From: Hexactinellida sp. DTS-2022
Taxonomy: Eukaryota; Porifera; Hexactinellida
Direction: 5' to 3'
Assembly: GCA_028753945.1 (NCBI GenBank)
Contig: JAPNXP010000010.1
Location: 4,033,042-4,097,041, forward strand
Length of the DNA stretch: 64,000 bases
Position numbers and translations under genes: made by a program
Part shown: one piece after another, positions 1-64,000 of the stretch
Position numbering within the stretch: position 1 is the stretch's first letter
How the letters are laid out: each line of letters begins with the position of its first letter
The notes under the pieces: generated by a model
The model's input: only the letters and a program-made list of their open reading frames with translations
What the model was told of the DNA's origin: nothing
The model's database searches: none

Positions 1-24
1 TTATGATCCATTCGAAACCGGTTT

Positions 25-190
25 TTGTTGTTTGTTTGTGTGTTTGTTTGTCCGGATTGTATTAAAGTGATGGAGGATTAGAAACCGCATTTATATATGA
101 GATATAAACTAACTTTCAAATGTTATAATTGGTAAACAAATGTAATTATAGGTAAACAAGTATGCTGAACACGAATTTCGCATTTATAAA
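25..190. repeat. Dispersed repeat copy, TTTG-rich start
   Basis: A TTTG/TTGT-rich tract leads into a segment containing GTATGCTGAACACGAATTTC. The same order of motifs recurs at about 33970-34300. It is therefore one of at least two copies of an unclassified interspersed repeat. No coding potential or clear terminal repeats are visible, and the ends are not defined. Confidence 0.5.
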
Positions 191-513
191 TTTAGAATAT
201 CAACAAAAAGTTAAAACTATGGAAATCATATAAAGGGATGTATATAACGTCCATTTCTACCATTTTCCATGGCAGAAAGGGTGAGGAGTAAGGCCGCACA
301 GCGGCCGTTAACTTGAGGTACATAGAATCGATCCGTCGCAAAGCGACCGAGACCGAAGGGCTCGTATATAATACTAGCTATATTACATCGAGGGAAAATA
401 TGTACAATTTTAATCAATATTATATCATAACTAGATACACAGGAATTCACAATACTAGTTTAAATTCATGAGCACCCATAACATTAAAAATATGATAAAG
501 TGCGTTTACGCTG

Positions 514-560
514 GTGTATATGCACTTAATTAAAAGTGACTTCTCAAAGTGCATATACAC
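514..560. repeat. Perfect 14-bp stem hairpin
   Basis: GTGTATATGCACTT at 514-527 is the exact reverse complement of AAGTGCATATACAC at 547-560, with a 19-base loop. It is probably the core of a small foldback element. No element ends were found. Confidence 0.6.
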
Positions 561-570
561 TGCAACATGA

Positions 571-1160
571 CTACTGTATTTAATGTCATATTAACAATAT
601 AAATGTGTTATCAAGACACCAAATACTACATCCTTGGGGATATTTAGATTTGTCGATTATTTCATCAAATGCATAATTTTCTCTGTTCATCTTAGTAGGA
701 TTCAGCGCAGCCAGCGCTCTGGTTTATTTCCGCTGCTGATGTTGATTCGTGATGTCATCAATATACACTAAAAAAAATACCAGCTCAATGTAGAAATCGT
801 TTCCATTTCTGAACTATGACTTGCGATCCTGAAGGAATATGAAATAATGGAATACCACTATCAACATTGTAATATCCAGTAGTGTAACTAGGAACAGAAC
901 AATGCTAGTAGGCATTCATGAAAGAATATGAATGAGATGTGAACATCAAAAAAGTAAAGGAAAGTATGAAACAATTAATTAGTATGTAATTTGTAAATAA
1001 ATTGCCAGTATTTTATATAAACAAATCCCATATAGTAAATCTTTCAACGTATTAGTCATTTGAATTTCAATAAAATGAATTATTACCATTGGGTGGATAA
1101 TAATATCGCCTTTAATTTATCCCTGGTACACTGGAAATTTGCTCAGTGAAGTGGCCTTTA
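571..1160. other. AT-rich interval without a recognised gene
   Basis: No ORF with recognisable protein similarity, no splice-linked exon and no terminal repeats were seen here. Confidence 0.5.
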
Positions 1161-1301
1161 CAGGGCCGGATTAACAGAGGTGGAGGCCCTGGGGGCAACC
1201 CGTGTTGTGGAGGCCCCTAACTCCTACTACAATTGTCCAGTAAAATGAAGTACAACTTTGGTGGTGGTGGCCCCGGTTGCCCATTGGTTAATCCGGCACT
1301 G
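1161..1301. mobile_element. hAT-type MITE (141 bp)
   Basis: The ends are inverted: CAGGGCCGGATTAAC on the left and the complement of CAGTGCCGGATTAAC on the right. They are flanked by an 8-bp target duplication, GGCCTTTA/GGCCTTCA (one mismatch). An 8-bp duplication and CA..TG ends are typical of hAT transposons. The interior is GC-rich and non-coding, so movement would depend on a transposase supplied elsewhere. Confidence 0.85.
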
Positions 1302-1552
1302 GGCCTTCATATAGTAAGCTATGGATTAACTTATTGGTATTTACACCTTGGTTTCTTGAGATCGTCAAAGAAATTACTTTGCATTTTTCTCAATTTGATA
1401 ATTCAAATTTGTTGGTTGGCGTTTAAACACACAACATGCGCTGAAAAAATGCTAACTCATCTCTTATATTGTTTCTGAAACTTGAATATCTCTGAAATCA
1501 ATTTGGCTAAAAGGAAATTTCCTAAACTCTGAGTTCCTAGTGACTGAGACCG

Positions 1553-1690
1553 CAGGGCTTTCATAAATCATTGATTTTGATTTTAAATCAAAATCATTCA
1601 AATATCTTATGTAAAAATCAATCAATAATCATTTTAATTCACCTCAAATTCATCAAAAATCAAAATCAAATCATTTCCAAATTACGAAGA
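1553..1690. repeat. ATCAAAATCA-rich repeat, left end of a MITE family
   Basis: It begins CAGGGCTTTCATAAATCA and continues as many near-copies of AAATCA/TGATTT. The same start (CAGGGCTTTGCATAAATCAT) occurs in direct orientation at 2803. Similar AAATCA-rich sequence at 2640-2745, oriented the other way, may be the right end of this element. In that case the 1949-2400 element would be nested within it. Confidence 0.45.
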
Positions 1691-1948
1691 TATGATTAGT
1701 TATTAATCTACTCCCGAGTGCCGACGATGTTCTTTTAGCCGAACACTAAGTATACACAATAACAAAAGAATGTTAATCAATATAATAGCTATAATAACAA
1801 ACAAATATGGTTATTAGGAACTGGGAAAATACTTACAATTTTGTAATCCTTTCAGATGTACCTACTAAAGGGTCAAAATGACTGATTCCGAGTTAACTCT
1901 AATGAGCGGAGTCGATGATAACAGTATATATATGTAAGTATATATACC

Positions 1949-2400
1949 CAAGGGCGTAGAATTTATCTTAAAATCGAAAAAATCTTGGGGGGCGAGATAA
2001 AATATTTCTAATAACCATTTCCATTAATTTCATATCTAAAAAACAAAGCTGAGATACCTAGTGCTTATGCAGTACAACCTCGATTATCCGAACTCGTTGG
2101 GACCGGTTAAAAATGTTCGGATAATATACAATTCACAAAGAACCAGTTAAATTTCTACCAAAACACCTTCTTTCAAAAGTTTCAACTTAATTGGGTTATT
2201 TTTAATGGGTTGGCATCAATTACTTTTTATTATTATTTTAGTTTCCTTCAAATACTGAGGATTCGTGTTAATATTTGACTACACATTGGAGAGAAAAGAA
2301 CCAAATAGTGGGGGGGACGATAGTATGGACCGCCCCCCAAGTTTAAAATATAGGGGGGGCGCCTCCCTCGCCCCCCCCCCCCCCGAATTATACGCCTATG
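1949..2400. mobile_element. hAT-type non-autonomous element (452 bp)
   Basis: The left end is CAAGGGCGTAGAATT. The right end is the complement of CATAGGCGTATAATT. Flanks TATATACC and TATATATC match at 7 of 8 positions, as an aged 8-bp duplication. The interior has long C/G runs and no ORF. A TACAACCTCGATTATCCG motif at about 2073, resembling Tigger-type ends, suggests a further nested remnant. Confidence 0.6.
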
Positions 2401-2639
2401 TATATATCCCTTAAACTGGATCAATGTAAGCGTTGTTCCTGGTCAAGGGATCTGGTTTAACTTGGGTTTCGATTTACCTGAGTTATTGTAGTTTTAAACG
2501 GGGGTAAAGTGGAACGATAAAATGTACATAGACCCGCTATTGTATTTATCGTGTTCACACTACGATCACCTCCTGGTGTGAAAGAATACATACCTTAAAA
2601 TGGATTAGTAATACTATAGTATATAGATAAGAAATATGA

Positions 2640-2850
2640 TTGGATTTAAAATAAAATACAAATCATTAAATTTGACAAATCATCAAAATCAAATCATTCT
2701 AAAATTCAAATCGAAAATATCAATCATAAATCATTGATTTGCTTAAAGGTGCTAATCCATTTCAGAAATGTGTTACGGAAGGTAGTCTCAGAGTGTAGGA
2801 ACCAGGGCTTTGCATAAATCATTTTGATGATTTTTTTTCATATTGTCAAT
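2640..2850. repeat. AAATCA-rich repeats, second copy start at 2803
   Basis: Positions 2640-2745 mirror the ATCAAAATCA-rich start at 1553. CAGGGCTTTGCATAAATCAT at 2803 starts another family member in direct orientation, whose right end I could not find. Confidence 0.4.
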
Positions 2851-3412
2851 GATACATTACGAAAAATATTATAAATTACAACGAGCCTATACCATGTTCC
2901 TAAGGAGGCACTAGTAGTAGACCAACTACCAGAATATTGTCCTCCAAAGGAACCTGCTGTTGGCACAGCTCTAATTTTAGATTTGCTTTCATCAGCAATA
3001 ATGTCTAGAAAGGTGTTATGCTATTTATGAAAGTGTTTTGGAAGGCAACGACTCTTGGTTTGTTTAGCACTTTCCTTTTACACCACTTCAACTCAGAAAT
3101 TCCTTGTTTTTATTTATAGTAGTATTTAATTTATCCCAATATGATTCCTTGCTTGTAAATTTAATCTTTGTATCGTAGGAGCAGGTTTACTAAACATTCA
3201 TCAAAGTAGAAATAATTACATTTCGGAGGTCATATTTCCGGCATCTTGAACATTTCAATTTCTGGCCAAAAATATTTGAACATATATATTATGAATTAAT
3301 ATGTTCAAGCTTCTAGCAGCATATTAACATTATCAGATGCTTCAAAATGGATGTTGACATAAAATTATATGTTAATTATAATAAAATGACAAAATATTTG
3401 AATTAAATTTGT
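2851..3412. other. Interval with nothing recognisable
   Basis: AT-rich, non-coding by inspection. No terminal repeats, tandem repeats or gene fragments were identified. Confidence 0.45.
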
Positions 3413-3586
3413 CAGGGCTTTTCATGAGTCACCGAGTCATTTGACTCGTGTTAAAAGTCAGATACTCGAGTCACCGAGTCAATTGACTCGTGTCAAAATT
3501 CGGTGACTCGAGTCACCGAGTCTGACTCGATGACTCATGCTGAGCTGCGAGTCATCGAGTCAATCAAATGAATCGTGAAAGCCCTG
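3413..3586. mobile_element. GAGTCA-rich hAT-type MITE (174 bp)
   Basis: Inverted ends begin CAGGGCTTTTCATGAGTCA and, on the other strand, CAGGGCTTTCACGATTCA. Flanks AAATTTGT/AAATTTTT form an 8-bp duplication with one mismatch. Internally, GAGTCA/TGACTC motifs recur about a dozen times in both orientations. A second copy lies at 23866-23989. Confidence 0.75.
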
Positions 3587-4740
3587 AAATTTTTAAGGAC
3601 GTGTTTGACTCATTATCTACACAATTAGCTAGTACTAATCATTATATATAATTCATTATGAGGCAATTACTATTACAAATTATGATTTCAGAATTGAATA
3701 ATTCATCAGGGGCGGGATACCCGGACGACTGGTGCGGCGTGCGCTGTACCACTTTCAGGTTGGCCAGCATTACTATACTACCTCTATCTGTTCGAAATTC
3801 CAATTCATTGATAATTTAATGATTTAATGAATGCCGGATCGCATTCAAATACCTGGTGCAGCGTCGCCGGACCATAAACAAATAACTTGTCCGGCGTGTC
3901 CGGACCACATTGAAATACTGTCAAATTCTCTCCCTTACCACTTTTCGAAAGGATGTGCCGCAAATGTTCATAGTCTAATTTCGCTTGATGCACAATTTCT
4001 AATCATTACGATCGTTTCCACTGAGATACAGTCAGATTCTAATTTGTTCCGCTTGTGCCAAGTGACTACTGTTAGGGAGACATGCCACTTCATGGATATT
4101 GTAAATATTTACTTAAAAAGTTATGTATGAAGTTTAGAACTATAGTAATATATTAAAAATCATTTAAGAGTAGTTTATACAACCTTAAATAACTTATTAA
4201 AACATATTGGTCTGGAATACTATTCCTGTTTCAATTACTTTTGGCCGGTCAGTGTATCTCTATTTCCCCAGATGCAATAGTTTCATTAACATATGTTTCT
4301 CCTTTTTATCAGTTGTGACACTGACACAAATGACATTTTCAGATTGTAGTGCGGTTTTTTGCACATATCCAATGGTGATCATTGTATATTATCTAAAAAG
4401 TTTATTTTCTACATCATGGCGATTTGGTAACATACACCATGGGCGAGGCATCTTTATTAGTTTAATATTTCTGGGTATCCAACGGTTACTAAAAGCGTGT
4501 TTGCGTCCCTGTATAGTACAATTTGGACATCCAATAGTTATACGTGAAAATATGGTGTACAACGTGAACAATAATTATACGTGAAAATTTGGACTTTTGG
4601 ACGTCACTTCTATGTATTTTAGATCAGAATAAACTTGGTTAATGATTCAGAAATATTAGTATGATAAAGTTTCATATAATAACTTTATAATAACTTATAA
4701 ACTTCAATAATGAAATATAATAAACTTTGCATTCGTTACT
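3587..4740. other. Non-coding interval with short spurious ORFs
   Basis: Short open frames on both strands around 3805-4584 show no recognisable domain and overlap each other on opposite strands. I see no transposon ends. The stretch probably consists of decayed repeats. Confidence 0.4.
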
Positions 4741-4897
4741 TCCCTACTTTTTATTGCGATCCCCGGAAAATAATCTGCGATCCCTATGCGCCCCTAGTCA
4801 AAACACCTGGCGCCGCCTCTAGTCTTTTTTGGAGGAGTCGCAAAGGTTTGAAAATTGTGTAATTGGGTAGCGAGAGAAAAGAAGTTGAGAACCACTG
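4741..4897. mobile_element. hAT terminal remnant
   Basis: The segment ends in GTTGAGAACCACTG, the complement of the hAT terminus CAGTGGTTCTCAAC. The matching left end was not found, so this is a truncated copy related in its ends to the element at 40192-40787. Confidence 0.5.
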
Positions 4898-4930
4898 CCT
4901 TAGTGTATCATTTATTTTGAAAAGCTTATG

Positions 4931-5531
4931 TAGTATATATGTTACGGAAGATGTTGGCGATTGGAAGATGTTGGCTCGGTTATTTTGTATGGCTTTTCTT
5001 CAGCACTAATGAGGTTTCAGTTAACCGTAGCACTTATCAGGTTTCCAGTTATGTAGCATTTATAAGGTTTCTGGTAACATTTGCAATAATAAGGATTCCA
5101 CAAATAAGATTTTGTAAACGCCAACATCTTCCGTATTGGAAGTGTTGGCTCGGGAATTACAAATATAATTACTGTAAATCCCTTCGTTATATCCGGATCT
5201 AACGAAGGAATTTACAGTTCCTAAGCACTTTGTTATAACGAGAGTTCACTTTATATTCATGTTTACTTCTAGTATTTACATATTATCTATATTTCAGATC
5301 AATAATTATATATGTAATTCCCGAGCCAACATCTTCCAACACGGAAGATGTTGGCGTTTACAAAATCTTATTTGTGGAAACCTTATTAATGCAAATGTTA
5401 CCAGAAACCTTATCTATGACTATGATACATAACTGGAAACCTGATAAGTGTTGCGGTTAACTGAAACCTGATAAGTGCTGAAGAAAACCATACAAATTAA
5501 CCGAGCCAACATCTTCCGTAACATATATACT
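4931..5531. mobile_element. Large foldback (snap-back) element, ~600 bp
   Basis: Arms at about 4931-5171 and 5309-5531 are long, highly similar inverted copies. Both carry GGAAGATGTTGG motifs and the same order of AAGGTTTC and CCAACATCTTCCG blocks. The central spacer holds a smaller palindrome at about 5168-5216. There is no ORF of note. Read through, this would give a hairpin RNA of roughly 220 base pairs. Confidence 0.8.
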
Positions 5532-5565
5532 ATACGTTTTATTGTTTAAATAGGTGGATAACTCT

Positions 5566-5595
5566 ACACTCCCCTACCAAAAGTATTCGTACTCC
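5566..5595. repeat. 30-bp repeat, inverted partner at 11431-11460
   Basis: This segment, starting ACACTCCCCTACC, is the perfect reverse complement of 11431-11460. A weaker inverted match, AGGGGAGTG at 6551-6559, could instead be its local partner and would define an element of about 1 kb around the MITE at 5855-6385. Confidence 0.55.
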
Positions 5596-5854
5596 ATCAA
5601 CTTCCCATAGAAAATAGTAATATAGTGAGTCTTTAATAATGTGTATTATTACTATATATATGGGATATTGCAATTTGATGTCATATTTGTATTCTATGCA
5701 TTCGAAGTATCCATACCAAAAGATTTTAACTCTATTATCTACTGATAGGTTGAAAATTATCATCGAATGCCACCATGTGCCACTTATTCCCATCTTGTAG
5801 CATGGGTCAATTGGAAGAAGTGGTACATGGTGACATCGGGTGATAATTTAAAAC

Positions 5855-6385
5855 TACCTTATTATAGGAAATTAACGCGTCATGAAACTAACGCGTAGGA
5901 AATTAACGCGAATTGGTGCTGAACATTTTCAAATACATGAAATTAACGCGAATAAATTTTTGAAAAAAATCAAGATTATTGATCTCCTGATTAAAACTTT
6001 TTATTGCGCCCAAATAGACTTCCAATTTATTTGATAGACATGGTACATCCTTTCAACTTAGTTGCACATCTGAAAATATGTAGCTCGGAAGTTAATCCAT
6101 CCATTGTATAATTTTGCTAAGAATTACCTATCCACCGATCATCGGCATTTGTATTAAATAACTTCGCTACTTTCTACCGATGGTGTTTTTTTCATGAACA
6201 TAAAAAAAACAATCGGTAGAAAGTAGCGAGGTTTTTTAATACAAACGCCGATGATCGTTGGATAAGTAAAGTCTAATGCTAAATGGCAAGAAATGAAGGT
6301 CATGGAAATTAACGCTCCATTAAATTATCGCTAAGGAAATTAACGCTATTTGGAGAAATTCGCGTTAATTTCCTATAATAAGGTA
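5855..6385. mobile_element. TA-target MITE with perfect 25-bp inverted ends
   Basis: The first and last 25 bases (5855-5879 and 6361-6385) are perfect inverted copies, beginning TACCTTATTATAGGAAATTA. If the outer TA is the target duplication, this is a Tc1/mariner-superfamily MITE. Variants of GAAATTAACGC recur inside. An internal hairpin at 6132-6261 has arms of about 50 bp. A truncated relative lies at 34350-34585. Confidence 0.8.
6132..6261. repeat. Internal hairpin of the MITE, ~50-bp arms
   Basis: The left arm, containing TCGCTACTTTCTACCGAT, and the right arm, containing ATCGGTAGAAAGTAGCGA, pair over about 50 bases with few mismatches. The stem extends out to CCACCGATCATCGGC and its complement. 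Confidence 0.75.
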
Positions 6386-6799
6386 ATCAAATTGTAGTTG
6401 AGTTGAAAGCTTTTACTATGGTCAATTCGGAGGCATAGAATACGATTCTGAACCCAAAGTGGAGACTTTTCATAGTATTTGCAGAACATTAGCGCTAAAT
6501 ATTAGACTTATTTAGTACCACGTGTTTCCATAGGAGATTTTGGGTTTGTTAGGGGAGTGCAAATAACAAATTACGCATAATATAATTATAGATTTCAAAT
6601 TAAATGTGTGTTTATAACAGAGATTACCATTACCCGCCCAAATTGATACACTAGGCTCTGAATAGTATCGGAATTTTTGATATTAATTCAAAGGCCTACA
6701 TGGAACTTCAAACCCGGAAGAGATTCTGTAAAACAATTATTTTCTTTGAAGAAATTCTGCCGGCCGCAAAAAGTAATTTGCCGCCGCATGCGGCCGGCA
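6386..6799. other. No gene recognised
   Basis: Non-coding by inspection. A CCGGCCGC/GCGGCCGG inverted motif at about 6759-6799 is the only local structure noted. Confidence 0.4.
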
Positions 6800-7240
6800 A
6801 ATGAGCGGGTGCGAAACACTGCTCTAAAGAACTTTAAATGCAATTATTTGTAAAAACTTTACCCTGATATATTAATTTATGGGTCTTCCTTATCGAAACC
6901 CAAATTAGTGTGTACTTCTATTGAAATGTTGGCAAATGTACACTAACCAGCCAAAGTATTTGAGTAAAATATTTTTAGTGCATACTCAATATTCGTCTAG
7001 TAAGTACTTATTAACGGCTCTTTAAACTACGGTACTCTGAAATGACTATACATATCTTACTATAGTTATACATTTATAAATATTATGATTTATGCCATTA
7101 GCAATTATCTATTGTGTGGCATAAGTGTCTCTGTCACGTTCCACTTGCGGCACAAGTGTAATGTTACTATATCTCAGTAACCTAGAAGCTGGAAATACTG
7201 TAATAATCTGCAAATTATATTTTTATATACTATATTTCAT
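6800..7240. repeat. Dispersed repeat copy, related to 24690-25240
   Basis: Blocks occur in the same order as at 24690-25240: a CTCTAAAGAAC/GTTCTTTAGA junction, ACCAGCCAAA.TATTTGA, CAATATTC, then GTGTCTCTGTCAC followed by a GCGGCAC motif. It is an interspersed repeat of unknown class and runs up to the intron before the UPB1 exon. Confidence 0.5.
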
Positions 7241-7364
7241 GAATACATCCTTAAAGTTGCTAAAGTAGACAATCTCTTGTTTACTATTGATGTATACACA
7301 TGGCCCGCTTCCAGAAATATTGGCATATTATATGACATTTTTAAATTTATCCTTACAAATCTAG

Positions 7365-7856
7365 GTGTTTTCAACACCCTTTGGAAATATAGCTGTTAAC
7401 ATTTGCTATGGAAGACATCATCCTCTCAACTGGCTCAGCTATTCTCTTAATGGTGCTGAAATTATTTTTAATCCATCAGCAACTGTTGGATCACTTTCTG
7501 AACCAATGTGGCCTATTGAAGCGAGGAATGCTGCTATTGCTAATACGGTATTTACTGCCGCAATTAATCGTGTAGGTACTGAAATCTTTCCTAACGAATT
7601 TACTTCAGGTGATGGAAAACCGGCTCATAATGATTTTGGTCATTTTTATGGTTCTAGTTACGTTTCGGCTCCTGATGGTAGTAGAACACCCGGGCTTTCT
7701 AGATTAGATGATGGGTTATTAATAACTCAATTAGATCTAAATCTCATCAGGCAGATAAAAGATAAATGGGGATTTCAAATGACTGCTCGTTATGAAATTT
7801 ATGCTGATCTGCTTACACGCTACACTAAGCCCACTTTTAAGAAACATGTGAATTAA
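7365..7856 (+). CDS. UPB1: Beta-ureidopropionase (UPB1), terminal exon
   Basis: The product is the C-terminal 163 residues of beta-ureidopropionase, which hydrolyses N-carbamoyl-beta-alanine to beta-alanine in cytosolic pyrimidine breakdown. The exon opens right after a splice acceptor (..AATCTAG at 7364) with GTG, an internal valine codon, so it is not a translation start. Motifs typical of this nitrilase-superfamily enzyme are visible. [12 protein letters not shown] holds the catalytic cysteine. [41 protein letters not shown] and SRTPGLSR follow in the family order. The frame ends at TAA with a C-terminal length as expected. Upstream exons were not found in the 7.3 kb before it, so the intron must be long and filled with repeats, or earlier exons lie outside the window. 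The frame is undamaged, unlike every neighbour, which fits a functional host gene. Confidence 0.93.
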
Positions 7857-7900
7857 TATATTTACTTGAACGATTTAGTAACTTCATTAATTGGACAAGG

Positions 7901-7906
7901 AATAAA
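7901..7906 (+). promoter_or_regulatory. Probable UPB1 polyadenylation signal
   Basis: AATAAA occurs 45 bases after the UPB1 stop codon, a normal placement for a short 3' UTR. It is followed by a T-rich stretch. Confidence 0.55.
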
Positions 7907-8952
7907 TTTATATTGTACTGAGTTGATTAGATCTATAATTTTGATCATCACTAAACTTTCTGTGACTTTTTATATTTTTTTAACGCAATCAATTTAATTT
8001 CTTTTTTGGAAAATTATTTAAACTTTGATTAAATTGTCTCAAATATTTCTGCATAGTACTCATGTCAATTCGAGGAAGTCTCGTGTTTGGGGAATAACTA
8101 CAAATTGACCGTTTGATGCTGTTGTCTTATCTTCTGGTTCAAAAATAAATCCCCCTCTACTACAAGTTAAATAGAATTCTGATATCTAACTACATTTTTA
8201 TGAATTTATATTTAATTGATGATGGGAAATTGCCACCACACTTCGTGACCTTCGATATATAAGGCCATACCACTGATTATACCATGGATTACTTAAAGTC
8301 CATTAATAAATAGGTGATTTATATTTATCTCCATAACTAGTAATGATAGACGTCATAAACGTACTATAACTATATAGGAACTTGGTATCAAGGTATACAT
8401 AGCATCCTTCAGAATTGTGCTATTTCAACATATGTTTGCGTAATCGCTATTTTGGGTTCGAAATATCGTGTTTTAATAACCTGCTTTACCATATTTAAAA
8501 CGTTATAAATGTTCAAGATTGGAACATTATGGAACAGCCTAGAAAAATTATGTGCTAATTATCTCATTATCTCAAAAGTTAATGAAGTTATGCATAAATG
8601 ATGTATTCTCAATGAATAGGAAGTTAACTATTCCGGATAGATCAGAACGAGCCCAGTTTACATAAAATTGATAGTCTTTGAGTAATGGTTCATTTTAAGA
8701 ACTATACCTATCCATAGCAACCGAGGAATGTGTCAACATTCCATCTATAATTTCAATCTTTTTCTTTAACTAGTCCTGGGCATCATCATGTTCCAATCTT
8801 GAACATTTATAACGCGTATATCTATGGTTAAAGCAGGTTATTAAAACACGATATTTCGCACACAAAATAGCAATTACGTAATCATATGGTGAAATAGCAC
8901 AATTCTGAAGGATGCTATTTATAACTTGATACCCTGTTCCTATGTAGTTATA

Positions 8953-9136
8953 CAGTCGACTCCGCTTAATAGCGCCACCTAGGGACCAGGTTGTTTTGAC
9001 CCGATTAAACGGAGAAACCGATTAACCGAAAATATTGTAAGCCAAACTGTAATTCTGTCCTAAAAATCCTGTGATACTTTGACCCGATTAAGCGGAGAAA
9101 CCGATTAACCGGTGCTCTATTAAGCGGAGTTGACTG
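8953..9136. mobile_element. TA-target MITE (184 bp), Tigger/pogo-type ends
   Basis: The ends are CAGTCGACTCCGCTTAATA and the complement of CAGTCAACTCCGCTTAATA, flanked by TA duplications. The opposite arm of the surrounding foldback reads TAGTTATAGTAC where this copy sits, giving the empty site directly. Related truncated copies occur at about 15172-15312, and a motif of the same kind (CTACCCCGCTTAATTGGGA) lies at about 34728. Confidence 0.88.
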
Positions 9137-9210
9137 TAGTACATTTATGACGTCTATCATTACTAGTTATGTAGATAAATATCAATGACCTGTTTATCAA
9201 TGAACTTTAA

Positions 9211-9912
9211 GGTTAAATTAGGGCAGATTCAGGCAAAAAAACACATAAATTTCGTTTTGAAGTTAGGTATTTGATTATCACATATATGATGGAAGACATT
9301 ATAGCTAGTTCCAAACTGAAAACGAAATCCGATTTTCTTCTATAAATTCGATTTATGGGGCGTCAGTATTATGGTAATACAAAAGTACCATAGGGGGATT
9401 TCTTCAAACTCAACCGGATAAGTGTGTGGTTTGCAAGATCTTATCCTGTGCGATATATCACATAGATCACCGTTATGGGCGGTTGGTGGCCGGTTTAGAA
9501 TTTTGATTTGACCTAAATAAAAGAAATTGCGACCTTTTGAACGCAAAAAATTAATAAAAAGGTCATCTTTTGATGCGTTATTTGATAAAATGTTTGAAAA
9601 AATACATTTGGAGTCATAATTCAAAAATGTAAACCGACTACCAACTCCGTACGCTTATAATGTTTAAATATTGATTCTGATTACAAACATTGATGGCCGC
9701 TTTGTCAAAATACCGCATAATATCGACCACCACTTTTGGAAATCTCCCTATGGGAGATTTATTTTAGCAAAATTTTGAAACTGACAAAAAATACATAGTA
9801 TAATAGATAGAGACATTTTCTTTTTGGTTTATTGCTTTATAGCGTGTAGGGATCTATTTCTCACAATTACAGATTAATACAAGAACTTTCATTCACCTGG
9901 GGTAATTTAACC
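9211..9912. mobile_element. TTAA-target non-autonomous element (702 bp)
   Basis: It is flanked by TTAA at 9207-9210 and 9913-9916. Its ends are GGTTAAATTAGGGCAG and the complement of GGTTAAATTACCCCAG. The opposite foldback arm shows the undisrupted ACTTTAAGTAATCC, so the insertion was precise. A TTAA target points to the piggyBac superfamily. No transposase is encoded; a short minus-strand frame at 9340-9624 is not recognised. Confidence 0.75.
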
Positions 9913-10095
9913 TTAAATAATCCATGGTCCAAAAAAAATACTCAGTTGTATGGCCTTATATATCGAATGTCACGCACACTTCTTATCGCTAAACTGCCTA
10001 TTGTTTATTAGCTGCCTATGGCTTACCGATTTATTAAGTTGATCATTCTGAGTTTGAGTTATTTTAATTCCAATTTTAAAGTGGTAATGATAATA

Positions 10096-10350
10096 CAGTG
10101 GAACTCGCTTAGTACGTACTCGGCTTAAGACGTACTCTCGGATATTACGTACAGTTCTCTAATAACCGATTTTTCCTCCTATCTGATCCATTATAAATGA
10201 TTCGGTTGATACGTACTCGGATAAGACGTACCAATTTATATTCCCAATTTAAATAAAATGTATTTATTTTAATTCGGTTAGTACGTACTCTAGAAAACTA
10301 TCAGCAGAACTCAGGTATTATTTGGTTTTTAGTGAGAAGGTGACAACTAA
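10096..10350. mobile_element. Truncated TA-target MITE, GTACGTACTCGG family
   Basis: It starts CAGTGGAACTCGCTTAGTAC after a TA. It matches, in inverse orientation, the right part of the element at 21447-22030, including TACGTACTCGG blocks and the GTGACAACTAAAA stretch. Similarity ends at about 10350, so the other end is missing. Confidence 0.7.
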
Positions 10351-10733
10351 AATAAGCTACCGAGGAGGACAGTTTGGAGCAGAGAGTACACAAAGCAAGA
10401 TGCGTGGGCGTGTCGCGAAAAAATTGGTCCGGGCCAAAACTTGTCGGGTCAGACCAATTTTGGCCGGCCATAAATGGTCCGGGACTAATTTTGACCGCCC
10501 ATAAATGGTCCTAGCTTGCTAAAATAGGTCCGGCCAGACCTTTGCACATTAATGTGTATTGTTTGTTAGATCGCACTATAGTTGCTCTAACAGACCTCCC
10601 ACTAGCGCGAAATTGTATAGGACAATCATTTTTTTCATACGTATATTCCTTAAACTCACAATATAGTCATCAAATTTCTATCCAGTTAAATCCACGTCGC
10701 AAAACATTTTTTTTTAGTTACTAGAATTATATA
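10351..10733. other. Short GGTCCGGNC repeats, otherwise unrecognised
   Basis: Between about 10425 and 10540, AATTGGTCCGGGCC, AATGGTCCGGGAC and TAGGTCCGGCCAGACC are spaced repeats within a decayed element. No gene is visible. Confidence 0.35.
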
Positions 10734-11134
10734 TAGTAGAACCTCCCAGATCCGGACCTCTCAGAACCGGGCAACATTTTTGTATAAGTTCAAAATTAAT
10801 TCGCTATTTTTCTGCGAATTAGCCCCAAAATATAGTTTATCTTTGCAGATTTGTATGTCAAACATGTTGCTAAAAGTAGAACCACCCTTATCTGTGCGGT
10901 AAATATTGGTTTGGATTTGGCCTTATGGTAATCTCGCTACTTTATATTCGAAATTTATTAACTCTTTGGGTAAACTTATACCAAGATCAGATGTCGGAGG
11001 TGCGTATCAGGTCAGACAACAGGTATTGAGACATCAGAACATAAACACTAGTTGATTATACAATAGAAATTATGATTATTTCCGAGATCCGGGCACCCTC
11101 CGGACGAGGCTGCCCGGATGAGGAGGATCTACTG
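10734..11134. mobile_element. TA-target MITE (~400 bp)
   Basis: The left end TAGTAGAACCTCCCAGATCC and the right end (complement CAGTAGATCCTCCTCATCCG) are inverted and flanked by TA. The structure matches Tigger/pogo-type MITEs. No coding capacity is seen. Confidence 0.65.
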
Positions 11135-11136
11135 TA

Positions 11137-11430
11137 CCCCTTAATCCTGAGGCAGATTTAGTGGAATCAGTGTATCTATATCTAACTCAGAAAAGTATCC
11201 AAATGACCTCATATTTTGAAGTGGATTATCTGCAAAAAGTCTAAAAGGTTTGTCGTACGAGATGGAGAGCTTTATTTTATTAAGAAGAAGGAAGTAAGCA
11301 TTTAGTACAGTTATTGCTAATTAAAATGCTGGAAGTTACCATTATCAGCAACAGGTTTTCAGAATGATTTATTTCCAGAGGAGAACGCAATGATTTTGTA
11401 ACCAACTTCTTAGTGTTGTCCCATTTTTTT
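11137..11430. other. No gene recognised
   Basis: Short AT-rich stretch between a MITE and the gypsy remnant. Nothing supportable was seen. Confidence 0.4.
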
Positions 11431-11460
11431 GGAGTACGAATACTTTTGGTAGGGGAGTGT
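11431..11460. repeat. 30-bp repeat, inverted partner at 5566-5595
   Basis: A perfect reverse complement of 5566-5595, ending GGTAGGGGAGTGT. It is probably the terminus of an unclassified element. Confidence 0.55.
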
Positions 11461-11509
11461 ATAATAGGTATATTATCTAATACTATATACTAGCTCGTTT
11501 AACCAATCT

Positions 11510-12594
11510 ATGCTCCAAAAACATGAGTGCCATTGCCGTAGTATGTTAGAATTCTATGGTCCAGATTTTAACAAAAAGTTCCAGTTGTACGCAGATGCCA
11601 GTGGGACATGCTTAGCTGCAGTTCTCGAACAAGAACGTCATGTAATTGCATACTTCAGTAGAAATTTAATAATTGGTGAACCAAATTACAGCACGATAGA
11701 ACAAGAATGCCTTGCTATTGTCGAATCTCTGAAACGTTTCAGACATTACTTGATTTGGAGGAAGATCGATATATTAACGGAACACAAACCATTGGATTGG
11801 TTTCACACCTAAAAAAACTGTGGGTAGATTATGGCGATGGGCAGTGCTGATCCAGGAGTTGATTTCGACATAAATTATATAAATTGTAACGAAAATTACA
11901 ATGCAGATGGGGAGTTCTTGATAATTTCAACCAGCGTACATACGCTCCAGAGCGATTGCTACTTCCGGAATGGTTTTCAAAGAATCTTGGACAACCAATT
12001 TGAGTTGATGTCCTGTTGTATGCCAGAATGACTCGCATGCTAGAATGAGACAAACCATGGATATTCACTATCTATGCTAGAATGACGCACTCTAGTTATC
12101 ATGATGATGCTAGAAATCAAGAAATCTATATATTACCCCCTCAAAATCCAATTCCCTTCTGGAATTGGATTTTGAGCAGATTAGAAAGCTTCAAATTAAC
12201 GACAGGATATCTAGTAAGTTATCGCGGAAATGGAAGTCGTTCCATCAGATGAGCAGTTCTCGGTACAATTGTGGAATGTCAGAGTATAAAAGGTTTAAAC
12301 TAATTAATAAAGAGCTATTTCTAGTAAATGGAGTTTTAATTCGGAACTTTATGGTACAATCATTCGAAATCTTCATAGTGTTGTGGTTATTTCTGAGCAA
12401 ATGAAAGCAGAATTCCTGGAACGTGCCCATGATAAAGGAGAGCACCAAGGTGTAGAAAAGACATTGGATATATTTAAAATGAAAGCATATTGGGTTGGTA
12501 CGCAACTGGCAGTAACGGAATATGTTGATTCTTGTTTTATATGTCAGAAAGCGAAGTTGTTGAACAAGATCGTTGCAAATATTACATTTTAATG
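11510..12594 (+). pseudogene. Ty3/gypsy pol remnant: RNase H and integrase zinc finger
   Basis: This is a broken fragment of LTR-retrotransposon polyprotein. The first frame (11510-11812) has the start of the RNase H-like domain that follows gypsy reverse transcriptase (YADASGTCLAAVLEQ, VIAYFSR, YSTIEQECLAIV, FRHYL). After a stop it continues in other frames with a decayed WRWAVLIQE segment at about 11830. The frame at 12383-12592 carries the integrase HHCC zinc-binding segment (ERAHDKGEHQGVEKT...CFICQKAK). Reverse transcriptase proper, protease, gag and LTRs are not seen upstream. The 3' side is cut by the Tigger element inserted at 12597. The integrase core at 20960-22509 could belong to the same or another copy. 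Confidence 0.8.
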
Positions 12595-12596
12595 TA

Positions 12597-14640
12597 CAGT
12601 GGAACCCCGGAATTACGGTCACCCTTGGGACCGAGAAAAATGGCTGTAATTTCGGGGTGGCCGTAATTGTGAACTTTTTTATAAAATCCATATTCAATTA
12701 ACATTTACCATACCATACCAATTAGAACATACTATTACATAATTACTAATTAAAATACGCATTTAAATTTGATTGCTTCTGATGACCTGGAAAATGTGCG
12801 GAAATGGCCTTTGCGTTGACTTTATCTTCAAGAGAAGACATCATGGTAAGGTCATCAGTCATTGACTGGTCTTTTAAGAATACCTTGAAATTCGCGATGC
12901 AGGATAACGCATCGATGAAAGTGAATTTCTTGATTTCTGGCTGCTCAATTGGTTCATCTTCATCAGAGAGATCTTCGGGGGTTTCATTTTCTAGTGAATT
13001 TTCCAGAATACGCTATTCCCATCCTCTTCTAAGTTATCATTAACTTGAATTTCACTATCAATGTGGACATATGCTTCAGGATCTATAATGACATTATCAC
13101 AAATGTTACGATCCAAGGCTTAATTAAGCAATTCTTTAATTGTTTCGATTTCTTCATCTTCGTTATTTGGTGTATCATCTTCGAAGTTCAAATTTAGTCC
13201 ACATTTGGAGAAATATTTCTGTACAGTACTAGGACGTATTTCTTTAATCGCAGCTGCTATCCATTGACAAGCATCTAGGATGTTAACGCTTCGAGCTACT
13301 GTTTCAGCCCCGCTACCATTATTGATTTGACTTACCACACGACGGAGAAGACGTTTTCGATAATGCAACTTCAAACACTGGATAATACCTTGATCAAGTG
13401 GTTGTAGAATAGAAGTGGTATTTGCTGGTAAAAATATCAATTTTATGTTAGTTAGAGAATTTCCTGGTGGATGACATGGTGCATTATCTAAAAACAATAA
13501 GATATGCCGATTATGATTGCGCATTTTGGCGTCTAAAGCATTTAGCCACTCATGGTATAGTACGCTAGTCATCCAAGCTTTCTTATTTGCACGATATGTT
13601 ACCGGTAAATGAAACGGCGGGATGTTCTTAAAACATCTAGGATTTAGACAGTGTCCAATAATCAATGTCCGCTCAAAGTCTCCCAACGCATTAACACAGA
13701 GTAAGCAAGTCACTCGATCCTTCGAACGTTTTCCTCCAGTACATTCTTTAGCTCGCTCATGCATAGTCTTGTCTGGAAGGGCACGGAAAAATATACCTGT
13801 CTCATCCATGTTGAATATATTGTGCAATTGATAACCTGATATGATAGATGCCAGTTTCTCCTTCCATTCCATTACTGTACCATCGTCAACTGATCCTCGT
13901 TCTCCACTTATTTTTCTACAGACTAAATTATGACGTTTATTAATAAATTTAGCCAGCCGTTTGATGCTTTAAATTCGTCAATTCCTAAAGATGCTGCGAA
14001 TTCTAATGCTTTCTCTTGAATCAACGGCCCAGAGAGGGGTATGTTTATTGAGCGAGCAGATTGAAACCAGTCCCACATAGCTGTGTCTAGAATATTATAT
14101 TCGTTGGAATAACAATGCCGCTTCCTGTCTCCTCTCAGATTTTCCTCATAAGCTGTCAAATAGTCTGTTTTTCGCTTAAGTATGGAGGATACCTGGGTTC
14201 TTCCGATATTAAATTTTTTCTGCCAATTGCCGATGCGATTGACCAGAACAATTTTTAATTAGCTCAACTTTTTGATTGAGATCCAGTTCATTGCGTTTAC
14301 TTGATGCCATTAATAACTTATGAATTACTGACAAAGTAATATGCTTTTGCATTTATAGGTTACTAATACAATGTATTGTTATTTAATTGTCAAGAAATTG
14401 TTTTCGTTTTCAAACATGTAATAATGATTCCCTATTGTTAAAAGTAATTGACCGTAATTCCGAAGTTAAAAATATGGTTTCGTTCTAAAACAAATGACCG
14501 GAATTCGGAATAGCGGGGTGGCCGTAATTCTGAAATAAATCAATGTTGATATCTATGTGAAGTCAGACGGGACTTTAAAAAGTGCCCGGAATATCGGGGT
14601 GGCCGCAATTCTGACTTGACCGTTATGCTGGGTTCCACTG
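12597..14640 (-). mobile_element. Tigger/pogo-type DNA transposon (2044 bp)
   Basis: TA duplications (12595-12596 and 14641-14642) flank inverted ends beginning CAGTGGAACCCCGGAATTAC and, on the other strand, CAGTGGAACCCAGCATAACG. Subterminal GGGGTGGCCGTAATT motifs recur at both ends. The transposase is on the minus strand. The element is inserted in the gypsy integrase remnant and is thus younger than it. Confidence 0.92.
13120..14310 (-). pseudogene. Tigger/jerky-type DDE transposase, two frameshifts
   Basis: The reading starts MASSKRNELDLNQKVELI (14310) with a CENP-B/psq-type helix-turn-helix. It continues with a second CENP-B-like DNA-binding domain (AMWDWFQSARS..LSGPLIQEKA) and the DDE_1 catalytic domain. 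Catalytic aspartates are seen in FNMDETG, LLFLDNAPCH and LQPLDQGII. The last two are separated by 30 residues, within the usual range for Tigger elements. Single-base frameshifts near 14213 (in a T run) and near 13945 break the frame. The last 250 codons (13120-13872) are open to the natural end. Such proteins cut and paste their own element at TA sites in the nucleus. This copy is inactive unless the breaks are sequence errors. Confidence 0.9.
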
Positions 14641-14642
14641 TA

Positions 14643-14930
14643 TTAGAAGTTCCTAAAAGTTCGGAACAGGGTTGTTGTATGTAATTCATTGAATTAAATC
14701 AATTATTTTTATTAATAATAATCATGATTTATATCATCTGAAGTATTCATTTATTATTGTCGAATTTACCGTCAACAATCTTCATCATTGGCATTCAATA
14801 TACCAGGTATATATTAAGGTTGATACCTTTGTGTAACTCAGCGCGGCCTTGGTGTAACTCAACACTACAGCGGCCCGGTAGCAACGCCAAAAACTTGGTT
14901 TTCAAAATTTATACCAAACCGGCCTTCAAA
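14643..14930. other. No gene recognised; possible gypsy continuation
   Basis: The first bases after the Tigger copy could encode a few residues continuing the integrase, but similarity is lost quickly. The rest is AT-rich. Confidence 0.3.
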
Positions 14931-15750
14931 GGTAGGCTCAGTTAATCAAAAATTTAACTTCCTAAATCGTTAATCCGCGAACCAAAAAGTTAACTCCGTT
15001 AATTCGTTAACAATATTACAGAAGTTAACGATAGACCGTTACAGTTAATCTATATTATGCAACAACAACAAAGTCACCTTTTTTCTCTAAAAACACCTAA
15101 AACTCCTAATCTATAAAATGAGCTTTTGTTGGGTCTTTTAAGATAAAATTTCTGCTAGCATAACTTTGATATACATTGACTCCGCTTTATAGATTCACCA
15201 CGGGACCAGGTTATTTTGACCGAATTAAGCGGAGAAATCATTAAACCGAAAATAGTCAAACTGTAATTGGTCCTATAATTTCTGTGAAATTTTGATCCCA
15301 CTAAATAACCGGTGGCTCAACATCTGTTGCAGTCAAAGTGCGTTTTGTCTAGTCAGTTCCCGTTTTGACTGAAAACGCACATTGACTGCAACATACACAA
15401 AGTCAAATAATCCACAATTTATGGTGGATTAGTTTGCGACCAAAGATAAAACTTCGTGACTTTAGAAAGATTTTGGTGACTACCCAACCAATTCACTTAA
15501 TTTGTCGAGCAATGCGAAATTATTAGTGTAAGAAAGAGCATTAAACTCGATTGTTTTTTTCTTCACTTCTTCATTGAGGAGCATTGTCCAATATAGAGGG
15601 GCTTTAACGGACTTGTAACGGAAGTAAGACAATGTAGCGGAAGTTAATTAGTCCGTTCATGATGTTTAAAGTTAACTTAAAAGTTAAATCGTTTATTAAA
15701 AATTAAATTCGTTTATTAACGATTAACTATTTAGTGCCCAGCTTTGTCGG
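14931..15750. repeat. GTTAAC-rich repeat region with truncated Tigger MITE
   Basis: GTTAAT/GTTAAC-rich sequence at 14935-15060 is mirrored by similar sequence at 15650-15735, which suggests an element with diverged inverted ends. Inside it, 15172-15312 is a decayed copy of the MITE seen at 8953-9136 (TTGACTCCGCTTTATAG, GAATTAAGCGGAGAAA). Confidence 0.45.
15325..15393. repeat. Hairpin with ~22-bp stem
   Basis: TGTTGCAGTCAAAGTGCGTTTT pairs with AAAACGCACATTGACTGCAACA across a loop of about 25 bases, with one mismatch. It lies at the edge of the truncated MITE. Confidence 0.65.
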
Positions 15751-15953
15751 CCTTAAAAAAAAACCTGCAATATACCAACTATAATTATTCAATTGATGTA
15801 TACTCTTGAGAACACTTTAACCAGAAATCATAGAATTGTATTCCAAACTTACTACTAAGTAATTACCATGCGAGTATAAAGAGAGACAGATCGCATGTGT
15901 ATGTAACAACAACAACAGTACTAAATAATTGGTCATTTTATAATTTTCGATTC

Positions 15954-16945
15954 ATGGCAGGAAGGAAACAAGTTCCTATATCGTTACATTTCGATAGGTT
16001 TGAGACTCCTGGGATATCTAGTTGGAAAGCTAAGTGCACATTGTGCCAAAAGGAGATGCAAGGAGTGGTAAATAGACTTAAACAACATTATGCTATTTGT
16101 AGTTCAAATTCACAAGATCTTTCCATTGAGGCAATACAGTTATCCCAAGAAAATCCTCAAAATGATCTGTCTGATTAAGTGCATGCAACGTTTGTGAACA
16201 CCAAGACAAGTTATCTCCAAAAAAAGGAAGATTGTGACACAATTGGAAATTATACAATAAAAACCTCAAAATTAGAAGCTGAACTACTTGATGAGCAAAT
16301 TGCTCGATATTTCTATCCAACAAACAGACCATTTATAGTAGTGGGACATCCAGAATTTGTTAAACTAATAAGCGTGTTGCGTCCAGGTTACTCGCCACCA
16401 AGCCGCTATGATGTTGTTGGAAAGTTATTGGCTGAGGTACAAGGTTCATTAAAGAATACTTGCAGACAAACACTCGAAATAAAACAATTTCTTTGTCTTT
16501 GTACAGGTGGAGTAATGTTCATAACGAACCGGTTGTGTGCGTAAAGTGTCACAACTGATAAAGGAGATACATTTCTGACAGATACTATTGATATATCTGG
16601 ATGTGCTCACACTTCAGATTACCATACGCAGCTCGCAGAAAATTCCATTAAGTCTTGTCAAGAAAAATTTAATTGTCGTGTCGGAAGCGGAGTTACAGAC
16701 AATGCTGCAAACATGGACAGTTAGAAGAAAGTTCAAAGAAAACATGCGGATGGTCAGCCCATCTGCTAAATCTATTGGCACAAGATGTTCAAATCCCAGA
16801 AGTTAAAGAAGTGCTCCAAATTATTAAATATTTTCGAAAACCATCTACCGACCACAAGATACAGGGCTTCTGAAGTTAAAGCTCTTGTTCTTCCACATGA
16901 GGTGCACAGTGGAACGAAATGTTCAAATCCTGGAAGTAGCTATTT
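15954..16945 (+). pseudogene. hAT transposase, N-terminal half (broken)
   Basis: It opens with MAGRKQVPI and a BED-like zinc finger (KCTLCQKEMQ...RLKQHYAIC). It continues after a stop at 16176 with hAT core text (PTNRPFIVVGHPEFVKLI, LRPGYSPPSRYDVVGKLL). Further on, TDNAANM and LVLPHEVQWN correspond to the conserved T-D-N-A and 'RWN' regions of hAT transposases. Several stops and frame changes make it non-functional. The matching C-terminal half appears at about 19970-20705, on the far side of the Transib/RAG1-like pseudogene. AGCTATTT at 16938-16945 recurs as AGCTATAT at 20026-20033. Confidence 0.82.
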
Positions 16946-17247
16946 AGGTATGAGATAGGGGATTAAACTATATTTTTGCATATGGGAAATCGTATCCATA
17001 GAATCTATTGGTATAATTAGATTTTTTCCTGGCTTCAGGTGTGAAAGTTGTGACGTCATTGTCATTATATTTTGGGAATTTCTAATTAACTCACTCTAGT
17101 TACCCCAATCTGTATTATAAAGTTTATACAATTGAACATTATATCTATAAAAGCCTTATTATCAAAATTTGCTATATTATGTACAAATTCTTGAGGAAAA
17201 GCACTTTATTGATATCAATTACAGTAGATTTTCATTAATAAGTGAAT

Positions 17248-19325
17248 TTACGAGAATGTCTTGATCGCTTTTAGCTCCGATACATCTACCTCCAACACTT
17301 CTTTCGTATTATTACAAAATGAAGACAAAATAGGATCGCTATGGGAAATAAGCCTGATGAAGACATCTCAAACGTTATCTTCAAAGCTAAATTTCCTTGA
17401 CAACCTCTCGCGATATCGTCTCACAAGCTTATTACAAGCTTCTAACCCTTCCTCTGATAAAACTTCCAACCCATATCCACCATTGTGATCTGAAATGATT
17501 TGAGCTGCATGTGCAAGAAGTTTATGTAATGTTGGGGTGACGTGTCCATGAAAAATTTATCAAAATTGATTCATATGTCTCTCAGCATACATTGTCAAGG
17601 CCTTCAGTGTCTATTTTTCTATTGCTATTGTATAGCCTTAAAATAGCACCCAAATTATTAAAAAATTATTGATATTTTGATGATTTTATTGAGGGATAAC
17701 TGTCAAAACCCAATAAAGAAAATCTTTGACTGTATCATCCTTACGTGTGAAACACCTCCGAACAACATTTCCTGTTGCTGAAGTTTCACCCTGGACTGAT
17801 GGTGCGTCAATCGAATATTTATTTTTCTTTGATTAGGTTGTTAATAAACTTCTTATCACTTACAATTTTAACGAAGTCGGTGACCATTTTTTAGCACCAC
17901 ACTGTAAATGGGAGACTAATAATAAGAACCAGCTGAAAATTCCCAGATAAGCATGTAGAGTAGAAGCTGAAACTATATCTTTATCTGAGACTGCTTGTGT
18001 GTTAATTAAATTGAATCTCTGATTTGATGGCAAAGACAAAAAATAATCCTCATCAACCTCTGAATATAAAGCAAGATGTCATGAATTGTCCTATTCACAG
18101 GATATCCAGTTTTAACAAAACTAATGTCATGTATTTGAGCGAATCACGCTGTACACAATTGGCAACTTGCTCCACCAGCGCCGCTTAAGATTTTTGCCAT
18201 CTTCGTGTCGAAATGAGAATGAATTATCTTAACCCCGGCATGACCATTGTGTAAACTCAACCCGCTTTCTTCAATTGCTAAAGTCTCTTGATTTATTAGT
18301 GAATCCATCAAGAACTTCACATTTTCTTCATTCTCCGGAATGGCTAAAAGAGCAACATGTCTAGTAGAATATGGCGAATTAGGTTTATTTGGTTTCCACA
18401 GAATATTGTTGTTTGCATTTAGGATGGCGTTAATTTTAAACCCAAATAACAAAAATGACTTTGAGAGCTCAGGATAACTTCTTGCATGTTGATCACTCTA
18501 TGACACCCTGATCCAACTAGGCCATCGGACATTTTAACTTTGAGAGGAAAGTCTTGATTATTGACACTTAAGTTCATTACAATGCGCTCAACAGTATGGG
18601 AGAGTAGTTTTGTGTAAGAAATCCCTACTCCTATCGGAAATGCCCTATGAATCAGCCGCACCTCCTCCACCAAGTTAATTTGAGACCGATGAACAGCTAC
18701 CCTCTTATATCCGGGTAATTTGAGATCATCTGAGACCAAAGTACGTCGGAGTTCTAGATACTTAGTTTTGCCAATGTCAAGGGAGTCAATAAGAAACGCA
18801 GATTTATCCAGCGATAATTGTGGGCACATATGAGAATAATTTCCCTTATCGATTATCTCTTTGCAAACCTTAGCACTACTAAAGTCGAGGTCCTCATTAG
18901 AGCAAAGTAATAAGAGATAAGTCGTAAGTGTCTTAGGAGATACACTTTCGTTCTGAGTAGAAGTATCAAGATGTGATTTGAGGGAATAGAGACGATTCCT
19001 CTACGCTTTAGTGGTTAGATCACCAATCGATTTTCTTTTGATAATATTGAGGTCCTCTTCAAAGCTTATGGTAGAAGTGGTGCTCAACTTAGTTAACTCA
19101 ACTTAAATCCTCTTCGGAATATGACAAAAATACATAGAATTCCAAGTATCAAGGTCGAGTTCTTATGGAATAAGTCCCCTCTTTCTGAATCTCAGTAAAC
19201 TTCAAACGGAAGAAATTCAAATCATTTCGTTCGAAGCCGAAAGATGAAATAAATTGGTCAGCAATCGAGCGGGAACTATGTGTTTTGTGTTCGCAGAAAA
19301 ACTGAAAAGCTTCAGAGTTGTTCAT
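17248..19325 (-). pseudogene. Transib/RAG1-like transposase (decayed)
   Basis: About 692 codons of decayed frame run from MNNSEAFQFF (19325) to a TAA at 17248. RAG1/Transib hallmarks appear in order. LDKSAFLIDSL..YLELRRTL..LPGYKRV (about 18805-18700) matches the 'SxxxYxxLR...YP/LPSY' stretch. VKMSDGLVGSG carries the first catalytic Asp (codon 18526-18524). HSHFDTKMAKIL has the second Asp (18209-18207), followed by the CQLC zinc pair (about 18164-18153). TPTLHKLLAH (about 17538-17509) matches the RAG1 histidine pair. SEEGLEACNKLVRRYRERL has the catalytic Glu (17442-17440). The spacings are about 106 and 256 residues, against 108 and 254 in mouse RAG1 (D600, D708, E962). The length fits Transib transposases better than full RAG1, and no RING domain is seen. 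Stops and frameshifts are numerous. A splice-acceptor-like TTATTTAG precedes the start. No RAG2-like kelch repeats were found nearby. Confidence 0.82.
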
Positions 19326-19965
19326 ATTCTAAATAAGCATTAAAATACATTACCTACTAATTGTTGATTAAATTAAAAGATTTTTTCATAATTCAGCTAA
19401 GCAACCACATTGTTTACATACAACTTAGAATTTCGAATTTGTGAAATATTTCTAGTGCCTAAGTAAGTTCGAAGTAACTAAACTAATTTATCGGGAACTT
19501 TCGGGAATTAGAATTGGCTTTATTAAATAGAGAATTTAAAATGCTATCATTTAAAACTTACGAGAAAACTTGACAAAATGCGACAGATAAAGTTTTGAAG
19601 CTTTGTAGTCAACTAACGGATGAAATATATTATATTGAATTTATCAATTTATTGAACGTGATTATTTTATGTGTTATTAGAATTTAGAACTAGGATTAAA
19701 TACTCACCGTTATTATGAAACTCGTCTATAATAGCAACCAAAGAAGTAGTTAGAATGCACTAGTTGTATTTATTTTAAGAATTGAGTGTATAATACTCAC
19801 TGTTCATTTCTAGTTTTGAATAATTATTTCTCAACAATTAGAATAGTCACACTAGGCGAATTCCAATTGTAGCTATACAACGTGAGTTTTACAGCTATTT
19901 TATATTTTTGAAGTAATATAATATTCAGCTTTCAGTTTAGAATTAAACTGTTAAGATATTTGAGG
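19326..19965. other. Non-coding sequence 5' of the Transib/RAG1-like frame
   Basis: AT-rich, no ORF. On the minus strand it precedes the Transib/RAG1-like start and ends in TTATTTAG just before it, so it may hold a 5' intron and terminal region. I searched for CACWRTG-type ends forming an inverted pair with 16946-17247 and could not define them. Confidence 0.35.
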
Positions 19966-19969
19966 TAAA

Positions 19970-20705
19970 AAAATTGGCCTACTTCTCGGTGAGGTGCGAT
20001 GTAATACCGTTAGAAATGTTTGAAGAGCTATATTGCGAATTGGCCAATACTAGTTAAGGTTTTCGAGGAATACGGCGATGAAATTCATCTTAAAATAGCA
20101 AACAAGGTAAAGAATTATTCCATAAAACGAAAAGCCGATGAATTTTTATTTAGATTAAAGCCGATTTCATAGCTTTGGATTGGATTCAAAGAGATAATGC
20201 TATTACCAGCGAAACTGTTGGAAGATTTAATTAATACAGGACAGTTTACGAATGTACTAACCAATGTACACAATAGAGCTGCACAAGCCATTACCCCTGC
20301 ACTCTATTGTGCAAAATTAATCGATCCGAGATACCGAGGAGATTTAATTAGTACAGCGGAGATTGATAAAGCCATGGAGATATTAGTAATCGGTACCCGG
20401 AAACAATGGGAACTTTGGTAAAGTTTAAAGCAGACTGCGAACCTTTCAAATCATATACGTTCAACCAAAGTATAATTGCAAGCGTGAGACTTCGGTTCCT
20501 ATTGGTAGAGATCTCTAGATGGAATAGTGGAGAAAGAGTTTGTGGCGGTAGCAGAAAGTTTCTTGACAACTGTGGCATCAAGTGCAGAGTTGAACGCATA
20601 TTTTCAAAATTTGGATATATACATTCCAACATGAAGAATAAACTTGGAATCGAGAAGGCGGAAACACTTATGTTTATCTACAGAATGCTCAATCTATCTA
20701 AATAA
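19970..20705 (+). pseudogene. hAT transposase, C-terminal half (broken)
   Basis: Reading resumes with a KCLKSYIANWPILVKVFEEY segment at about 20020, then IANKVKNYSIKRKADEF and LDWIQRD. It ends with the hAT dimerisation region: PALYCAKLIDPRY (about 20306) and, after frame shifts, ERIFSKFGYIHSNMKNKLG with a natural stop at 20705. Together with 15954-16945 it accounts for most of one hAT transposase. About 50 bp around the join (the 'RWNTV' region) seems represented on both sides, so this may be an insertion with duplication or two overlapping copies. Confidence 0.82.
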
Positions 20706-20955
20706 GATTCCAATAATATTTCTACATTATAATATTTTCATAATCATATTGAGTTTAGGTTTAGCTAAAGTACACTATTAAACTATCTGATTCTCAATGT
20801 ATTTGAAGTATTGGTAAATTTAATATGGATTACAAAATACACAATCAAATAATGATTTTTTTATTTTAAAAATCATTTATCAACCTTGGTTCGGATGGAA
20901 ATAGGTACTTACTGTTATAGAAGACTCATTTTCAAAGTGGTTAGAGTCATTTTCG
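20706..20955. other. No gene recognised
   Basis: AT-rich spacer between the hAT C-terminus and the gypsy integrase remnant. Nothing supportable. Confidence 0.35.
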
Positions 20956-21446
20956 ATGTTAGAACGGAGAGCTGAAACAATTACAAAATTGTTAACGGAA
21001 ACTTTCTCGAAAATATGCATTCAGAATTCCTTCATTCGGATCAGGGCACCAATTCTGAATGAACTTAGCTGAAAGGATAATGCAGAGGGTGAGGAATATG
21101 TAAAACACACCTCAGCTTATTATCCTCAGGGAATCTCTCAGGTGGAGAGAAGCAATATAGCTCTTTTACAAATGCTTAGGTGTTAATGTTGACGAAACTT
21201 GGGATTGGGAAATATATCTTCCCTTAGTGTTGTATGCTTTTCGTACAACAACACATACTAGTCAAAGGTTATACCTTTCGAACTTATGTGGGCGCGATTC
21301 GTGCATGCCAAGTAATTTATAAGTGGCTAAGTCTCATGATCCAACTTATTAATTTTTGCGCGCGAAAAATTAGCCAAATTAAGAGATTTTGTTGAGGATC
21401 ATGCTGCAAGAGAGCAATGCCGACAGAGGTGCGTATTTTTCAATTA

Positions 21447-22030
21447 CAGTATAGCTCGGTTAATACGTACCACCTTGGTGACAAGAAAAAGTACGTACTA
21501 ACCGAGGTACGTCTTATCCGTATGGATATTCCACAAGTTGAAATACTGACTTGTTCAATGATATGATAAGATGTATGGTATACAAGTACATAACATACCT
21601 AACGATATGGTGTGTCAGGGCCGTAGCCACTGGTCAGGTTGGTCAGGTTTCAACCTGACCACTTTTAGTTGGTTGGACAGGTTAACCTGAACCCTTGGCC
21701 CTGTTGGTACTGTATCCAGCCCGGTCTAACCTGACCACTTTTAATTGGTGGCTACGGCACTGTGTGTTTTAGTTGTCACCTGCTTACTTAAACCAAACCA
21801 AATAATAACCGAGTTCTGCTGATACTTTTCTAGAGTACCTACTAACCGAATTAAAATACATACATTTTGTTTACTTGGGAATATAAATTGGTAAGTCTTA
21901 TCCGAGTACGTATTAACCGAATCATTAATAATGGATCAGATATATAGGAGAGAAAATCGGTTATTAGCGAACAGTACGTAATATCCGAGAGTACGTCTTA
22001 AGCCGAGTACGTACTAAGCGAGTTCCACTG
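21447..22030. mobile_element. TA-target MITE, GTACGTACTCGG family, with nested element
   Basis: TA duplications flank CAGTATAGCTCGGTTAATAC on the left and the complement of CAGTGGAACTCGCTTAGTAC on the right. TACGTACT motifs are repeated at both ends. The 147-bp element at 21616-21762 is nested inside. It sits in the gypsy integrase remnant. A truncated sibling at 10096-10350 preserves sequence across part of the nested site. Confidence 0.82.
21616..21762. mobile_element. hAT-like MITE with 5-bp duplication (147 bp)
   Basis: The ends are CAGGGCCGTAGCCAC and the complement of CAGTGCCGTAGCCAC, flanked by TGTGT on both sides. A family member at 27684-27975 also has a 5-bp flank repeat (TATTA), which supports a 5-bp target rule. 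The interior is built of GGTCAGGTT/AACCTGACC motifs. Confidence 0.8.
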
Positions 22031-22559
22031 TACAATGTATATCGAAATTCCACACGGGTGATAAGAGTTCTGCTATCCATCCAACAGAGAGTAGTAGACC
22101 GGAATATTACGGGATAAGTGGGAAGGGGCATGGATTCTTAGGTTGATGGATCATCGATATCCAAATACGACATTTTGATGGGAGGACCAAAGTGACTCAT
22201 ATAAACAGATTACAACATCATGTCCAGCGTAAAGATCAAGAGCGATTTAGTTTATCATCTAAATTTGAAGACCTCTATCCGGTCAATAATGATAATAATA
22301 TTACGGGAGAATCTCAACGTAAGAGACAGGAGTGCAACTTAAGTGCCCAGTTCGGAAAAAGAGAATTCGGATACCATCCTTACTTCCGAAACTCATCACA
22401 ACAGATCTTTGAAGGAGTTGATTCCGAACAGCATCTGTATGGATTCATCACTAGAAGACAACGTAGATCTGAACGATATAACTATACAACATGGCGGAGA
22501 ACATAGTAGTTTAAATACGCCTCTATTGCCCCACAAAATAATACCAGACCACAACGTGA

Positions 22560-23602
22560 AGAAAAGTTAAGCATGCTTACGAGAGAGGTATCGTTTTTCA
22601 TACACTCGAAAGTGATGGCAATAATGATGCTGTTGAATCCTTGAATAATACCTCACACATCTATATCAGCAATTGGGTATTAATATGAACATTAGGAAGA
22701 TCGATTGTCTAAACCATGTTATGTGAACCATTATGAATAATCTTATTACGAATTAATTAGAAGCAGATAAGTATTATTGGGGGAAGCACCAGTCGAATCT
22801 CAGCCTAAGGAAATCAAATACATGCTCCCTCGATATCTGGAAGAATTTGCCACCTGTATCGTCTTACTCTAGAAAATAATGAGAGAAATCCTACTGGTGC
22901 AAAGGATGAAATAGATGCATTACCATTTAATATTGGGGCTAATGACCCCAATGCGTCCGTAGAACACCAATTATGCCCAGGTGGTATAGATAGCTGGTGT
23001 GACTACAAAAGAGCACTTTTGGACACTTCTACTCTGCCTCACCACTCTGACTATCTAGCTGTGGCATTAGTTGAACACGTTGAACAAATCTCACAATTAT
23101 ATTACAATGACGAACAATATAAATTTTTTGGAATGACTACAAATTATAACGAAGCTATGTACAATCTCTTGTTTGAATGAATCTTTTTTGAATAACGAAA
23201 CTATGCACAATCTCTTGTTTAAACTGTTCAAATGGTCCCGAAGAAAGAAAAAGCTGGATTGGATGCGCTAAAACTGGGTGCTGCTTTGGCCATCATCCGG
23301 TGCATTGATGGATATAAAGCTGTACAAAATATCTTCCCACGCTTTTCTCCATATAATCCTTTCATGCGCACAAAGGAGCGATTTCGTCTGATTGATGATA
23401 AACGGACATGACTATAAAAAGTCCAATCCCGTGGAAAGACATCTTTGCTGAAGATGAAATGAATAAGGCGAAGTTTAGAGAGCAAATATCAAAATATGGA
23501 GATGGTTATTCGCATGGGAGGTATTTCCGTACCAAATCAGTGATTGTGGATGTGGATGTGGATGTTTCAGATGGTCAAGAGGATTCACAAGATTTTAATT
23601 AG
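22560..23602 (+). other. Unrecognised decayed coding-like stretch
   Basis: Short open stretches read in plus frames, for example one containing KAGLDALKLGAALAIIRC (about 23241) followed by KAVQNIFPRFSPYNPF. They look protein-like but I do not recognise a family. A near-duplicate of about 28 bp (CTATGTACAATCTCTTGTTT / CTATGCACAATCTCTTGTTT) occurs at about 23155 and 23203. Position suggests the 3' part of the gypsy element or another transposon. Confidence 0.35.
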
Positions 23603-23865
23603 GATTTTCTGCATCCCAGACAAGTGAGATTACTCCTACAAAGTATAACCTATCGCGATATAAGCGATTCCTAGTAAAAGTTCCTAATACGCGGAAATTT
23701 CACAATGGATTCTGTAGTCTACAGATAAATGTGGGATCATGATCGCGATCATTTTTTAGCGATAGATACGAGATCGGCCATTATATTTCCGATGTATCGA
23801 AATGGAGACTGCGTTCGTTTTTGGCCACATGTATAAAGATCTATGGGATAATCACGTCACATAAG

Positions 23866-23989
23866 AACTTGAGTCACCGAGTCAATTGACTCGTGACAAA
23901 TTCGGTGACTCGAGTCACCGAGTCTGACTCGATGACTCATGGAGACTCGCGAGTCATCGAGTCAATCAAATGACTCGTGAAAAGCCCTG
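23866..23989. mobile_element. GAGTCA-rich MITE, truncated copy
   Basis: It matches the 3413-3586 element from CACCGAGTCAATTGACTCG through the right end, complement of CAGGGCTTTTCACGAGTCAT. The left end is missing. Confidence 0.7.
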
Positions 23990-24000
23990 CAAAATTGTTC

Positions 24001-24180
24001 CAAATTGGTTGAGACCAAGTGTAAACTAATGAATACATATGTAATTGGAATAGACCTAGATCTAATCTTTACAATACAAACTTTTTAAATTACAGCCCTT
24101 TGAAGTCTGACTTCGACTTCCTACTTTCGACTGCCCATTCGTCACCCTCTTGTGAGGTTCCCAGGTCAGTTAGATTTGAA
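24001..24180. repeat. Dispersed repeat copy, related to 35200-35340
   Basis: Shared ordered blocks include AACCAAGTGTAAAC/GACCAAGTGTAAAC, TACATAT, and CAGCCCTTTG.AGTC followed by TCGA. No coding capacity is seen, and the class is unknown. Confidence 0.45.
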
Positions 24181-24689
24181 AAGACAGGTTCATCCCCAAC
24201 ACAACTACGTATATACAGTAGCTTTGTTTCAAGTTTCAATTAATTCTGATCATTACTCATCCCTCCTTACCAAATACACTCATGCCAAGCTCAACGAAAA
24301 TCCACTTTCATTCTTGGATCCCCCACTCTGATGACGGAATTCCAGACTGACTAATCAAAATTGACTCGTGTATGCATACTAAGTGACGCAAATCAGTTCT
24401 GACAACTATGCTACAGGCATACTAACTATTCTATGTGAATTCAATCGATTACTAATCATTATGCGATTTGTCTAGGGTCTTAAGTTCGGCTTGTATATAA
24501 TATAATCGAAGAGCCAAACTCTTGATCAAAGGTGAATTTCAATTGGCTGCCCCTTGAAAACGAGTTGGCCGATTAACTTGAAAAATTTTAGGAAATAATG
24601 ACATTAAACTTCGGCTTTTCCTTTTTTGCCCGACGTGCATAGAGGAGCCTAGTGCTCTAAAGACGGGCCTTAAGGGCTGGTAGCCTAAT
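24181..24689. other. No gene recognised
   Basis: Non-coding, with no element ends identified. Confidence 0.35.
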
Positions 24690-25240
24690 TTTTGGCAGGT
24701 TAGAATGAGATGTCCGGAGAAAGTTCTTTAGAACGCTCTAATTTTTTTTTCGCCATCACTGGAAGTTCATAATTAGTAGTCCAGAATTTCTCTTTATATT
24801 TTGGTGCTATCTTTAGTGATATTTTCTTCTGTTTGCTAGTATTGTCATACTTTGAATGACTATTTACGCACATCTTTATATTTTGGTGCTATATTTAGTG
24901 AACTTTTCTTCCTGGTTGCTATTGCCAAACTTTGAATGGCATTTACGGACATCTTTTCACACCGACCAGCCAAATTATTTGAACATAAGAATTTCATGCA
25001 GACACAATATTCACCTGGGAACATATTCACGCCTGTTTAAAGTTAAAACTACTCTTAAATTAGTATAAATATCTCACTAAAGTTATCAATTAAAAATATT
25101 TGTTATTTATGTAATTTGCAAATGTACATGAAGTGTCATAAATGTCTCTGACACATGCCAATCGCGGCACTGTGGCACAAATGGGAATATGGATGAATTT
25201 CTATGGAAAATAATCGTGATGTTCTGAAAGTATGTACTTA
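24690..25240. repeat. Dispersed repeat with ~83-bp tandem duplication
   Basis: The segment TTTATATTTTGGTGCTATCT..TTTACGCACATC is repeated in tandem (about 24790-24866 and 24873-24950) with small differences. The whole segment resembles 6800-7240. It ends where the hAT element at 25245 begins. Confidence 0.55.
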
Positions 25241-25473
25241 GAGTCATAGGCGGAGAATTTTGCATAAAATCCTTGAAATCAGGGGTGGCGAGTACAATGT
25301 AAGTTTCGAGTTAAATTGTGAATTGATCAGAATAGGATTACATTTACAGTAATTATAATTTTCCATCCATCCTTAAATAGGAAAAACTGTTTTGAATGTC
25401 AAAAACCTACTAGAAAAGCAAAAATCATATGCTACCTGCAATCCGCGGTTAGTTAGGCCCACATATTCATTCT

Positions 25474-25885
25474 TTAAGAAGTCCTTTCCATAAATTCATT
25501 TATTATTCCATCAAGTTCCATTTCACAAGTGACGTCCCTATGAGCTAATAATATTGCACAGTGGTTAAGACGCTGCTGTGTTTGGCTGTTTCGCATGTAT
25601 GTGTGGATTCTCCTTAGCATGCTGAATGAACGCTCAGCTTCGCATGTGCTCACGGGAAGGCAAACGTACGTCACGCACAGAGCATGCATGTTTGGAATCA
25701 TCCACTTTATTGCGGTCTCATCGACAAGTCTCCTCAAAGTGGTGATTGTTGCAGGCCCATCGCCTTGTCGGCACCTTTCAAACCACATGATCCTCTCATA
25801 GGCAAGTTGTCCGGGTGATTTTTCCTTCGTAGAAGTGTGCCAATGTGGTGAGATGATGATCGGCCATATCCTCGACCTCAAGTGC
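25474..25885 (-). pseudogene. hAT transposase C-terminal part (dimerisation domain)
   Basis: Minus-strand frame with the hAT C-terminal dimerisation signature: PNMHALCVTYVCLPVSTCEA, ERSFSMLRRIHTYMRNS and QQRLNHCAILLAHRD. Upstream of the in-frame Met lies EVEDMADHHLTTL in another frame, which would continue directly from the N-terminal part that stops at about 30879. The gene is therefore one transposase divided by the 5-kb insertion, with an added frameshift. Confidence 0.85.
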
Positions 25886-26572
25886 ACTACAGACATAGAC
25901 TACTTAATAATATGGACTGTCGACTCTCAATCTCGGGTCTTCAAACTCGGGTCCATTGTTATCTCTAGAACTATTAAGTGTATTGATATTAAATGTATTA
26001 TTGTTGAATAGGAAGTCGTATATGGTGATGCCATTGGTCGTATTGGCATATCTCAAATATCTCTGTTTTTTTGTTTTGCGGTTTTCACACCTTTCCATAT
26101 ATGGTAAAATGTTGAAATTTCGGAATCAGTTAAAGTTAGACATGAAGAATGTATTATGGGCGAATGGGAAGTTGTATATAGGGAATTTATTAACCCTATT
26201 GGCTTATCTTAAATATTTCTAGTTTTTTAGTTTTTTTCCTTTTCGCACTCCAAATATGGAAATAATCTTATTAACTCGGACCGATTGTAGATTTTTGTTT
26301 ATAGTCGCAGTTTAGTAATCTTTCATTAAAATAGAGTTATATTTTGTACTTAAGCTAAAAAGAGACTAAAATAAATGCTAGACGACATATTAATAATTAA
26401 TGCAAGGGTAAATAAATTCACATGACTATTCTTTGATATAAAGTAATTATAATGAAAAATAAGTATGTTTAATGAATTCTTAGGATCGAGAATAGTAAGT
26501 GTTATTAGAAAGCTTTTCCTTGCGTCTCAAGCAACCTAATTCTCTCTCAGTGTCACTATTATTTACATAGAT

Positions 26573-26732
26573 GCATTATACGATTATACGTTATACGTTC
26601 GGGGAGCGTATAATGGACCATATATACGTTAAAATCGTTATACGTTATACGTTGTATGATGATTATACGTTACGTATGATGGCATTATACGTTCAATGGT
26701 ACCATATATACGTTATACGTTACGTATAATGC
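26573..26732. repeat. TATACGTT palindromic minisatellite / MITE
   Basis: About a dozen copies of TTATACGTTA or its variants lie between GCATTATACG on the left and CGTATAATGC on the right. The ends are inverted, so this may be a small MITE whose interior is a degenerate array. It lies in the P-like element beside its left inverted repeat. Confidence 0.6.
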
Positions 26733-27480
26733 AACTATGATTATTTAATACATATGCCTTGTATTCAACGTTGGTTGCTGTTTGGCATGCAAATAGGTGC
26801 ATCATTATATGATAAAAGTCTTTTGAAGTATATAGTACAATTTCGTCTACATTCCAGGAAAGTTTTCGTGAGCTGTTATTGCACAATGAAAAAGATTGTA
26901 TTTAAATTGGGTATTGGTAGCCCAACTCGATTAAGCTCGTTTAAACATTCTGATGATACCTCTCCTTCATCAACATCAGGTTGTCCATGCTTATGAACTA
27001 AAAATCCACCAATATAAACAACTTTATGTTTTAATGGATCACTTGAATTTAGCAAATTTGTGTATCTTCGACACTCAACTCATGTAGTAGTTGTATGTCA
27101 GTTTCTTCAATATATGAGTCACAGACCGAACAATTTCTACCAGTAGTGCCATGGGAAATTATGTCATATTTTATTAATGTTGAATTTTTCCAGCTGATAT
27201 TATATCTTCAATATCGATGTAATAATTTCCGCCGCAATGCTGCCTAGCCTGACCAAAAAACTTTTCTAGAGGATCTTGAGAAAATTTAGAAGGAAGAATA
27301 TATTGGAAATCATAATTCTCCAACAGATATTTAGATGCAGCTATATTATTAATGGTTGTAGTCACAAATGCCTCAGCAGTGAATTTAGTCAACTTCTTTT
27401 CCGTTCCCGCCCACCAGTCCATTTACAACTTGAAATTACTTCACAGATTTTTTGCAAAGCATCAAAACTTCCGCAATTAT

Positions 27481-28403
27481 CAGGGCCCGTATTCACTAAG
27501 ATTACTTAGTACTTAAGTACTAAGTATATACTTAAGTACTAAGTACGTACTTAGTTAAGTACATACTTAAGTCGTATTCACTAAGAAATATTGTTGTACT
27601 TAAGTACATACTTAACTAAGTACGTACTTAAGTACGAAATTGAATTATATTTATTGAATTATATTTAATAGCATAGCATATTACAGGGCCGTAGCCACCA
27701 AAATCAAAATGGTCAGGTTAACATGACCAACCTGACTGAGTGGTCAGGTTAATCTGACCAACCTGACCGAGTGGTCGGGTTAATCTGGCCAACCTGACCG
27801 AGTGGTCAGGTTAATCTGACCAACCTGACCGAGTGGTCGGGTTAATCTGGCCAACCTGACCGAGTGGTCAGGTTAATCTTGCCAACCTGACCGAGTGGTG
27901 CCATATTGGGAAAATTCAACACTCAAAAGTGGTCAGGTTGAAACCTGACCAACCTGACCAGTGGCTACGGCCCTGTATTAGTGTATGGAATGCTATTGTA
28001 ATAGCTTGCTGTATTCTTTTAACTTTAAAAAGAATATTCTCAATGAAGTTCCTGTGATTTTTGTGCTTGAGAAAAAACAGACTTTTAGAAAACAACAACC
28101 AATTGTAATAAATGTTGAAAATAGAATCATAAACTTCCCCTAAAGTAAAGCAAGTACTACTAGAAATCTATTACATTGTTCTAATTAAACACCAACGTCT
28201 AAAGAGTCAATAAAAGAAAATTCTTATAAGTTAAGTCAACTTAGTAGGTTACTTAAGTTTTGTACTTAAGTATGTACTTAAGTACACACTTAAATCTTAG
28301 TGAATACCAATCTTAGTGAATACGACTTAAGTACATACTTAGTACTTAAGTACTAAGTACATACTTAAGTACGTACTTAACTTCTTAGTGAATACGGGCC
28401 CTG
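27481..28403. mobile_element. MITE with CTTAAGTACTTAGT arrays, hosts another MITE
   Basis: The ends are CAGGGCCCGTATTCACTAAG and its complement. Both ends carry self-complementary arrays of ACTTAAGTA/CTAAGTAC. No convincing target duplication is left. The 292-bp element at 27684-27975 is nested inside. It interrupts the P-like transposase frame between about 28404 and 27480. Confidence 0.75.
27684..27975. mobile_element. hAT-like MITE carrying a 31-bp tandem array
   Basis: Both ends read CAGGGCCGTAGCCAC (inverted), flanked by TATTA on each side. The interior holds about six 31-bp units, each with GTGGTC[AG]GGTTAATCTG followed by CCAACCTGACCGA, so each unit is itself nearly palindromic. It is the same family as 21616-21762. 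Confidence 0.85.
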
Positions 28404-28543
28404 ACCAAGGAGCACGAGATTCATCTTTAAGTCGAAAGCAGGAGAATTTATCTTTAACATTCTTCATTTTAAACCACTGCGTTATAAGATTGATGAAAAC
28501 AAGTGTCCCTTCTTGAAAATTGAAATTGCACTGGAGTGCTTTA

Positions 28544-28887
28544 CAGTGGCGGCGCCAGGGGGGGCACACCTTTGAAAGATTCTTTAGAAAACAAATATTC
28601 TCAGATATTTTTAGCAAAATATGAACAATATTGAACATGAACAACAAGATTCATCAGAGTCTACAAACATGAATGTCCAATCAATTTTAAGCGTTAAATG
28701 CAACAGTGTTATTAGACCAGTTTTGAATGCGAACGGCTTGCGATTCTTGGAGTTTTGGGCAAATTGGGATTAGTTTTCTATACTTTACTGGGGAAATATG
28801 TGTATTCTCGATTCCCGACGGCAACTATGAATTCCTGTTTTTTTTTCTAAAAAGGTGTGCCCCCCTGGGTTCAGGTTTGCCCAGCTG
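28544..28887. mobile_element. hAT-type MITE (344 bp)
   Basis: GTGCTTTA duplications (28536-28543 and 28888-28895) are perfect. The ends are CAGTGGCGGCGCC on the left and the complement of CAGCTGGGC on the right. GGGGGGCACACC lies inside both ends in inverted orientation. Removing it reconnects two parts of the surrounding P-like transposase. Confidence 0.85.
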
Positions 28888-30878
28888 GTGCTTTAAAAGC
28901 AGCGTGGGTTTTATCATTAAAAACTTGGCAAACTAATGGTACACTTTGACGCTGTAGTGGTTTTGGATGAACAGAACAGTTATTTAATTTGGTAAGTCGA
29001 ATTGGCTTTTTAATTATCTTCATGATAAAGTTTGATAACATCATCCCAACATGCAACAGTCTTTGTTGTTTAGCGTAAATGATAATTCTTTAAGTTTTTC
29101 GGTAATTCAATTATTTCTTATATTCTTAAAAATATGGATAAAGTCATAAACAAGAAATACTTGTAGTCCATCTGGTTGTAAATAAACTCTTCCGGGGCCA
29201 CCAAGTTGAATATAAGTTTGCTGGTTTAAAGGGCAATTGTCACAGATAAATGAAATAATGTATCCCCCTTTTTCTTACGACAAAAGCAGCTTCCAATAGC
29301 ATTTCTTTTAATTGATAAGATTTTAGGCATGTGACAGGAATAATTCTTATGATGTACCTTGGTCCACCATAATGGCATATTAATTCAATTACTAATGCTG
29401 AAGTTGCAAGTTCTTCTGATTTGTGCGCTGCATGACCAACTACATGCCCCCCAGTAAAACGCATTGCTTTTTTAAGTTTGACCTCAACAAATAATATGTT
29501 TACCAAACGTTGTTGTGGCTTCAATGTTTCAAAATGTTTTGCCAAATTGTTGTCTTGATATGATTTTGACATTAACTCTCGAATTAATTTTTCTCTTGGT
29601 AGTGTAATTGTTTTAGAATTTCTTAACAACCTGTATGCTGCTGGTGATATGCAAAGTAACTAGGCTGCAAGGATAACGATATGCTTAGTATAACGGCGTC
29701 CTTTAACTTGTGGCAAAAGGAGGTCCAATTGTCCCAGAATGAATTGAAAGTTCGGCGAATCTTGTAATTCTTCAATTTTGTTAAGCTCTTTCATAGCTTT
29801 TGATAAATAATCCATATTTGATGTATGATAACATTTCATTACAGATATTATATTGCTCAACTGTGAACATTTTTGTAGAAAGTTATTCTTTTGTAAATCT
29901 AATTTGTTGTTGGGCACTTCAAATCCATTTTTTTCTGCCAATATGAGTTGTAAATATCCAAATGTGGATTCGACTTATCGGAAATGTAAAAATGGACGAC
30001 TTTTTTACCAAGTGTATCAGTCATAAACATGGTTAAATCCTTTCCGTTATTTATAAAACAAAAATTAGTACATGTGATGCAAATAATTAACAAAGTTCTG
30101 ATAATTGTTGATTTACGAGTTTTTCTTCAAATCTTCTCCCATTTTCTTTCTTGATAAGATGTTGCAAATTTAGTAGGTCTTGGGATGGGTTTACTTTGTT
30201 CATGCAAGATTTGGGAACACCAGGAAATATAGTAGGGGCTTAGCAGGACGTTTCCCTCCTCTTGTTTTTACCAAATCGCAGTCAAAGTGTGAAGCGCATA
30301 CCAAATTTCCTTTCTCCAATTAAAGTTTGGGCCAATCCAAGTTTTTCTTTCGTTTTCATTAGAAGGAAAGCTAACTAATTGCGAGTAAGGTTTACGACTA
30401 TAATTCCCTCGACAATTAAATGCTGCACAACTTCTGGGCATCTTTGGATTGAACGTGGCTAGTAAATAGTTAACTAAAAACTAAAAATATAAGTAAATAT
30501 GGATAAAATATAGATTAGTCATAAACGACAAAACTAAAAAACTAGAAATATTTAAGATAAGCCAATAGGGTTAATAAACTCCCTATATACAACTTCCCAT
30601 TCGCCCATAATACATTCTTCATGTCTAACTTTAACTGATTCCGAGTTTTCAACATTTTACCATATATGGAAAGGTGTGAAAACCCAAAACTAAAAAAACA
30701 GAAATATTTTAGATATGTCAATACGATCAATGGCATCACCATATACGACTTCCTATTCAACAATAACACATTAAATATCAATACACTTAATAGTTCTAGA
30801 GATAACAATGGACCCGAGTTTGAAGACCCCAGATTGAGAGTCGACAGTCCATAGTATTAAGTAGTCTATGACTACAGA

Positions 30879-32374
30879 GCAATTCAACCATCTCAAGGTC
30901 TTGTTTGGAATAGCGCTTAGTAATTGACCTCGCAGCGGTGGTCATAACAGCGAGATAGATATTGACATATAATTCCCGAATCTGTCCCTCGCTCCAAGAA
31001 CTCAAGAATAGAACGATAATGCATGAGGAACGCTTCCACGGCTGGTAGGTGCATTATCCACCGTGTGGGACATAGGGGCCGTAGGTTGTGGTTGTCTCTC
31101 TGTCCAATCTGAGCCAAAATTGCATTGAATCGGGCCCACTTTGTTGGTGAATTTTTGATGAACTTTACAACACCATTCATTCTTTCAAGTGCTAGAGAAG
31201 CCTAGGTGATGCCATTCAAAGATTCCTGCACAACTAAATTGAGCTGGTGACCGAAACAGTATAGGTAGATTGCCTTACTATTTTCTTTGAGAATCTTATC
31301 TTGCAAACCATTTTCTCGACCTACCGTGTTGGCAGCTCCATCATATCCTTGACCTCTGATCCAGGCGATTGGCAAATCAAAACTCATCAAAGATGTCTTT
31401 ACAAGGTTAAGAAGCGTTCCTGAGTCCGTACGAGCGGTGCTGTGAAAACCCAAAAATACTTCTTCTCTTTCCATGTGAACATTGCAAAAACGCAAACAGA
31501 AAGAGACTTGCTCTGTTCGATTGATATCCGTTGTATTATCAATTATGATAGAAAACAAGGGAACTTTTTCCTTCTCAATGGATTCATTTCTGATTCTTTT
31601 GATCAGGTCTCTGAGTAGAGAGTGAGATATATATTTCAATACTTCGTTCTGTAAATCCTTGGAGCAGAGTTTGAACTTCGCGGACGAAGAAAGATATTTA
31701 GAGACCTTGGAGTCGAACTTACCAATGAGACTCATCAAACAATTGAAATTCGCAGTATGCTCCTCTTCATGATGCCCTCTAAGAGTCATTCCTTGCTGGC
31801 CGTATAGTCTTACGCTTTCGAATATAGCTCTTAATGCCGTTCTGTTGACTAAAAATTCTTCTTTGATCGTGTTGTCAACCGTAACTCTGTGCTCAGCTAA
31901 TTTCCATGAACTTCTAAGGGCGGATTCTGCATCTCGGTGAATGCGACTCTCGTTGTGTTTCTTGATGCTTTCTTTACCTTTTTTGAATGTATGGAAACCT
32001 TCGTCCTTATTTATCCAGGGTAGCTTCGTATTCTTGAGGATGCTCATGTCGGTTACATTGAGGCGTCGGTTTTTGTATGCCCAATGACAGCTACCGCAGT
32101 AGATCGATGTCTTGTTTTCAGCCAGTTGTAGCCATGGGAAATCCTCAAACCACTGCTTCTGGATAGAGTGACCAGTTGCTGATTTACCAAACTGATCGGC
32201 AGGCTTTAGAGGAAAAGGAACCTCGATCTCCAGCATAATTGTAGAATGTGAAGATGCGAACGCGTCGGAGCTTGAAGCATCCACAACGACCTTTGGTTTC
32301 TTTTCGAAGTGAGCCAAAATGGAAGGCTGATTATCATGAGTAGGAATGTCCAAAGAGCGTTTAGAAAAAGACAT
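30879..32374 (-). pseudogene. hAT transposase N-terminal part (zf-TTF, DUF4371)
   Basis: A long open frame (32374-31202, 390 codons) starts MSFSKRSLDIPTHDNQPSIL. It has the TTF-type zinc finger region (FPWLQLAENKTSIYCGSC, HNESRIHRDA) and LYGQQGMTLRGHHEEE. Catalytic-domain text follows: IIIDNTTDINRTEQVSFCLR, in which the usual 'DE' appears as DN, then GQGYDGAANTVG and YLYCFGHQLNLVVQESL. After one stop at 31202 it continues in other frames (CPTRWIMHLPAVEAFL, about 31075) to the P-like insertion at about 30879. It belongs to the 'zinc finger MYM-type protein 1-like' hAT group. One stop, one frameshift and the insertion are the visible lesions. Confidence 0.9.
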
Positions 32375-32753
32375 AACATAAAGGGTAATTTACGTGAAAG
32401 TAAAACGAAAATATATTCCAGAAGATTTTCAGTGGTAATTAAGTGAATAATGTTTAGATCCCAAATTTATATGATATTCTCAATTATATATAGGTTCAAC
32501 ACTGTCAACACATGTTATATTACTTGACAGTAATGGTTTACTTGACAGTTTTGGTGTTCTTAACATTAACAGGTCAGATGGCTTCAATGCATTGGGTCAC
32601 AATTAGATGTATACAATAATTCTAAAATAATCGCATCGTATATGTATTATGACTAATATGTAGATATCGTTAACAAATATAGTAGCAAAGCCAGAAATAT
32701 TTATAAAATCTGGGGTGGCGCGCCATCCCTAACTCTCCGCCTATGCTTAGAGT

Positions 32754-33383
32754 AATTCGAGATTATGGAATTCAAATCTGTAATCAGAACTTATATATTC
32801 GCATGCCATCATAATGATCAGAAATCGGATATTTAATTAGCTAATTATCTATTTAATTTAGTATTTTTATTACTCGATACGATTGTCGAATTCTTGCTTG
32901 CATTCACGCATTTTCGTTCATAATTTTCTGACTTTTCTCTCTTGTAATCGAGTTTGCGAAAGTGCACAATATCATCCAAAGATGGTTTTCTGCCTTTCGA
33001 CATATTGATCACTCGGGGAAAGGTGCCAAGTGTGTCCCAAGCGCACTCCTCCTTAACTTTAATGAGAGCCGTGAGGGACCGATTAATAAATTAGGATTTT
33101 GCTCGTTACTTGCGATATCAACTGATATGGAATAGGGGAATACTGTTATTCAGCTTTCTCTCACTTTCTTCGTTCAAATAATTTTTAATGTTCGCTGCGC
33201 TTGCTTGCTCTCGTTGTGGAATCCACACAACAACCGCTTCTCAGTTGTTGTTGTGTGTTGCAGTTGACACTTCGTGCCTCGCCAATGAGAAAAATTATTA
33301 ATTTCCGAATAAGAGTATTTTATAATTTTTTCTGTGTTATCGTGATGACGTTTGACTATTAGTAAGAATATTTGTAATTTTGG
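32754..33383. other. Non-coding interval with one short coding-like segment
   Basis: On the minus strand at about 33100-32885, about 70 codons stay open, including ALIKVKEECAWDTLGTFPRV and MSKGRKPSLDDIVHFRKLDY. I do not recognise the family, and it could be an exon or a transposon N-terminus. A short hairpin built on TTGTTGTGTG lies at about 33200-33260. Confidence 0.3.
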
Positions 33384-33716
33384 TAGGGCTGAAACGAATA
33401 TTCGAAAAGTAACGACTAAACCTTTTTCTAAACGAAAGAATATTCGAATATTCGTTCGTTTGGATGACTAAGCATTAAATCAATTTCAAGACACAAAATA
33501 CATTGGAAAATAGTTTTTACTAATGTTACAGATTTTTGTTAAGGTTTAATAATAGTTACAAAGTTTATTGGACACAAGTTAACTAATTATCAACTAGTTT
33601 AGGTAGGAATTAATATTTACGATCTTTCCAAGTTAAACAAAAGTCGTGTTGTTGTCCAAAAGTACTCACGAATATTCGTTTCGAAACGAATATTCGGTAT
33701 ATTCGTTTCAGCCCTA
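33384..33716. mobile_element. MITE with GAATATTCGTT inverted ends
   Basis: TAGGGCTGAAACGAATAT at the left is inverted at the right. CGAATATTCG motifs repeat inside both ends. Flanks AATTTTGG/AATTTTAA are only a partial match, so the superfamily is uncertain. Confidence 0.65.
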
Positions 33717-33758
33717 ATTTTAAGTGGGGGATAATTTGGTATTATTCTATCTATATAT

Positions 33759-33947
33759 CCGGCACGTAGCTACGGGGGGGCGACTGCCCCCCAAAAAGTA
33801 CTTCTCGCCCCCCCTCCCAAGAGAATTTAGTAAGTGTTCGTTATAGTAAATAGAGTGATTCGTCCCCCCTTGCCCCCTGACTCCCTGCACTTGCCCCCCA
33901 AACATGAAACTTGCCCCCCTGAATTACATACTCTAGCTACGTGCCTG
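33759..33947. mobile_element. hAT-type MITE (189 bp)
   Basis: A perfect CTATATAT duplication (33751-33758 and 33948-33955) flanks CCGGCACGTAGCTACGG and the complement of CAGGCACGTAGCTAGAG. The interior is rich in C runs and non-coding. Confidence 0.88.
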
Positions 33948-33960
33948 CTATATATCTATA

Positions 33961-34349
33961 CTATTTACCTGGATTGTTGTTTGTTTGTTTGCTTGTTTGC
34001 TTGTTTGTCCAGATTGTAGTAAATCGATGGGGTAGTAGTAGTAGAACCCCATTTTTAAATGTAAAAAAACAAATATCCAAATGTTATTAGTATAGGTAAC
34101 AATCTGACGGATTTGGGATTTCGCTTTATTAATTTCCAATATGAATATTTATTGTTGTTGTCTAACAAAAATATGTAACCAAATTGATGAAAATTCAAAA
34201 TGAACCTAGAAGCTAGCTTTCAACGTGCATTAAAGGTAGACAAGTATGCTGAACACGAATTTCGCATTTAAATATTTACATTATGAATATTTGTTGTTGT
34301 TATTTGCACAAAATAAGTAAACAAAATTAATGTAAAATTGTGATTACAC
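33961..34349. repeat. Dispersed repeat copy, related to 25-190
   Basis: A TTTG/CTTG tract and then GTATGCTGAACACGAATTTC match the window start. It is adjacent to the truncated MITE at 34350. Confidence 0.5.
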
Positions 34350-34585
34350 GCGAGGGAAATTAAGGCTCCATGAAATTAACGCGAATTGGAGCCGAATATT
34401 TTCAAATACATAAAATTAACGCGAATAAATTTTATAAACAAATTTCAGGATTATTAATCTCCTGATTGAATACTATTTATTGTGCCCAAATAGGCTTCCA
34501 ATCTTCTTGATAGACATGGTATATCCTCTCAAACTAGTTGCACATCTGAAAATATGTAGCTCGGAAGTTTGTCCATCCATTGCAG
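34350..34585. mobile_element. Truncated copy of the 5855-6385 MITE family
   Basis: GAAATTAACGCGAATTGGAG, TTTTCAAATACAT, ATTAATCTCCTGATTGAA and GATAGACATGGTA blocks match the left half of the 5855-6385 element in order. The copy stops at CCATCCATTGCAG, where CAGGGGCGTAGGAGTAAGCC, probably another hAT-type end, begins. Confidence 0.65.
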
Positions 34586-35834
34586 GGGCGTAGGAGTAAG
34601 CCCGGCAGGCCCGGCGCAAGCCGGACCAATAATTTCATGATGAATTTTTTTTAAAAGCATAATGTTTTGTTGGCTAGTATTTAAATTCATTTTGAAAATA
34701 TAATCGTGGTTAATCTCCATACTGTCTACCCCGCTTAATTGGGATACGTTTGTTCCCAATTAAGCGGTGATTACAATTAACCGAAAAACCTGTGTAAAGT
34801 AGTGATTTAGCTGTGATTTACACAAATTTTTGTTTTAAACCTGTTACAACAATTCTTCCAATGCATGCGGAACGTTGATTCTTCACAAAACCATACAATG
34901 AGCCGTAATATTCTTCAGAACGTTTGATATATCCCTGAACCACAAGGTCATAATCTCTGGTAAATTTCCATATTATGGAAATCAATTAGAAATACACTAT
35001 ATTGAGATATTTTGTACTACCTTCATCACTATTGACAAAGATTATTAGAATTTGTTCTGATCAATCTAAATTTTCTATTGATTTCAATCATAGGTGCACG
35101 GATGTCTGAGATTCAAAAAATATAAATAAAAGGACCACCCAATGAGACTACAGGAAAATATATCTCAACGAGGTTTATTTTGTACAGGGGTCACAGATTT
35201 GGTCCAAAGTATTTGAAACCAAGTGTAAACCATAAATATACATATCTAGTAAGGATTATTCCTTGATCTAAAATTTGCAAAGCAAACTTTCAGAGTTGCA
35301 GCCCTTTGGAGTCAGGCTTGGCAGCAAGGCAGTCGAAATCGGACTTCAAATGACTATATCTTGGAATTTTTATATTGGAATGTTAAAAATTTTGCTTTAC
35401 ACCCTAGGTACATATTCTAATATACTATTGTATGAATAACAACGTATTTGAAACCAAATTGAGACAGTGCGAGCCTACAAACATTTTATCACATTTGAAA
35501 ATGACACCGTTCATGATGACCTTCATATTCCGGGAACTTATAATGGTCACTATAGCAAAATCTAGATGTCAGAATAACCTGAAATTTTCAGTGTAGCTGT
35601 ACTTTATAGTTTACTATCGAAAAACAAACTAGTATCAATTTCTCTGACCAGCATAGTGCCGATGTCATTTATAATTCCACTAAATTTGGCCAAATATCAT
35701 TGATTTCCCGATTTCACCGAGCCCTAGTGAGTTCAATTCAACTCAGAATTTAAAAAAATTGACATATAATCTTCCCGATTAGTACAACCAGGAATATGAA
35801 ATAAATTCAAAATTAATGTTTTTGAAATCTTGAG
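34586..35834. other. Repeat-derived non-coding interval
   Basis: It contains a single hAT-like end (about 34580), a Tigger-MITE-like motif (TACCCCGCTTAATTGGGA, about 34730) and, at 35200-35340, a copy of the repeat at 24001-24180. No gene was recognised. Confidence 0.4.
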
Positions 35835-36187
35835 TATAGTGGACCGTTAATGTAATTATCCTGGATCGGAGAATACCTACACTGTTTTCTCTTTGCCAAA
35901 AGATGCCGATCTAGCTAATATGTGGTTGAAGCAGATATGTCTTGACTCTTGAAGATGTTCTAAATTGCGAACAATTTATGTCTGCATTAAACATTTCAGA
36001 GAAGATCTACCTTTGACCAACGGTATTCCGCAACCTAATGGTTCAGGGAAAACTGATTCCAGACGGCCAGCATAACTACCTGGTTCTATTCCCCGTATAT
36101 TTGAATTCCCTGCTTACTACAGGTTAAATGACGCCATCCCTCAGCGATTGGATCTTGATAAGAAAGAGCAATGCTTCTTTCATCAGG
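35835..36187 (+). pseudogene. THAP-domain exon of a P-like element (decayed)
   Basis: Reads CNYPGSENTYTVFSLPKDAD then LANMWLKQI. After a break comes YVCIKHFREDLPLTNGIPQ, the C-x2-H half of a THAP zinc finger, and IPRIFEFPAYYRLNDAIPQ. It ends at CATCAG before GTATAATA, a plausible splice donor. The first THAP cysteine region and the rest of the transposase were not found; downstream sequence is the hAT element at 36382. Confidence 0.6.
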
Positions 36188-36381
36188 TATAATATTTCTA
36201 TTGTGTAACTAAAATCTCATTTAATCAAATACCCAAATTTAATTCTGTTGATACAAGTTGCAAATACTCTATTTTGCGATTTGGTGGCAGATACGATTTT
36301 CTACATGACTACAATGATGAATATTGATTCGGAAAGGAATTAAATTCGCCCATGTTGCTGGAATTTAATCACTAATAGTGT

Positions 36382-39152
36382 CAGAAAGGGCTAGGGGGAC
36401 TATAGCCCCCCCTGAGATTTTCAGGGAAATGAGAGTTTTTGATTTTTTTCCAATCTGATTAGATTGATATAACAACTGGAGTTATTCTATTTTATTTTGT
36501 AACTGTTAAATCTGCTATGATTAATTTATAACCACAATATTTATAGTTATTTTGTATGATTATCATTCTAGTAGCAAACTCTCTACAGTGAAACATAGAG
36601 AGTCAAAATGGAACCCAAACGAATGCGAGTAACAGGATCAATTTTGACATACTTTGGCAACCAAAGTGTCAATAGTGTTGCTGATAGTGATTCCTGTGAG
36701 GGAGGGGCTATTTCAATCGAGTTATCCCAGTCGAACATTCACGGAAATATGGCTGACAGCGAGATGACAAGTAATAACGACACTACAAAATTTCCTACGA
36801 TTTGGGACTTTTTCCAAAGCCGTTAAGTAAGGAAGATCGACATTTTCTTGTTTCTAGCCCTCCTTTTCAGCCAACTGTGAATAATATGCCTAGAAAACAC
36901 TGCCCGAGGAAGATTTACTCCGGACAATATAGGTCGTTTCTATCTTCATGATACATGAAAACGCTCGAGCGGGAGAAAAGGTACCTCGATTGTGGTTGAC
37001 CTATTCACTTGTTAAGCATGCCATGATGTGCTTGCCATGCTTTCTGTTTGCCTTAGAGACTAGTGGAGTATCAGGGGAATATCGTTATTCAAAGGAGTGG
37101 TCAGAGGACGGTGTTAGTAATTGGAAGAAGGGGTTGGAGAAATTATGTGAGCATGAAAAAAGTGAATCACACCAAATTTGTTCAGAGAAGTTGGAAAACC
37201 TTCAATGTGGTGTGCCAATAGATGAAGTAATTGACAAGCAAAGGGCATTGGCAGCACAAAAAAGCCATGAGAAAATTCTCAGAAACAAAGCAATCCTGTC
37301 ACGTGTCATAGAACTTGTTGAGCTGTTTGCAAGGCAAAATATTTCATTACGTGGACACAGAGAAGATTCAGAAAGCCTTAACCGAGGGAATTTCATCGAA
37401 TTTCTACATCACCAAGCTCGATATGATCCGTTACTGAATGAGCACCTCTTTTCTGGAGCTAGAAATGCTCAGTACATAACAAAATCTACGCAGAATGAGC
37501 TAATTTCACTGTGTGCAGAAGATATCCGTGAGCAATATTTAAGCCTGCTAACAGCAGCAAAGTATTATACACTTATATGTGATGAGACAAAGGACATTTC
37601 CTGTGTTGAACAGGCAAGTCTAGTGCTTCGGTATGTCACTGAAGATACATGTGAACCAACAGAACGTTTCATGGGGTACAAATCACTGGAAGTGACCAAC
37701 GCTGAAAGTATAACAGAAATGTTAAAATCCTTTGTTTGCGAGCTCGTTCTTTCATTGTCAGATTGTCAGGGTCAGTCATATGATGGTACGGCGGTGATGT
37801 CAGGTAAATATAGTGGTGTTCAGACTCGGCTAAGACAGCTGGAGCCCCGAGCACTGTTTGTGTTATGCAATAGTCATTCGCTTAATCTTGCAGTTGTTGA
37901 CGCATGTAAGAACTCTTATATCCGCAACCTGTTTGGTACTCTACAGTTTATTCACACATTCTTCAACGGAGCTAAACGTCAAGCAGTATTAGAACATTGC
38001 AAACAAAACTCCAATATATCCTCTAGTTCCAAGCAGCGGAGATTGCAATCATTGTCAGACACACGTTGGAGTTCTCGTTTCAGTGCTCTAGAATCCTTTC
38101 AGTGTCTGAACCCTGTCGTTTTGGAAGCGTTAGAGAAACTCAGTACCATTCCAAGAATGGACAGAATTACAGTTTCAGTTGCTAATGGACTCCTCTCTAA
38201 TATAGGAACATTCGAGTTCATCCTTTCTATTAATGTAGCCAAAATGATTCTTGGTGTGACACAACCATTTTCGAACTTTTTGCAGGCTCCCAAGTTAAAT
38301 CTACTTAAGTTTAAAACAACTGCAGAGAGTGTGTATGATACACTGTGTGAGATGAAATCGATTCAGGTGTTTCCAGACGCATTCAATATATGTTCTGAAA
38401 GAGCAGCTGAACTCGGGATCGAAGTACGTTCAACAACAAGAAGAACAAAGAGGCTTGGACTGGCTGATGAGTGTCCCGAATCCTATTATAGAAGAGAATT
38501 GTACTTTGCAGTGCTCGATGAACTTACTTCCCAATTTCAGGAGAGACTGCTTGGAAGAGTAGGTGACGTAGTGACAGCATTCGGAATATTCAACAAAGAG
38601 GCCTTGCAATCTTCTGACTTACGAGCACCTCACATTACATTGCTTGCACAGTTCTATGGATCAGAATAAAATGCTGATATACAGGGCAATGCTCTTGCAG
38701 CAGAGTATAAAGTGTTTCTAAGATGGTGCACAAGAAATATAGACCTCACTAATCCCATTGACTTATTTGATTTACTCTGCTTATTAAAGAAGAAACAAGC
38801 TGAATGCATATACCCGAATATCTTCACCCTATTGAAGATTGGATTAACCCTTCCTGTTACTTCATGCACTTCAGAGAGAAACTTTAGTGAACTCCGGCTT
38901 CTGAAATCTTACCTGAGATCAACTATGGTTGAAGAACGACTTTCAAGCCTTGCAACCATTTTTTGTAATAAGGATCTCCACGTGAACATTGAAAATGTCA
39001 TTTCAAAGTTTGTTCAGGCTAGTAGTAGAAGACTAGAATTTTTGTTTTAGTTTGTGTCTAATTTTCTGTCTCAAAATGAATAACTAATAAGATAAATTAA
39101 CTTAAATTGTTAGCTTAGCCCCCCCTGAGATTATATCCTGGATCCGCCCCCG
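36382..39152 (+). mobile_element. hAT transposon with 5-bp duplication (2771 bp)
   Basis: AGTGT lies directly outside both ends (36377-36381 and 39153-39157). The left end CAGAAAGGGCTAGGGGGAC and the right end (complement CGGGGGCGGATCCAGG) are partly diverged. GCCCCCCCTGAGAT occurs just inside both in inverted orientation. The transposase on the plus strand is nearly complete. Confidence 0.82.
36608..39050 (+). pseudogene. hAT transposase (zf-TTF/DUF4371/dimerisation), nearly intact
   Basis: It starts MEPKRMRVTGSILTYFGNQS. A stop at 36824 and a frame change separate this from a 573-codon frame (36948-38669). That frame has the TTF-type finger (CLPCFLFAL, HEKSESHQIC) and ARQNISLRGHRED. Catalytic-domain text follows: LICDETKDISCVEQASLVLR (catalytic Asp), GQSYDGTAVMSG, VLCNSHSLNLAVVDAC and SLSDTRWSSR. 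After one more frame break the C-terminal frame (38712-39050) holds the dimerisation region (GLTLPVTSCTSERNFSELRL) with a natural stop. It belongs to the 'ZMYM1-like' hAT group, as does the copy at 25245-32745, but is clearly a different family. Only about two lesions separate it from a full frame. Confidence 0.9.
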
Positions 39153-39156
39153 AGTG

Positions 39157-39424
39157 TATGTACATGAGGGAGAGATAGGCACTCTAGAGATTGTAGAAAT
39201 TTGTAGCAGCTAGGAGAGATAAGATGGGATTTCAGTGCCAAAACTTGGCTAAGGACGATGTATCTTCAGCGGTTCTTGGGAATGGTAGAGTTCTCGAGTT
39301 GACAAATGATAACTGAAGGCGAGCTAGTCTAGAAGAATCGTCGAGAGTGTTGAGTCTCCGTCTATAGATTTTGAAATACTGACTTCAAGTTTAACAATTG
39401 CTCTGTTAATATTTCTACAAACAT
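39157..39424. other. No gene recognised
   Basis: Short non-coding spacer between the hAT element and the P-like fragment. Confidence 0.35.
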
Positions 39425-41056
39425 TCATGATGTGTAGCTGGATATAATTATAGGTAGAATTAATAATTGATCGATCTCAGCAATTAGAAGCTCAATTTGT
39501 CTAACATCATTTATCACAGGTAATGATAGAGATATAGGCTCTTCTTCCCAGAATGCTGTAACAGTTAGACTAGAATAGATAGTCAGGGAAGACTGAACTG
39601 AAATGTGGTGATTTATTTTACAAAGTGATATTAGATGAAATTCACCATCGTTGGGTTGCCAAGACACCCAATTAGAAGGAATGTTTTGGGACAATAACTT
39701 CTCTTTCAACTCTTTAAAGTAGTAACACGATAAAGCTCTTCTTCTTCTTTTTGTGAAATACAACTTAGCTGTATGGCTCGAGTGAAATGATCATACTCCT
39801 TTTCCTCAAAAGATAGCCGATGTATAGGAGCTGATGGTTTTGAATAATATGAAGAACAACCAGGTAAGATAGATGGAACTGCTCCTGTTCGTACTTAGGT
39901 TGGGCTCTTGGGATTTTAGAAAAGGACCCATCAGGATTTGGCACTTTAAAAACATGCTCGATGTCGTCTTCACGAAAATGTTTAGCACAAACAAAGATAA
40001 ATTTAATTAACTCGGCGCGCAGAGCAGTGATCCATTCCTGACGTAATTCAGGAGGCTTGTTAGGAAGTTTAAATACTGGAATATAAGGATCGTCAGGCTA
40101 ATAGTTGCTGAAACAATTAGGTGCTGAGCACTTGTTAGGCATTAATTATATCAGCTAAATAAAGTGATGGAGATAATATAATTACCTAGTGCAGTGGTTC
40201 TCAAACTTTACACAGCGCGTACCACTTCATCAAATATTAGGGTCTCCGCGCACCACCAAAATGATCGATATTTAAATTCACCCCTCAAAACGACGTACAG
40301 CATATCGTACTAAAATACATCTCCATTGTATTCAATATTCATAACATTTCAATTTTGATGTATTTTTAGAGTATAATGATCTACCCCTCTCAAGGGCGTG
40401 TTAGGAGAAAGTCTCTGCGCGGTCAAATGTACAAGCAGCGAGCGTAGCGAGCGACCAAAGGGGGTTTGGGGAGTATACCCCAGGATATTTTTGTAGATTT
40501 AATGTTAACTACTAATCAGCTTGCAGGAAGCATGATTTGCTAACAAAAACAAAATAAAATTGATTTAGAATGTGTACTCTAGTAACATTAGAGAATTGAA
40601 GGTATTGACGGTGTTGAATAATATCAACAATAAACTGCCTACAATTCAAATGGCTGAATTAGGGGAGGAGCAAGTGCCCCCCCCCCCCTCCCCCTGACTC
40701 CTCCTCCCTCCGCCTATAGCTCCGCGTACCACTAGAAGTTGCTCGCGTACCACCAGTGGTACGCGTACCACAGTTTGAGAACCACTGACCTAGTGAGAAT
40801 TAGGACTTTGGAGTCAAAATAAAATTACTATATAAAATAGTGGGGTAAGTTTTGAAAAATGTAACAAAATTTAACTTTTATTAAATTAACTTTATAACTA
40901 AATAAAAAATAAAATATTATGGTTGTACAAAAATTAAATACGGAAATTTACGGAAAGTTACGAACTACACTTTCACCCCAGTTTATAACCGCCTTCGTTT
41001 CTATCCGTGGTGACAAATTTTGATTATATTGTCAGGCCTGAGTAAAGTAGGCTATG
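39425..41056 (-). pseudogene. P-like (THAP) element, N-terminal portion, with hAT insertion
   Basis: On the minus strand the element starts at the terminus CATAGCC (41056), like its relatives. A THAP finger begins at 40140 (MPNKCSAPNCFSNY, then an in-frame stop, then YIPVFKLPNKPPELRQEW and FVCAKHFREDDIEHVF). The frame at 39763-39425 (NIPSNWVSWQPNDGEFHLIS, LSLPVINDVRQIELLI) matches the region after the THAP domain in the other copies. The catalytic part is missing, so the copy is 3'-truncated. A 596-bp hAT element is inserted between terminus and THAP domain. Confidence 0.85.
40192..40787. mobile_element. Non-autonomous hAT element (596 bp)
   Basis: A perfect ACCTAGTG duplication (40184-40191 and 40788-40795) flanks inverted ends CAGTGGTTCTCAAACT and the complement of CAGTGGTTCTCAAACTG. 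The interior has no significant ORF. These ends are the common Charlie-like hAT type. Confidence 0.93.
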
Positions 41057-41073
41057 GTATACCGTAATTCCCC

Positions 41074-41097
41074 CAATAAGCGCCCCGGCGCTTATTG
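41074..41097. repeat. 24-base palindrome of GCGC type
   Basis: CAATAAGCGCC and its complement GGCGCTTATTG are separated by only two bases. It may be an element terminus or simply a hairpin; no partner was found. Confidence 0.5.
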
Positions 41098-41650
41098 TTT
41101 TCGTGGGCGAAAATTATACTGAATTTTTTTTGAAAAATCCAGAACATAATATTTAGGTCGGTTCTAATGGTTTCTACCAACAGTTTACCTGCCGAAGTTT
41201 CCAAAATCAATGGAATTACATTACAGTGAAAATATCTCACACCTCGACAAGTTATGACGTCATTGTCACATTTTGAGAACCCTGAAAATTCATTTAATTA
41301 ATCTCACATAATTCTCGCCCTTTAAGAGATAGATATTTGAAAATTTAATAGAACATGTACATTAAAGATTCGGACACGTTGGTCACACCAAATTGCCACT
41401 GCTTACTCATTATCGCATGATGACGTAAACTTTAAATTTTCACATTGTTAAATTTGACTATTTAGGCCTATTTACGCTTTATAATCAATGTTAGAAGTAT
41501 ATAAACCAGACACCAACCGTAAATCGGTTGGTGTGTGTGGTTGTGTTCTGTCGCGAAGCGACCTAGCAAGCGAAGCGTGCTAGTGAGGAATAAAGTACAA
41601 TTGGAGTCACAAGGATGGGGAACTGATCGCTCAATTACATGCTTGCGGGA
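41098..41650. other. No gene recognised
   Basis: AT-rich. A CGCGAAGCGACC..GCGAAGCG motif at about 41552 resembles GTCGCAAAGCGACC at about 334, probably shared repeat DNA. Confidence 0.35.
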
Positions 41651-42440
41651 TAATAATTTTAATAAAAATTTTTTAGCGGTAAGTTGTCTGAACATAATAC
41701 CACAGCATTGAGATTGCACTTTTCAATATCAGCTATGACAGTGGTCACTTTCTCAAAGACTTCTTTAGCATCCGTAAGGCAAGCGGTGTTAGACGAACTA
41801 TTTCACTCCGTTTATCGAAAAGGCTCGTCACCATGAAAGCAAGTACAATTTTTGCCGCTACTTATACATTCGAACTGGATGAGTCATAAATCTTTCCTCC
41901 TTTATAGCTAAAGTCAGACTGTACATAAACCTCATCGATGTTTTTAATACGAGCGGATGCTGTAGTTTAGTAAACATCTCCGATGATTTAATTAGAAATT
42001 CTCTAAAATCATATTCCAAACCAGATTTTAAAGTAAGATTTCTCAATGTACGTATGATGTGGAAGTGTAAGGCATTGATAAGTTTGAAAAACTATAACAA
42101 GCAGGAGAAATAAGTTGGAGCTTTAAAGCAAGTGTATGAGTAATCACATTGTATCTGTATCTTTGCTTGGGAGGCAAGATATTTTCGAGTTGGCATAATA
42201 TAAATTTGAGACATGGATTGTTAATAATGTATCAGGTTCATAATTAAATTTCAAACTTATCAATTTAAGATTGAAGACTAACAAGAGCTTGTTTGATTTC
42301 TTTTGGGCTGAATTTTGATGATAGATCGAAATATCCTCGATATATAAATCAATTTCACAAATGTCTTTATCGTGTTGCAGAGATAAAGCTAACGGAACAT
42401 GTTAATAAAATCCTAAAGGAACTAATTTATAAATGAGCAT
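41651..42440 (-). pseudogene. P-like transposase fragment, central region
   Basis: On the minus strand, NIDEVYVQSDFSYKGGKIYD (about 41940-41880) matches the conserved MDEIHIK..YKGGKI block containing the first catalytic Asp of the relatives. Upstream, decayed LPSKDTDTM text matches the leucine-rich stretch before it. Downstream, SLFDKRSEIVRL (about 41815) matches the next block. Both the THAP end and the C-terminus are missing, and frames change repeatedly. Confidence 0.75.
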
Positions 42441-43124
42441 GAAATTTTTAACTTACTTAGGGAAAAATTAGAGTGTCAATCAAATGGACGTTGGGCTACA
42501 ACAAAAGGTACATTGGCTTCGGTTACTAAGGAATTCCGGCAATATATTAGGCTGAATAATTTATATCATAGCCTACTATACATAAGGCCTATTCACTCAC
42601 TAAGACCAGGGATAACAGGAAGGCGATTTTATTATTCACCCATAATAAAAATTATACAATTACCAACAACAATAACAACCATTTCCTGTTATAATATTAC
42701 TTGTGTACCTACTTATACTAGGATTTTGGTTTTATTTCTCACTTTCCTTCTTATCAGTACATTTATTTCGTCTCTTCTACCTTTTGACTAATTTCCTAAT
42801 AATTATTTCTCAATTTACGTACTAGTATGCCAAATTCTTGTTCTGCACCCAGATGTCAAACTGGTTAATACAATGACCACAGTGGTATACCAGTCTTCCA
42901 GATGCCGTCTAACTGTCCAGACATTGAGCAGAAGTGGAGACTTTTTTGCACAGAGATGGTAAGTTATTTATTTACCAATATACAAATTCATTTCTATTAA
43001 TTTGTAGATATTCCTCAGGGAAGTGGTAATCAATCTTTTATACTACGTACTCCTTTGTATAATCTGATGCTTTATTTATTAACACAATACACAGCATTGA
43101 TAATATATAACTATTACGTATAAA

Positions 43125-43259
43125 CAGGGGCGGCGAGAGGGTGGGGCCAGGTGGGGCCTATGCCCCACCTGAGTCGGGTACAGGCATAAATTAATGTTAG
43201 TGTGTGCCACCTAAGGTAGGCTGTGCCCCACCAGTGGTACCTCGCTAGCGCCGCCACTG
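43125..43259. mobile_element. hAT-type MITE (135 bp) in an intron
   Basis: A perfect CGTATAAA duplication (43117-43124 and 43260-43267) flanks CAGGGGCGGCGAGAG and the complement of CAGTGGCGGCGCTAG. It lies in intron 1 of the P-like transposase. Confidence 0.92.
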
Positions 43260-43297
43260 CGTATAAATAACACTTACTAGTTTACTACAGAAATAAT

Positions 43298-43400
43298 ATT
43301 GGCGTACGTACCCCCTAGAGAACCTCGGCGTACGTACCCCCTAGAGAACCTCTGCGTACCCCAAGGCACGTATATCCCCGGGTGAGAACCACTGCCTTAG
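43298..43400. mobile_element. hAT terminal remnant with 26-bp direct repeat
   Basis: GGCGTACGTACCCCCTAGAG occurs twice in tandem, then decays. The segment ends GGTGAGAACCACTG, the complement of a hAT terminus. No left end remains. Confidence 0.6.
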
Positions 43401-43973
43401 AGTTTGCATTTTAAAAAATTGTTTAACTTCAGATGCTGACCAACTAAAAAAGGTTTACCTATGTGCCAAGCATTTCGATCCCCAGGACATAGTCAATACC
43501 CAAACATATTTAGATGTTGATGGCATGTATAAAACTCGAAATATACAAGCTAACATGGAAGAAAGGAGCATTACCTAAATATCTTCCTAACTGTCCTACT
43601 TAATTTAATGATACTTCTATAATACAACAGCACCTTGATAGGGATAGAAGGGAATCTGAGCTTCAGATTCAAGTATGTAGAGAAAAATAATTTCGTTTTT
43701 ATGGCTAACTGAATTTAATTTATGTTCTATTAATCTTTAGGCAATACATTTAAATAGTGAGTGTATTGAAGCGGAACAGAGAAAGTTTGCAATAGGAAGT
43801 TTTGATGAACTCATTATCAGATTATCTGATATACAATTTCCCTATGGATGGATTATTTGGCAACCTGATTCTAGTGCATTGAATTTTGTTAACCTTACAT
43901 CCACTCATCCGATTATACTTCAAAATTATTTTGCAATTGACCATACTCTACAAGTCAGACGTTGCCACCATGG

Positions 43974-44140
43974 CATAGGCGTCGGAAATGGTCCCGCCGG
44001 CCCTTTGGGCCGCCCGGGCCAAAGGTTCCGGGATCGGCCCAATCGATTCCGGGGCCTCTACATTCAAGCCGAGTAGAGCCGGGTAGCCCCTTAGGGCTGC
44101 CCGGCCCATGCCGGGTGGCCGGGTGGGTCCGATGCCTATG
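43974..44140. mobile_element. GC-rich hAT-type MITE (167 bp) in an exon
   Basis: A perfect CACCATGG duplication (43966-43973 and 44141-44148) flanks CATAGGCGTCGGA and the complement of CATAGGCATCGGA. The interior is rich in GGGCC/GGCCC, in sharp contrast to its AT-rich surroundings. It splits an exon of the P-like transposase. Confidence 0.92.
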
Positions 44141-46910
44141 CACCATGGAACTCAAGTTGATTTTAATATTCCAATTATTAATGACATTCGTCAAATCAGT
44201 ACTTTGATTGATCTACTGAGAAATTACAGTGTTGATCGAGTATTAATCGTTAAGTAAAAAGTAATCATTTTGTAATTTGGTGGTTCATTAGAGCTAATCA
44301 AATGTCTTTAGAGGTACAAAAAAGCATATCATCTGTAAAACAAGCAATTACACTAGTTGAAGATACAGTACACGAGCCAGGTAACTATTAATTATTAACT
44401 ACACTTACTGCTTTTAATCTCACTTTTTATTAACTGACTATAGCCTATAGGTAGGTACGCATAATTTTCCAGATCTGTTAACTCAATTGCACTTTATTTT
44501 GAGTCAACTGGACAACTCGATAGTTAAAAAACCTAGACGGCGCTATCACATGATTACAATGATTCTTTCACTTAAGTCTCATTTGTCATCCCATGATTGC
44601 TATAAACAACCTACGTAATATGGACTGTATCTCCTTGCCGCACGAGTCATCATTACGACGTTTATACTCTAGTTTTGGTCTCGACACAGAGTTTTTAACA
44701 TTTTTAAAAGCTGAAACGAATGACTTCAATCAATTCGAACGTCATCTCTGTCTAAATATGGATGAAATATATATTAAATCAAATATCACATATAAAGGTT
44801 AGTTGAATGCTTTATATATACAGTATATCATTATGTTAAATATCCGTTTATGGAACATACAAAAGTATACAAGACCTGTTTTAAACCAAACATCTCTTAT
44901 TAGGCGGAAGGATCTATGGTTATGCCGAAGGTTTCCAATCTTTTGGTGGGATAGAACCTGCCAAGACTATTTTATGTTTTATGGTGTCAAGTCTATGAAA
45001 GAAATGGTCTTCTGTTGTACGTTTACTCCCGTTAGTTAATCCGAAAGCTTCTGATCTACTTCCTATTACCGTGCAAGTTATTAAAGATGTCGAACAGTTT
45101 GGTCTTTTGGTTGATGTAATTGTCTCTGACAATTATCCCCTGAATGTCAACCTTTTCAAATTGCTTCGAAATAGCAAAGAAATTCTATCTCGTGTGCAAC
45201 ACCCAAACAATGACCAACGATCGCTCTACTTGATGTTCGATTTTGTGCATATTATAAAGACCATTAGAAATAATTGGCTCAATCAAAAAGACTTTAACTG
45301 TACATACATTTCCCCACACTTTGAAGATATCTTGCACTCCAACTATACAATGAGATTGTCGCAGGCAGCCTTTCAGGTAATCTTTGACTATTCTTGTATT
45401 ACTTATTACATTACAAATAACTCATACATTATACACTTAGGATTTGAGGCTACAGTATAAATCTGAACAGCTGTCTGTTGCAAAACTTGCACCGATGCTA
45501 ACTTACAAGGCTTGTTGGCCATCTATTCTAGAAAGACAGAATGTTAAACTAGCTCTTAGAATCTTCAATTGTTCCAACGTCGCTGCTCTTAATATCCAGC
45601 AATCGAGTATGGACCAAATTAGCAGAACCCAGACCGGTAGCTTTATTGAAATAATTAGTCGCGTATGGAAATAATTTAACGTCAATACCCCTTGGAAAGG
45701 TATCCATCTCAGAGATCGAGATAGCTTGCCACTCAAGCAGAATGACTTCAGGTTCCAATTCTTATCTTCAGTAGTTTGTTGGCTGGATCAGTGGAAAGGA
45801 TTAAGATTTCGAGAAGGTAAATTAACACCCCAAACTTTTACAAGCTTTCGACATTCGTGCATAACTCTTCCCAAACTTGTTGAATACCTGACAGAAGATA
45901 TCGAGTTTAGTTACGTACTCAGTTCATTTGTGCAGAATGATCCTATTGAGCACCACTTTTGGTTGTACAGGCAAATGTCGGGCTCTAATTATAATCTATC
46001 AGTTTGTAAAGTGCTTGAGAATGAGAGAACGTTAAAATTATCCAAAATACTAAAACTTTTCAATCGAAAAACTACAGTTCGGAAGGATAGAGCTTCTTTT
46101 ATCGAATTTCTCAACATCTTCACATCTGAACAAGATGACATTTCCGATTGTGGAGAAGCTATTGACTTACAAATATATTATTCGATCATTGGTAAGGAGT
46201 CTCCTGACCCATCTTTGGAAATACAACAAGCATTGGCATTTATCTCTGGTTACGCAGCCTTCTCTATGATGAAAAGGTTCATTAAAACCTTCGAATTATG
46301 TAATGAGTGTATCCTATTTTTAACTCAAGATAAATCTCTCGATATTGAAGAAATTCCACCTACTTTTAAACTGATTCAGCTGTCTGATTGTGGTGGATTA
46401 AAGTGGCCATCGAAAACTGTTTTAGGCTTAGTTATTACCCTTTGGAAATTATTTATCGAGGTAGAACCGTCTCCTATTCTATTAAATAACTTTCTCACTC
46501 CAATTCTCGCTCAATTTTAGTCCAACTCGCTTTCTTAAAACTTGAAAGCGAAGAAAATTATGAGGTTGCCTATGAGTGTTTCCAGTGTAATACTACAGGT
46601 AGAGAAATGTTACATGGAGTGTTGGTGACTGCGAGCAACTGTTCTTAATAATAAAGCATAGAATATCAATCTATCAGCTACCCATGCCCTTTCGAAAGAC
46701 TCTGAAAGGAAAATTTTAAAACTTAGTTCAAATTAATAATGTATTCTTTGTTGATACCTTCTATTCACTTATGTGGTGATTGTAACTCGTTTAGTGTAAG
46801 TACATATGATATCAGTATCACTATATTTAATTATAACACTTATGGAAAACTCGACTTCCTGTTATCCCTGGTTTTAATGAGTGAATAGGCCTTATGTATA
46901 GTAGGATATG

Positions 46911-47884
46911 TTTATATATAAACTATTTGAGATTTAAATTTAACGTATTAAGAATTTTGGGCACATGGAAACCAATTTATAATCTATGTAAGTATATAAA
47001 CAAACCCTTTGCGTAGAGACTTGAATCTATAAGGGTATATGATTCAACATTAAGAAGTGATCCAAAATACGAGGTTTATATATATACTCAAAGTTGTATC
47101 AGAGGGATACCATAAGAACCAATTTATCCGCCTGACTTCCGCCTTGAAAACGATTGAAATGTGAAATTTTCAAATATTACAGAAACTGCGGAAGGATATT
47201 ATCTATCGATGGGAGTTGTTTTCATCGATTTTACGATTATTTCCGAAGTTAGGAACGTTTTAGTGGAGCGGACTTTCATTTTATACTCGGTTTTATCATA
47301 CCAAAGGTCTTGAACACGGTAAACTAACTAGTATTTGTGATAACATTGTTCCAATATTCAGACATTTGATAGTCTGAGGAAATTGCACCAAAACTCATCA
47401 AAAGATTTGTTTAGAAAGTGGCTATTGCAAAAGTTATAGCCCTTCGGCGATCTTTTCGGTACAAATTCTTATCTAATTTGTAACTCAAATAGGAAAAGCG
47501 ATAAATTCAAGTGGAACTAGTGAAAAATGATCAGCACACATGGTTTACTATAGGTAAATAATACATTTTATGAGTCTAAGTAGCACCGTTTTTGAAATGA
47601 TCATATATGGGCATAAAAATGTGACCATTTATGATTACACAGCGAATATGTATCCCCTAAACGGGAGACTCTAGAGTCTAGAGCTTAGCTCAAAATAGCT
47701 AACCACAATGATTTCTCATCTCTAAATCATTGGAAAGGCAAATATCACTCAAAACCAAATGGTTAGCATGCTAAAAATTCAAATGCCCATATATGGAGGT
47801 GTCATGTGACCATCAAAAGAGAGAAAATCAAAAATCAAAAGACAGCTAGAGCTTAGTTCTCCCCCCCCCCTCTATCCGCCCCTG
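46911..47884. other. Unrecognised interval ending in a hAT-type terminus
   Basis: No coding similarity was recognised. The right edge, CCTCTATCCGCCCCTG, is the complement of CAGGGGCGGATAGAGG, similar to the CAGGGGCGGATCCAG ends seen elsewhere. The interval may therefore be (part of) an element inserted into the P-like copy that follows. Its left end was not found. Confidence 0.4.
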
Positions 47885-49893
47885 CATACACTTGAGAAAC
47901 TTTATTCCTCTATTGGGTTAGAAAGTGACTATATGAGTTATCTTAATCAAACAACTACAAGTTTTTCTTCTCACTAAGAAACGTAATTGCTCAAATGGAC
48001 GAAATTCACGTTACATCCGATGTTTCTTATAAGGGTGGGCAATAATTGGTTCTTGTGTTGATTCTAAGTTCTAACGACCCTATTAAGACAGTTTTCGTAA
48101 TAATGGTTTCAAGTTTGCACAAAAAGTGGTCTCTGTTGTTCGATTAATTCCTCATTCTACAACTAGTGCACAAGTTATTTATCCTGTCATTATGCTGGTA
48201 ATTGCTGATATAGAACGGTGTGGACTTTCAGTTCAGGTGTTGTGCACTGATAACTATCCACTAAATGTAAGTATTTTTAAGTTATTTTCCTCTGATCAAA
48301 AAACCTTACAACCTGTCGTCCCTCATCCATTATTCGCAAACAGATCACTTGTACTAATGTTTGATTTTGTGCATATACTTAAGACGATTCGTAAAAATTG
48401 GCTGAATCTAAAAAATGAAAACCAAACTTTTGTGTATCCAAAGTTTGAAGATTTTTCACCTAACTGCACTCGATTCCCTCTTAACCTACAAACAGCTTCT
48501 TTTGATGATATTCGAACTATTTATAAGTTGGAACAAAACAGTATCGCGAAACTTTCACCGCGTCTTACAGCAAAAGCATGTTAGCCTTCCAAACTAGAAC
48601 GGCAGAATGTTAAATTGGCTCTCCGCATATTTGATGACTCTACTAGTGCAGCTCTTAAGATTTCTAATGAACCCCGACTCGAAAGGTTTAAACACCAGAC
48701 TGCAGAATTCATTGATATACTTGTTATGGTGTGGAAGATTTTTAATATCAATAGGCTGAATAAAGACGTTCGTTTGAATGACGAATTTTCTAAACAGCTA
48801 GTACTAGATGATCCTAGATTTGGGTTGATTACTCGCATTGTTAACTGGCTATATACTTGGAGATCATTAACAGGAAAACAAGGTAAATTAACACCCCAGA
48901 CTTTTACAAGCTTCAAACATACTTGTGAAGCGCTGCCTAATTTAGTCAATCACTTAACTTCTCAATGCAGATTTTCATATGTACTCACCTATTTCCTCCA
49001 GACAGAACCACTAGAACACCACTTCGGGTTGTATAGAATGATGTCTGGATCAAACTATCAAGTCTCATATGGCCAAATACTAAAAAATGAACGACGGCTC
49101 AAGATATCTAGTATATTGAAACTGTTTTCCCAGGATCCCTCTTCAAAAGAAAATAATCTGGGTTCGTTTATCAAATCTTTCTCACCGAAAGAAGACGTCT
49201 GTGATTCTCTTATCATAGATTTAGCACCATTTCTCTCAAAGCTACAAGATATTTCTACTGTAATCATTGGTTGCGAAACTCTTCAATCTTTGACATTTAT
49301 TGCAGGTTATTGCGTGCATCAATACTTGAAGAACAAGAAATTAACGCATTGTCGTGTCTGCCAAGATTTATTAATCATTGATAAGTACTTATTGTTTGAT
49401 CCAGAAGAAGCAAAAATATATAAGCTCATTGAAATCTTGGACAGAGGATCATTGAAGTGGCCTTCAAATTCTGTCTTAGAGTCGATCATTATTGTTTGGA
49501 GAATTCTAATCACTCTAAGACAGGGGTCTTCAACCTGCGGCTCGCGAGCCATTTGCGGCTGTTGAGCATGAAGCGTGCGGCTCGCAGGAGAATTTTTTTA
49601 TGAGTCACTCATTTGTTAATTTTGAAATGTGTTATCAGTATTCTGTAGGTATTTTATTCAACTGATATTGCGAATATACTTAAGTAGTAGCACTTTATTG
49701 TTTCTAATTCTGGAAACCTTAATGGTGTTTACATTATATAGAAGACTTTTGTTGTCTTCAGAAATTAATTTATGTCTTCTCAATATTCAAAACTCCAAGT
49801 ATAAATTAGAAGTATTCGACAATATATTATTTAATTTCCGGATATCAAATACTCTGCAATTACACATTTTTATTATTCATAAATTATTTACGA

Positions 49894-51693
49894 ATGGCTA
49901 CTTCAACGTCGAAAAAGCGGAAGATAGAAGAAAATAGGTCATTCAAGGTAGAATGGGAAATCAAGTATTTTTTCGTGGAGGACAGTGGCAAATACTTTTT
50001 CCTTATATGCCGTGAAACAATTGCTTCCGCTAAAAAAGGAAACTTGGAAAGACATTACAACTCCAAACACCAGTCAAATTTTGTAGGAATTATTGGGGAA
50101 GCACGAAAGACTAAACTTGACAACCTGAAAAGAAACTTAAAGAGTGAACAATCAATCTTTTCAAAAAGTGACAGTTCTGTCAAGTCGGTTACAGCAGTTA
50201 GCTTTGCTATTAGTAATATAATCGCGAAACGTATGAAACCATTTACGGACGGTGATTATATAAAGGAGTGCCTAATTGAATTCGCTGATCAATGTTGTCC
50301 AGACAAAAAAACAACTAATATAGCAAGTCTCCCTGAGCGCTACGACAGTAGCGCGTCGAGTGGAATCAATTTCAACAAATATTCATGCACAACTATTAGA
50401 AAATATAAGTTGTTTTAGTTTCTGTAGCTTGGCACTTGATGGAAGTAAAGATATATGTGATGTAGAACAATTGGCAGTCTGGATAAGAGGCGTTGATGAA
50501 AACTTCAACATTAAGGAAGAATTATTGTCTCTTCGTTCTATGCATGGAAGAACTCGTGGCATTGATATTTTCGAAGAGTTTCTTAAGACTGTATCGGAAA
50601 ACAACATTTCTGCTCTAAAGTTAGCTGGCATTTCAACAGATGGAGCTCCATCAATGCTTGGTACAGGTACAGGGTTTAAAGGTCAAGTTCTAAGATGGTT
50701 AGCAGAAAATAGCGTTACAGAAGTAACATGGTGCCACTGTATTATCCATCAAGAGGCCCTATGTGCAAAAACACTTGGACTAGAAAATGTCATGAAGTTG
50801 ATAGTAGACGTTGTCAATTTTATCAGATCTAAAGCAGTGAATCATAGAGAATTTAAAGAATTTTTGAATGATCTCGATTAAGATTACGGGGATGTTATCT
50901 ACTTTACAAGTGTTAGGTGGCTGAGTAGAGGAGCAGTTCTTAAAAGGGTTTGGCAATTACGAGATGAAATATCAAATTTCTTAGCCTCAAAGGGCCAGAA
51001 AAAGCCTGAATTCGAAGATCCAACGTGGATTAGCGACTTTGCCTTCCTTGTAGATATGACTACGCACCTCAATATTCTAAATTATACACTCCAGGGAAAG
51101 AACAAGCTGATTCATGAACTTTATGCCACAATTCGAAGTTTTGAGACGAAACTCGCTCTATTTAAGCTACAGCTTAAAAATAGCAACTTTTTCACTTTCC
51201 ATCACTAAATTCACAAAATAATGCCGATGGAAACAAATATGCTAGAATTATCTCAAATCTCCAAGAAAATTTTGATTCTAGATTTGGAGATTTTAGACAT
51301 CAACAACAAAGCTTCGAAATTTTTGCACAGCCTTTCAGTTTCGATGCGCAATATGCTCCACAGGAGCTTCAACTTCAACTCGTTGACCTGCAGTCTAGCA
51401 TAGATCTCAAGGCAGTCTTCAAGGATGTTGACGTAATTAGTTTCTATAAAAGACTTCCTTCAGATATCTATCCTGCTATTTTGAAACACACAAGAAGGAT
51501 AGCTAGCTTATTTGGAAGCACTTATACTTGCGAGGCATTCTTCTCTAAAATGAAATATATCAAGAACAAATATAGAACTAATTTGACTGATGACCACCTC
51601 CAAGACGTTCTTCGTATTTCATCAACTGATATGAAACCTAATATAGATGGTATCTTAATTCAACAAATCAAACAGTATCAGCCTTCACACTAA
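49894..51693 (+). pseudogene. hAT transposase, GTF2IRD2/EPM2AIP1-like, few lesions
   Basis: It starts MATSTSKKRKIEENRSFKVE with a degenerate N-terminal zinc-finger region (FFLICRETIASAKKGNLERH, HYNSKHQSNF). After a frame shift near 50380 comes the catalytic part (LALDGSKDICDVEQLAVWIR, DGAPSMLGTGTGFKG, VTWCHCIIHQEALCAK). After a stop at 50881 it reads FTSVRWLSRGAVLKRVWQLR. Further frame changes at about 51190-51410 precede the C-terminal dimerisation region (IASLFGSTYTCEAFFSKMKY, NKYRTNLTDDHL) with its natural stop at 51693. Similar domesticated genes exist in vertebrates. This copy has about four lesions and is probably inactive, although its perfect inverted ends indicate recent insertion. 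Confidence 0.88.
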
Positions 51694-51731
51694 TATTTAT
51701 TATATAAGTAATAATATAAATTATGAGCATC

Positions 51732-51900
51732 CTTATATGTAGACCGTCTAGAAATAGACGGTCTATAAAAGCCCATACAAATAAGCCAAAAATTTGTAGA
51801 CCGTCTATAAATTCTGTAGACCACTTGCTCTGCTTTTTATGGGTAATACTAATGCATAGGGAATAAAACCTGGTCTATTTCTAGACGGTCTACATATAAG
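51732..51900. mobile_element. MITE with perfect 28-bp inverted ends (169 bp)
   Basis: Positions 51732-51759 (starting CTTATATGTAGACCGTCTAG) are perfectly inverted at 51873-51900. A second GTAGACCGTCTA motif lies inside. A TA target within the ends is possible, suggesting the Tc1/mariner superfamily. It is the third nesting level: MITE in hAT in P-like element. Confidence 0.82.
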
Positions 51901-52593
51901 ATATCTCATAAATTATTCACAATAATACAGTGCGATATTAAAATATAGATTACTTATTCCTAACCTTTTAATGCGGCTCGCCAATTTAATAGGGTACTAA
52001 CATTTGGCTCTCATAAGAAAAAGGTTGAAGACCCCTGCTCTAAGACAAGATATTGATGTCTGGACAAGATTTGTCACTGAAAAACCTCGGCAAATATTAA
52101 TTGGTCTGTCTATTAGAATCCTTGAGAATGACTCTAGTGAACCCTGGCGCAACAGATGCTCAATTTGTAATACTGATGGTTGGGAGATCATACTTAAATT
52201 GTTTTTTGTAGCCTCAAACTGTCTTATCTCCAACATGGTTAAATATTATAATTCACATGTATCCTCAAGAGGAGAAGATAATCGTAAATTAAAGAAACTA
52301 AGAGTTCAGTAATCAAGTACTTCGCAAGCAATACTTTATTGTAGCATTTTAATTGTTGTATGAATAATTAATTAACAATAGTGTTAGTGTATAGTGAAAA
52401 ACACTAATAAACCACATTTTAACAAAAAATGAATACTATTTCTTTATTGTAAACCATTGGCTAGGCCATTGTCTGATGTAAAATCATTGTAGCCCAACTA
52501 GCGCCTACATATGATTCTATTTTCAATTAATGATTTATGCCTTCGTTTTTATCCATGGTGTTATACTGTCAGGACTGAGTAAAGTAGGCTGTG

Positions 52594-52779
52594 GGTATAC
52601 GTATTACGTATATATATATCCACATACATAGGTTTGTGTTTTAATAGTATAAATTTTGTATTTTCCCACCCTTTAAATTTATTCGTAACATTTGGCTTAA
52701 GGATGCTGAACGCGAAATTCTATTAGGTGGTTAAGTTAAGAGATAACCTTTCAAACCGACTCATTAAAAATGATGAACA
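52594..52779. other. Short AT-rich spacer
   Basis: It contains a TATATATATA run at about 52609. No gene is visible. It separates two P-like copies. Confidence 0.35.
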
Positions 52780-52929
52780 TTTTGCCTTTCTTAGTAATAA
52801 TGTTCAAAAGATGGATACTTGGAAATTGCTTCCTGGTAAGGTTGGAAAGATAACACCCTAAACTTTCTCTACTTTCAGAGCGTTTTGGCGTTTATCGACA
52901 AATGTCAGATGCTCAGTATACTATTTATA

Positions 52930-55900
52930 CACAGCCTACTTAACTATAGCCTATTCACGGTATTTAACCATGGATTACTTCAAGTCTTAAGTGCAAAATA
53001 CAAGCTGTATTGCATATCTATATTTTTAGCTGAAATTTAATGGAGTGTAATGAATATTAATACAATAGAGGTGGAAAATTGTGATAGTTCTCTCTCTTAC
53101 TACAAACTAACATGTATAAGAATAAAAATACATACTAAAATGGATATTATTCAGATTGTAATTTTTGTAGTTTTCTCTTGGATCCACCGTGATATTTTTC
53201 TAAGCTCCTTTTAGAATTCATATTGCGGACCTTATTCTTTAGTAAACAGTTGCTAGCGGCAGAGAGTATTTTGTTTAGATAAAAAAGGAAAGGTGTGTGA
53301 CAACTAGGGCAGTTAGATCTCCAGAAATCAAAACTCTCAAACTCTATCCTCGAAATTGAGAGTTGAATAAGAATAGTTTTGCTGGTACTAGCAACAAATT
53401 GTCTCATTAAGCAACTGTTCTGTTCAATTCTATAAAGGATCTTCCATAGTGCTGTGACTGCATTTAAAACTTCATCAGAAGGATATTTAAGTCCTCCTCG
53501 GTCTGCTAAGTGAATTAAGATCAAGTCAGATTCTTCACACTCCAGGGCAAAGCTTTCATCGTGTGTGAGTAAAGACAAGCATTGGGAACATAATGAAGTG
53601 GTGGCATTTGAAAGAAATTTCTTTGAATATAACTTTGACTTGCAAATACCATGTATAGCATATCCAGCAATGAAAGCCAAGGATTGGCGAATTTCTGTCA
53701 TTGGTGAAAAATCAAAGTTTTGGTGAAGAAGTGAAGAGTAAGTGCTTAGGTCTGTTGGTAGAGTTGCAGCGTTATCAGGTTCCATGTCACACGAGAAAGT
53801 TCCAACAAATTCCTTAAGCGAAGTCTCAAATTTGCTGTCTTGAGCTCGGTATATTTTTAAGATGTTAGAAAGTTTAATTCTACGTTCACTCTCAAGAATT
53901 TGGCACACAGAAATGTTGTAATTACAACCGGACATTAATCTGTAAACACCAAAGTGTTTTTCTAGAGAATCGTTTTGTAGAAATCCTGTTAGAACATAAG
54001 AAAATCCACAGTCATCACTGGTTAAATAGTTGACAATTTTTGGTATAACTTGACAGGTGTGAATTAAGCTGGTAAAAGTTTGTGAGCTAAGTTTTCCTGC
54101 TCTACCGCTACAACTAAAGGTCTTCCAATCCTGAAGCCAAGAAACAAACTTGGAAAAAAACACAAAACGGTCATCTTGAAGCTTGAAAACCTTTAAATCA
54201 GGATCACGTAAGCGAATATCTTTGCCTGGACTATGTATGTTACACATCTTCCAAAATCTGGTTATGAGAGAAATGAATTGATAGGTTTGGTTGGAAATAC
54301 AATTCTTTTCATTATACAACAATACTGCATTGTATGTTGACTGATCCCAAACCGCAAGAGCCAAAGGTACACTTTGTCTTTCAAGAACTGATGGCCAAAC
54401 AACTTTGGATGTTAATTTATGAGCGATCTTAGCGTTTGAATATTGTTCGGACTTGTAAATATTTCTGAGATCCTTGAATGAAGCGTTTGAAAGGTGATAT
54501 GGAAAAGTTTCACTAAAGTAATGATCAATTGATGGAAAGGTAAATGTTGTATTGGTATCCTTTTGATTTATCCAATTATTTCGGATACACTTCACAATAT
54601 GAACTGGATCAAACATCAAGAAAATAGATCTAGTAGGGTCTGATGGGTTTGGACAAGTTAGTTGTAAACTTGTACTACCAGCTAGAGACTTGAATAAGCT
54701 CACGTTTAGTTGATAATCGTCTGTACAAATAACTATTACTTTAAGGTCACACTTCTCGATGTCAATAATAACTTGCCTTACTATTGGAAGCAAGTCAGAA
54801 GATTTAGCATTGCAACATGGAAGGAGTCTCACAATTTCTGACCACTTTGTGAAAAGGCTTGTAACTTGAAAAGCTAAAACAGTCTTAGCTGGATCAAATT
54901 CAGAAGAATTGTTGTTTTCTGGATTTGTTGAATCAGTTTTGACAAAAGAGGAACCAAAGATTTTACCTCCTTTATAAGTGTAGTCTGACCTTACGTGAAT
55001 TTCGTCCAACTGTAGGAGGACATGTTTCTTGAATTTGTTGAAGTCTTGGGATGCAACCTTCAGGTAATCAATAAAATTTGTGTCCAAGCCAATGTTCGAA
55101 TACAGCCTCCGGAGAGTGGATGGATGAAGCAGAGAGAGGCATTCTAATGATTGCAAATAACGATAGCAACCTGAAGAGATTAGTTGGGCTTTGAGAGATA
55201 GAACCAAGGTTAAGACATTATATCGACGGTTATTCTTTGAAACCTTCAAATTTTCAAGTTGGCACAGGATAAACTGTAGCTGATTGAAGATGCCCTGGAA
55301 ATTTTTTCCTTCTTCGCAAGCTGTCAACTTCTCTATGGTAGATCTAACCGAACAAATAGCCTTATTGATACCAATCTCAATATCATCTCGTTGATATGTA
55401 TCAAGCTCTTGAGTTAACTGAGAAATTTGACGAATATCAGTTATAGAAGTGATTTTGGTTGGAATATCAACTTCATCTAGAAAACATCTCACATGCAATG
55501 TATCGTTAATACAGATCTGGTGAGACATAATCAATAACGGGCCAGATTGAATCTTCTTGAATATATGCAAGGTAGTTTGGCTTGAGCGAATATAGATCCA
55601 TTTTTCTGATAGATTTAGTGTAGAATACTTCAGCTCGATTTCATCAATATCAGAAACTGAAAAGCTGTCATTTTCCTTTTTATAATCCGCATGACTCAAC
55701 TCAAGAGCTTGATGAAAATGCCGGATATCAATTTCACCTCGGTTCAAACGTTCTGGGTGTTCAGAAGATCCTTGTAGATATGAAGGGCAATTAGGAAGAT
55801 TGAAGGGCTTGGCATTTTTCCGAAGACCAGGTTTTCTGGAAACTTTCTTTACTGTACCGTCACCTTGGGGAATATCGAAGTGAAGTAGTATATCCTCGTC

Positions 55901-56320
55901 ACAGAAATGTCTCGCACAGATGAAGACTCTCGCCAATTTCAATGCATCATCTCTATGGAGAAACCTTCGCCATTCATCTTGTATTTCTTTGGACCAATGA
56001 TTCAACAATTCAAACACTGGAACGTAATCAGTGCCGTCGTAATTGGAGCAGCAGTTGGCTACACTACACCTATTTGGCATATTGCTAAGGAAAATGTACG
56101 TGTGGATGAATAAATTGGGAATTAGGAAGAAAATGTATGAAATATTGTAGGGATTCTAGGGAATACACTACAACAATGATGCTTATCCTATATTATACAT
56201 TGCATTTTATCGTAGTCAAATTAATTTCAAACATTATGGTTTATTTATAAAATAGACTTGAAGTAATCCATGGTGAGGTAAAATTCCTACCGTGAATAGG
56301 CTATAGTTACGTAGGCTGTG
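52930..56320 (-). mobile_element. P-like (THAP9-like) element with intact transposase (3391 bp)
   Basis: The direct repeat CTATTTATA lies outside both ends (52921-52929 and 56321-56329); P elements duplicate 8 bp, so one base is fortuitous. Inverted ends start CACAGCCTACTTAACTATAG and CACAGCCTACGTAACTATAG: 33 bp with one mismatch, then an inserted stretch, then CCATGGATTACTTCAAGTC in both. It lies within an older relative of its own superfamily. Confidence 0.94.
53147..56080 (-). CDS. P-element/THAP9-like transposase, complete 977 aa
   Basis: One open frame without introns. A THAP C2CH zinc finger fills residues 1-95: Cys5, Cys10, Cys55 and His58 (FICARHF), with Trp37. A middle region follows, then an RNase H-like catalytic domain. 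LLQLDEIHVRSDYTYKGGKI holds Asp359. ICTDDYQLNVSLFK holds Asp454. The block with the FDPVHIVKCIRNNW motif (about 490-503) corresponds to the inserted region of P/THAP9 proteins. QNDSLEKHFGVYRLMSG holds Glu707. A C-terminal zinc-like CSQCLSLL and CPSC pair and a basic tail (GGSKRKLQKLQ) end the protein. Human THAP9 is about 900 residues and Drosophila P transposase 751. Such enzymes bind element ends through the THAP finger and cut and reinsert the element. The start Met directly precedes the THAP Cys, as in the relatives. The frame is intact and all catalytic positions are present, so activity is possible but unproven. Confidence 0.95.
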   Translation of the reverse strand: MPNRCSVANCCSNYDGTDYVPVFELLNHWSKEIQDEWRRFLHRDDALKLARVFICARHFCDEDILLHFDIPQGDGTVKKVSRKPGLRKNAKPFNLPNCPSYLQGSSEHPERLNRGEIDIRHFHQALELSHADYKKENDSFSVSDIDEIELKYSTLNLSEKWIYIRSSQTTLHIFKKIQSGPLLIMSHQICINDTLHVRCFLDEVDIPTKITSITDIRQISQLTQELDTYQRDDIEIGINKAICSVRSTIEKLTACEEGKNFQGIFNQLQFILCQLENLKVSKNNRRYNVLTLVLSLKAQLISSGCYRYLQSLECLSLLHPSTLRRLYSNIGLDTNFIDYLKVASQDFNKFKKHVLLQLDEIHVRSDYTYKGGKIFGSSFVKTDSTNPENNNSSEFDPAKTVLAFQVTSLFTKWSEIVRLLPCCNAKSSDLLPIVRQVIIDIEKCDLKVIVICTDDYQLNVSLFKSLAGSTSLQLTCPNPSDPTRSIFLMFDPVHIVKCIRNNWINQKDTNTTFTFPSIDHYFSETFPYHLSNASFKDLRNIYKSEQYSNAKIAHKLTSKVVWPSVLERQSVPLALAVWDQSTYNAVLLYNEKNCISNQTYQFISLITRFWKMCNIHSPGKDIRLRDPDLKVFKLQDDRFVFFSKFVSWLQDWKTFSCSGRAGKLSSQTFTSLIHTCQVIPKIVNYLTSDDCGFSYVLTGFLQNDSLEKHFGVYRLMSGCNYNISVCQILESERRIKLSNILKIYRAQDSKFETSLKEFVGTFSCDMEPDNAATLPTDLSTYSSLLHQNFDFSPMTEIRQSLAFIAGYAIHGICKSKLYSKKFLSNATTSLCSQCLSLLTHDESFALECEESDLILIHLADRGGLKYPSDEVLNAVTALWKILYRIEQNSCLMRQFVASTSKTILIQLSISRIEFESFDFWRSNCPSCHTPFLFYLNKILSAASNCLLKNKVRNMNSKRSLEKYHGGSKRKLQKLQSE

Positions 56321-58141
56321 CTATTTATATATATATATATATATCCTCTACATTCTTGAAAGTGAGCGCAGGCTAAAGCTTTCTTCAATTTTAAAGTTAT
56401 TTCAGAAGGATACTTCTGGAGAAATGTCATTTAAAGAGTTTATTAAGACATTTACTTCGGAAGAAGAAGCGGTTGGAATACTCCGTTAGAAGATTTCTTG
56501 TCGCTGTTGGACAATTCTCATACCTTCCTGAAGTAGATGAAACTACTCTCCTAGAATTTTCATTTGTAGCTGGAGACGCTGTACATTCTACATACTCTAA
56601 ATACAAAGATAGGTGTGGGGAATGCTTTCTAGTTTAACCAAACAGAGAGATATTCATTTTGAAAATCAAGATAGTGTGAATCTACTCATTCAAATAACAG
56701 ATCGAGGAGGATTAAAGTATCCAGCAATGGAGGTTCTAGAATCGTGCATTCTCCTTTGGAAAATCTTTTCTGCGATTGAAGAGCAACCGATACTATTCAG
56801 CAAATTTGTTTCATCAATCCCTCGAAATTCTTTAGTGTCTCTCCTACTATCAATATAGAAGATACATCATATTTGACATAATTTTGAAGAAGTAATTTCG
56901 AATACTGTCTCAAGGTTAAATGGGATCTCTTGAAGAAAATACTTTGTACCATCTCTAATTGCATTCTGGCAAATAAAGTTCGCAAATTAAATTAACTCAA
57001 GGTACTCAAATCTTCAAAATGAACTTCTAATATTGAGGACATCAGATTGAAGAAATTTCATTCTTAAACAAAATAATTGTTTTAGTATGTGATTGAATGA
57101 ATGGCGGACACTTCGTCGACGGACATTTCGTCGACGTTCATTTCATCGAACGGACTTTGGGTATAAAGGACATCTATGTCTGTTATATATTAGCACCTTT
57201 AATTGTTTTGGTTTATTCAATTGTCTGTTATATTTTCACAAGTAATCGGAAACTTCATTGATTGACTTCCCAGCTTGACATACAATGACATTCATAATTG
57301 GTATGGTTTATGTTATCAATTGAGTGTTATATTTTTATGGTTGCATAAAACGAAAATCTGTATAAATGTTCATTTGCTAATGAATATGAAAATTTACGAA
57401 TGGCCGAATCACTTAGCATAGAAATTGTCAAAACCACGAAAGCGAAAAATAAGGCGTACCTACAAGGTTTTTTATACACTCTTAATAGAGTTAGCGCGGC
57501 AGGTACCCAATACTGGCTATGTGAAAAGCGTGGAAATTAATACAATATAGTTATTAAACCAACTGAAGTTAGTCAAATAGTTTCCAGTCATTCACATGGA
57601 CCTGATCCAGGACGTTCCCAAATGTTGAAAGCTTATCAGCCAATGAAAGATAGTGCATCAAACTCGGGTTGAGAAACCTCGATTGATTTTATCAAAAGGC
57701 ATTACCAAACTCGATGAAACTAGTATTATAGCGCTACCTAGACTCGATTCAGTAAAACGAATTCTACACAGACATAAGTGTTTATAATCTTTAGATGAAG
57801 ACATTAGTATTAACCAAGCATCAGCTGCAGAGATGATTTTACCTGACAAATACAGGATTACTCTAAAGGGTGAATTATTCTTAGTCTACGATTCTGGAAT
57901 TGGAGATTCAAACCGTATGTTAATTTTCAGTGTACCTAAAACGCTTTAATTACTGCAAGAATCTCAAAGTTGGTATGCAGATGGCACTTTCAAAGTTGTA
58001 CCTGAACAATTCTTCCAACTTTACACTATTCATGCCGAAAAGGTAGTACTATAATTCCATGCATATATGCACTATTGACTAACAAAACTTAAGCCACCTA
58101 TAAGAAACTATTCACAAAAATTCTTGAAATAAATCCTGAAT

Positions 58142-59775
58142 CATAGCATTCTATACTCTAAGGCAATGCCGCGATTAAATGGACTTGGACCATGGATGAA
58201 CTAGTATAATTATCGATTTTATTTAAATAATTACATTACATGCAACTATGCTAGTAATTTAGCGTAACTATGAGTTTATCAATCCACCACCAATTATAAA
58301 ACTATAGAATCACTTAAGAAGAATATATTTTTTATTCATATTCTCAAAACAAACACAAGTACGTATCAGAATATTAAATAGTATAGTATAATAACAAGAA
58401 CGAAGTATTCAAGCGTAGATTAATTGCTGAGCTAAGTGTCATCATAACAAATCCATCTTTAAGTGTTGGTAGTTAAGTGAAAGAGTAGTGCATCAGGATG
58501 TTACTTGAACTGGATACCTAAAAGTTAAAGAGAAAGAGAAACTAGGAACTCAATTAAGAAAAATCAATATAAAAGAATGAGTATTACTCATTTGTTTGTT
58601 GTTTTCATAATCTTTCCTTGGTCTTGGAATTCATTTGAACCAATGTTCACGTAAATTCAAATCCTTGGGGAAGTTGAAAGCGGTGATGAATTCTCCCTGG
58701 CCTTTATAATTTGATTTACAACCTGGAACAAGACAGCTCATAGAGATCGAATGATTTTCGATGCTTTAGAATATCTTCAATGTGGGTAGTATAGAATGAA
58801 ACAATGATTTAAAATATCTTATATGTGAATTGGATAGTATCGAATGAAACAATGATCACACTGTGTCAAACAGTAGCGGATCCAGGGGGGGATGGGGGGG
58901 ATGCATGATGCATCCCCCCCACCAGATTTTAAGACATATAATTTAGGTAAAAGTAATCAATAAACTCAATCAAAGCAGATGTTATTCGACCTTTGGTATT
59001 GTTCATACTTATATACCTATTATCACATGCGGTTATTGTCACTTTTCTGTAATTTGGCTATTATATTCGTAGATCTCGTAGACCCTCTACATTATATGCA
59101 CCTCACTTACTTTGACTGATTTTGGTAAATATCTTTTTAATTTATAACCGTTGTACCTTTATTTATTCTAGTCTTTCTCTATGAAACCTAAGAAGGTTTG
59201 TCTTGCAAATGATCAATTATCTCTGATCTCGTTTTATCCGAATTCTCAACCTCTATCCAATTCCCAAGTTTCCGATATTGTTGCCGCAGAAGTAATTTCA
59301 CATGTAGAAATTGACGTTTCTCATTCTTCTATGGCTATTGAGGATGGTGTATCTTGTTCTCACCCTGCAGGAACTTGGACGACACCTAGAGCTTATTGAA
59401 GGTTACATCGAACTCGAGATATCGATATTTGAGCCCATCTGAGTAAAAAAAATCCAGGGGGGATAAACCTCCTGAACGCCCCGAGTGATCGCTCGCTACG
59501 CTCGCTCTAGATCCTCCCCACCAGAAATTTATGGATCCGCCCCTGTTGTCGCCCTGGTTTTAAAAAAAGTATATTTACACATAAAATTAGTTTCTTGCCC
59601 AAGTTCAGTACAAGAATTCCCTAAGACTACCTATTATAGACTTCAGTTTATAGTACTTAATTAATTCTGGCGAAAAATTCAAATTTGAAACAATGTTTGG
59701 CAAGAATGTATAACTATACTAGTTCGTCCATGGTCCAAGTCCATTCAACCGCGGCGCGGCATATAGAATGCTATG
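58142..59775. mobile_element. TIR element nested in the MULE (1634 bp)
   Basis: Flanked by CCTGAAT on both sides (58135-58141 and 59776-59782). The ends start CATAGCATTCTATA and are inverted for about 75 bp, including TGGACTTGGACCATGGA. Excising it joins the MULE frame exactly. The CATAG ends recall the P-like copies, but no P-like coding is present and the duplication is 7 bp, so the superfamily is open. A hAT-type element is nested inside. Confidence 0.8.
58871..59545 (+). mobile_element. hAT-type deletion derivative (675 bp)
   Basis: The ends are CAGTAGCGGATCCAGG and the complement of CAGGGGCGGATCCATA. The C/G-rich subterminal regions match the CAGGGGCGGATCCAG group. A short frame (59181-59399) starting MKPKKVCLANDQLSLISFYP resembles in layout the N-terminus of the transposase at 36608, so this is probably an internally deleted hAT copy. 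The flanks show no clear duplication. Confidence 0.72.
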
Positions 59776-60631
59776 CCTGAATTGAACCCTTTTCTAATTA
59801 TGGTGGATTTTGAGAAGGCCTCCATTAATGCATTTGAAGAGAATTTCTTAGCGTAGTGTCCGGATATTTTTTCCACCAGTCACAAAATATTTATCGCAAG
59901 ATACAATCAGCTGGGCTTACTAACCAATATATTGAAGATCCAAATAAAAATGTCACCCAGTCTAGCATTTGTTCCCGAAGACATAGTTATTCAATCTTTT
60001 ACAACACTGATTGTAGAATTTCCAACAACTGCTATAGAAATTGCAGAATACTTTGAAGATACTTAAATTGGAAGAATATTGCCAAACAATACCAGAAAAA
60101 TTCCACCATTTCCATTAGGAATATGGAACCAATATACTCGAGTTTAATTTGCACGTCGCTCGAACCAATAATTCTGTAGAAGGGTGGCATAATGGTTTTC
60201 AACCTGGCATTAGTTGTGCTCACCCAAGTTTTCCAAGCTTTTGCATTTTTTACAGCTTTAGCAATCTTTGCAAGAAGCGAAGTTAGCCAAATGGGAGTCT
60301 GGTGATGTTATATCTCATTCTAAAGATTATATCGCCAGGAGCAAGCGTATCGTAGCAAATGTTACAGATTTTCAAAATATGGATATTTTACTTATCTGAA
60401 AGGAATTGCTCATAATTTTAACTTTTAATTATTTTGTTTCAATTATTGCTTTTCTGGTGTTATTATGCTCATTTATTTATTTCAGTAATTATTTTCTTTT
60501 CTTTTCTATTATTACTTACTTAATCATTGATTAAATGCTTATAGTTAAATTCTTATTCTAAATAATCCGTCAACAAAATGTCCGTTCGACGAAATGTCCA
60601 ATTGACGAAATGTCCGTCGGCGAAGTGTCCG

Positions 60632-61116
60632 TTTACCTATTGATTACATATGTTGTCTGTTTTAAGTGTCGTAGTTAATGATGAATACTAATCTGATTCA
60701 AAATTACTCATTATATGTACTATGCCATATACTTACCATCCATGGTCCAAAGTAGTTGCAAGTCCTGTATTACGAAGTTCCCGTTACAGCGGTTATACTA
60801 AGATAGCCTAAAATGCTGATTACAAATTTGCAATCTCGAGTGCTGACAATAAAATGTAACCGATAGTATTCATACATTATCTTTTTATAACATCTAAATG
60901 AATTACTGGATTGGTGATTTTATTTTGTTACGTATATTTCAAAATAATATCATTAATTATTATACCAAACTATAAATTAAAAAACAAAATTTAATAAAGC
61001 TCCACAAGGTTTAACCAGAAATCCAGCATAATTATTTGTCAAATAAATTTCAATGGCTTCAAAAATGAAATCATTTATTATAGCATTTTGTAACCTATCA
61101 CGACAATAGTATCTAT
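60632..61116. other. No gene recognised
   Basis: AT-rich spacer between the MULE and the last P-like copy. CCATGGTCCAAAGTAG at about 60750 resembles the CCATGG blocks inside other elements here. Confidence 0.35.
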
Positions 61117-64000
61117 CATAGCCTACTCAAATCAGGCCTCACAATAGAATGGGGATTTTGGACCAGGGATGCGGTCGAAGCCGGAATACCAAAATTTTGA
61201 AACCTATATTTTGGAATAAATTTGTTTGACCTGGTATTTGAAAACAACAAGGTTTTTACAAATTGGGTCATATTTTTTTACAAACTAGTTCATGACCGGA
61301 AACATCATTTTTAATTTTTGATATTTTAATTCACCCATGATATATAGCATTATATCCTGTTATAAAATCAAATTTTATTTTTTAATGAATATTCGTATAT
61401 TATATCTATCTTTTTTGCCCAGTCGATATTTTTCCCGATTTATACCAGATACTATTTAATTATTAAACACCAGCAGATGCCAACTAGTTGTTCGGCACCT
61501 GGTTGCAAAAGCAACTATAAATCTGAAGAAAGGATTACTCTTTTCAAGATGCCCCAGAAACCAGACCAAATCAGACAAGCTTGGGCTCGGGCACTCCGCA
61601 GAGATGATATAGATCAACTAAAGGCTGTATAAGTTTGCGTGAAGCATTTTCGGGATGAAGATATCGAGTACACACACAGGGTTCCCAATGGAGACGGTAT
61701 TTTTAGGGAAATTCCAAGAGTTAATCCCAAGCTGAAAGATGGTCTGTACCAGTTTTTCTACCAGGATGGTCCTCTTACTATTCTCAATCTGCAACAAAGC
61801 GGAGTCGCCTGTCTCTCGACTCTAAAGAAGATGAATTACTCAATCAAGCTTTGACACTTAGCTTGAAAACTGATACAGAAGAGAATGACAAGTTCAAGAT
61901 TACAAGTTTTCAGGATCTCCAAGATAAGTTATCATTTATTTCTATACCTAAAACTTGGTCATTATGGTACCCAGATGAACATAGCTTAATTTTTATGAGT
62001 CCTAATTTGGCGAATTCTCGTATCCTCGTTGATGTTTATCTGTTAGTAAAATTCGATCTTTCCATAAAGGCATTTTGTGATAATGAGACATTTCCACTTT
62101 CGTTAAGTTGCCTCAGTGATATTCGACATCTTGAGTCTGTTCTGAATGAACTGTATTTTTCGCGTCATCACTGTCAATCATCTAAGAAATCTGACTCAAC
62201 TACTGCGTCCCATGTATCTTCAGCGAAAGCTCACATCCAACAAGCCATCGATATTATGCATACCACTTCGTATTTAGAAACATCCGAGTCTCCATAACTT
62301 AATCGACTTCAATTCATTCAATGCCAGCTAGAAAATAGTCTTGTTCCCAAAATTCGACGTAGATACAACATACTCACTCAAATTCTCTCTCTCAAAACTC
62401 ATCTTATATCTCCTGCTTGTTATAAGTATCTCCAGCATATGTCTTGTCTATCCCTTCCTCACTTCAATACTTTGGAAAAACTGTATTCTTCCTTTGGGCT
62501 CGAAAACGAATTCTTTCCATTCCTTAGGCAAGCAAAGCATTCTTTTTCTATTGAACAAAAGAATGTTATTCTCCAAATGGATGAAATTCACATAAAACCC
62601 GATATATCATACAAGGGAGGCAAAATTATTGGTCCCAATATATGTCCTGATGATCCTACGAAAACTGTATTTGCTATCATGGTCTCGAGTCTTCAGAAAA
62701 AATGGTCCTGCATTGTTCGTTTATTGCCATGTGCATCTTTATCTGCAGAGAAGATATTTACCATTGTCAAATCTTGTATTCGAGATGTTGAGGCTTGTGG
62801 CTTATTAGTTGAGATCATTTCAACGGACAACTACCCACTTAACGTGAAACTCTTTAAGTTGTTCTCTCCTGTTGGTGATCTGGAAATTAAGGTACCCCAT
62901 CCTTGTGATAATAGTAGAGTCCTTTTTCTTACATTTGATTTCGTACACATATTAAAATCTATTCGTAACAATTGGTTGAACCTGAAATCTGACGCTAAAA
63001 GTTTCATCTTTCCTAATTTCGAAGATATTCGATCTGATTCTTGTTCTTTCCCTCTAAGATTGTGTTCAGCTTCTTTTCAAGATATCCGTACTCTCTATAA
63101 TTCTGAGAAGGAAAGCTTGGCCAAACTAGCTCCACGCTTGACATTGAAATCATGTTATCCTTCTAGTTTGGAACGTCAGAATGTGAAGTTAGTTTTAAAG
63201 GTTATTCATGAATCTACCATTGCTGCGTTAACTATTCAAAACGAGCAACGTTGTGCGTCATATAGAAATAACACTTGAGAATTCGTTGAAATTCTACTCT
63301 CATTATGGAAATCTTTTAATGTAAATGTCCCTTTTAAACATGTTCGTTTAAATGACCCACTATCTTGACCATTTTCTTTCAATGACGAGCGCTTTTCGTT
63401 ATTGTCTAAGATAATCTTTTGGTTAGAAGCTTGGCAATCGCTACCTGAGAAAGATGGGAAGTTAAGCAAACAAACTTTCACCAGCTTTAGACATGCCTGT
63501 CTTGTGCTACCTCAAATAACTAATCATCTAACAGGCAACTGTGGCTATTCTTACCTCTTAACGTATTTCTTGCAGACAGATCCTTTAGAGCACCATTTTG
63601 GACTATACCGTATGATGTCAGGTGCCAATTACCATGTTTCTTATCTTCAGATAATAGAAAGCGAACGTCGTCTGAAGGATTCTAGCATCTTAAAACTATT
63701 TTCAAGCCAGTCTGATTCTAGTAATTATTCAGTACAATAATTTATTCAGTCCTTTTCCTCTAAGGATAGCGCCTCATCGGGCAGTGAGATCAACCTTGAC
63801 ATTTTCTTAAATGAAATATCAGATTTATCGATTATTGATTGCGATATACCAACACTTCAATCTTTAGCTTTATTGCAGGATACTCCACACACCAATATTT
63901 GAAAAAATTGTACCATGTACCTTATGTCTGAATATGTTAACTATCGATAAAGATTTACTAGTTGATGAAGCATTCGTATCTCAGTATAAGCTCTTGGAAA
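61117..64000 (+). mobile_element. P-like element running off the window end
   Basis: It begins CATAGCCTACTCAAATCAGG, the terminus shared with other P-like copies, 360 bp before a THAP start codon. The right end lies beyond 64000. Confidence 0.85.
61477..64000 (+). pseudogene. P-like THAP transposase, intronless, several lesions, partial
   Basis: It starts MPTSCSAPGCKSNY (THAP Cys5 and Cys10) and ITLFKMPQKPDQIRQAW. A stop at 61630 falls just before VCVKHFRDEDIEY. There is no intron where the 42831 copy has one. A frameshift near 61850, a stop at 62297 and another shift lead to a 279-codon frame (62439-63278) with LQMDEIHIKPDISYKGGKII (first Asp), VEIISTDNYPLNVKLFK (second Asp) and FDFVHILKSIRNNWLN. 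After further stops, 63402-63740 holds LQTDPLEHHFGLYRMMSGAN (Glu). More decayed frame runs to the window edge. This copy is closest in sequence style to the 47885 copy. Confidence 0.9.

Follow-up and report, generated by a model that had tools for sequence, protein, structure and literature searches.

The window, by which we mean the whole stretch of 64,000 nucleotides that was analysed (G000:C2:4033042-4097041, from a genome of 112 Mb in 18 contigs), carries on its minus strand a decayed Transib element of about 3.1 kb, bounded by a target-site duplication (TSD; Table 1). To its relatives L010 and L014 the element is 91% and 90% identical in DNA sequence, respectively (blastn). A preliminary description had reported a fossil RAG1-like transposase at 17248..19325; the transposase remnant does lie there, although the whole element is longer and its AGGTG duplications fall outside that interval. 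The motifs picked out by that description (SDG, FDTKM, CQLC, TPTLHKLLAH and SEEGLEACNKLVRRYRE) are all present on the minus strand in the order claimed, and its view of the frame as decayed is borne out by tblastn with intact relatives, which recovers fragments spread over three frames and interrupted by 11 in-frame stops. Only the transposase-downstream end of the window copy has kept its heptamer; approximately 13 nt are gone from the upstream TIR, including the heptamer that is present in L010.

A 62-aa piece of the remnant (17371-17556), which surrounds the catalytic Glu, matched the Pfam RAG1 model (PF12940) with an E-value of 5.6e-6, scoring 25.2 bits where the cut-off is 25, and the remaining window pieces searched singly, including the longest of 193 aa, gave chance matches or none in Pfam and the PDB. 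The element appears to have been inserted into an older remnant, for which a weak hAT-like label is suggested by Pfam matches to Dimer_Tnp_hAT (E 0.076) and zf-BED (E 0.093), both under the curated cut-offs. The window element is a dead and quite ordinary representative of the cut-and-paste DNA transposons. That the locus might instead be a domesticated host gene has a negligible probability: we found no evidence for domestication of the window locus, and the frameshifts, the stops, the loss of the first catalytic Asp, the TSD and the insertion inside another remnant all speak against it. The domestication reading was rejected on the decay of the window copy, as seen in the tblastn pieces and stops.

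Table 1. Features of the window, with the evidence for each.
Feature	Position	Strand	Evidence or remark
Beta-ureidopropionase exon-like frame, likely host gene	7365-7856	+	2.7e-78 to best PDB chain
Pogo/Tc1-type transposase frame	13120-13968	-	DDE_1 (PF03184) 1.8e-41
Older hAT-like remnant flanking both sides of the element (weak assignment)	15834..20705	+	open frames, joined-flank frames
Target-site duplication AGGTG, left copy	16900..16904	.	flank read
Decayed Transib element, ~3087 bp	16905..19991	-	blastn borders common to relatives L010 and L014; ends and flanks read
Transposase-downstream TIR	16905..16950	+	heptamer CACAGTG; second block GGAAGTAG from 16932 (20 nt past heptamer)
Transposase remnant, start-codon side 19325	17228..19325	-	tblastn, intact L015/L016 proteins against the window
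Catalytic Glu (RAG1 E962 position), kept	17440..17442	-	
GAGGASCQLC block including the CxxC zinc pair	18153..18182	-	
Second catalytic Asp (RAG1 D708 position), kept	18207..18209	-	
D600-position codon, Val (GTT), catalytic Asp lost	18515..18517	-	
Remnant of RAG1-nonamer-binding-domain-like region	18884..19045	-	homologous to alignment A2 (RAG1 NBD match)
Transposase-upstream TIR, damaged	19958..19991	-	CAC beside TSD and GAAGTAGGCC kept
Target-site duplication AGGTG, right copy	19992..19996	.	flank read
DUF4371 frame	31202-32389	-	6.6e-14
DUF4371 frame	36933-38669	+	6.1e-18
Perhaps similar P-element-like piece	48087-49565	+	by eye; 48585-49562 matched TNP-like_GBD weakly (0.0053)
P-element-like transposase	53150-56155	-	1002-aa open frame; TNP-like_RNaseH_N 8.5e-15; THAP 2.6e-4, below its cut-off
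Perhaps similar P-element-like piece	61725-63278	+	by eye; no such match

Of the other features listed in Table 1, the two DUF4371 frames are presumably hAT-related. The GC content of the window is 33–39%. Elsewhere in the genome, the contig starts L049 (G000:C1:1-1200) and L051 (G000:C11:1-1200) lie in satellites whose repeat units measure 408 and 212 bp, respectively; telomere repeats were looked for there and found absent, and the C2 end (L050) starts in N. Searches of the genome gave no match to COX1, and none to wnt or Chitin_bind_4 in searches that had no positive control, and the closest match to a homeodomain of Hox type had 46% identity.

A transposase family related to HzTransib

The genome contains at least 151 matches to the 193-aa window piece and, among the matches listed, 13 fall within open frames at least 711 aa long, with no stop in the matched part. 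The Pfam RAG1 model gave 33 matches genome-wide, the window locus included at 25.5 bits. Some 2.8 kb past the right end of the window, at G000:C2:4099829-4100368, the transposase search finds yet another such match (39% identity, in an open frame of 244 aa). The word fossil is apt for the window copy but not for all of its kin, since the genome holds intact relatives, some of them near-identical at different sites. Six near-identical elements (L022, L031, L032, L035, L036 and L038; at least 98.6% in the pairs shown) have six different TSDs, which points to as many separate insertions. The intact copies whose existence had been proposed as a check are present: they encode a single transposase of ~710-750 aa with a RAG1-type DDE core. 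When relatives were sought in collections of genome contigs and viral contigs, 66 and 67 pattern matches came up, of which tblastn showed none to be a relative.

For comparison with known proteins we aligned ten intact members, one from each of ten hand-picked loci (alignment A1), all of which match Pfam RAG1 (E up to 1, best 1.7e-9). Searched against the PDB, the A1 profile finds HzTransib at 1.3e-45, amphioxus RAG1L at 9.2e-20 and mouse RAG1 at 3.3e-16, and pairwise identities follow the same order (24.1–28.5%, 20.0–23.2% and 17.8–21.6%). An AlphaFold model of L015 (mean pLDDT 66, pTM 0.51, with low confidence near the first catalytic Asp and in the zinc-binding part) has HzTransib as its top Foldseek match (1.7e-17); the 49 matches with E ≤ 0.001 comprise no chains other than those of HzTransib, RAG1 and amphioxus RAG1L. 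In a tree with these three long-branched references, support of 100/100 is obtained for a split that has the family and HzTransib on one side, amphioxus RAG1L and mouse RAG1 on the other. The ten proteins are united, apart from every reference, by a branch with 94/94 support, and the program warned about the long reference branches. Pfam, the PDB profile search, Foldseek and the tree thus uphold the proposed kinship with the transposases ancestral to RAG1.

The catalytic residues had been described as an acidic triad with RAG1-like spacing. Its second Asp and its Glu are correctly placed, but the Asp of SDG (codon 18526-18524) is not the first catalytic residue: it aligns with Glu597 of mouse RAG1, and D600 (numbered in the alignment by counting from the chain offset) falls three residues further on, where the profile and tree alignments place the second Asp of the DGLDGSG motif of the relatives. 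The window copy reads GLVGSG at this site and itself lacks the first Asp, while the DDE positions line up in all ten intact proteins. Counted from the correct Asp in six intact proteins, the first interval is 103–105 residues (106–108 from the first Asp of the motif) and the second 253–257, as compared with 254 for the second interval in RAG1 and with 99 and 211 in HzTransib. The claim of RAG1-like spacing therefore stands for the second interval, whereas the first is not distinctive. The second is RAG1-like and unlike that of HzTransib because a stretch of ~45–50 residues after the CxxC pair, which aligns with RAG1 and RAG1L, is absent from HzTransib, as judged by sequence alignment (the L015 model is poor there); this reason, a zinc-binding segment, is already given in the literature. 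The GAGGA run and the CxxC pair, put forward as a mark of the family, are invariant in the ten aligned intact proteins.

These RAG1-like traits raise the alternative that we are dealing with a transposon of the RAG1L type (RAGL), or with a separate RAG1-like branch, whose RAG2 partner has been lost. The second spacing and the zinc-binding segment would fit such an origin, as would the HKxLAH and PNS motifs shared with RAG1, an NBD-like region, and a C-terminal CxxC...GH...C tail that resembles the RAG1L tail and is present in seven of 19 elements, with 3, 5 or 6 residues from GH to the last Cys. The tail was not seen in the other 12, several of which are decayed and which include L010 of the window's own family. 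Profile, fold and tree nevertheless favour HzTransib, to which identity is also highest. A linked RAG2-like kelch gene, another of the proposed checks, was not found: the RAG2 model had no match in a search whose controls were silent too, which makes it weak, and outside the transposase reading none of 19 elements (one L024 border being assumed) has a frame of sufficient length, the longest being antisense and of 209 aa. An origin from RAGL is accordingly improbable in our judgement, and the RAG1L affiliation was rejected on the PDB profile search, the three-reference tree and the failure to find a RAG2-like gene; the suggestion of a divergent RAG1-like branch is not supported. We regard it as highly probable that the window element and its relatives belong to the Transib superfamily, within which they fit the kind called Subgroup I by Tao et al. 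2022 (PMC9435367). Of the features described for that subgroup, the family has asymmetric TIRs and, by sequence alignment, the zinc-binding segment.

Two spacing classes and matched ends

The ends of the elements read CACAGTG, mostly as CACAGTGG, with CACAGTG or one mismatch in relatives, so that the CAC-type terminal repeats anticipated in the preliminary description are indeed there. CACAGTG is the consensus RSS heptamer. An automatic scan of 41 loci (40 stretches and the window) recovered both ends with an exact 5-bp TSD in 22 and with one mismatch in two. The 17 loci for which it returned no TSD-bearing end pair include some one-ended cases and the window, whose damaged end is invisible to the scan. 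For the comparison of ends, 17 representatives were picked by hand, near-identical copies and loci without both ends being excluded; 16 of them have an exact 5-bp TSD, and L048 was retained despite its mismatched flanks.

When the two ends of each of these 17 elements are compared, shared sequence peaks when they are offset by +9 (identity 0.515 on average, against 0.379 for the highest of 2000 shuffles), and the longer-spaced end is the transposase-downstream one. The best shared 12-mer lies at +9/+10 in 13 elements (the exceptions being L016, L022, L025 and L045); at a comparison length of 20 nt the top score is at +9/+10 in eight, tied in four more and elsewhere in five. The same two spacings dominate genome-wide. 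The pattern CACAGTGG-N(5-30)-GGAARTAGG has 544 matches, its reversed control none, and 534 of the matches fall into two classes (N9-10, 196; N18-20, 338; other, 10), in which the second block begins 10–11 or 19–21 nt past the heptamer.

Short and long sites are also found together. Among 165 sites, from the stretch listed in full for both classes (C1 to C5:1.49 Mb), 31 of the 34 pairs of inward-facing neighbours at most 6 kb apart combine a short with a long end, as compared with a maximum of 27 in 10,000 label shuffles; the other three are like-like (two long/long, one short/short). No short/long preference is seen for outward (four) or same-strand (five) neighbours, and 97 of the 165 sites are without an inward partner having the exact pattern. 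A first count, among the 100 pattern matches listed, had given 20 of 21 pairs as short plus long. Twenty of the 34 inward pairs span 0.9–1.3 kb (e.g. G000:C2:1353699-1354867), a size that suggests short non-autonomous derivatives.

The second block varies from element to element but agrees between the two ends of any one of them. Its mean identity is 0.756 within and 0.523 between elements, with none of 20,000 permutations as high, and the positions right after the heptamer behave in the same way (0.765 within, 0.322 between). Reading of both ends by one protein explains this co-variation; gene conversion between the ends is the alternative, and it could likewise keep the blocks alike. It might also be held that the short/long asymmetry is no more than the legacy of a single ancestral element, without a function of its own. 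The families are all related, the second-block motif is recognisably common to them, and kinship does account for part of the regularity of the ends. Simple inheritance sits less easily with a block that drifts among families yet stays matched between the ends of each element, and with the retention of the two spacing classes by nearly all of the pattern matches; we consider it unlikely.

A candidate reader of the second block lies upstream of the catalytic core. The region covered by alignment A2 resembles the nonamer-binding domain (NBD) of RAG1: all 16 PDB matches with E < 0.1 are RAG1 NBD chains (best 3gna, 3e-5), and amphioxus RAG1L is absent from the A2 matches at this threshold. The similarity is modest, and for the solved HzTransib chain the alignment does not begin until profile position 170, past the NBD-like region. 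An NBD equivalent is reported for both Transib subgroups by Tao et al. 2022 (PMC9435367), and an NBD-like region is therefore expected here rather than new. Further upstream still, residues 1–66 of L015 are predicted to form an N-terminal three-helix domain (pLDDT ~80–90). The looser CTT1-type tail occurs in only seven of the 19 elements, and the asymmetry of the ends is thus seemingly independent of it.

A possible 12/23-like rule and its known counterparts

The boldest reading, held tentatively at a probability of roughly 0.45, is that these elements follow a 12/23-like rule independent of RAG2, whereby only a short plus a long end would be accepted, the signal would contain the RSS heptamer itself, and the NBD-like region would read a block with which it co-evolves in each family. 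In the most likely mechanism, a transposase dimer would take up one short-spaced and one long-spaced end, its catalytic core reading CACAGTG and its NBD-like region the second block, after which cleavage would proceed by nick and hairpin and insertion with a 5-bp stagger. Nick-and-hairpin chemistry is that of RAG1 and HzTransib and would operate in this family too; a short/long pair may be a requirement. If this reading is true, the constraint that gives V(D)J recombination its order would predate RAG2 and be a property of the transposase, and the genome would hold many natural variants of both the signal and its reader.

The family bears on the origin of the 12/23 rule, as a rich and testable 12/23-like case without RAG2. 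It combines its large number of matches with several subfamilies, intact frames, near-identical copies and co-varying signals in a single 112-Mb genome. With this material one can ask which region of the transposase recognises the second block, and whether a short end must be paired with a long one. Autonomous Transibs are stated to be typically present in a single copy, or in a few at the most, in any one animal genome (PMC4411706). What distinguishes the family, which is otherwise of a known kind, is how many copies it has, how diverse they are and how regular their ends. In the open-licence literature that we searched, neither the pairing of short with long ends across a genome nor co-variation between the two ends was described for Transibs. 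As regards recognition, PMC8355894 holds that 12/23 asymmetry is recognised by RAG1 only together with RAG2, and PMC7204232 argues that the RAGL complexes of invertebrates probably respond rather little to asymmetry of the TIRs.

The closest known counterparts are the Subgroup I Transibs, which, in the account of Tao et al. 2022 (PMC9435367), likewise have a single transposase, asymmetric TIRs, an alpha11-alpha12-like zinc-binding segment and an NBD-like region, and of which some members carry a C-terminal CxxC...GH...C tail. Their tail, CTT1, is given there as Cx2Cx3GHx4C, with four residues before the last Cys rather than the 3, 5 or 6 found here. The same account places Subgroup I closer to RAG1L in its tree than Subgroup II, and ascribes asymmetric TIRs to all of Subgroup I and to part of Subgroup II. 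HzTransib (6pqn and related structures) is the best match in both sequence and fold and shares the DDE core, the CxxC pair after the second Asp and SEExxE, but is without the zinc-binding segment (hence the shorter second interval). For a few insect elements, Drosophila Transib5 and Anopheles Transib2, N1, N2 and N3, 12/23-type asymmetric TIRs have been reported (PMC8355894), the asymmetry being what they share with the family.

Elements that carry RAG2L show related arrangements. Aureococcus RAGL (AanRAGL), as presented in PMC9435367, also has bipartite TIRs, with 4/13 spacers and thus the same 9-bp displacement of the second element from one end to the other, and differs in its RAG2L and in the sequence of its TIRs. 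Amphioxus ProtoRAG (PMC8289069) shares a CAC-type heptamer, a second conserved block and unequal spacers, and differs in having 27/31 spacers, RAG2L and the heptamer CACTATG. The V(D)J system itself uses spacers of 12/23 rather than 10–11/19–21, an A-rich nonamer in place of GGAARTAGG, and RAG2, which was not found in this family by the searches described above. With the V(D)J signals and RAG1 the family nonetheless has in common CACAGTG, two spacing classes that lie about one helical turn apart, the pairing of unlike ends, and the NBD.
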